Source of the DNA: Levilactobacillus bambusae
GTDB lineage: Bacteria; Bacillota; Bacilli; Lactobacillales; Lactobacillaceae
Length of the DNA: 38,363 bases
Direction of reading: 5' to 3'
Assembly: GCF_003124125.1 (NCBI RefSeq)
Contig: NZ_QCXQ01000006.1
Coordinates: forward strand, 185,848 to 224,210
Positions 1 to 38,363 of the stretch are shown here, piece by piece (position 1 is the first letter of the stretch; every line of letters starts with the position of its first letter). The position numbers and the translations under genes are program-made. The notes under the pieces are model-generated. The model was not told the origin of the DNA. It was given only the letters and a program-made list of their open reading frames with translations, and ran no database searches.

Positions 1-19
1 TCAGACTCGGCTTCTTTTA

Positions 20-724
20 TTAGAAGGTTGCGGGCGTCTCTAAAGCTTCCTGTGAGCTCAAGTCAGCGTTTGGGTACTTGCGCTTTAAGGCGTCTAATAG
101 AATACGTTTTGCTAGTTCAGGGTTCCGCGTCAGAATCGGGCCGTGGAAGTAGGATCCGTAGACGTGTTTGTAAATCACACCTTCGGAGCCGTCTTCACCG
201 TTGTTTCCGTGGCCTTCCTCAACGTTGCCGAGGGGACGTTCGTCCTCACCTAACCAGGTTAGTCCCTGGTGGTTTTCAAACCCGTGGTAGGTGACCCCCG
301 TTTCCTGGTTTTTAATGACGATATCACCGATGAACCGATGATCTTCCTGCTTCGTTGTGTAGTGACTAAGGGCCCCGACGCCCTCTAGCCGCTCCCCGTT
401 AGCTCCAATATAGTACTGGCCAAGGAGTTGGTAACCCCCACAGATGGCTAAGATCGGGCCACCGTCCTCAATGAAATCCGTCAACGCCTGTTTCTTATCC
501 TGGATATCCTGAGAAACAATTTCCTGTTCAAAATCTTGGCCACCACCGAAGAAGGCTAAATCGTAGTCAGCTGCGTTAAAGTCGTCACCTAGACTGACAA
601 CTTGCACGTTCAGGTTGACATCCATCTGCTTGGCGTAGTAGTTCAGTGCCAAAATATTTCCTACGTCCCCGTAGGTATTCATTAAGTCACCATAAAGGTG
701 AGCGACGTTTAAATCATAGGTCAT
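20..724 (-). CDS. gatD: Lipid II isoglutaminyl synthase, glutamine amidotransferase subunit GatD
   Basis: Supplies ammonia from glutamine to MurT, which amidates the alpha-carboxyl of D-Glu in the lipid II stem peptide to D-isoglutamine, in the cytoplasm. The 234-residue protein is a CobB/CobQ-like class I amidotransferase. It has the nucleophile elbow AICGGYQLLG with Cys95 and a histidine in SYFHGPIL (His194), matching the Cys/His pair known in GatD. The ATG overlaps the murT stop codon by one base (TAATG), so the two are translationally coupled and surely form a complex. The length is usual for GatD. The annotation rests on motifs and on the murT pairing. Confidence 0.95.
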   Translation of the reverse strand: MTYDLNVAHLYGDLMNTYGDVGNILALNYYAKQMDVNLNVQVVSLGDDFNAADYDLAFFGGGQDFEQEIVSQDIQDKKQALTDFIEDGGPILAICGGYQLLGQYYIGANGERLEGVGALSHYTTKQEDHRFIGDIVIKNQETGVTYHGFENHQGLTWLGEDERPLGNVEEGHGNNGEDGSEGVIYKHVYGSYFHGPILTRNPELAKRILLDALKRKYPNADLSSQEALETPATF

Positions 725-2079
725 TAATCGATACCTTCCTTTATATAACCCTTATCTGCTAATAATTTTCTAAATTGGATCATAGCCGTATAGGTAGCTA
801 AAACGTAAATATGCTTGGTTGGTGCATTCGGAATGATATTATCCACAATTTTGGCTAAACTGGGTTCAACGGTATGTTTATCATCCGGAACACCGGCCAC
901 TTTCAGCCGGAAGGTGACGTCCTTATACCGCTCGCCTCCCGTCACGTAAAGGGGAATATGATTTAGCTTTGGCAGAAGTTCGTAGTCGCCATCCCAAATC
1001 CAGCTGGTATCAATCCCATCCGCATAGTTGGCGTTTAACAGATTGATAAAGGTAAACGGTTGGTTATCCGTGGCAATCATGTGGAGAACCTGATCCAAAC
1101 CAACCGGATTCTTAACGAGAACGATGGTCACTTCCTTGCCGTCAACGTTGATGACCTCTTGCCGGCCAAAGACCCGCTGGTTGGAGTCAAACGCATGCCG
1201 AATGGCATCAGGTTTAATGCCAAAGAACCGACCAACGGAGTAGGCGGCCAGGGCGTTATAGATGTTGTACATGCCACCAATTTCAATTTTCATTTCGTTG
1301 CCGTCGACCTTGAAAGTCGAACTAGTCGGGGTTAACTCGCCAAGTTCGGTAACCTTATAGGTGAGCTCAGGTCGTTTATAGCCGCAGTTGGGGCAGAAAT
1401 AGTCCCCAAGGTTAGCGTAGGAAATGTAATGGTAGTGCAGAATGTGTTGACAAACGGGACAGAGAACGCCATCCGTGTTTGGCCGGGCCTTAATCTCTTC
1501 AGACTCGTCGTGATCCTCAAAACCGTAGTAGAGAACTGGGTTCGGAAGGTCCTTGGAGTGGAAAATGGGGGCATCCCCATTGGCGATGATGGTGGCGTCA
1601 GGTGCCAATGCCACCCCATCTAAGATTTTTTGGTAGGTGGTATAAATTTCTCCATACCGGTCCATCTGATCCCGGAAGATATTGGTAAAGACAAATACCT
1701 TTGGGGTGAGGTACTGGGTAACTTTGATGACGTTAGCCTCGTCAACCTCTAAAACGGCAAGTGGTCGGCCGGTTTTGGGATTCTTAGCGTTTAAAAAGGT
1801 GGTGACAATCCCCTGTTCCATATTGGAACCGGTGGGATTGGTTAAAATCGTGTCGTATTTTTCATGTAGGACAGTCACGGTTAATGCAGTCGTGAGGGTC
1901 TTTCCGTTAGTACCGGTAATGACAACGACATCGTACTTGGCGCCGAGGGTTTTAAGCACGTTCGGATCTAATGCCAACGTGATTTTCCCGGGGAGGGAAC
2001 TTCCCCCCTTTAAGAAGGTGTGTAAAAACCAGTAAGATGATCGCCCGGCAAAGGTGGCGACTCCGCTCCTAAATGACAT
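724..2079 (-). CDS. murT: Lipid II isoglutaminyl synthase, Mur-ligase-like subunit MurT
   Basis: ATP-dependent Mur-ligase-type subunit that activates the D-Glu carboxylate of lipid II and transfers ammonia delivered by GatD. The start chosen is the ATG at 2079 (451 residues, MSFRSGVAT...). It has a GGAG ribosome site about 8 bases upstream. An in-frame TTG at 2106 would add nine residues but has no such site. Visible features are the P-loop ITGTNGKT (about 54-61), a four-cysteine zinc-ribbon-like insert (Cys207, 210, 229, 232) that is characteristic of MurT, and a C-terminal DUF1727-type domain. It is the first gene of a two-gene operon with gatD, divergent from tdk. Confidence 0.95.
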   Translation of the reverse strand: MSFRSGVATFAGRSSYWFLHTFLKGGSSLPGKITLALDPNVLKTLGAKYDVVVITGTNGKTLTTALTVTVLHEKYDTILTNPTGSNMEQGIVTTFLNAKNPKTGRPLAVLEVDEANVIKVTQYLTPKVFVFTNIFRDQMDRYGEIYTTYQKILDGVALAPDATIIANGDAPIFHSKDLPNPVLYYGFEDHDESEEIKARPNTDGVLCPVCQHILHYHYISYANLGDYFCPNCGYKRPELTYKVTELGELTPTSSTFKVDGNEMKIEIGGMYNIYNALAAYSVGRFFGIKPDAIRHAFDSNQRVFGRQEVINVDGKEVTIVLVKNPVGLDQVLHMIATDNQPFTFINLLNANYADGIDTSWIWDGDYELLPKLNHIPLYVTGGERYKDVTFRLKVAGVPDDKHTVEPSLAKIVDNIIPNAPTKHIYVLATYTAMIQFRKLLADKGYIKEGID

Positions 2080-2135
2080 GTCGTTCGCTCCTAACAAATA
2101 ATTCAATCGGTAGTCTTTCTATTTATCAAGTCTTT

Positions 2136-2144
2136 ATTCTACCA
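2136..2144 (-). promoter_or_regulatory. Probable murT-gatD promoter (extended -10)
   Basis: On the minus strand the sequence reads TGG-TAGAAT, an extended -10, about 57 bases upstream of the murT ATG. No good -35 is visible at 17-18 bases, which extended -10 promoters tolerate. Inference only. Confidence 0.45.
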
Positions 2145-2259
2145 TGTTTTACCGGAAACTGTTTGAATTCTCACTGATGTTCGGGGTGACTCATAGGAAA
2201 ATTTAACTAAAAGTGGGGAAAGGGAGCGAAACGGTCTCGAATTTTAGTATGATATCAGC

Positions 2260-2265
2260 TATAAT
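2260..2265 (+). promoter_or_regulatory. Probable tdk promoter -10
   Basis: A perfect TATAAT lies 38 bases upstream of the tdk ATG at 2303, with a second -10-like TATGAT at 2248-2253. The -35 region is weak. A start near 2272 would exclude the longer in-frame reading from 2213 and so supports translation from 2303. Confidence 0.5.
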
Positions 2266-2302
2266 GGTACAGAAACTGTGTTTTGAAGGGATGACGTGGC
2301 GC

Positions 2303-2899
2303 ATGGCACAACTGTTTTATACGTATGGTGCAATGAATAGCGGTAAAACCATGGAGATTTTAAAAGTTGCCCACAATTACGAAGAACAAGGCAAGCACGT
2401 GTTAATTTTAACGAGCGGACTTGATGATCGTAAGGGGGTTGGCGAAGTGGCAAGCCGAATTGGTGAATCACGAACGGCGGAACCAATTTTTGAAACAACG
2501 AATATTTATGATGAAGTTGCTCAAATGGGCCTAACCTGCAGCTGCGTTTTAATTGATGAAGCTCAGTTTCTGAAGAAGGAACACGTCCTGCAACTGGCTA
2601 AGATTGTGGATGAACTTCGGATTCCCGTCATGGCGTTTGGTCTAAAGAATGACTTTAGAAATGAGCTGTTTGAAGGCTCGAAGTACTTACTGCTCTACGC
2701 CGATAAGATTGAAGAAATGAAAACCATTTGCTGGTTCTGTGCTAAGAAGGCAATTATGAACCTCAGAATTCACGATGGACAACCCGTATACGAAGGGGAA
2801 CAGGTACAAATAGGTGGAAACGAATCTTACTTCCCCGTCTGTCGCGAACATTATTTTAACCCACCATTGACGAGTGAAAGCGAGGACGTGAAAGACTAA
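2303..2899 (+). CDS. tdk: Thymidine kinase
   Basis: Phosphorylates thymidine to dTMP with ATP in pyrimidine salvage. The 198-residue protein starts [16 protein letters not shown], placing the P-loop (GAMNSGKT) near the N terminus as in all type II (TK1-like) kinases. VLIDEAQFL is the Walker B-like element. The C-terminal lasso region carries a CWFC pair and a later C-x2-H, the zinc site of this family. Upstream in-frame ATGs (2213, 2291) would add up to 30 residues that do not look like the family; the probable -10 at 2260 and family alignment favour 2303. Its stop is directly followed by the prfA ATG, so it heads the tdk-prfA-prmC-tsaC-glyA run. Confidence 0.93.
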
Positions 2900-3991
2900 A
2901 TGGATAATATGTTTGATAAGCTTCAGGCCTTAGCAGACCGGTACGATGAACTGAATGAGATGCTGAGTGATCCTGAAGTCATCTCGGATTCCCAAAAGTT
3001 TCGTGAACTTTCGAAGGAGGAAGGCGAACTCCGGGAAACCGTTGAAAAATATAACGAGTATAAACGGGTAACAGAAGCGCTGTCTGATGATCAAGAAATG
3101 TTGCGTGACAAGCTTGATAGTGACATGGAAAGTATGGTCAAGGATGAAATTAGTGACCTAGAAAAGCAAAAGGCCACCCTGGAAGATGAAATCAAGATCC
3201 TGTTGATTCCCAAGGATCCTAACGATGATAAGAACATTATTATGGAAATTCATGGTGCTGCAGGGGGCGATGAAGCTAGCTTGTTTGCTGGCGACCTTTA
3301 CACGATGTACACGAAGTATGCTGAACGACAGGGCTGGCAGGTTGAGATCATCGATGAAAACGCCACGGAAGTTGGGGGCTTTAAGGAAATTGTCCTCATG
3401 ATTACGGGTGACAAGGTTTACTCGAAGCTGAAGTATGAAAATGGGGCCCACCGGGTTCAACGGGTTCCAGTGACTGAATCAGCCGGACGGGTGCATACTT
3501 CCACGGCAACCGTCGGGGTAATGCCCGAGGAAGAGGACGTTGATATTCAAATTGACCCTAAGGATGTTCGGGTCGACGTTTATCGGTCATCGGGTGCTGG
3601 GGGTCAACATATTAATAAGACGTCCTCCGCCGTCCGAATGACCCACTTGCCAACGGGAATTGTCGTTGCCATGCAGGATGAGCGGTCACAGCAGCAGAAC
3701 CGGGCTAAGGCTGAAAAAATCCTGAAGGCGCGGATTTATGATTACTACAAGCAACAAGAGGAAGATGAATATAACGCTGAACGGAAATCAGCCGTCGGAA
3801 CTGGGGACCGGTCTGAACGAATTCGAACCTATAATTATCCCCAGAACCGGGTCACGGATCACCGGATTGGGTTAACCCTGAATAAGTTGGACCGTATTAT
3901 GAACGGGGAATTGGATGATGTCATTGACGCCCTCATTGTTTCCGATCAGGCCCGTAAGCTTGAAGAACTTCAAAACGCGGAAGAGCTTTAA
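2900..3991 (+). CDS. prfA: Peptide chain release factor 1
   Basis: Recognises UAA and UAG stop codons and triggers peptidyl-tRNA hydrolysis on the ribosome. The 363-residue protein has the GGQ loop at 234-236 ([15 protein letters not shown]), whose glutamine is the substrate of the methylase encoded next door. It also has the RF1-type PxT codon-recognition tripeptide (Pro190-Val-Thr192). The ATG abuts the tdk stop codon; a second ATG three codons in (2909) would give the MFDKLQ start usual in homologues, so the true start may be either. There is one base between its stop and the prmC ATG, indicating tight coupling. Confidence 0.97.
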
Positions 3992-3992
3992 C

Positions 3993-4832
3993 ATGACTAT
4001 TTACCAATTATTAAGGTCTGCAGAGCAACGGTTAGAACTGGCGGGGGTTGATCCCTCCGGGGCGAAGCTGATTTTAACGACCATGATGGACTGGAACCTT
4101 ACGGATTTACTCCTTCATTACCGGGATTTGGTGAGTGAGTCGGATGCCGAGCAATTTCGGCAATTTATTACCCGGGTCGAAAAAGGAGAGCCTGCTCAGT
4201 ATATTCTGGGAACGGCTTCTTTTTTTGGCCGGGACTTTGGCGTCACCCAGGCAACGTTGATTCCCAGACCGGAAACGGAAGAGTTAGTGGAGTGGATACT
4301 TGCGGACCAAAATGTTTCCAACCTAACTGTTTTAGACGTTGGAACGGGTTCGGGAGTCATTGCAACGACCTTAGCTTTAGAACGCCCCAACTGGCAGGTG
4401 ACAGCGACAGATATTTCCAACGACGCCCTAAAGGTTGCCAGTGAAAATGCCAATCGATTAGGGGCTCAGGTTACGTTTAAATCAGGGGACCTATTAGCAC
4501 CGGTAGTGGGCCACCAGTTCGATGTCATTGTTTCAAACCCACCCTACATTGCGGATAGCGAGCGACCGGTGATGGATCGGTCAGTTTTGATGTATGAACC
4601 GCAGGGGGCCCTCTTTGCAAATCATGATGGATTAGAGTTTTATGAGCGATTTGCTCAGCAACTCCCAGAATATTTGACTACTGGTGGACTGTTTTACGCT
4701 GAAATCGGCTACCAGCAGGGTGCCGCCGTTCAAGAGATTTTTCAACGGGTGGTTCCAGCAGAAAATATTACTATTAAACAGGATATGGCACAGCACGACC
4801 GAATGGTTCGGGTGCAACTACCAAGGAATTAA
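3993..4832 (+). CDS. prmC: Release factor glutamine methyltransferase PrmC
   Basis: Uses S-adenosylmethionine to N5-methylate the glutamine in the GGQ motif of release factors. The 279-residue protein has an N-terminal helical substrate-binding domain (about 1-80), the SAM-binding LDVGTGSGVIA motif (114-124) and the catalytic NPPY motif (182-185). The ATG at 3993 starts one base after prfA ends. A longer reading inside prfA has no homology support. Being next to prfA is the classic arrangement, since RF1 is the substrate. Confidence 0.96.
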   Translation: MTIYQLLRSAEQRLELAGVDPSGAKLILTTMMDWNLTDLLLHYRDLVSESDAEQFRQFITRVEKGEPAQYILGTASFFGRDFGVTQATLIPRPETEELVEWILADQNVSNLTVLDVGTGSGVIATTLALERPNWQVTATDISNDALKVASENANRLGAQVTFKSGDLLAPVVGHQFDVIVSNPPYIADSERPVMDRSVLMYEPQGALFANHDGLEFYERFAQQLPEYLTTGGLFYAEIGYQQGAAVQEIFQRVVPAENITIKQDMAQHDRMVRVQLPRN

Positions 4833-4854
4833 AAGACGAAAAGAGGTCTTTTTA

Positions 4855-5901
4855 ATGGAAACAAAAATTTTTACTACGGATGAAATCGCAATGGCTGCTA
4901 CAGCGATTAATGCCGGTCAATTAGTGGCTTTTCCGACTGAAACGGTCTACGGGTTGGGGGCTGATGCAACCAATGAAGAGGCGGTTAAGCAGGTATACCT
5001 GGCCAAGGGTCGTCCTAGTGACAACCCGTTAATTGTTCACGTTGCAGATGAGGCAACGGTCGAAAAATACGCGGAGCCGCTATCAGACAAAGCCAAACAG
5101 CTGATTCAAATTTTTTGGCCCGGCCCGTTGACCCTGATTTTTAAGCTTCAGCCTAACGCCCTATCAAAGAGTGTCACGGGCGGCTTAGATACGGCTGCCT
5201 TTCGAAATCCCAAGAATGAGGCAACCCTTGAACTCATTCGGCAAGCCGGGGTGCCTCTCGTGGGGCCATCCGCGAATACCTCTGGCAAGCCGAGTCCAAC
5301 GCTTGCAAAGCATGTTTATCATGATTTACAGGGAAAAATTGCGGGGATTCTTGATGATGGTCCAACGCAATACGGAGTCGAATCAACGGTTTTAGATATG
5401 TCAACGGATACGCCAACCATTCTGAGACCGGGAGCGGTCACAGAGGAACAGTTGACGGCGGTTATTGGTCCGGTAATTTCATCCCATCACCACGTGGGAA
5501 AGAATGAAGTCCCTAAGGCGCCAGGAATGAAGTACAAACACTATGCACCAAGCGCCCAAGTGTATATTGTTGATAGCCCGACAGATTGGCCCGTTATTCA
5601 AGAAACACTGCGGCAAAATCAAGTTCACGCCGGGATTTTAGCCACCAATGATGTCCTGACGATGAATGACTTTCCCGAGAACGTTGAACCCTTTAGTCTG
5701 GGCGAAGGAATTAACGGAGCCAGTCATGCACTGTTTGCTGGATTACGACACTTTGATTTAGAATCGGATGTCAAAGTAATCCTGGCCCAGGCATTTCCTG
5801 ACGATCATTTAGGGGCAGCCTACATGAACCGACTGGATAAGTCAGCAGGGGGCGTCCATTTTAACGCCCAGCATCCCGAAACACTTAGTGAAGAACGTTA
5901 A
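4855..5901 (+). CDS. sua5: L-threonylcarbamoyladenylate synthase (Sua5/TsaC type)
   Basis: Makes threonylcarbamoyl-AMP from threonine, bicarbonate and ATP, the first step of t6A37 modification of ANN-decoding tRNAs. The 348-residue protein has an N-terminal YrdC domain ([23 protein letters not shown] at 51-60, [13 protein letters not shown]) and a C-terminal Sua5 domain of about 130 residues. This makes it the long, B. subtilis YwlC-like form rather than short TsaC. The start at 4855 has an AAGAGG ribosome site. It follows prmC by 22 bases and precedes glyA by 20, so it is probably in one operon. Confidence 0.94.
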
Positions 5902-5921
5902 GCCAGCGAGGAGGAATTCAC

Positions 5922-7166
5922 ATGGATTATGATTACAAAAAAAAGGACCCAGCCCTATGGTCAGCCATTGCCGATGAGGGCGCGCGCCAGCAGCATACCA
6001 TTGAATTAATTGCGTCGGAAAATATCGTTTCGAATGCGGTTCGGGCCGCTCAGGGGTCCGTGTTAACGAATAAGTATGCGGAAGGCTACCCTGGTAAACG
6101 GTATTACGGTGGAACCCAGTACGTGGACGTTGTTGAAACGCTAGCCATTGACCGGGCAAAACAGTTATTTGGCGCTGAGTATGCTAACGTTCAACCCCAT
6201 TCTGGATCACAAGCCAATCAGGCCGCGTACGCCGCCTTTTTAAAGCCGGGCGATACCATCTTAGGGATGGATTTATCCGCCGGGGGGCATTTAACGCACG
6301 GATCAAAAGTTAATTTTAGCGGAAAAATGTACCATTCGGCTTCCTACGGGTTAAACCCAGAAACGGAATTGCTGGATTACGCAGCAATTTTGACGGTTGC
6401 GAAGGAGGTTCAGCCCCAAATGATTGTGGCGGGGGCCTCTGCTTACTCCCAAGTCATTGACTGGCAAGCCTTTCGGGCCATTGCGGATGAAGTCGGTGCT
6501 TACTTAATGGTCGATATGGCCCATATTGCGGGTCTCGTTGCAACGGGACTGCATCCAAGTCCCGTTGGCATTGCCGACGTTGTAACCACTACCACCCACA
6601 AAACGTTGCGGGGGCCCCGGGGTGGCATGATTTTATCCCAGGAAAAATACGCCAAGAAACTCAATTCAGCCGTTTTTCCCGGAACCCAAGGCGGTCCGTT
6701 AGAGCAGGTGATCGCTGGGAAAGCTGCGGCATTTTTTGAGGATCTACAGCCCCAATTCGTGGAATACCAAGAACAGATCTTAGAAAACGCTCGAGCAATG
6801 GCTGACGTTTTTAATAATGGTCAAAACGTGAGGGTTGTTTCCGGCGGCACGGCTAACCATCTGATGACGCTAGACATCACGGACACCGGTTTAACTGGGA
6901 AGCAGGCCCAAGATCTTTTAGATGACGTGTTCATTACGGTGAATAAAGAGGCCATTCCAAATGAAACCAGAAGTCCCTTTCAAACTTCGGGAATTCGAAT
7001 TGGAACCCCGGCCGTTACGACACGTGGCTTTTTAGCTGCCGATTGTCAGTTGGTTGCTAAGTTGATTGTGGACCTATTAAATGCGCCTGAAGATGAACTG
7101 GTGAAGGAGCGAGTTGCCCGTTCCGTACGGGAACTTACGGATCAGCATCCAATCGATGTGGACTAA
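5922..7166 (+). CDS. glyA: Serine hydroxymethyltransferase
   Basis: PLP enzyme that interconverts serine plus tetrahydrofolate with glycine plus 5,10-methylene-THF, feeding thymidylate and purine synthesis. The 414-residue protein has the PLP lysine in [14 protein letters not shown] (Lys227), the [10 protein letters not shown] segment and the [13 protein letters not shown] motif near residues 52-64. A strong GAGGAGG ribosome site precedes the ATG. The length matches the family. It is probably the last gene of the tdk operon, because upp downstream has its own likely promoter. Confidence 0.98.
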
Positions 7167-7216
7167 TAAGTTCTAGACAATTTTTTTGATTTTTATGCTG
7201 CATTGTGATGGCAAGA

Positions 7217-7225
7217 TGGTACAAT
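7217..7225 (+). promoter_or_regulatory. Probable upp promoter (extended -10)
   Basis: TGG-TACAAT forms an extended -10 about 30 bases upstream of the upp ATG. No convincing -35 is seen. The AT-rich gap after glyA has T runs but no clear hairpin, so read-through from glyA is also possible. Confidence 0.45.
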
Positions 7226-7254
7226 AATAAGAAATAAAAAGGAAGTGTCTTTTC

Positions 7255-7884
7255 ATGGGGAAGTTTCAAGTTCTCGATCACCCATTAATTCAACACAAGC
7301 TCACCATTCTTCGTAACAAAAAAACGGGGACCAAGGCCTTTCGTGAAATTGCGAATGAAATTGCAAACTTGATGGCCTACGAAGTTACTCGTGATATGCC
7401 ATTAGAGGATATTACGATCGAAACGCCAGTTACGAAAACTACCGCCAAGAAGTTAGCGGGGAAAAAGGTAGCGATTGTGCCAATTCTGCGGGCCGGAATC
7501 GGTATGGTTGATGGGATATTACAGCTAATTCCAGCCGCCAAGGTTGGGCATATCGGAATGTATCGGGATGAGGAAACGTTAGTCCCTCATGAATACTTCG
7601 TTAAACTGCCAGCGGATATTGATCAGCGTCAAGTGTTTGTCGTTGACCCAATGTTAGCAACCGGGGGCTCAGCAATTATGGCAATTGACGCCCTTAAAAA
7701 GCGGGGGGCAACGAACATTAAATTTGTTTGTTTGGTATCGGCTCCCGAAGGAATTAAAGCGTTACGGGAAGCCCACCCCGATATCGATGTGTACACCGCT
7801 GCCCTTGACGAAGGGTTAAACGAGGATGGTTACATCGTTCCTGGTTTAGGCGACGCAGGGGACCGGTTATTCGGAACCCGTTAA
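7255..7884 (+). CDS. upp: Uracil phosphoribosyltransferase
   Basis: Converts uracil and PRPP to UMP in pyrimidine salvage. The 209-residue protein is of standard length and shows the PRPP-binding motif [12 protein letters not shown] (about 129-140), the [12 protein letters not shown] segment and the uracil-binding C-terminal region [12 protein letters not shown]. The ribosome site AAGGAAG lies 8-9 bases upstream. It is followed by an intrinsic terminator. The position just before the atp operon is common in Firmicutes. Confidence 0.97.
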
Positions 7885-7899
7885 TTTAATCGTATTCAG

Positions 7900-7926
7900 G
7901 GTTCTGACGGTGGTCGGAGCCTTTTT
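7900..7926 (+). terminator. Intrinsic terminator after upp
   Basis: A 9-bp stem GGTTCTGAC/GTCGGAGCC (two G-T pairs) with loop GGTG is followed by TTTTT, 16 bases after the upp stop. Confidence 0.8.
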
Positions 7927-8148
7927 AGCAGGCTTGTGAAATTGGTTAATCCTGTTGATAGGAAGTTTCATTTTCCCCTTTGTTTTTTAGGTGTTTGGTG
8001 GTAATATTTGAATGTATTTGTTAGATGAGACATTTTGTGTCATCTGGAAGCACAAAGGGCAGTATGATAGGCTTTGGGTCCATTTACGTGGACCCAAAAG
8101 TTATGCTATGACATACCTGTCTGGTGTGATGAAAAGAGGTGATATTTT
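7927..8148 (+). promoter_or_regulatory. ATP synthase operon leader with hairpins
   Basis: This 222-base gap carries the atp promoter and leader. A TATGAT -10 candidate lies at 8063-8068 without a good -35. Just downstream, TTTGGGTCCA (8073-8082) and TGGACCCAAA (8089-8098) form a perfect 10-bp stem with a 6-base loop; there is no T run, so it is not a typical terminator. A second imperfect repeat, AGATGA/TCATCT, lies near 8023-8045. The atpB ribosome site AGAGGTGAT (8135-8143) is outside the main hairpin. Role unknown; mRNA stability or translation control is a guess. Confidence 0.5.
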
Positions 8149-8859
8149 GTGGATGGTCAAGTTTCTACGTTTCAATTTCTAGGAATGACCTTTAATACCG
8201 CTAACATTGTATCGGGACTAGTCGTTTTCGTCATCTTAGTCGCTATTATGTTCCTCTGTTCCCGACATATTTCAATGAAGCCGGGGAAGGGGCAAAATTT
8301 CCTAGAGTGGTTAATTGATTTTACAAATGGAATCTTAAAGGGGTCGCTGCCTAATAACGAGGTTAACGCTTTCGGACTTTACGCCTTTGTCCTCTTTGCC
8401 TTTCTGTTTGTTTCCAACACGCTGGGGCTTTTCATACAAGTCTCTATGCATGGTGTGACCCTCGTACGTTCACCAACTTCAGATCCCATCGTGACGTTAA
8501 CGTTTAGTTTGACAACGATGATGATCGCTCAGTTTGCTGGAGTCCGGAAACTTGGGTACAAACGGCATTTCGAAAACTACTTACATCCCTTTAAAATTTG
8601 GATTGTAATGAATGTTTTTGAACAATTTACAGACTTCCTGACGTTAGGTCTCCGTATTTTCGGGGTGGTTTTCTCAGGAGAAATGTTGTTGAAGGTGATT
8701 TACACCGATCTGGCCGCTAAAGGTGGCGCATGGTTGATTGCTGCGGTTCCGCTAGAAGTCATCTGGCAGGGATTCTCAGTTTTCCTAGGTGCTATCCAGG
8801 CCTTCGTGTTTGTTACCTTATCAACTGTCTACATTGCTAAGGGTCTCGGTGAAGAGTAA
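8149..8859 (+). CDS. atpB: F1Fo ATP synthase subunit a
   Basis: Membrane stator subunit that forms the proton half-channels next to the c-ring. The 236-residue protein has five to six hydrophobic segments and the essential arginine in LTLGLRIFGVVFSGE (Arg169, equivalent to E. coli Arg210). It starts with GTG at 8149, preceded by AGAGGTGAT. First gene of the eight-gene operon. In lactobacilli this enzyme mainly hydrolyses ATP to pump protons and defend cytoplasmic pH; that is family knowledge, not visible here. Confidence 0.97.
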   Translation: MDGQVSTFQFLGMTFNTANIVSGLVVFVILVAIMFLCSRHISMKPGKGQNFLEWLIDFTNGILKGSLPNNEVNAFGLYAFVLFAFLFVSNTLGLFIQVSMHGVTLVRSPTSDPIVTLTFSLTTMMIAQFAGVRKLGYKRHFENYLHPFKIWIVMNVFEQFTDFLTLGLRIFGVVFSGEMLLKVIYTDLAAKGGAWLIAAVPLEVIWQGFSVFLGAIQAFVFVTLSTVYIAKGLGEE

Positions 8860-8897
8860 CATCGCAACACAAAATTTTGGTAGTTATTTTTTGATAA

Positions 8898-9131
<234 letters not shown>

Positions 9132-9175
9132 AACTATTTCAAAGTTTGATTAACAATAGAAGGAGGTGTCAATAG

Positions 9176-9676
9176 GTGCTCTCACATTTGGTTATTGGTC
9201 AGCTCTACTACGGTGATTCATTATTCTACATTGTCTGTTTCTTAATCTTGATGTGGTTGGTTAAGCTTATGGCTTGGAAACCAATCACAAAGATGATGCA
9301 GGATCGGTCAGATAAAATTTCTAACGATATTGATTCTGCTGAACAATCCCGGACAGAAGCTGCTAAATTAGCAAAGCAACGTCAAGCAGAACTTGACAAG
9401 TCACATGACGATGCATCCAATATCATTTCGGAAGCACGGTCGAACGGGCAAAAGGAACACGACAATATCGTTTCCCAAGCCCAAGAAGATGCTAACCGCG
9501 TTAAGGTCAACGCTCAAAAGGACATTGAGCAAGAACGGAAGGACGCTCTTGCCAACGCCAAAGACGATGTGGCAGATTTATCTATTGAGATTGCTTCTAA
9601 GATCATTCAGAAAGAATTAAGTGCTAACGATCAGAAGGCTTTAATTGATTCTTATATTGAAGGGTTGGGGAAGTAA
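9176..9676 (+). CDS. atpF: F1Fo ATP synthase subunit b
   Basis: Peripheral stalk subunit: an N-terminal membrane helix (about residues 14-33) followed by a long charged alpha-helical region rich in Ala, Gln, Glu and Lys (about 45-140) that dimerises and holds the delta subunit. It has 166 residues, usual for the family. The start is GTG at 9176 with AGGAGGTG upstream. Its stop lies one base before the atpH ATG, so the two are coupled. Confidence 0.96.
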
Positions 9677-9677
9677 A

Positions 9678-10226
9678 ATGAGTAGTCTTGACACAGCAAC
9701 GGTAGCAAAGCGCTACTCACGGGCACTTTTCGAAGTGTTATCTGAAAAAGATGAACTAACTTCAGGTGCGGCAGATTTACAAGCAATCCGCCAAATCTTT
9801 TTGAGTAACCCTAAACTAGGCTTGGCCTTAAGCGACAACAGTCTATCAGAATCTGATCGGAAGGCGTTACTCCAGCCAATGTTGGATAATGCATCCACTC
9901 AAACGGTCAAAAACTTTATTGAAATGGTTTTTGATTACGCTCGAATGACGGATATTGTTGCCATTATCGACCAGTTCGAAATATTGAACGATGAAGCAAA
10001 CAAGACGGTTCATGCTGATATAACGTCAGCGGTTCCGTTGAGTGAAGAACAAGAACAGCGTATTTCTCAAGCATTTGCTAAACGAGTGGGTGCCAATAAA
10101 GTTATTCTGAATAGTACAGTCGATGCCGACATTCTTGGCGGTGTGGTCCTACAATCGTCAGGAGTGACTTATGACGGCAGTGTTAAGGCTAAACTTAACA
10201 AGATTCGCAGAATGCTTTTGAACTAA
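9678..10226 (+). CDS. atpH: F1Fo ATP synthase subunit delta
   Basis: Connects the b-subunit stalk to the top of the F1 head. The 182-residue protein starts MSSLDTATVAKRYSRALFEV, the usual opening of OSCP/delta proteins, and ends with the conserved ILGGVVLQ...YDGSVKAKLNKIRR region. A longer reading from 9645 within atpF is not supported. One base separates it from atpF. Confidence 0.96.
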   Translation: MSSLDTATVAKRYSRALFEVLSEKDELTSGAADLQAIRQIFLSNPKLGLALSDNSLSESDRKALLQPMLDNASTQTVKNFIEMVFDYARMTDIVAIIDQFEILNDEANKTVHADITSAVPLSEEQEQRISQAFAKRVGANKVILNSTVDADILGGVVLQSSGVTYDGSVKAKLNKIRRMLLN

Positions 10227-10241
10227 CGACTTAGATTGTGA

Positions 10242-11819
<1,578 letters not shown>

Positions 11820-11848
11820 TACTTGTCAGGAAGGGATGGTGAGAGTTC

Positions 11849-12751
11849 ATGGCTGAATCAATGCACGACGTTCAACGTCGGATTAACTCCACGAAGGCGA
11901 CCCGCCAAATCACCTCTGCCATGCAGATGGTGTCATCGGCGAAATTGAATCAAATTCAACGTCAGGCAACGGGTTACCAGGAGTATGTTTCCAAGGTGAA
12001 AGCCGTAGTGATGCACCTGGCCAAGTCTCATCTGTTAGAAAACAATTCCTCAAGTAATTTGCAGTCGAATCGACCAGTTAAGAAAACAGCTTACATGGTC
12101 ATTACCTCTGATCGTGGAATGGTTGGAAGCTATAACAGTAATGTTTTACGCGATACCAACCGCTTTATTGACGAGCACACCCCTAACCGCGATGACTACA
12201 TGGTCTTAGCCATTGGGGGGACTGGCGCTGATTTTTACAAGCGTCAGGGGGTTAACGTTGCGTACGAATACCGTGGTGTTAGTGACGTTCCGACCTTTGA
12301 TGAAGTTCGGGATATTGTTAAAACGGTGACAACAATGTACAGCAATGAAGTGTTTGATGAACTTTTTGTTTGTTACAATCACTTTGTGAACCGAATCAGT
12401 TCCAGTTTTCGGGCTGAAAAGATGCTTCCTGTTGATAGTGAAACCCTATCAACGGATGCGGCAAAGGAAACTAAGACGCATGAGTTGAACGCGATTTACG
12501 ACTTAGACCCTTCTCCAGAAGAAGTCCTCTCGGTTGTACTGCCTCAATATGCTGAAAGTTTGGTCTATGGTGCTATTTTAGACGCAAAGACTGAAGAACA
12601 TGCATCAAGCTCGAACGCCATGAAATCGGCTACTGATAATGCGGACGATTTGATTGGCGACTTACAATTGCACTATAACCGTGCACGTCAAGCTGCGATC
12701 ACCACCGAGATTACTGAAATCACCGGTGGTCAAGAGGCAATAGGCAAATAA
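11849..12751 (+). CDS. atpG: F1Fo ATP synthase subunit gamma
   Basis: Central rotor shaft. The 300-residue protein has the conserved N-terminal helix [21 protein letters not shown] and C-terminal helix with [28 protein letters not shown], which form the coiled coil inside the alpha3beta3 head. The middle is a Rossmann-like domain ([16 protein letters not shown]). Slightly longer than E. coli gamma, as is common in lactobacilli. Between atpA and atpD as expected. Confidence 0.97.
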
Positions 12752-12767
12752 TGACGGGAGGAATTAA

Positions 12768-14201
<1,434 letters not shown>

Positions 14202-14214
14202 GGAGGGGTATTGA

Positions 14215-14634
<420 letters not shown>

Positions 14635-14649
14635 GTATAATATGAGAAG

Positions 14650-14673
14650 GGCTGGCCTATGCCGGCCTTTTTT
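14650..14673 (+). terminator. Intrinsic terminator of the atp operon
   Basis: A stem GGCTGGC/GCCGGCC with loop CTAT is followed by six T residues, 15 bases after the atpC stop. Confidence 0.9.
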
Positions 14674-14944
14674 GTTTGGTTAAAAACCATAGTTAAGGTA
14701 AACTAGTGGCAACACTTCTGACACTTATACATAACCGCCCACTTTCGTTTAGTCCAGGTCGGCAGTTATAATTGACTGGCAAACTATGTGAACACTGCTA
14801 ACTTAGCACTTTTGAATTTCACAAGACGGACGGATGGTAAAGCAACTGATTTTTGAAATGATGAGTCCTATTGATTCAAACCAGTTCAATTCAATTGACT
14901 TGACTAGTCAAATTGTAATATTACAATTCCCGTAAGCACGCGGG
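14674..14944. other. Non-coding gap between the atp operon and the ywzB-murA unit
   Basis: No convincing gene is seen on either strand. The last 55 bases contain a cluster of perfect palindromes (separate entry). A short in-frame run of 33 codons from ATG 14834 has only a poor ribosome site and I do not call it. The remainder has no recognisable RNA fold or family match that I can identify. Confidence 0.6.
14891..14928. promoter_or_regulatory. Palindrome cluster upstream of the ywzB-murA promoter
   Basis: Three perfect palindromes lie end to end: TCAATTGA (14891-14898), TTGACTAGTCAA (14900-14911) and AATTGTAATATTACAATT (14911-14928). They end 16 bases upstream of the TTGACA at 14945. AT-rich perfect dyads of 12 and 18 bp look like operators for dimeric regulators; the regulator is unknown. 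A secondary promoter-like pair TTGACT/TAATAT (15-base spacer) also falls inside. Confidence 0.45.
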
Positions 14945-14979
14945 TTGACAGGGACAGTTAATTAATATTATGGTATAGT
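14945..14979 (+). promoter_or_regulatory. Probable promoter for ywzB-like gene and murA
   Basis: A perfect TTGACA (14945-14950) is followed by an extended -10, TGG-TATAGT (14971-14979). The 23-base spacing between them is too long for both to serve one promoter; TATTAT (14966-14971, spacer 15) or TATGGT (14969-14974, spacer 18) would pair with the -35. Initiation here means translation cannot start at the ATG at 14978, which supports the start at 15011. Confidence 0.6.
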
Positions 14980-15010
14980 GAATTACAAAGGTAACGGAAG
15001 GACGTTAGGC

Positions 15011-15241
15011 ATGCGAACAATTGGACTGGAAGCAATTTTAACTCTGTGTAGTCATTTAGGATTCATCTTGATTGCGTTTTGGGCAATACAGGGTTTACAT
15101 CTGGAGCGGTATATGAAATTTTATCCGCGCCAGGCAAAGATCCTCATTGTTTTTTTGTCGGTAGCATTAGGATTCACGGTCAGTTCGTTCTTTCTTAGTT
15201 TTATTGATAATGTTCGTAACTTAGGCTATTTATTAAAATAA
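15011..15241 (+). CDS. DUF1146 small membrane protein (YwzB-like)
   Basis: A 76-residue protein with two hydrophobic helices (about 6-27 and 44-67) separated by a basic linker ([14 protein letters not shown]). The family has no assigned biochemical role. Identification rests on the sequence pattern and on synteny: in Bacillus the order atpC-ywzB-(ywmB)-murAA is conserved, and here the gene sits between atpC and murA. The start at 15011 has GGAAGG nine bases upstream. Probably co-transcribed with murA, which follows after 37 bases. Confidence 0.8.
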
Positions 15242-15278
15242 AAATTTCGAGTATTTCGATATAGATGGAGGTAGTGCC

Positions 15279-16583
15279 ATGGAAAAGATAATCGTTCATG
15301 GTGGGAATCAATTAACGGGACAAGTTCAAATTGAGGGAGCTAAAAATGCGGTTTTACCAATTTTGGCTGCTTCAATACTGGGTGAAACTGGTCAAACACG
15401 TTTAACAAACGTTCCGATCCTATCAGATGTGTACACAATGAATAATGTGTTACGCTTTTTAAATATGGATGTCCAATTTGATGAAGATTCACGGTCCGTT
15501 GACATTGATGCCAGTGGAAACGTTTCAGGGGAAGCTCCCTTTGAATACGTTTCAAAAATGCGTGCCTCTATCGTTGTAATGGGTCCATTGCTGGCCCGTC
15601 TTGGTCGGGCCCGGGTAGCTATGCCAGGTGGGTGTGCCATTGGAACGCGGCCGATTGACCTTCACCTCAAGGGCTTCGAAGCCCTTGGTGCCCATGTCGA
15701 ACAGCAGGATGGGAACGTGATTGCCACGGCCGATCACTTAACGGGCGCTGATATCTACTTAGACTTTCCGAGTGTTGGAGCAACTGAAAATATTATGATG
15801 GCGGCCTGTCTCGCTGATGGAACCACCACGCTTGAAAACGTCGCGCGGGAGCCAGAAATTGTTGATTTAGCCAACATTTTAAATAAAATGGGGGCCAAAG
15901 TATTTGGGGCCGGTACGGAAATGATTCGAATCGAAGGGGTCGACCACATGCATGGGGTCGATCACCACGTGGTTCAGGATCGGATTGAGGCCGGAACCTT
16001 TATGGTTGCAGCTGCTTTAACCCACGGTGATGTGTTAGTGGCGGATGCAATTCCTGAACATAATAAGCCTTTAATTTCTAAACTTCGGGAAATGGGGGCT
16101 GACGTTATCGTTAGTGAGGATGGGGTTCGAGTAATCGGGCCTGACCGGTTAAAACCAGCGGACGTTAAGACCTTACCATACCCTGGGTTTCCAACGGATA
16201 TGCAGCCCCAAGTCTCTGTTTTGCAGTTAGCAGCGGAGGGAACGAGTTCCCTGACCGAAACCGTTTTTGAAAATCGGTTTATGCACCTTGAGGAATTACG
16301 CCGAATGAACGCCAAGTTCCAAATTGAAGGTCAGACGGTCGCCTTATTTGGCCCAACCCAATTTAGCGGGGCTGAGGTTGCTGCAACTGATCTTCGGGCC
16401 GCTGCAGCATTAGTTCTTGCGGGACTAGTTGCGGATGGTTATACTCAAGTCACTAATTTAAAATACTTAGACCGAGGCTACTATGATTTCCACGGTAAGC
16501 TAGCGGCTCTGGGTGCAGAAGTGAAGCGGGTTGAAGTCCCGGAAAACGACGAAGTGATCCTAAAGTCATCCAAAATTAAATAA
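15279..16583 (+). CDS. murA: UDP-N-acetylglucosamine 1-carboxyvinyltransferase
   Basis: First committed step of peptidoglycan synthesis: transfers enolpyruvate from PEP to UDP-GlcNAc. The 434-residue protein shows the Lys22-Asn23 pair ([12 protein letters not shown]) and the catalytic cysteine loop [15 protein letters not shown] with Cys119. The Cys (not Asp) means the fosfomycin-target residue is present. A GGAGG ribosome site precedes the ATG. Low-GC Gram-positives often carry a second paralogue elsewhere; the position behind atp and before mbl fits the MurAA (MurA1) copy. Confidence 0.97.
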
Positions 16584-16591
16584 TGACGATG

Positions 16592-16635
16592 GAGCGACCC
16601 GGGAGCGTAGGCTCTGATTGGGTCGCTCTTTGTTT
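16592..16635 (+). terminator. Intrinsic terminator after murA
   Basis: A 9-bp stem GAGCGACCC (16592-16600)/GGGTCGCTC (16620-16628) encloses a smaller hairpin (GGAGC...GCTC) and is followed by the T-rich TTTGTTT. Confidence 0.8.
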
Positions 16636-16669
16636 GGTCAGGTCTGACTAAACGATATTGAAAAGAATA

Positions 16670-16678
16670 TGATATAAT
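16670..16678 (+). promoter_or_regulatory. Probable mbl/mreB promoter (extended -10)
   Basis: TGA-TATAAT is a perfect extended -10, 37 bases upstream of the ATG. The -35 is weak. Confidence 0.6.
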
Positions 16679-16715
16679 TAGAGACTGAATAGTGCTAGCA
16701 GGAGGAACTTAGATA

Positions 16716-17717
16716 ATGGCGAAAGACATCGGAATTGATTTAGGGACAGCTAACGTCCTCATTTACGTAGTTGGCAAGGGAATTGTACTGAATGAACCCT
16801 CTGTAGTAGCTGTTGACACCAAGACGAATAAGGTATTAGCAGTTGGTTCCGAAGCTTACCGAATGGTAGGTCGGACACCAAGCAACATTCGGGCCATTCG
16901 ACCGTTAAAGGACGGTGTCATTTCGGATTTTGACATGACCGAAGAAATGTTATCCTACTTTGTAAATAAGCTAAGTGTTAAGGGATTCATGTCAAAACCA
17001 AATATCATGATTTGTGCACCAACCAATATCACTGAAATTGAACGCAAAGCCATTATCCAAGCTGCTGAAAAATCGGGGGGCGCCAAGGTTTACCTTGAGG
17101 CAGAACCTAAGGTTGCAGCCATTGGTGCTGGAATGGACATCTTTAAGCCACAGGGGAACATGGTTATTGATATGGGGGGCGGAACGACGGATATTGCTGT
17201 CCTCTCCCTGGGCGACATCGTTAACTCCCGGTCAATTCGGGTTGCGGGTGACCGAATGAATGGTGAAATTGTTTCCTATATTAAGCGGAAGTATGGCCTA
17301 TTGATTGGGGAACATACGGCAGAACAAATTAAGATTCAGATTGGAACGGCTTATCCGGTTCCAAATGACGAAAATACCATGACGGTTCGGGGCCGTGACT
17401 CTGTCACCGGGATGCCCACCGAAGTAACGGTGACGGCATCCGGCGTTGAAGAAGCCATTCATGATTCGGTCGAACAAATTGTGACGGCTGCTCATTCAGT
17501 GCTTGAAAACCTGCAACCAGAGTTAGCGGCGGATATTATTGATCGTGGGATTATCTTAACTGGTGGAGGGGCCCTGTTAAACGGCATGGACCACATCATT
17601 TCTGAGCGATTAAAGGTGCCCGTTGTCATTTCTGAAGATCCGTTGGATAACGTGGCTAAGGGTGCCGGGATCTTACTTGAACATATGAACCAAGCCGCTA
17701 AAAAGCAGGATAACTAA
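16716..17717 (+). CDS. mbl: MreB/Mbl-family rod-shape actin homologue
   Basis: Actin-like ATPase that forms membrane-associated filaments and guides elongation-phase wall synthesis. The 333-residue protein has phosphate-1 (IGIDLGTANVLIYV), phosphate-2 (VIDMGGGTTDIAVLSLG) and adenosine (RGIILTGGGALLNGM) motifs. Its place after murA matches Bacillus mbl rather than the mreBCD locus, so I prefer the Mbl name; no mreC or mreD follows. rodA lies two genes downstream, giving a shape-determination cluster. An AGGAGG ribosome site precedes the ATG. Confidence 0.93.
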   Translation: MAKDIGIDLGTANVLIYVVGKGIVLNEPSVVAVDTKTNKVLAVGSEAYRMVGRTPSNIRAIRPLKDGVISDFDMTEEMLSYFVNKLSVKGFMSKPNIMICAPTNITEIERKAIIQAAEKSGGAKVYLEAEPKVAAIGAGMDIFKPQGNMVIDMGGGTTDIAVLSLGDIVNSRSIRVAGDRMNGEIVSYIKRKYGLLIGEHTAEQIKIQIGTAYPVPNDENTMTVRGRDSVTGMPTEVTVTASGVEEAIHDSVEQIVTAAHSVLENLQPELAADIIDRGIILTGGGALLNGMDHIISERLKVPVVISEDPLDNVAKGAGILLEHMNQAAKKQDN

Positions 17718-17741
17718 GTTAGATTTCAAAGGGGTTGAACG

Positions 17742-18062
17742 ATGAAATCCATTTTAATCAAACTCGTACGCGGATATCAACGGGGAATTTCACCGTTGTT
17801 GCCACCGTCTTGTCGGTACTATCCCACCTGTTCTAATTACATGGTGACTGCCCTTAAGAAACATGGCGCATTTAAAGGTAGTTTGATGGGAATTGCCCGA
17901 ATTTTAAGGTGTCATCCGTTTATTCATGGCGGGTATGACCCGGTTCCCGACTCCTTTTCGTTAAGACGAAATGTGGCTGCTGAACAAGCATACCGGGCTG
18001 AGATGAGATTAGATGATCACACCCCCAGTAATAAAGGAGAAAAGTATGTCAAAAAAGGATAA
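17742..18062 (+). CDS. yidD: Membrane protein insertion efficiency factor YidD
   Basis: Small cytoplasmic-face protein thought to help YidC/SecYEG insert inner membrane proteins. The 106-residue sequence contains the family core: [49 protein letters not shown] and HGGYDPVP, including the three conserved cysteines. AAAGGGG ribosome site upstream. Its end overlaps the next gene by 17 bases. In many bacteria yidD is beside rnpA-yidC; here it is instead within the mbl-rodA cluster, as seen in lactobacilli. Confidence 0.93.
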
Positions 18063-18270
18063 GTCTGTTGAAGTAAAGCTTGAGGAACGTCCGCTATCGG
18101 ATGGCACTAAGGAAACGGTCCTGTTAATCGGACGGAATGAAATTGGATCCATTAAACCGGATGGTGATCGGTTCGTTGCCAAACTTGACGGCGGAAGTGA
18201 TTTCCGGGTTAAAACAATTGATACTGGAATTGAACAGTTGTTAGCAGACTATCATTTACACCGGGGATAA
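18046..18270 (+). CDS. DUF2969 family small protein
   Basis: A 74-residue charged soluble protein ([20 protein letters not shown]...). The family is found in lactic acid bacteria and has no known function. The start at 18046 has a strong AAAGGAG seven bases upstream, inside the yidD 3' end, so translation is coupled to yidD. It recurs next to rod-shape genes in related genomes as far as I recall, which suggests but does not prove a link to RodA or Mbl. Confidence 0.75.
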
Positions 18271-18287
18271 TAATTTTTGGTAAAATC

Positions 18288-18328
18288 GGCCGATCTGGTG
18301 GCATTGCTGCCGGACCGGCCTTTATAAT
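18288..18328 (+). terminator. Possible terminator between the DUF2969 gene and rodA
   Basis: An imperfect GC-rich hairpin runs from GGCCG (18288) to CGGCC (18320) and is followed by TTTATAAT, a weak T tract. That tract also contains a -10-like TATAAT (18323-18328), so it may combine attenuation with the rodA promoter. Confidence 0.5.
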
Positions 18329-18375
18329 AAAATTAATTGTAGTTTAAATCTAAAGATAAATAAGGGGACGTTATT

Positions 18376-19590
18376 GTGGCGCAAAACGCAAGAACCCGAG
18401 AAGAACGAAATGAAGCTGATTCGCGAATTGATTGGGGCATTATTTTTTGTATTTTGATGCTGGGAATTATTAGCTTAGCATCTATTTACGTGGCCGCCGT
18501 CCATGATACGAGTTCAACTAGTGTTTTAAAGGCAGTTGGCTCCCAAGTCATGTGGTTTGTGATTGGGATTGTCGCCATCGTCATTATTATGCAGTTTGAT
18601 TCTGAGCAGTTGTGGAAGGTGGCACCGATTGTTTATTGGTTGGGATTGTTTCTCCTGTTTGCGGTGCTATTTTTGTATAGCCGTGCTTACTATCAAAACA
18701 CGGGGGCCAAAAGCTGGTTTGCCATTGGGAGCCTGACGTTTCAGCCGTCAGAAGTGATGAAACCGGCGCTGATTTTAATGTTGGCCCGGGTTATTACGGA
18801 ACATAATAATAAGTATCCCATCCATACTACCCGTAACGATTGGATTTTAATCGGCCAAATGCTGCTTTGGTTAGTTCCCGTTGCGGTCCTTTTAAAGTTA
18901 CAGAATGATTTTGGGACGATGCTGGTGTTTTTTGCTATTTTTGTGGGGATGCTGTTAGTTTCCGGGGTGACCTGGAAAATATTGGCGCCCGCATTTATCG
19001 GCGGGGCCCTGATTGGTGGAACGGCATTGGCGTTAGTCATATCGAGTACGGGCCGGAAGCTGCTGGGCCTCATCGGATTTCAGTCCTACCAGTTTAACCG
19101 GGTGGATACCTGGTTAAACCCATCAGCTGATACGTCAAACAACGGGTACCAGCTCTGGCAAAGCATGAAGGCCATTGGGTCCGGGGGTCTGTTTGGAACC
19201 GGGTTTAATGTTTCGCACGTTTACGTTCCCGTTCGTGAATCTGATATGGTATTTTCCGTGGTGGGGGAAAACTTTGGGTTTATCGGGGGCTGTATCCTAA
19301 TCTTTTTGTACTTTTTGCTGATCTATCAAATGATTAGGGTGATCTTCGATACTAAAAACGTTTTTTATGCGTATATTGCAACGGGGATCATTATGATGAT
19401 CCTTTTCCACGTATTTGAAAACGTTGGGATGAGCATTGGACTGTTACCATTAACGGGAATCCCGTTACCCTTTGTCAGTCAAGGGGGATCGGCCCTCATT
19501 GGTAATATGATTGGGATTGGCCTAATCATGTCGATGCGCTACCACTATAAGAGTTATATGTTTAGTACGGCGAACGAAGAGTTTAGGTAG
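18376..19590 (+). CDS. rodA: SEDS-family peptidoglycan glycosyltransferase RodA
   Basis: Polymerises lipid II into glycan strands during elongation, with a class B PBP partner, in the membrane. The 404-residue protein has about ten membrane segments after a charged cytoplasmic N terminus. It shows SEDS-type signatures such as KSWFAIGSLTFQPSEVMKP, VGENFGFIGG and GIPLPFVSQGGS. The start is GTG at 18376 with AAGGGGACG upstream. RodA rather than FtsW is favoured by the mbl neighbourhood and N-terminal pattern, but SEDS paralogues are hard to separate by eye. Confidence 0.88.
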   Translation: MAQNARTREERNEADSRIDWGIIFCILMLGIISLASIYVAAVHDTSSTSVLKAVGSQVMWFVIGIVAIVIIMQFDSEQLWKVAPIVYWLGLFLLFAVLFLYSRAYYQNTGAKSWFAIGSLTFQPSEVMKPALILMLARVITEHNNKYPIHTTRNDWILIGQMLLWLVPVAVLLKLQNDFGTMLVFFAIFVGMLLVSGVTWKILAPAFIGGALIGGTALALVISSTGRKLLGLIGFQSYQFNRVDTWLNPSADTSNNGYQLWQSMKAIGSGGLFGTGFNVSHVYVPVRESDMVFSVVGENFGFIGGCILIFLYFLLIYQMIRVIFDTKNVFYAYIATGIIMMILFHVFENVGMSIGLLPLTGIPLPFVSQGGSALIGNMIGIGLIMSMRYHYKSYMFSTANEEFR

Positions 19591-19606
19591 GGAAGTTCCT
19601 TAATGG

Positions 19607-19663
19607 GCAGTGTAATGACTTTCGATTGTGTTTTGATCAGGGGGTCATTATACGGCCTTTTTT
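19607..19663 (+). terminator. Intrinsic terminator after rodA
   Basis: The arms GTGTAATGAC and GTCATTATAC pair with one G-T, extended by an outer GC pair, with a long loop between. Six T residues follow (19658-19663). Confidence 0.7.
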
Positions 19664-19730
19664 GTTGAACAATTGATCAAAACGGGGTGGTTAGTCTAAA
19701 ACCGCTTTTTCCTTTCTTTCAGGATTAAGG

Positions 19731-19736
19731 TATACT
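19731..19736 (+). promoter_or_regulatory. Possible -10 for the SPFH gene
   Basis: TATACT lies 30 bases before the ATG at 19766. The -35 region is a poor match, so this is a tentative call. Confidence 0.4.
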
Positions 19737-19765
19737 TTAGCTAAGCAAAAGAAGGAGGAAGGATC

Positions 19766-20632
19766 ATGGAGGAAAAATCGGTATTTCACGTTAACGGTTA
19801 CGTTGGACTGATACTTGCCATTATTCTCATTATTACGGGTGTTTGGTTACTGGTTAGTGGAAACGAAGGGGATTCAACCGGGTTGATCTTGCTGGGAGCA
19901 TTTTTGGTAGTCATCGCATTGATTGCGACAAGCTCATTAACGATTGTGGCACCAAATCAGGCGAAGGTTTTGACCTTTTTTGGTGATTATATTGGAACCA
20001 TTCGGGAATCAGGATTATATATGACCGTGCCGCTAACGAACAAGGCAACGGTCTCCTTACGGGTTCGAAACTTTAATAGTCAAATTTTAAAGGTGAATGA
20101 TAAACGGGGAAATCCCGTTGAAATCGCCGCTGTGATCGTTTTTAAGGTCGTTGATACCGCTAAGGCGCTATTTGCCGTGGATAATTATGAGCAATTTGTT
20201 GAAATCCAAAGTGAGTCGGCGGTCCGCCATATTGCCTCTGAATATCCCTACGATAACTTTGACACGAATGATCGTGAGACATTGAGAAGCAATCCCACGG
20301 AGGTCTCCGAACGGTTAACAGAGGAACTTCAAGAACGGCTCAACGTTGCCGGTGTTAAAATTATTGAAACCCGGCTTACCCATTTGGCCTACTCCACTGA
20401 AATTGCGAGCGCAATGCTCCAGCGGCAACAATCATCCGCTATTTTGTCTGCTAGGAAGATTATCGTTGAGGGGGCAGTTTCTATTACAGAGGATGCCATT
20501 TCTCAATTAGAGCGGGATACGGGGATGACTCTGTCAGACGATAAAAAGTTACAGTTAATGAACAATATGATGGTGACAATTATTTCTGAACGTGGGTCAC
20601 AACCCGTGTTAAATACGACTGATATGAGTTAA
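19766..20632 (+). CDS. SPFH/band-7 domain membrane protein
   Basis: A 288-residue protein with two hydrophobic segments near the N terminus (about 11-31 and 38-58) followed by an SPFH domain (IVAPNQAKVLTFFGDYIGTIRESGLYMTVPLTNK...) and a C-terminal helical part. SPFH proteins (stomatin, prohibitin, flotillin, HflK/C) oligomerise in membranes and organise microdomains or regulate proteases. This one lacks the long flotillin coiled coil. AAGGAGGAAGG ribosome site. It is a single-gene unit, closed by a strong bidirectional terminator. The specific role is unknown. Confidence 0.85.
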   Translation: MEEKSVFHVNGYVGLILAIILIITGVWLLVSGNEGDSTGLILLGAFLVVIALIATSSLTIVAPNQAKVLTFFGDYIGTIRESGLYMTVPLTNKATVSLRVRNFNSQILKVNDKRGNPVEIAAVIVFKVVDTAKALFAVDNYEQFVEIQSESAVRHIASEYPYDNFDTNDRETLRSNPTEVSERLTEELQERLNVAGVKIIETRLTHLAYSTEIASAMLQRQQSSAILSARKIIVEGAVSITEDAISQLERDTGMTLSDDKKLQLMNNMMVTIISERGSQPVLNTTDMS

Positions 20633-20645
20633 GGGATGCTATGAT

Positions 20646-20689
20646 GCCACAAAATTAGGCCGCTGAAATCAGCGGCCTAATTTTGTGGC
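20646..20689. terminator. Long perfect hairpin, probable bidirectional terminator
   Basis: A 20-bp perfect inverted repeat (20646-20665 with 20670-20689) has loop AAAT. The GC-rich core AGGCCGCTG/CAGCGGCCT is flanked by AAAATT and AATTTT, so on either strand a T-rich stretch follows a GC stem. It separates the SPFH gene from the transporter cassette. Confidence 0.8.
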
Positions 20690-20702
20690 GTTTGAAAAAG
20701 GG

Positions 20703-20731
20703 TTGACTTTTTTGTTCGTTGCTTATATAGT
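20703..20731 (+). promoter_or_regulatory. Promoter of the ABC transporter/GntR cassette
   Basis: TTGACT (20703-20708) and TATAGT (20726-20731) are separated by exactly 17 bases, one of the best sigma-A promoters in the window. It lies 52 bases upstream of the first ABC gene and overlaps the inverted repeat at 20731-20750. Confidence 0.85.
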
Positions 20732-20750
20732 TAGTTACACAAGTAATTAA
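20731..20750. promoter_or_regulatory. Candidate operator for the GntR/YtrA regulator
   Basis: TTAGTTAC-ACAA-GTAATTAA is an inverted repeat with 8-base arms (7 of 8 matching) around a 4-base centre. It begins on the last base of the -10 and covers the expected transcription start. A TAC-N4-GTA core is, as I recall, a common layout for YtrA-type GntR sites. A GntR/YtrA gene lies in the same operon (23367-23741), so autorepression is the simplest model. Confidence 0.55.
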
Positions 20751-20782
20751 CTAATGGGGTAGCGAATAGAAAGGATGCTAAT

Positions 20783-21538
20783 ATGACACAACCAGTTGTT
20801 AAAGTTCGGGACCTTCGAAAGGTTTACGGGGGAAAGAACGAAAAATCATACGAAGCCTTAAAGGGAATCAATTTTGACGTTGAACCAGGAGAGTTCGTTG
20901 GAATCATGGGGGCATCAGGATCGGGGAAATCAACATTATTAAACCTGTTAGCCACACTTGATCAACCAACAAGTGGGTCCATTGAAATTAATGGTCGGTC
21001 GATTTCTAATTTATCGGGTAAGGAAACGGCAGATTTTCGGGCTAAGGAAATTGGATTTATCTTTCAGGATTTTAACCTGTTAGAAAATATGACTAATGCC
21101 CAAAATATGGCGCTACCACTATCTTTGCAAGGGAAATCAGCTAAGGTAAGCCAACCAGCTGTAAGGCAGGTTGCACATGAGTTAGGGATTGAAGCATTAC
21201 TAGATGCTTACCCAACTCAAATTTCGGGGGGGCAGAAACAACGGGTGGCAGCCGCCCGAGCGTTAGTGACTAATCCCGAACTAATTCTAGGGGACGAACC
21301 AACGGGGGCCTTAGATTCAAATAGTGCGCGGGAACTATTAGAAATGCTGCATGAAATTAATCAAGAACGACATGTACCCATTTTAATGGTAACCCATGAT
21401 CCGTTTTCCGCCAGTTACTGTCAACGGATTCTATTTATCAAGGACGGTCAAATCGGCCAGGAATTATCGGGTAACGGTGATGACCGGAGTACTTTCTATC
21501 AACGAATTTTAGACGAATTAGGAACGTTCGAACAATAA
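20783..21538 (+). CDS. ABC transporter ATPase, BceA/MacB-like
   Basis: ATPase of an FtsX-type ABC system, partner of the permease directly downstream. The 251-residue protein has Walker [10 protein letters not shown] (43-51), Q-loop glutamine (FQDFNLL, Gln95), signature ISGGQ (147-151), Walker [13 protein letters not shown] and H-loop MVTHD, all intact. The pattern fits the LolD/MacB/BceA group; BceA-type pairs remove or neutralise bacitracin, nisin-like peptides or lipid II complexes. First gene of the cassette behind a consensus-like promoter. No BceRS two-component genes are adjacent, so the substrate is unassigned. Confidence 0.9.
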
Positions 21539-21553
21539 GCACGGGGGGATAAC

Positions 21554-23332
21554 ATGCTAAAATTAGCGCTATCGGGGTTTGAGAGTCGATTTCGGGATTA
21601 TTTGGTGTTATTTTCCGGGTTAATCATGTCGAGTGCCATCTTTTATCTGTTTGAGAGTTTGGCCACAAATAACGCCTTTATTAAAGCGAATGCAATTGTT
21701 TCAGGGGGACAAATAATTTTTCAGCTTGGCGCCGTTTTATTGGGAATTATTACGTTTGTCTACGTGATGTACGCAAATTCGTTCTTACTCCAACTCCGTC
21801 AACATGACTATGGGTTGTTTATGATGTTAGGGGCCAAGCAAAGTCGAATTGGGCAACTTATCCTATTAGAAACATTAGTGGTCGGCGTCATGTCAACGAT
21901 CATCGGGGTTTTCGTCGGATTAGCTCTAACCCAAATTTTAGGAAATGCCTTAATGGCTCACTTAGGGCTTACTGTGCAACATTTTTCGGCGTTTAATGGA
22001 ACGGCAATTATTAGTACACTAGTTTTTTACCTAATTTTATTTGTGATTGCTGGTGGAATGAACGTTTGGCATATGACGCGAACCAGTGCTTTGAAGCTGC
22101 TGCAGAAAAATGATTTGGCAGATACGGTTGTTATTCGTCCATGGCGTCAGTTAGCCGAGATGATTATGGGACTTCTCTTGCTTGCCATAGGGTACACCGC
22201 GATGGCCTACCTTACGACGTTACAATTAACGGCAATTCCGATTGCCTTAGTGACCATTGTTTTAGGAACTTACTTTATTTTTCATTCGGGATGTACGTGG
22301 TTAATTGTCCGTATGCAAAATACCAATTTTGCCAGTCGGGGATTAAGAAGCTTTACCTTGGCGCAGTTGGCCTTTCGGATTAAGCAGTATACTAAAATCT
22401 TGTCCATTGTGACCATTTTATTTGCGATGGCCTTAGGGGCAATTACGGTTGGGTTGGGTTATCAGAACCAAATCCCAGAAATGGCACAAACAATGACCCC
22501 CTATACGATGGGGATTGCGAATCCAACGGTTAAACAGGTTCGTGACGTGAACCGGTTAAACTTGAGTGATAAAGTGAGCTACCAGCAAAAACAGGTGGGT
22601 AAACAGCTAGTTGTTAGCGACCGCCAGTTTACCCAACATCCGCTATTAGCGACTAAACCCATGGACTTAGATCATGGGGGAGCCAAGTTTGAAACTTACC
22701 GAATGACCCTTCACCAGTTGAAGGTTAATCCTTCCGGATACAGTATGATACAAAACGGGTCATTGCAGGCGCTGCCAGTCAAGGTGGTTTCGGACAGGCA
22801 ATTTAACCGTTTGGCTCAGCCAAAGACAACGCTGCTAATTTTCCGGGTTCGGGATTTGGCTCAGTCACAGTCAGATTTAAAGCGGCTGGCTGCAAGTTTG
22901 CCATACTCTGAGGATCAGCTTGGGGGAGCTTACTCACAGTATCAAATGGGAAAATCAGTCTTTGGCGGGATGGCCTTTATGGGGCTCTTTCTCGGAATTG
23001 CCTTCTTAGCTATGTTTGCTAGCTGCTTAATGTTCAAAATTTTGAGTGGTGCATCAACGGATCAGCGCCGATATGACATGCTGTATAAGCTAGGTGCACA
23101 ACGGCAACAATTATCAGCTGCCATGGCCAAAGAGATTGGGTTTTTATTCGCACTTCCTGGTATACTGGGAATTGTACATGTGTTGTTTGGTTTACAACTA
23201 TTCAAACCAATTATGTTAAATCCCTATAATCAGTTAGGGTTGCCATTTGGGATCTTTTTGATTTTATATGGTGTCTACTACTTGGTTACGGTATGGCTGT
23301 ACCGGCAGTTGGTCTTGACGAAACGCACTTAG
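21554..23332 (+). CDS. FtsX-family ABC permease, BceB-like
   Basis: A 592-residue permease with about ten membrane helices. They run roughly at 15-35, 53-73, 100-125, 142-165, 192-212, 218-240, 274-298, 475-500, 528-548 and 556-578. A loop of about 170 residues lies between helices 7 and 8. This 7 + large extracellular domain + 3 layout is that of BceB-type peptide-resistance transporters, although BceB is somewhat longer. The loop has no cysteine or obvious metal motif and probably sets substrate choice. It starts at an ATG with GGGGGG upstream, 15 bases after the ATPase gene. Confidence 0.88.
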   Translation: MLKLALSGFESRFRDYLVLFSGLIMSSAIFYLFESLATNNAFIKANAIVSGGQIIFQLGAVLLGIITFVYVMYANSFLLQLRQHDYGLFMMLGAKQSRIGQLILLETLVVGVMSTIIGVFVGLALTQILGNALMAHLGLTVQHFSAFNGTAIISTLVFYLILFVIAGGMNVWHMTRTSALKLLQKNDLADTVVIRPWRQLAEMIMGLLLLAIGYTAMAYLTTLQLTAIPIALVTIVLGTYFIFHSGCTWLIVRMQNTNFASRGLRSFTLAQLAFRIKQYTKILSIVTILFAMALGAITVGLGYQNQIPEMAQTMTPYTMGIANPTVKQVRDVNRLNLSDKVSYQQKQVGKQLVVSDRQFTQHPLLATKPMDLDHGGAKFETYRMTLHQLKVNPSGYSMIQNGSLQALPVKVVSDRQFNRLAQPKTTLLIFRVRDLAQSQSDLKRLAASLPYSEDQLGGAYSQYQMGKSVFGGMAFMGLFLGIAFLAMFASCLMFKILSGASTDQRRYDMLYKLGAQRQQLSAAMAKEIGFLFALPGILGIVHVLFGLQLFKPIMLNPYNQLGLPFGIFLILYGVYYLVTVWLYRQLVLTKRT

Positions 23333-23366
23333 TCCAAAGCTGATGGAAGAGGTGAAAAATGTCACC

Positions 23367-23741
23367 ATGCAATTTGATTTTAATAGCACCGATCCCCTCT
23401 ATCGTCAGGTAGCTGCTCAGATTGAGGATGCCATTTTTTCGGGGAGTTTTAGTGAGGGGAGTCAGGTTCCGTCAACAACGGAAATTTCAAAGGAATTTCA
23501 TATTAACCCTGCGACAGTATTGAAGGGAATGAACCTGCTCGTTGATCAAGGATTAGTTGAAAAACGCCGGGGGCTAGGGATGTTTGTTACCCGGGGCGCA
23601 CAGGAAACCATTCGAGAGGATCGGCGTAATCAATTTTTTAGTAATGATGTTCAAAAACTCGTTGCGGAGGCAAAGCAATTAGCCTTGTCTGCGGACGAGG
23701 TTTTGTCATTAGTTAAACGGGGGTATGAAGAACATGAGTAG
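23367..23741 (+). CDS. GntR-family transcriptional regulator, YtrA subfamily
   Basis: A 124-residue one-domain regulator: an N-terminal GntR winged helix (QFDFNSTDPLYRQVAAQIEDAI..., EISKEFHINPATVLKGMNLLVDQGLVEKRRGLGMFV, about 1-75) and a short helical tail of about 50 residues. That tail is the mark of the YtrA subfamily, which lacks a large ligand domain. YtrA-type repressors commonly control ABC transporter operons that respond to cell-wall antibiotics. The start at 23367 follows the GGAAGAGGTG site; the ATG at 23343 has none. It lies between two ABC systems and its end overlaps the next ATPase gene. Confidence 0.9.
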   Translation: MQFDFNSTDPLYRQVAAQIEDAIFSGSFSEGSQVPSTTEISKEFHINPATVLKGMNLLVDQGLVEKRRGLGMFVTRGAQETIREDRRNQFFSNDVQKLVAEAKQLALSADEVLSLVKRGYEEHE

Positions 23742-24612
23742 TGGAATTGAAATCCAACACCTATCTAAACAATACGAAAAAAAAACAATTTTACACGATA
23801 TTAATTTAAAATTTGAGCCCAAGACCATATATGGTCTGCTGGGTCGAAACGGGGCCGGAAAAAGTACGTTACTCGGGTTAATTAGCGACCGAATTTTTCC
23901 AACGCAGGGTCGGATACTGTTTAACGCAGAGATGATTCATGATAACGATCAGATCCTGGGGCAATTTTACCTGATGAGCGAGGTTGATTTATACCCCAAT
24001 CGGCGTCGAGTTCGACAGCTATTCAGGGATACGGAGCAGCTTTATGGTGAATTCAACCGAAAATATGCGGATGAACTAGTAAAAAAATTCGGTTTGGACG
24101 ATAGCAGCCAGTACGGTAAACTATCTACGGGTTACCGTACTATCGTTAAATTGATTATTGCGCTTTGCGTACCCGCAACCTATATTTTCTTGGACGAACC
24201 CGTTTTAGGGTTAGACGCTAATCACCGGGATATTTTTTACCGGGAATTAGTTGAGACGTATACGGAACGTCCTAGAACGTTTGTGATTTCAACCCACCTT
24301 ATCGAGGAAATTGCGAACCTGATTGAACAGGTGGTCGTGATTAAAAGCGGACGCGTCTTAGTTGACGACAGTAGCGAAGCCTTAATTGCAGAATCCTATG
24401 CGATTACCGGGCCCAAGAACGTCGTGGATTCGTTTGTTTCTGGATTAAACGTGATTGGTTCAGAAACGTTAGGAAACTTAAAGGCGGCCTATGTGTTTGG
24501 CGCACTCGATGATCGACCAATTCCAGATGTGATTACCATCGAACACATGGACCTCCAAAAACTGTTTGTCAACCTGACGAATGAGGAGGAAACCCAAAAT
24601 GACGCGCTTTAA
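23734..24612 (+). CDS. ABC transporter ATPase, YtrB/CcmA-like, with degenerate motifs
   Basis: A 292-residue ATPase for the ABC-2-like membrane protein encoded next. Walker A GRNGAGKST (37-45), Walker B YIFLDEPVLGLD (150-161) and the H-loop ISTHL (His188) are intact. The Q-loop position reads FYLMSEVDLYP, with Ser where Gln is usual, and the signature is LSTGY (130-134) rather than LSGGQ. About 90 C-terminal residues follow the ATPase core, as in YtrB-type proteins. It overlaps the GntR gene by 8 bases, the standard ytrA-ytrB arrangement. The start at 23734 is preferred over ATG 23725 on ribosome-site spacing. Confidence 0.85.
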   Translation: MSSGIEIQHLSKQYEKKTILHDINLKFEPKTIYGLLGRNGAGKSTLLGLISDRIFPTQGRILFNAEMIHDNDQILGQFYLMSEVDLYPNRRRVRQLFRDTEQLYGEFNRKYADELVKKFGLDDSSQYGKLSTGYRTIVKLIIALCVPATYIFLDEPVLGLDANHRDIFYRELVETYTERPRTFVISTHLIEEIANLIEQVVVIKSGRVLVDDSSEALIAESYAITGPKNVVDSFVSGLNVIGSETLGNLKAAYVFGALDDRPIPDVITIEHMDLQKLFVNLTNEEETQNDAL

Positions 24613-25357
24613 ATCTGTTTTTGCTTACACGTTTAACCGAATGATTCGTCAGTTGGCGGCAACTTTTATCATTGTCCTACTCTTCTTAGTTGCCGTTCCG
24701 CTTTTTTTTGCCGTCATTTCGGGAACCCTTTCCGAATATTCTATTATGGATGCGGTGAGAAGTGGTGTCTATCCCATGGTGGTGGGGTGGTTTTTGATTG
24801 TGATTGGTGCGGAGACCTACCCCCAGTTTAAGATGATGATTCAAAACGGGGTGTCGCGATTAACCTATTGGCGGGCCAAAGTTTGCGCCATTCTGCTAAT
24901 CACTTTCATTGGGACTATTTTCAACTTAGTTTATAATTGGGTTGCGAGGTTTTCAATTTCTGGGATTCACCTTGCCTATAGTCAGTTCTTTACCAACCCG
25001 GCAATGAATATTTTGGTGGACTTTGGGTTTGAATTTTTGATCTTAACGGCGGTTGCAATGACCGCCATGGCTGTTGGAAGTATCTTGAGTTTATTCTCAC
25101 GGCGGGGCCAATTTGCGTGGATTTTTCTGACGCCCATTGCGCTCATTGTGCTGCTGATTTGGCTGATAAACTTTCAAGAACGGGCCGGACTGCTTGATGA
25201 AACGTGGATTGTTAACTTTTTGAAGTTCCTGTTAGGTTTTCGGCAACAGTTTGGTCACTATAACCCGTTAGTGCCAGAGGTTACCCTGGTGATTTATTCC
25301 GGGATTATGGCGGCTGTTTCACGGTTCTTTTTCGGTCAATTAAAGATTAAGAAGTGA
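24599..25357 (+). CDS. ABC-2-type membrane protein, partner of the YtrB-like ATPase
   Basis: A 252-residue integral membrane protein with about six hydrophobic segments (near 17-42, 60-80, 98-118, 140-168, 178-196 and 222-244). No catalytic motif is seen. The start at 24599 is set by GAGGAGGA eight bases upstream and overlaps the ATPase gene by 14 bases, so the two are coupled. Family assignment comes from topology and context, not from a recognised signature. Function presumably export or protection at the envelope together with its ATPase. Confidence 0.75.
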   Translation: MTRFKSVFAYTFNRMIRQLAATFIIVLLFLVAVPLFFAVISGTLSEYSIMDAVRSGVYPMVVGWFLIVIGAETYPQFKMMIQNGVSRLTYWRAKVCAILLITFIGTIFNLVYNWVARFSISGIHLAYSQFFTNPAMNILVDFGFEFLILTAVAMTAMAVGSILSLFSRRGQFAWIFLTPIALIVLLIWLINFQERAGLLDETWIVNFLKFLLGFRQQFGHYNPLVPEVTLVIYSGIMAAVSRFFFGQLKIKK

Positions 25358-25375
25358 TTTTTGGGAGATGAGACA

Positions 25376-26119
25376 ATGGTATCAAGAGAAACGTTAAAAC
25401 GAGAAACCCGGAATCTTTATAGCGGACATTGGGGCCAGGCAATTCGGTTAAATATTCTGCCTATTTTGGGTCGGTTACTCGTTGGAATCCTATTAATGAC
25501 CTTGGCAGTTCTGGTCGCTTTCATAGTCGCATCACACCCAGACTGGCAGCACGTCATGAATCAAGCCTCTGGCAACGGGGACGGAACGTCTAACGGTGGG
25601 AACGGAGTAAGTTCATTTATTTCCGAGGCCATCGGAACTTTTATCTTAGTGGGGATTGGATATACCAGTCTTGATTGGTTTCGGTCGGGTCAGGCACCTG
25701 AAAAACCGTTTCGGGAGGCCTTTAGTACGTTTTCGTCCCGCTACTTTACGTCTACGCTGGCGATTTTTATCTTAACGTTTATTTTTACCACTTTATGGAG
25801 TTTGCTATTTTTAATTCCCGGTTTAATTAAGAGTATTAGCTATTCACAGGCTTATAATATTTACAAAGATAAGGTCGATCACGGTGATGTTAGCTATCTA
25901 GATTGCATTACGGAGAGCCGGCACCTTATGAACGGCCATAAGTGGGCATACTTCTGGCTCCAAATTAGCTTTTGGGGGTGGGGGATCTTGAGCCTTTGTA
26001 CGTTTGGAATTGGGTTTATTTGGCTGATTCCTTATATTAACGGCACCAACATTAACTTTTACCGGCACTTAGTTGACCAAGAAGATCAGACTAAGGCCAA
26101 CGTTCAGGCAGCAGCCTAA
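25376..26119 (+). CDS. DUF975 family integral membrane protein
   Basis: A 247-residue membrane protein with about five helices. The N terminus (SRETLKRETRNLYSGHWGQAIRLNILP) and the middle PGLIKSISYSQAYNIYKDK...ITESRHLMNGHKWAYFWLQISFWGWGIL segment are typical of DUF975. A flexible Gly/Asn-rich stretch (about 62-80) lies after the first helix. The family has no defined biochemistry. It follows the ABC-2 gene by 18 bases in the same direction, and the ATG at 25376 has GGGAG upstream, so it is probably the fifth gene of the cassette. Confidence 0.82.
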   Translation: MVSRETLKRETRNLYSGHWGQAIRLNILPILGRLLVGILLMTLAVLVAFIVASHPDWQHVMNQASGNGDGTSNGGNGVSSFISEAIGTFILVGIGYTSLDWFRSGQAPEKPFREAFSTFSSRYFTSTLAIFILTFIFTTLWSLLFLIPGLIKSISYSQAYNIYKDKVDHGDVSYLDCITESRHLMNGHKWAYFWLQISFWGWGILSLCTFGIGFIWLIPYINGTNINFYRHLVDQEDQTKANVQAAA

Positions 26120-26135
26120 AAATAAGTTGTTCGTT

Positions 26136-26200
26136 TAACCGGACGGAGTTCACCCGTTAAAGTCATGAGGCTTTGCAGGGGAGCTTTGGTCGGTTATTTT
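26136..26200 (+). terminator. Possible terminator after the DUF975 gene
   Basis: TAACCG (26136-26141) can pair with CGGTTA (26191-26196), which is followed by TTTTG; the inner region can form further imperfect pairs. Weak call. Confidence 0.4.
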
Positions 26201-26220
26201 GTTGCGTTTAGGGGCCATCT

Positions 26221-26248
26221 TTGAATGGGAACCGTTTCATGCTAGAAT
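26221..26248 (+). promoter_or_regulatory. Promoter of the DUF2785 gene
   Basis: TTGAAT (26221-26226) and TAGAAT (26243-26248) are 16 bases apart, and the -10 is extended by TGC. It lies 25 bases before the start codon. Confidence 0.65.
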
Positions 26249-26273
26249 TAAGTAAGAAATGGGGGAATTAACA

Positions 26274-27248
26274 ATGGATGATGGAATTAACGACCTGCAA
26301 TCCCAGGTAGCTAACTTAAAGGATCAGCTTGAACGTGGTGAAGTCTTTCAATCATTAGGGAGCCGAATTAAGACGATTCTTGAAGGTATCAGCTACCATT
26401 CAGCAACCCCCGTTAAGATGCCTTCGAGAAGTGATGGTGTCATTGAGCTTAGCGAATCACTAGAGGATCAAATGCAGGCTGAAACTTTAACGGGGATAAG
26501 CGACGAGGCCATTTTAAAATTAATGCAGCACCTGGGGTCCCCGAATCCCGATGTGCGGGATTCCCGGATTTACTTCTTTTTTAACGATGCTTTGCAGATG
26601 CACCTATTGGATTCTGAACAGTTACGCTTGATGGTCAACTACCTGCTGGATCCCCGGGTGATCTATTCGCACGTTTTAGAGGAGGAAAACGATGCCGTTT
26701 TTAAACGGTCCTACGATGTTTTGCTGCTGTCGGTGTTAACGTATGCCGATCGATCAGGGTATGATTTTTTGGATGATGAGACGGTAGATCGAATTGTGAT
26801 CGAAACCATCACGTATGCATTAGCCGAAAAGGATACGCGGGGGTTTGTGGGCAACCGGGGCTGGGCCCACACCTTCTCTCACATTCCTAATCTAATGGAT
26901 GACTTAAGTAAACGTCCCGAATTACCCCGGGCTGATAAATTGCTCATGATGGCGGCTTTTATTGAGCGTTACAAAACATTAACCACCCCGTTAATTTTTG
27001 GTGAGTCGGAACGAATTGCGGGTTACCTCGCTAATCTAGCCAATAAGAATTCATTGTACGAAGACTATTTACTAGTGGCGTTAAAGGAATGGCGCTTGGA
27101 ATTAACCGATCGGAACAAACCAACTACGGAGGGGGCCTGGAACCAAATCTTCAATCGGTCCCGACTGATGTCGGCCATGATGCTTCGTCATGATTTTTCC
27201 GATCGGGTTCAGCGTTACTTAAACTCCGTTATTGATTTTTTAGCTTGA
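26274..27248 (+). CDS. DUF2785 domain protein
   Basis: A 324-residue soluble, mostly helical protein. The family core is recognisable in DTRGFVGNRGWAHTFSHIPNLMDDLSK with the surrounding helices; the first 40 residues contain a short coiled-coil-like segment (LQSQVANLKDQLERGE). No enzymatic motif is known for the family. The start at 26274 has GGGGG eight bases upstream; the ATG at 26259 does not. It appears to be a single-gene unit with its own promoter. Confidence 0.8.
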   Translation: MDDGINDLQSQVANLKDQLERGEVFQSLGSRIKTILEGISYHSATPVKMPSRSDGVIELSESLEDQMQAETLTGISDEAILKLMQHLGSPNPDVRDSRIYFFFNDALQMHLLDSEQLRLMVNYLLDPRVIYSHVLEEENDAVFKRSYDVLLLSVLTYADRSGYDFLDDETVDRIVIETITYALAEKDTRGFVGNRGWAHTFSHIPNLMDDLSKRPELPRADKLLMMAAFIERYKTLTTPLIFGESERIAGYLANLANKNSLYEDYLLVALKEWRLELTDRNKPTTEGAWNQIFNRSRLMSAMMLRHDFSDRVQRYLNSVIDFLA

Positions 27249-27262
27249 TTTTAAGCTTTTTT
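27242..27262 (+). terminator. Short hairpin and T run at the end of the DUF2785 gene
   Basis: AGCTT/AAGCT with loop GATTTT overlaps the stop codon and is followed by five more T residues. The stem is short, so confidence is modest. Confidence 0.4.
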
Positions 27263-27283
27263 ATGGGCCCCTAGTTCAACAAA

Positions 27284-27292
27284 TGGTATACT
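27284..27292 (+). promoter_or_regulatory. Probable ddl promoter (extended -10)
   Basis: TGG-TATACT is an extended -10 lying 37 bases upstream of the ddl ATG. No good -35 is visible. Confidence 0.5.
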
Positions 27293-27329
27293 TAAGGCTA
27301 CGAAACCAAAACGATAGGAGATTTGCGGT

Positions 27330-28469
27330 ATGCAATCAGAGAAAAAATTACACTTGGGCCTTCTTTTTGGTGGCAATTCATCGGAGCATGACGTTTCAAA
27401 GCAGTCTGCACACAACATCTACGATGCTTTAGATAGGGATCGTTACGAGGTCAGCTTATTCTTAATGACCCGTGACGGCTTTATGATGAGCGATGCTGCG
27501 TCGCGGCGTGTTTTTGACGGTGAGCCCGAAGAAGTTGTTGTTGAAGAAGAAATGGCTAAGCTGGATCGGTCAAATCCATTAGCGCCCATTCAAAACTTAG
27601 CGGATGCTAAGGACATTGATGTTTTCTTCCCAATTATTCACGGGAACCTTGGTGAAGATGGTACCATTCAGGGATTGCTTCGCCTCTTACAAAAGCCATA
27701 TGTTGGTAGTGGTATTATGGCCTCAGCAATGTCGTTCGATAAGGATCAGACAAAACAAATGCTGACGATGCACGATATTCGGAATACGAAGTACGTGGTC
27801 ATTACCCCCGAAAACCGGGATGAATGGGACTATAATCGAATTCAAGAAGAACTCGGGGACTTAGTCTTCATTAAACCAGCTAACCAAGGGTCATCCGTGG
27901 GAATTCATAAGGTGACGTCAGAACAGGAATTTATTGATGGGTTAGCCGACGCCTTCCGGTATGACTATAAGATCTTAGTTGAAGAAGCTATTGAGGGGCC
28001 CCGGGAAGTTGAAATTTCGATTTTAGGAAACACCGACCCCAGTGCCTCTCAATTAGGTGCCATTGTTGTCCCTAAGGAGGATGCCTTCTACACGTACGAC
28101 AACAAGTTTGTGGATGCCTCACAGGTTGAGTTTGATGTCCCCGTCGATTTACCAGCTGAGTTAACGGCTGAAATTACCGATATGGGAATGCGGGCATATA
28201 AAGTATTAGGGCTACGTGGAATGGCGCGGATTGACTTCTTAGTTTCCGCAGCGGGAATTCCGTACTTAGGTGAAGTTAATACCTTGCCTGGGTTTACGAA
28301 CATTAGCTTATACCCACAGCTATGGGAAGCTTCAGGAATCAGTTATACGGATCTCATTGATGATTTGATTGAGTTTGCCATTCAAGAATTTGATGCCCAA
28401 AAGAAATTAGCTCATGACTTCGTGTCATTGGATGCTAATTCGGCGGCTGCCACTTATAAGCGTAAGTAG
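27330..28469 (+). CDS. ddl: D-alanine--D-alanine ligase family, predicted D-Ala-D-Lac type
   Basis: ATP-grasp ligase that makes the terminal dipeptide or depsipeptide of the peptidoglycan precursor. The 379-residue protein has LLFGGNSSEHDVS at the N terminus, FPIIHGNLGEDGTIQGLL, the ATP-grasp lysine IKPANQGSSVGI and the metal-binding GEVNTLPGFT near the C terminus. The omega-loop reads FYTYDNKFVD: Lys259-Phe260 take the place of Lys215-Tyr216 of E. coli DdlB. Phe here is the known mark of D-Ala-D-Lac ligases in vancomycin-resistant lactobacilli and Leuconostoc. AGGAG ribosome site; followed by a terminator. Confidence 0.95.
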   Translation: MQSEKKLHLGLLFGGNSSEHDVSKQSAHNIYDALDRDRYEVSLFLMTRDGFMMSDAASRRVFDGEPEEVVVEEEMAKLDRSNPLAPIQNLADAKDIDVFFPIIHGNLGEDGTIQGLLRLLQKPYVGSGIMASAMSFDKDQTKQMLTMHDIRNTKYVVITPENRDEWDYNRIQEELGDLVFIKPANQGSSVGIHKVTSEQEFIDGLADAFRYDYKILVEEAIEGPREVEISILGNTDPSASQLGAIVVPKEDAFYTYDNKFVDASQVEFDVPVDLPAELTAEITDMGMRAYKVLGLRGMARIDFLVSAAGIPYLGEVNTLPGFTNISLYPQLWEASGISYTDLIDDLIEFAIQEFDAQKKLAHDFVSLDANSAAATYKRK

Positions 28470-28496
28470 GCTAGATTAACATTAAAGATATTAAAG

Positions 28497-28534
28497 GAGC
28501 CGGGGTAAAAAGAAATTTTTAACCGGTTCTTTTT
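28497..28534 (+). terminator. Intrinsic terminator after ddl
   Basis: The arms GAGCCGG and CCGGTTC, extended by AAAAA/TTTTT pairing on the loop side, are followed by TTTTT. Confidence 0.7.
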
Positions 28535-28553
28535 GTAGGAAGGGGGCGACAAG

Positions 28554-30212
28554 GTGGTCAAACGATGGTTAACTCGTTTTAAGGCCGTGAAATCACTATT
28601 TAAAGTTCAGACGCTAACGCAGGGTTGGCTAATCATGATGGCAATTATTGTCACCCTTCACCTTTTATTGTTAGGTCGCGGACACCTTTGGATCAAACTA
28701 TTTTTGAGTGGCTTATTCTTAATTGGTCTGCCCCTGATTTTTACCATTTTTGTCTTAGTGATCGGCCAAAGACGGGCGGAGTGGTCCAGTGAGGAATTAA
28801 CGTTGACGGCCCTCAAACGGGTACTGCACCACGCCATTCCGTTGGTTCTATTTGAGGGTCTGACACTTCTAGTGGGGATGCCCTTGGGCAACTATGGGTT
28901 AACGAGCGCTTTCTTAGCTCGGTTAAAGCTGCCCAGCCAGTGGATCAATGTGGTTGGGATGCACCGTCAGTTGATCGTTCCACTGGTTATCTTCATTTAC
29001 TTGCTGATATTAGGTTTTTGGCTCCAATACCTTCAGGTTCCCGTACAAATGATCGTTAAGGATCAAACGTGGCGGCAAACCCGGCAAAAGTGGTCGTGGT
29101 GGCGGTTGAGCGTGAACCTACGAACACTCATTAAACCGGTAATTGGAATGGTTATTCCAATGGCCCTCGTCAGTGAACTGATTGTGGGCCTGAATTGGTG
29201 GTTAGACCAGGTAGTCCGACCGGGGTCGGCCATGCTACTCGGTTGGATTTCTCTCGTCGGCTTAGAAATTTGTTTACTGACGATGACGGGAATTTTGCTG
29301 GCCATGATTATTTGGCGGTTGTTGGATCGGCCCGTAACGGCCCAACTAGTCCGACCCAATGACGTTCACCCGATTCCCTGGTTTGCGGGAATGTTAGTTC
29401 TGATTTTAATGGGGTTGCTAGCCTGGGATAGTTTGCAGCCCGTACAAAACTTTCGACCCAGCTTGACAATTTCTCACCGGGGAGTTAATAAAGGTAACGG
29501 AGTTCAGAATACGATCCCGGCTCTAGTTAAAACGGCCAAGTTAAAGCCCGATCGAGTTGAATTGGACGTTCATGAAACTAAGGACGGTCAATTTGTGGTG
29601 CTGCACGATGAAACGCTCAAGCACTTAGCCGGTAAAAACGTGACTCCCCACCAGTTAACTCTCCGGGAACTCCAGCAAATAACGGTTCGTGAAAACGGGA
29701 CTCAAACCCACTTAACGGGTTTTTCTGCTTATTTAAGGGTGGCAGAACACCTTCATCAACGGTTAATCGTTGAGATTAAATCCACCCCTGAAGATAGTTC
29801 GAACCTCGTTAAGCACTTTGATGAACGGTATGGAGCGCGATTAGTTAAGGATCATAGTTGGGTTCATGCCATTAACTACGATGTTGTCACCCAGTTAAAG
29901 AAAAGGGATTCCCAACTTAAGGTTGGATATATTACGACCCTTAACTTTTTTTCGCCTGATTCAGTCCCCGCGGACTTCTATTCGTTTCAGCGTAATACGG
30001 TTGGTAAACAGTTTGTGATGGCCGCTCATAATCAACACGTTCCGGCCTATATTTGGACGCCCGACTCCCGCTTTGATATGATTCGGATGTTTGCCATTGG
30101 AACCGACGGCCAAATTACCAATCGGGTTCGACGCCTTCAAAACGTCTTGAATGAACCACGATCAAAATTTACCTGGGCAATTTTACAAAACTTTTTGTTC
30201 AGTTTACTTTAA
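28554..30212 (+). CDS. Membrane-anchored glycerophosphodiester phosphodiesterase
   Basis: Hydrolyses glycerophosphodiesters to glycerol-3-phosphate and an alcohol; membrane-anchored forms in Firmicutes are proposed to act on lipid head groups or lipoteichoic acid. The 552-residue protein has about 300 N-terminal residues with six or more hydrophobic helices (the GDPD membrane domain), then a TIM-barrel GDPD domain facing outward. Catalytic residues are visible: ISHRG (His308, Arg309), RVELDV (Glu337, Asp339) and VLHDE (His351). The start is GTG at 28554 with GGAAGGGG upstream. Followed by a hairpin that reaches into the tag ribosome site. Confidence 0.9.
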   Translation: MVKRWLTRFKAVKSLFKVQTLTQGWLIMMAIIVTLHLLLLGRGHLWIKLFLSGLFLIGLPLIFTIFVLVIGQRRAEWSSEELTLTALKRVLHHAIPLVLFEGLTLLVGMPLGNYGLTSAFLARLKLPSQWINVVGMHRQLIVPLVIFIYLLILGFWLQYLQVPVQMIVKDQTWRQTRQKWSWWRLSVNLRTLIKPVIGMVIPMALVSELIVGLNWWLDQVVRPGSAMLLGWISLVGLEICLLTMTGILLAMIIWRLLDRPVTAQLVRPNDVHPIPWFAGMLVLILMGLLAWDSLQPVQNFRPSLTISHRGVNKGNGVQNTIPALVKTAKLKPDRVELDVHETKDGQFVVLHDETLKHLAGKNVTPHQLTLRELQQITVRENGTQTHLTGFSAYLRVAEHLHQRLIVEIKSTPEDSSNLVKHFDERYGARLVKDHSWVHAINYDVVTQLKKRDSQLKVGYITTLNFFSPDSVPADFYSFQRNTVGKQFVMAAHNQHVPAYIWTPDSRFDMIRMFAIGTDGQITNRVRRLQNVLNEPRSKFTWAILQNFLFSLL

Positions 30213-30260
30213 AACAGCGGACCTATAGTGTGTGATCACTAATAGGGAGGCTGTTTTTTT
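30213..30260 (+). terminator. Terminator hairpin that includes the tag ribosome-binding site
   Basis: Outer arms AACAGC (30213-30218)/GCTGTT (30250-30255) enclose CCTATAGTG/CACTAATAGG with one bulged A. The hairpin runs straight into a seven-T run (30254-30260), which ends at the tag ATG (30261). The GGGAGG ribosome site of tag (30245-30250) lies in or beside the 3' arm. Confidence 0.7.
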
Positions 30261-30791
30261 ATGGTTGATAAGCAACGTTGTCACTGGGCGGAAAAATCAA
30301 ACGCTCTATGTCGGTATCATGATGAGGAGTGGGGCGTCTTTCAAACGGATGAAACGGCACTTTTTGAAGCAATGGCGCTAGAAATTTTTCAAGCGGGGTT
30401 GAGGTGGGAACTCATTTTGAGATATCGACCCGCACTGCGAAAAAGTTTTTATCAGTTTGATCCCCAACGGTTAGCGGTTGTGACACCAGACTTTTTTGAA
30501 GCGCGTCTCAGGGATGAAACGATCATTCAAAACCGGGTGAAAATTCAAGCGGTATTAATTAATGCCAAAATTATTGCGAGTTCAATTGCCCATGGTGAGG
30601 GGTTAAATCAGTTGATTGCGAGTGTGATGCTGGATCCTATGGTGCCCGAAGAAAAAATGATTAGGGAATTTGAATCGCTAATGAAGGCAATGGGAATAAG
30701 GCGGATGGGACCCAAAACCTGCCGTGTTTTTCTGATGGCGGTAGGACGATTAGAACCTCATGAGGAGGGGTGCCAATGGCGAAAAACCTAA
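30261..30791 (+). CDS. tag: DNA-3-methyladenine glycosylase I
   Basis: Removes 3-methyladenine from alkylated DNA. The 176-residue protein resembles E. coli Tag: zinc ligands Cys7 (RCHW) and His20 (RYHDEEWG) near the N terminus and His167/Cys171 (LEPHEEGCQW) near the C terminus, the binding-pocket Glu41 and Trp49 (LEIFQAGLRW), and a helix-hairpin-helix-like GIRRMGPKTCRVFLMAVG. Its start codon sits directly after the T run of a terminator hairpin, so it may be poorly translated from read-through mRNA. No separate clear promoter is visible. Confidence 0.93.
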   Translation: MVDKQRCHWAEKSNALCRYHDEEWGVFQTDETALFEAMALEIFQAGLRWELILRYRPALRKSFYQFDPQRLAVVTPDFFEARLRDETIIQNRVKIQAVLINAKIIASSIAHGEGLNQLIASVMLDPMVPEEKMIREFESLMKAMGIRRMGPKTCRVFLMAVGRLEPHEEGCQWRKT

Positions 30792-30937
30792 CAATGTGAT
30801 ACCGGTTAACTATTAATGTTATTTATTAGTTCGTGATGGCCGTCCAGTCTAAAACTAAGAGATTAATAAGAAATTCTGGAATAGGGTTGAAATCTCCGCT
30901 GAATCCCTTATCATTAAATAAAGAATTCATGAACTGG

Positions 30938-30943
30938 TATATA
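30938..30943 (+). promoter_or_regulatory. Possible -10 for the XRE-TPR regulator
   Basis: TATATA preceded by TGG lies about 65 bases before the start codon. The -35 is weak. The rest of the 30792-31004 gap is AT-rich with no strong hairpin. Confidence 0.3.
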
Positions 30944-31004
30944 CAAATTTATTAAAATACCGAACGATGAATTAAATGAGGGTACTGATTACAGGGGAGT
31001 GATC

Positions 31005-31883
31005 ATGATGCATTTAATGGGAAAAGAGTTAAAGCGTTACCGGAAGGGGAAGCATTTATCACAACGGGAGTTAAGTGAGGGAATTTGTACTCAAGCAACG
31101 GTCAGCTTAATGGAAAAACAGAATAAATTACCTAACATGGGAATCTTAATTCAGGTCTGTCAACGGCTTGGGATCGCCATTAGCGACGTTGTTTCGGAGA
31201 CTGAAACTCAGTTGGATCAACTCTACCGTGAGGTGACCCGGGAACTTTTTCAGGGAAACTATGAAGTCGCTATTCAACTGATGAATCAGGTCACCGCACC
31301 AGCGGTAGATAGTAAGTTTGACTTATTACGGTTCCATTACTACTGGGGGCTAATTGAACTCCTCTTTCGTGAACGGGCGGGGGAGGCCATTTTTCACTTT
31401 AACTTTTTAATTCGGCGAACGGATGAAACTAGTTCGAGTCCATACATGTTAATTGGGGCGGTTGGTTTGGGTCAGGCCTATCTGATGGAGCATGACCCGA
31501 AGAAGGCCGACTATTTCTTTGAGTTTGCCAAAAAATCCATGCGGGGCGTGATTTTCCACCAGCGAGTTGACCTGCAGCGGGTTGTTTGGTCTAAGATTCG
31601 GATGGGCATGTCCTTTTACCAGCTAGGCCGAATTGATGATGCGAAGATGATGATTGAAAGTGCGCAGCAACAACTGAAACAACATGAGTCAACCTTTATG
31701 TTAGACCAAATTTTTAACGGCAAACGCCTAATTGCTGAATATGAAGGCCGACTAGCTGCCGCAAAGGCGCATGGACTAACTGCGCTGGTCCTAGCCCGGT
31801 TAAATGACAACCAACAGCTAATTCAAGAGTTAAAGCCCTACGTCACCCTGCCCACGGACTTTTCTATGGTGGAACAAAACTAG
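31005..31883 (+). CDS. XRE-family HTH regulator with TPR-like C-terminal domain
   Basis: A 292-residue cytoplasmic regulator. Residues about 5-60 form an XRE/Cro helix-turn-helix (GKELKRYRKGKHLSQRELSEGICTQATVSLMEKQNKLPNMGILIQVCQRLGI). The rest is all-helical with TPR-like repeats (QLYREVTRELFQGNYEVAIQLMNQV, YMLIGAVGLGQAYLMEHDPKKADYFFEFAKK, GMSFYQLGRIDDAKMMIESAQQQL). This layout is shared with Rgg/PlcR/RRNPP regulators, some of which bind short peptides. The ribosome site GGGGAG allows ATG 31005 or 31008; GTG 30999 is too close. No secreted peptide gene is evident beside it. Confidence 0.85.
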   Translation: MMHLMGKELKRYRKGKHLSQRELSEGICTQATVSLMEKQNKLPNMGILIQVCQRLGIAISDVVSETETQLDQLYREVTRELFQGNYEVAIQLMNQVTAPAVDSKFDLLRFHYYWGLIELLFRERAGEAIFHFNFLIRRTDETSSSPYMLIGAVGLGQAYLMEHDPKKADYFFEFAKKSMRGVIFHQRVDLQRVVWSKIRMGMSFYQLGRIDDAKMMIESAQQQLKQHESTFMLDQIFNGKRLIAEYEGRLAAAKAHGLTALVLARLNDNQQLIQELKPYVTLPTDFSMVEQN

Positions 31884-31902
31884 GGTAACGGGCCTGACAA
31901 AA

Positions 31903-31953
31903 AAAGCACTGCGCCTAAACCTGATCTATGATCAGGTTTAGGCGCAGTGCTTT
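31903..31953. terminator. Strong bidirectional terminator between convergent genes
   Basis: A perfect 24-bp inverted repeat (31903-31926 with 31930-31953, loop TAT) sits between the XRE-TPR gene (plus) and the universal stress gene (minus). A runs at the left side and TTT at the right supply T tracts for both directions, better for the minus strand. Confidence 0.9.
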
Positions 31954-31971
31954 AGTTCGGAAAAGCTTTCG

Positions 31972-32451
31972 TTAACGTTTATTCTTACCTTTTTTTACGG
32001 GCTGGTTATCTTCATCGGTCCGAACAACCATAACATCGCAGACGGCCATTCGCGTAACGTACTCCGTCACGGAACCGATTAGTAACCGTTCCACAGCGTT
32101 TAGGCCGGTTGCACCGATCATAATGAGGTCAATCTTGAGGTCTTTAGGCATGTCGCGGGCAATGACTGTCTTTGGGGCACCATACTCAATTGAATAATCA
32201 ATTTTTTCAAGTCCAGCACTCTTAGCCTCATCAACGTACTTATCGAGTGTTTTCTTGGCGGTATCCGTTACCTGTTCAACCATACTCGTATCAAAACTGG
32301 AGATATTCTGGAAGGCCCGAGTATCAACAACGTGTACGAGGTGGACGTCGGCATCATTGTGTTTAGCCACGGTGATTGATTTCTTAAAGGCCAGTTCGGC
32401 CTCGAAGGAACCGTCGACGGGAACGAGGATGTGTTTGTATTGTTTTACCAT
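31972..32451 (-). CDS. Universal stress protein, UspA family
   Basis: Small cytoplasmic nucleotide-binding stress protein of 159 residues. It shows KHILVPVDGSFEAELAFKKS at the N terminus and the ATP-binding signature GATGLNAVERLLIGSVTEYVTR near the C terminus (G-x2-G-x9-G-S), so it is probably of the ATP-binding type. A basic tail (KKGKNKR) ends the protein. The start at 32451 has AAGGAG eight bases upstream; the in-frame GTG at 32460 is too close to it. The physiological trigger is unknown. Confidence 0.92.
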   Translation of the reverse strand: MVKQYKHILVPVDGSFEAELAFKKSITVAKHNDADVHLVHVVDTRAFQNISSFDTSMVEQVTDTAKKTLDKYVDEAKSAGLEKIDYSIEYGAPKTVIARDMPKDLKIDLIMIGATGLNAVERLLIGSVTEYVTRMAVCDVMVVRTDEDNQPVKKGKNKR

Positions 32452-32479
32452 ATTAATCACTCCTTATGACGTTTATCTA

Positions 32480-32494
32480 CCTTTATCATAAAGG
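32480..32494. promoter_or_regulatory. Inverted repeat over the uspA-like promoter
   Basis: CCTTTAT-C-ATAAAGG is a perfect 7-1-7 inverted repeat. On the minus strand it contains a -10-like TATGAT (32485-32490) with a weak TTTTTA -35 at 32508-32513 (17-base spacing), about 35 bases upstream of the start codon. It could be an operator for a stress regulator; unassigned. Confidence 0.4.
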
Positions 32495-32550
32495 AAAACG
32501 ACCAAAATAAAAAGGATTAAACCGTAAAAAATGTAAGTGTTTTCTATGAA

Positions 32551-32835
32551 CTACTTGGGCATGAAGCGCAGTAGGGTGAGTTGGACGCATAAAATCACAA
32601 TTACGCCCGCTAAAAGAGCCCCGGAAATCACAAAGATATTTTGAAAAAAGGTTGCAATCAGCGAGAGAACCCCAACAACTAATAGGGCAATTCCACTTGC
32701 TTTCACAACGCCGCTTAACGTCTGATTACTTTCAGGGTGAAACAGTAAAAAGGCCCGGTGGGTGTGCATTAAGAAGTAAATACCTAATCCAACTGCAAGT
32801 CCGGTGTAAAGTAACATTAATAATGTAATGGCCAC
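32551..32835 (-). CDS. Small hydrophobic membrane protein of unknown function
   Basis: I do not recognise this 94-residue protein. It has three to four hydrophobic helices (about 2-22, 43-64 and 65-88), with a short polar loop RAFLLFHPESNQTLSG between the first and second. No cysteine or enzymatic motif stands out. It starts with GTG at 32835, and the ribosome site AAGGAGG eight bases upstream is perfect, which makes it a real gene. It begins only 24 bases after the T tract of the 6S RNA terminator and no separate promoter is obvious. Confidence 0.7.
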   Translation of the reverse strand: MAITLLMLLYTGLAVGLGIYFLMHTHRAFLLFHPESNQTLSGVVKASGIALLVVGVLSLIATFFQNIFVISGALLAGVIVILCVQLTLLRFMPK

Positions 32836-32858
32836 AAAAAAATCCTCCTTAAGTGTTC

Positions 32859-32891
32859 AAAAAGAAAAGAGCCATTCCTTTGAATGGCCCT
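32859..32891 (-). terminator. Intrinsic terminator of the 6S RNA gene
   Basis: On the minus strand AGGGCCATTC and GAATGGCTCT form a 10-bp stem with loop AAAG, followed by TTTCTTTTT. A second small hairpin (32892-32905) lies between it and the RNA closing stem. Confidence 0.85.
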
Positions 32892-32905
32892 CAAAGCAAG
32901 CTTTG

Positions 32906-33094
32906 AAAGTTCTAACTGTGCCGCTAATTTGTCTCATAGTAGTGGCCCGCAGTCTAGTGCAGGTGGGCGCAACTGATCGAGCGCCTGACTTCCCCGTGTT
33001 GGGGCATGCCATCTTCTCGAAGTTGAAGCTGCTCCCTAAAGTAATTACTTGATCGGCAACGTTTTATTCGACAAGGCGAACACTTTAGAACTCA
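32906..33094 (-). ncRNA. ssrS: Probable 6S RNA
   Basis: A non-coding transcript of about 190 nt, 73 bases downstream of rarA on the same strand. It has its own promoter (33100-33128) and terminator (32859-32891). The ends pair: AGTTCTAA at the 5' end (33092-33085) with TTAGAACT at the 3' end (32915-32908), extended by a further imperfect GTG/GCC stem. The middle folds into an interrupted rod whose tip contains a CCCC-AACAC-GGGG hairpin. Length, closing stem and position beside rarA (as with B. subtilis bsrA near yrvN) fit 6S RNA, which binds housekeeping RNA polymerase. The fold was traced by eye, so it could be another structured RNA. Confidence 0.75.
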
Positions 33095-33099
33095 CCCGT

Positions 33100-33128
33100 A
33101 GTGTATCATAACTCCCATATTTTGACAA
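33100..33128 (-). promoter_or_regulatory. Promoter of the 6S RNA gene
   Basis: On the minus strand TTGTCA (33128-33123) and TACACT (33105-33100) are exactly 17 bases apart, placing the start near 33093, at the closing stem of the RNA. Confidence 0.7.
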
Positions 33129-33167
33129 TTTCGAGGCAGGCTCGATTGGTTGCCGTTTTAGCCGAAG

Positions 33168-34442
33168 CTACTGGTTATTGGCATCGAGTAGCTTGTGATA
33201 TTGATCGCCCAACGCCTGTTCGATTCGACTCGTCGTTTTGGGCTCGTAATAGCGGTCGTGCTTAATGGCATCTGGTAAATATTGCTGTTTAACCCAGTCG
33301 TTTTCATAGTCATGGGGATATTTATAATTGACGCCACGCCCTAATTGTTTAGCGCCCTTATAGTGGGCGTCCTTCAAATGATCGGGTACGGAGCCAAAGT
33401 GGCCGGACTCAATGGTTGCCATTGCTGCGTCGATGGCACTAATTCCAGAGTTCGATTTCGGTGACAAACAGAGTTCAATAACGGCGTCCGCCAGTGGAAT
33501 TCGGCCCTCGGGCAGTCCTAAATGGTTAGCGGCTTGAATCGCCGTAATGGTCCGCTGGCAGGCTGCTGGGTTGGCTAATCCAATATCTTCGTAGGCAATT
33601 ACCGCTAACCGACGCGTAATACTTTGGAGGTCACCGGCTTCAACTAACCGGGCCATATAGTGCAGGGCAGCGTTAACGTCGCTCCCACGAATAGATTTTT
33701 GAAGAGCCGAGACAACATCATAGTGACCATCCCCGTTTTTATCGGTAGTGATGGCCTTCTTTTGCAGGCATTCCTCAGCAATGGCTAGGGTAATATGAAT
33801 GATGCCGTCATCATTAGGGTCAGTGGACCGAGCGGCCAATTCTAAACCGTTTAACGCGCTTCTTAAATCACCGTTGGTGGCCGTACTTATAAAGGCTAAG
33901 GCATCGTCATCAGCCTGAACATGAAGATCGCCAAGCCCGTTTTTAGAATCGTCTAGCGCTCGATGAAGGGCCGTCGTAATATTCTCAGGGGTAAGGGGAT
34001 GAACTTCAAAAATCTGAGCCCGGCTTCGAATGGCGGGATTAATGTTAATGTAGGGATTTTCGGTTGTGGCGCCGATGAGAATAATCCGGCCGTTTTCAAG
34101 GTGGGGAAGTAAGAAATCCTGTTTGGTTTTATCGAGCCGGTGAATTTCGTCCAGCAGCAAAATTACCGTGCCACTCATTTTAGCTTCTTCCGCAACGATT
34201 TGAAGGTCCTTTTTGGAGTCGGTAGCCGCATTTAACTTACGAAATGCATACTGGGTTGATCCCGCAATTGCACTGGCAATACTGGTTTTTCCCGTACCGG
34301 GTGGCCCATATAAGATCATTGATGAAAGTCGCTTGGCCTTAACCATCCGGTTGATAATTTTCCCAGGGGCAACAAGGTCTTCTTGACCCACAACATCCTC
34401 AATTCTTTGTGGTCGCATCCGGTATGCTAACGGTTGTTCCAT
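33168..34442 (-). CDS. rarA: Replication-associated recombination protein A (RarA/MgsA)
   Basis: AAA+ ATPase of the clamp-loader group that acts at stalled replication forks. The 424-residue protein has Walker A GPPGTGKT (46-53), Walker B VILLLDEIHRLDKTKQDFLLP, sensor 1 GATTENPY and the C-terminal MgsA tetramerisation domain with EDIGLANPAA and DAHYKGAKQLGRGVNYKYPHDYEN. The ribosome site AAGGAGG precedes the ATG. Length and motifs match B. subtilis YrvN. Confidence 0.96.
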   Translation of the reverse strand: MEQPLAYRMRPQRIEDVVGQEDLVAPGKIINRMVKAKRLSSMILYGPPGTGKTSIASAIAGSTQYAFRKLNAATDSKKDLQIVAEEAKMSGTVILLLDEIHRLDKTKQDFLLPHLENGRIILIGATTENPYININPAIRSRAQIFEVHPLTPENITTALHRALDDSKNGLGDLHVQADDDALAFISTATNGDLRSALNGLELAARSTDPNDDGIIHITLAIAEECLQKKAITTDKNGDGHYDVVSALQKSIRGSDVNAALHYMARLVEAGDLQSITRRLAVIAYEDIGLANPAACQRTITAIQAANHLGLPEGRIPLADAVIELCLSPKSNSGISAIDAAMATIESGHFGSVPDHLKDAHYKGAKQLGRGVNYKYPHDYENDWVKQQYLPDAIKHDRYYEPKTTSRIEQALGDQYHKLLDANNQ

Positions 34443-34477
34443 GGTCTTCCCCCTCCTTATATTTTATAAACTAGGCA

Positions 34478-34486
34478 ATTATAGCA
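34478..34486 (-). promoter_or_regulatory. Probable rarA promoter (extended -10)
   Basis: On the minus strand TGC-TATAAT is a perfect extended -10, 36 bases before the rarA ATG. It lies immediately after the hairpin at 34489-34530. Confidence 0.6.
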
Positions 34487-34488
34487 TA

Positions 34489-34530
34489 AACCCCCACTAA
34501 ACTCCCGTAATTACGGGGTTAATGGGGGTT
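34489..34530 (-). terminator. Probable terminator after the YueI-like gene
   Basis: The arms AACCCCCA and TGGGGGTT enclose an inner CCCCGTAATTACGGG hairpin. The minus strand continues TTTAT, a weak T tract; the rarA -10 starts right behind it. Confidence 0.6.
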
Positions 34531-34535
34531 ACTGG

Positions 34536-35009
34536 TTATGAATTATGGTGAAAAATATCCCGCAGTGAAAATTTGTGGGGAGCTTTTTTACCCGTTGAAG
34601 TCTGAGCAGCTTCTGTTCGATCAGCGTACTTTTCTTCGACGTTGATGGGGTGAACGTTAATGGCGTGATTCGAAGCCACAACTAATCCGATGTCGTCCGC
34701 TGCGTGCCCATAAATATCATCAGAGACAATTGTAAACTTGACGTTACTTTGGCTGGCAATTTTCATATAGGGGACAAGATTATTCTGGTCGATGTGGCCG
34801 TTCAAAATGACCGTTTCCTCAGGGTGAGCTGTAATTTCATTTCGGTAATCATTGAGGTAGTCGTGGGTAATAACCTGACCAACAGTCATCGCTAACGAGA
34901 CGCGTTCCCGAAAGGTACCAAGGTAATGGCGCTGTTCATCCGGGTTAATCTTTGGGGTTCCGTACATGCCCGCCTGAAGATGCTGATCCATCGAATCTTT
35001 ATCTGACAT
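34536..35009 (-). CDS. YueI-like DUF1694 family protein
   Basis: A 157-residue soluble protein with the family opening GTPKINPDEQRHYLGTFRERVSLAMTVGQV and the segments VILNGHID and FTIVSDDIYGHAADDIGLVVAS. DUF1694 (B. subtilis YueI) has a ribosomal-protein-like or RNase-like alpha/beta fold in structures as I recall, but no established function. AAGGAG ribosome site. A single-gene unit with its own promoter, between rarA and rpsD. Confidence 0.85.
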   Translation of the reverse strand: MSDKDSMDQHLQAGMYGTPKINPDEQRHYLGTFRERVSLAMTVGQVITHDYLNDYRNEITAHPEETVILNGHIDQNNLVPYMKIASQSNVKFTIVSDDIYGHAADDIGLVVASNHAINVHPINVEEKYADRTEAAQTSTGKKAPHKFSLRDIFHHNS

Positions 35010-35038
35010 ATGCGTGACTCCTTTCTTTAACTAGCTTC

Positions 35039-35068
35039 ATGTTAGCGCAGAAGGGGAACGAACTTCAA
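35039..35068 (-). promoter_or_regulatory. Promoter of the YueI-like gene
   Basis: On the minus strand TTGAAG (35068-35063) and TAACAT (35044-35039) are 18 bases apart, about 30 bases before the start codon. Confidence 0.55.
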
Positions 35069-35092
35069 CTGTTTTGATGGCAATTTTGGGTC

Positions 35093-35126
35093 AAAAAAAG
35101 CTTTCGGAATAATTCCGAAAGCTTTT
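35093..35126 (-). terminator. Intrinsic terminator after rpsD
   Basis: AAAAGCTTTCGGAAT and ATTCCGAAAGCTTTT form a near-perfect palindrome, followed on the minus strand by a run of seven T residues (35099-35093). Confidence 0.9.
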
Positions 35127-35147
35127 AGGTTGAATTTCAACCGATCT

Positions 35148-35753
35148 TTACCGGTTGTAGAATTCAACGATCAGTGATTCATCGATGTCAGCATCGAATT
35201 CTTCACGTTGTGGAAGACGAGTTAATGAACCTTCCAGCTTGTCTGCGTCAAATTCAACGTAGGCTGGACGACCAACAACTGTTTCAACGGCGTTCTTGAT
35301 AACTTCCATGTCCTTAGACTTTTCCCGAACGCTGATCACTTGACCAGGCTTAACTTCGAAGGAAGGAATATCAACACGTTTGCCATCAACTAAGATGTGA
35401 CCGTGGTTAACTAATTGACGAGCTTGTGGGCGGGTCGTAGCTAAACCTAACCGGTAAACAATGTTATCTAAACGACGTTCCAAAAGAACCAAGAAGTTGT
35501 AACCATGAGTTCCTTCTTGAACCTTACCGGCACGTACGAATAAGTTGTGGAATTGACGTTCGCTTAAACCGTACATGAACCGTAACTTTTGCTTTTCGCG
35601 AAGTTGAGTACCGTATTCAGATAACTTCTTTTGACGGCCTTGACCGTGATCACCAGGTGCGTAAGGGCGACGTGCTAATTCCTTACCAGTACCTGAAAGG
35701 GAAACGCCTAAACGACGGGAAATCCGCCACTTTGGTCCAGTATAACGAGACAT
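35148..35753 (-). CDS. rpsD: 30S ribosomal protein S4
   Basis: Primary 16S rRNA-binding protein that nucleates 30S assembly and, in several bacteria, represses its own mRNA. The 201-residue protein has the basic N terminus ([25 protein letters not shown]), an S4 RNA-binding domain ([34 protein letters not shown], about 93-126) and the usual C terminus. No zinc-binding cysteines are present. Monocistronic, as in Bacillus: own promoter, long structured leader, own terminator. Confidence 0.98.
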
Positions 35754-35922
35754 AATAGTCCTCCAATAAATAAAATATTTGGAGTAAAATAACGATTTAT
35801 GAGTTTAATATTCGTGCAGATGACTTTGCAAGTTTCGCCAATGCAGCCGCCGGTTACTTCTTGAACTATATCGCAGTTATCTGTTGACGAGCTTACCACT
35901 CACTGCTGCATTATTTTACACA
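35754..35922 (-). promoter_or_regulatory. Structured rpsD leader, candidate S4 autoregulatory element
   Basis: About 165 nt separate the likely start (near 35922) from the rpsD ATG. Two perfect 8-base arms, AATGCAGC (35912-35905 read on the minus strand) and GCTGCATT (35847-35840), close a domain of about 70 nt. The remainder down to the GGAGG site is AT-rich. B. subtilis rpsD is controlled by S4 binding to a structured leader; this is a plausible counterpart, though I cannot confirm a pseudoknot by eye. Confidence 0.55.
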
Positions 35923-35928
35923 ACGACC

Positions 35929-35958
35929 AGTATAAGCGACCTAACCGTTAAAAGTCAA
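35929..35958 (-). promoter_or_regulatory. Promoter of rpsD
   Basis: On the minus strand TTGACT (35958-35953) and TATACT (35934-35929) are 18 bases apart. The -35 lies within the last codons of the upstream fRMsr gene. Confidence 0.7.
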
Positions 35959-36412
35959 GGTGCTTCAACAGGATCTCACTAAACTCGGTGAGGTCAATGA
36001 CGTCCTGATCGGTGAATCGGTCAATGGTAGGCGAGTCGAGGTCCATAACCCCAATTCGTTTCGCCCCCTTGGTAAGCGGAATAACGAGTTCGGCGTTACT
36101 ATCTGAGTCGCAGGCAATGTGACCGGGAAATTCATGAACGTTTTCAACGAGTTGAACGGATTGGGTACGTAGGGCTGTCCCACAGACGCCGTCCCCACCC
36201 TTAATATGCATGCAGGCAACTTTACCCTGGAAGGGACCAAGGTCGAGGTTTTCACCAGCTTCATCAGCTAAGTAAAATCCCGCCCAGTTGAGATCGGGGA
36301 CTAACTGCATGAGGAGGGCCGAAGCATTAGCTAAGTTTGAAACGGGGTTGGATTCGTGAGCCAGTAGGGCATCGAGTTGCTGATTAATCATTGCTTGATT
36401 AGCATTTGACAT
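35948..36412 (-). CDS. msrC: Free methionine-(R)-sulfoxide reductase, GAF domain
   Basis: Reduces free methionine-R-sulfoxide using thioredoxin. The 154-residue protein is a single GAF domain (WAGFYLADEAGENLDLGPFQGKVACMHIKGGDGVCGTALRT...). It keeps all three catalytic cysteines, Cys67, Cys77 and Cys101, with the same spacing (10 and 24) as Cys84, 94 and 118 of the E. coli enzyme. AGGAGG ribosome site. It lies just upstream of rpsD, as B. subtilis ytsP does, and is divergent from ezrA. Confidence 0.93.
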   Translation of the reverse strand: MSNANQAMINQQLDALLAHESNPVSNLANASALLMQLVPDLNWAGFYLADEAGENLDLGPFQGKVACMHIKGGDGVCGTALRTQSVQLVENVHEFPGHIACDSDSNAELVIPLTKGAKRIGVMDLDSPTIDRFTDQDVIDLTEFSEILLKHLDF

Positions 36413-36494
36413 GGGAAAACCTCCTAAAATTACGGAACCGATTTCAATATTGTGAGAATATAAGAAAACTCACGTGAAGGGCCCTCGCGACTTA

Positions 36495-36503
36495 TGATAT
36501 AAT
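36495..36503 (+). promoter_or_regulatory. Probable ezrA promoter (extended -10)
   Basis: TGA-TATAAT is a perfect extended -10, 85 bases before the ezrA start. The -35 (around 36475) is weak. The leader of about 78 nt has no clear hairpin. Confidence 0.6.
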
Positions 36504-36587
36504 CAAAATTAGGTTCAATTGTAATGTGAATAATGTGAAATTGCAACTTGACAGTTCGAGTGCCGAGTATGAAGGATGGGATTTTTA

Positions 36588-38336
36588 ATGTTACGAGTGC
36601 TGATTGGCATCATCATCTTAGCTTTGGTGATCTACATAGGCGTTTTAATTTATCAATATCGCGTTCGTCGCCAGCTGAACGCGCTAAGAGAAACACAAGC
36701 AACTTTGCAAAATGTACCCTTAAAGACTGACCTGGAGAGTGCGAGGGAACTAAGTCTAACGGGTCACAGTCTAGAACAATTTCAGCAGTTGGAACAGATT
36801 TATCAGGATTTAACTGATAACAACTTTCATCAAATTGATGAACTGTTAGGTTCGATTGAAACGGATGTGAAGGGATTTAACGTTGTAAAAACGCAGGAGA
36901 ACCTTACCCGGGTCAATCAACTGATCGATCAGGCGGCTGCTGAAATTGATCAGGTTCAGGAAGGGTTGACCGGATTAAAACAGGTTGATCAAAAGCATCA
37001 CCAGGCGGTTACTGATTTAGAAAAGGAATATCAGGACTTGAGGAAGACCTTACTTGCTAAGAACTTTTCGTTCGGTCCCAGTATTGATGGCCTAGAAGAA
37101 ATGTTGGCCAGCTTAGAAAATGATTTTGACCACTTTGCTAAGTTAACAAACGCCGGCGACCATGAAAAGGCTGAGGACGTTCTCAATCAACTTCAGCAGG
37201 ATACCAACCGGTTAGAACAGCTAATCGAAGAAATCCCGGCTCTTTACAAGGACTTAGCAACGGAATATCCGGATCAATTAGAGGAAATTCAAACGGGTTA
37301 CCAACAACTTTCTGAGCAAAATTATCACTTTGGGACCGTGGATATAATGGGAGAAGTCGCTGAAATCCAGAAACAGATTGACGAAAACCTAAATACTCTG
37401 AGGGACCTCAGAACGGATGACGCCCGGGTTGTCAACGACCAAATTGAAGCGGGAATCGACCACTTATATGACGTTATGGAAACGGAACTGACGGCCCGCC
37501 CAAAGGTTGAAGAAAATTTGGATCGGACGGCGCAGTTTATTGCTCACGCTCAGAATCAGAATCAAACCCTGCGAAATGAGCTGGATCGGTTAGGCCAGAA
37601 TTATACCTTAGACCATCAAGAGGTTGAAACAGCCCGTGAACTGAATAATCAGTTAAAGCAAATTCATACAACCTACCAGGACGATATTCAAGATATTACG
37701 GATAAAACGGCCACTTATTCCATGATTTTAACCCATCAAACTCAGCTAAGTGATCAATTGGGAAAAATTGAAGAAAAGCAAACGCAAATTAATGAGGGGG
37801 TTGCGGGACTCGCAGATGAGGAACGTCAAGCAAGAAAAACACTCCGAAACTTTGACTTTAAAATGCACGCCATTAAGCGGGGCATTGAGAACCTAAACCT
37901 TCCTGGCTTACCTAAGGCCTACTTGGACTACTTCTTTATGGTGAGTGATGAAGTTGATCGTCTAGCGGATGACATGAACCAGGTGCAAATTAATATGGAA
38001 GATATTACGAAGCAGCTGATTATGATTCAATCGGATCTGGATACTTTGGAAGAAAAAAGCAATGATTTAATGGATAGCGCACTGCTTTCTGAACAATTAA
38101 TTCAATACGCTAACCGGTACCGAGCGAGCCATGAAGATGTGGCGAAGGCGAGCCAACAAGCATTAGCAGAGTTTGACCATGACTATGACTACGCAAAGAG
38201 TTTAGAAACGATTGCCATGGTTTTAGATCAGGTTGAACCCGGATCTTATAACCGATTAGAAACTGAGTACTACAAGCAAAAGGACCGAGAGAATCCCATT
38301 CAAAAGGAACTCAAGGATTCCCCTGAGGAAAAATAA
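36588..38336 (+). CDS. ezrA: Septation ring formation regulator EzrA
   Basis: Membrane-anchored negative regulator of FtsZ ring assembly that also links division proteins to PBPs in Firmicutes. The 582-residue protein has one N-terminal membrane helix (about 2-22, extracellular N terminus) and then a long, almost wholly alpha-helical, Gln/Asp/Glu-rich cytoplasmic region of spectrin-like repeats, with no cysteine. The start at 36588 has GAAGGATGGG upstream; the ATG at 36576 lies inside that ribosome site. Length is as usual (about 570). Only 27 bases of the window follow and show no gene. Confidence 0.93.
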   Translation: MLRVLIGIIILALVIYIGVLIYQYRVRRQLNALRETQATLQNVPLKTDLESARELSLTGHSLEQFQQLEQIYQDLTDNNFHQIDELLGSIETDVKGFNVVKTQENLTRVNQLIDQAAAEIDQVQEGLTGLKQVDQKHHQAVTDLEKEYQDLRKTLLAKNFSFGPSIDGLEEMLASLENDFDHFAKLTNAGDHEKAEDVLNQLQQDTNRLEQLIEEIPALYKDLATEYPDQLEEIQTGYQQLSEQNYHFGTVDIMGEVAEIQKQIDENLNTLRDLRTDDARVVNDQIEAGIDHLYDVMETELTARPKVEENLDRTAQFIAHAQNQNQTLRNELDRLGQNYTLDHQEVETARELNNQLKQIHTTYQDDIQDITDKTATYSMILTHQTQLSDQLGKIEEKQTQINEGVAGLADEERQARKTLRNFDFKMHAIKRGIENLNLPGLPKAYLDYFFMVSDEVDRLADDMNQVQINMEDITKQLIMIQSDLDTLEEKSNDLMDSALLSEQLIQYANRYRASHEDVAKASQQALAEFDHDYDYAKSLETIAMVLDQVEPGSYNRLETEYYKQKDRENPIQKELKDSPEEK

Positions 38337-38363
38337 TCTCCAAAAAACACTAGGCTTAGGAAC

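Follow-up and report, generated by a model that had tools for sequence, protein, structure and literature searches.

We found that bceA-bceB-gntR-abc2A-abc2B-DUF975, six genes lying in this order behind a single conserved promoter, probably form a self-repressed antimicrobial-peptide resistance operon (probability about 0.7) in the window, i.e. the whole stretch of 38,363 nucleotides of Levilactobacillus bambusae DNA that was analysed. The gene content, the conserved promoter-operator, the co-occurrence of operator and GntR and the failure to find BceS were established directly. A sequence-only reading had described the locus as one unit of five genes; the locus and its one promoter were borne out, but the genes number six. 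The features are as follows.

20646..20689, no strand: 44-nt perfect palindrome separating the operon from the SPFH gene (from the inverted-repeat listing and the sequence), likely to function as a two-way terminator, although absent from the reports of the terminator scan
20703..20731, + strand: promoter, -35 TTGACT, spacer 17, -10 TATAGT
20730..20751, + strand: predicted GntR operator, GTTAGTTAC-ACAA-GTAATTAAC, a 22-bp palindrome over the -10 at which GntR would bind
20783..21538, + strand: bceA-like ABC ATPase, 251 aa
21554..23332, + strand: bceB-like permease, 592 aa, ten helices, loop of ~180 residues after helix 7
23343..23741, + strand: YtrA-type GntR repressor, start probably 23367 (alignment to most relatives begins at residue 7-9)
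23725..24612, + strand: abc2A, ABC-2 type ATPase, 295 aa, NCBIfam model PmtA closest
24599..25357, + strand: abc2B, probable ABC-2 type permease (type judged from its place), six hydropathy peaks, no match in Pfam and NCBIfam
25376..26119, + strand: DUF975 membrane protein, ATG 25376 the probable start (TTG 25361 in the ORF listing), predicted structure of low confidence (mean pLDDT 55.7, pTM 0.29)

The BceAB architecture proposed earlier for the first pair was borne out by sequence homology, the ten helices, the large loop after helix 7 and the BceB fold. The permease matched PsdB at 6.8e-26 (residues 12-316) and BceB at 1.6e-21 (residues 4-300), with homology extending beyond an FtsX domain, and YtrF at 0.037 (residues 54-171). 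In the fold comparison, YtrF covered only 187 residues of the model; assignment as a YtrF-type permease was ruled out by sequence as well as by fold. The permease thus resembles BceB of Bacillus subtilis BceRSAB in sequence and fold, but that system has its cognate BceS, whereas none was found in the genome of the window, so that the locus does not qualify as a Bce module. The ytr operon of B. subtilis comprises the YtrA regulator together with several ABC genes, which form one ABC-2 and one FtsX-type pair. In the window, too, both kinds of pair lie under a YtrA-type GntR, but here the FtsX-type pair is BceAB-like, unlike that of the ytr operon. A resemblance to Staphylococcus PmtR-PmtABCD lies in PmtR being among the best NCBIfam matches of the GntR protein and PmtA the best for the ATPase, but the scores were far below the curated cut-offs (50/200 bits for PmtR and 106/350 bits for PmtA). 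The GntR protein itself is short, with an HTH followed by about 50 residues, and is encoded in an operon with ABC genes, as is characteristic of the YtrA-type subfamily, whose effector region is described as only short in PMC4494728.

A long palindromic operator at the promoter, a mark of YtrA-type regulons, was present, and the promoter frame was found again in all 79 distinct operator promoters. The operator matrix scored at least 27.8 at 90 bceA promoters (loci not deduplicated) and at most -12.6 at the remaining 25, which include L062, with transposase-like sequence before bceA as judged by eye; this locus was excluded from the 22-genome count. The exact operator pattern was found 63 times, in 56 of the 201 genomes searched, whereas the reversed pattern, used as a control, occurred in 0/201. 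These sites comprised 28 at bceA, 26 at gntR, four before another ABC pair and five 2.6 kb before gntR, assigned to bceA by spacing alone. In other families of the order, 7/7 operator sites precede gntR-abc2A. Furthermore, in all seven GntR-wired genomes with an unlinked gntR, the bceA operator was kept although gntR lies elsewhere. That the YtrA-type GntR is the only local regulator and controls the first pair, as had been suggested, is supported, its predicted operator being fused to the bceA promoter.

The gene order itself is not new. The same arrangement of a BceAB-like pair, a YtrA-type GntR and a second ABC pair has been published for L. plantarum WCFS1 as lp_2739-lp_2744 and predicted to be a single regulon of Lp_2742 (PMC4600210), and the fused arrangement can thus no longer count as a novelty. 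In L. plantarum, however, the first pair is separated from the regulator by a small ORF, lp_2741, where the window has none, and the window has a DUF975 gene, whereas none is named for the regulon in the accessible text of PMC4600210. A second system for comparison is DerAB of L. paracasei BL23, described in PMC10858260 as a BceAB-like resistance transporter without a kinase of its own, switched by ApsRSAB. DerAB lies outside the two BceRS modules of L. paracasei, and the window pair, also BceAB-like, likewise stands apart from any BceRS; DerAB, however, is under the response regulators ApsR and PsdR (PMC10858260), whereas the window pair has a predicted GntR operator. The window permease falls in a clade separate from BceRS-adjacent permeases, with long branches. 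The window transporter is probably a DerAB ortholog, as judged from the homology of lp_2740 with OrABC stated in PMC8772861 and from position rather than from a DerB sequence. In BceS-bearing genomes with coordinates, no BceS was located within 20 kb of the related bceAB (30/30), and the BceS genes read adjoin other, distant permeases. Together with ApsRSAB control of DerAB (PMC10858260), this makes it doubtful that the transporter must signal through BceS, as had been supposed, and no new flux-sensing route is needed for it, only a different switch.

In a search for the same gene order, bceAB-gntR-abc2A-abc2B was found in 26 of 40 GntR-wired loci, representing eight genera; five further loci (genus code g1) had bceAB-gntR, abc2 being absent, and nine had bceAB alone. 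No gntR was found in the 19 loci that are not GntR-wired, two of which (L100 and L141) end <300 bp after bceB. The frequent company of bceAB, gntR and abc2AB would also fit an integrated sensing module of the kind suggested earlier. In that case either the Bce-like or the ABC-2 pair would detect the peptide and pass the signal on to GntR in place of flux sensing by BceS, and the short YtrA-type effector region (PMC4494728) could leave a partner to supply the cue. We consider this unlikely, however, since bceAB stands apart from gntR-abc2 in eight of the 40 loci (the ninth, L165, stops at a contig end) and the g1 loci lack abc2 beside gntR, so that no fixed gene set is needed; moreover, in L. 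paracasei the role of sensor is ascribed to ApsAB and that of resistance transporter to DerAB (PMC10858260).

The earlier statement that BceRS is missing was upheld. BceS was searched for with a profile built from three BceS-type kinases, calling from HATPase matches alone having been dropped as too unspecific. None was found in the genome (99.72% complete, 39 contigs), either by profile or among the kinases read. About six sensor kinases (one frame of 641 aa unread) and one LiaS-like kinase are present, which might permit a two-component system elsewhere to activate the operon, GntR acting on abc2AB only. This is slightly less probable again than an integrated module: no kinase read was BceS-like, BceR-like motifs occurred at 0/90 operator-bearing bceA promoters (0.8 expected), and nine linked gntR genes lack a separate operator (scores at most -1.7). 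The motif control failed, the exact BceR-like motif being present within 400 bp in 0/3 BceRS-adjacent bceA promoters (one, L136, with a doubtful start). Where promoters of related bceAB lack the GntR operator, most have a BceR-like motif instead; in one g33 genome (G154) the motif was present and BceS was not found.

Among 201 evenly drawn genomes, 124 have the permease. BceS was strong in 0/52 and weak in 1/52 of those that are GntR-wired (G198, 9.6e-54), and strong in 47, weak in two and not found in 23 of the other 72. These 23, with neither BceS nor shown GntR wiring, include 17 in g18, g19 and g37, two each in g3 and g33, and one each in g9 and g35. All GntR-wired permeases that were tested group in a single clade (41 rows, support 99/99), indicating one evolutionary event, and a tree test of BceS/GntR exclusivity gave one independent pair (sign test p 1). 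Because a single change on the tree accounts for the exclusivity, the genome counts are not independent; a Fisher test set (0/39 vs 30/34, G135 reassigned) was not used, and its p was set aside, because the rows are related. What is new is the family-wide pattern of GntR wiring of bceAB versus presence of BceS. A kinase-to-GntR pattern was not met in our literature search, which is no proof of its being unpublished.

Chance adjacency of unrelated co-directional genes is highly improbable for the core five, given their recurrence in eight genera and in L. plantarum, but in part still holds for DUF975, which was co-directional in 0/59 other bceAB loci tabulated. In five loci the DUF975 gene points towards the operon (convergent), and in two gntR-abc2 loci it is co-directional; it is no conserved part of the operon.

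For the self-repressed operon, we infer that a GntR dimer on the palindrome over the -10/start region would hold all six genes low. Envelope attack, most likely by peptides that target the lipid II cycle, would produce an intracellular cue by which GntR binding is lost; the derepressed Bce-type transporter may then shield lipid II cycle intermediates, the ABC-2 pair may export or clear peptides, and the rising GntR level would shut the operon again. In line with a single regulon, gallic acid lowers lp_2739-lp_2744 together (PMC4600210). Phenolics lower expression in L. plantarum, and a value of 2.0 is given for lp_2740 under p-coumaric acid (PMC8772861); induction by envelope attack thus stands here as our proposal only.

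As to origin, a GntR already controlling abc2AB probably took over the bceAB promoter in an ancestor from which one permease clade descends; bceAB may have inserted between the operator and gntR. The chances are slightly better than even that, once in Lactobacillaceae, a DerAB-type Bce transporter escaped from two-component control into the regulon of a YtrA-type GntR already running abc2AB, with loss of the BceRS-type sensing module, the repressor then replacing flux sensing against peptides and the GntR regulon spreading to lantibiotic-protection-like ABC pairs. If this is right, species running the same kind of resistance pump by kinase or by repressor would offer a natural comparison, further regulon members would be indicated, and the lp_2739-lp_2744 regulon would gain a testable promoter-operator, a likely function in peptide resistance and an evolutionary origin.

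The genes of the region appear to form a single operon, as the sequence-only reading had proposed; its count of five genes was wrong, six being present. The features are as follows.

20646-20689, palindrome of 44 nt upstream of the operon promoter
20783-26119, plus strand, six genes: bceA and bceB (Bce-type ABC pair), gntR (YtrA-type GntR regulator), abc2A and abc2B (second ABC pair) and a DUF975 gene

The probable start of gntR is 23367, because most relatives align from residue 7-9, and that of the DUF975 gene, read from sequence, is 25376. The abc2B product (24599-25357) had no Pfam or NCBIfam match and is weakly conserved (about 25-34% in most relatives). The DUF975 gene follows abc2B co-directionally in the window and in two units of gntR and abc2 located away from bceAB (L155 and L175), and is convergent at L091, L151, L152, L166 and L168; it is often a neighbour of the operon, not a constant component. 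The flanks (19766-28469) carry an SPFH gene upstream and DUF2785 and D-Ala-D-Ala ligase genes downstream, the SPFH and DUF2785 flanks being common to loci L184 and L185 of genus g3. The window's permease also clusters with g3 (support 92), not with its own genus, g1, in which all five loci read had bceAB-gntR only. At L085-L088, an ORF of 91-97 aa separates bceB from gntR, in a position matching lp_2741 of L. plantarum; that of L085 had no NCBIfam match.

Where gntR adjoins bceAB, the bceA promoter combines TTGAC..TATA with a directly fused palindrome whose general form is GTTARYTAC-AYRA-GTAAYTAAC, individual sites deviating from it at single bases. A matrix built from 23 distinct 26-mers, with identical sites omitted during scoring, divided 115 bceA upstream regions into 90 scoring at least 27.8 bits and 25 scoring at most -12.6; at 20 bits or more, it gave 39 strand matches in 32 loci versus none in block shuffles. 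The half-sites of this operator (20730-20751 and relatives) were mostly unlike, with a GTTAGTTAC-type and a GTTAATTAC-type half in 74 of 88 sites, both halves having G at the distinguishing base in 13 and A in one, in a tally that ignores kinship among sites. Nine linked gntR genes lacked an operator of their own (scores at most -1.7).

The genome of origin (1.97 Mb, 39 contigs, completeness 99.72) gave ten HATPase matches. In the eight neighbourhoods read (L067-L074), the matches correspond to five sensor kinases of the membrane, a LiaS-like kinase, and proteins of the gyrase and MutL types; none of the eight is BceS-like, the two frames outside this reading being of 641 aa (the size of WalK) and 677 aa. 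A profile built from three BceS-type kinases, which recovered the solved BceS at 1.5e-58, scored at most 88 bits in this genome, in which no BceRS was found; in seven other genomes with the GntR operator at bceA (GntR-wired) the maximum was 115 bits. One two-component pair (L071, G000:C21:36500-42500) lies next to what we take to be a D-alanyl-D-alanine carboxypeptidase-like gene.

In an evenly drawn sample of 201 Lactobacillaceae genomes, BceB matches at 1e-60 or better were found in 124, GntR at 1e-25 in 98, BceS at 1e-40 in 82 and the operator pattern in 56. Strong BceS matches (1e-80 or better) occurred in 0 of 52 GntR-wired genomes versus 47 of 72 others, weak ones in one (G198) versus two (G043 and G162), and none in 51 versus 23; the 52 comprise 46, five of them assigned solely from operator-to-gntR spacing, and six added after fetching (G153, G181, G198, G203, G218 and G227), and the sample contains loci used to define the operator. 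A smaller set of 39 genomes, overlapping this sample, had BceS in 0 of 21 GntR-wired genomes versus 16 of 18 others. Among the 30 genomes that carry BceS and have coordinates for bceB, none had BceS within 20 kb of bceB on the same contig. In genera g18, g19 and g37, 17 genomes had a BceB homolog and, at the cut-offs used, no BceS, GntR or exact operator.

In a tree of 60 permeases, the 41 GntR-wired rows fell on one side of one branch (99/99). The tree shows one change of operator state and, on the 51 rows whose BceS status is known, four changes of BceS state, with just one independent pair, so the pattern of GntR wiring against BceS represents one historical event. Permeases adjacent to BceRS were distant and on long branches, their joins flagged as unsure by the program. 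In other families of the order, seven operator sites in seven genomes all lay upstream of gntR-abc2A and none upstream of bceA; the operator also precedes gntR at clostridial loci L108, L111 and L112 (31.5-32.3 bits), and only weak forms (7.4-8.4) were seen at L107 and at two Vagococcus loci, L109 and L110. These placements fit an origin in which gntR-abc2AB was the old unit and bceAB joined it later. Four further sites within the family (L170-L173) each lie upstream of an ABC-2-like pair; the two ATPases scanned (L170 and L173) had the lantibiotic-protection family TIGR03740 as their nearest model (8.2e-66 and 6.3e-65, under its cut-off).

The operator can be at bceA with gntR not adjoining, as in G039, G085 and G244, where gntR sits elsewhere beside abc2AB. 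In the even sample, gntR was elsewhere in all seven such genomes (G039, G078, G085, G135, recognised by the matrix, G160, G183 and G187), and also in 19 of 47 non-GntR-wired genomes with strong BceS. In the three of these with both promoters read (G095, G150 and G047), the operator was at gntR, not at bceA.

A BceR-like motif, for which we assume the consensus TNACA-N4-TGTNA, occurred in 17 of the 25 non-operator bceA regions (0.3 expected) versus none of the 90 operator regions (0.8 expected), and in 15 of 22 genomes once same-genome doubles and L062 were dropped. At L062, a transposase-like sequence, seen by eye, replaces the usual bceA start region. The exact motif was absent from the 400 bp of three control promoters of BceRS-adjacent bceA (L135, L136 and L138), and the motif evidence is therefore suggestive only; the psd-like L138, expected to have a site, had a one-mismatch form by eye. 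Since apsAB of L. paracasei is described as not induced (PMC10858260), its promoter may have no such site. The regions upstream of bceA at L106 and L167 of g3 lacked both the GntR operator and the BceR-like motif, and their genomes (G133 and G107) had no BceS; another inverted repeat, around TAGTGTA, suggests a possible third wiring.

The sequence-only interpretation is supported in part. The gene arrangement is already known: lp_2739-lp_2744 of L. plantarum WCFS1 comprises two ABC systems and the YtrA-type lp_2742 (regulon Lp_2742), and is lowered 2- to 7.2-fold by gallic acid (PMC4600210) and also by other phenolics, except that lp_2740 is printed as 2.0 with p-coumaric acid (PMC7278804, PMC8772861). 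OrABC of L. casei is named as a homolog of lp_2740 (PMC8772861). A YtrA multidrug regulon has been projected in lactic acid bacteria (PMC3616900), and YtrA motifs are described as long palindromes, chiefly over ABC operons (PMC4494728). In L. paracasei, DerAB is controlled by ApsR with PsdR cross-regulation, PderA being bound by ApsR-P (PMC10858260), and is listed as an extra Bce-like transporter (PMC11753529); we infer that OrABC and DerAB are one transporter. With the arrangement itself known, what is most noteworthy is that control of the transporter switches within the family.
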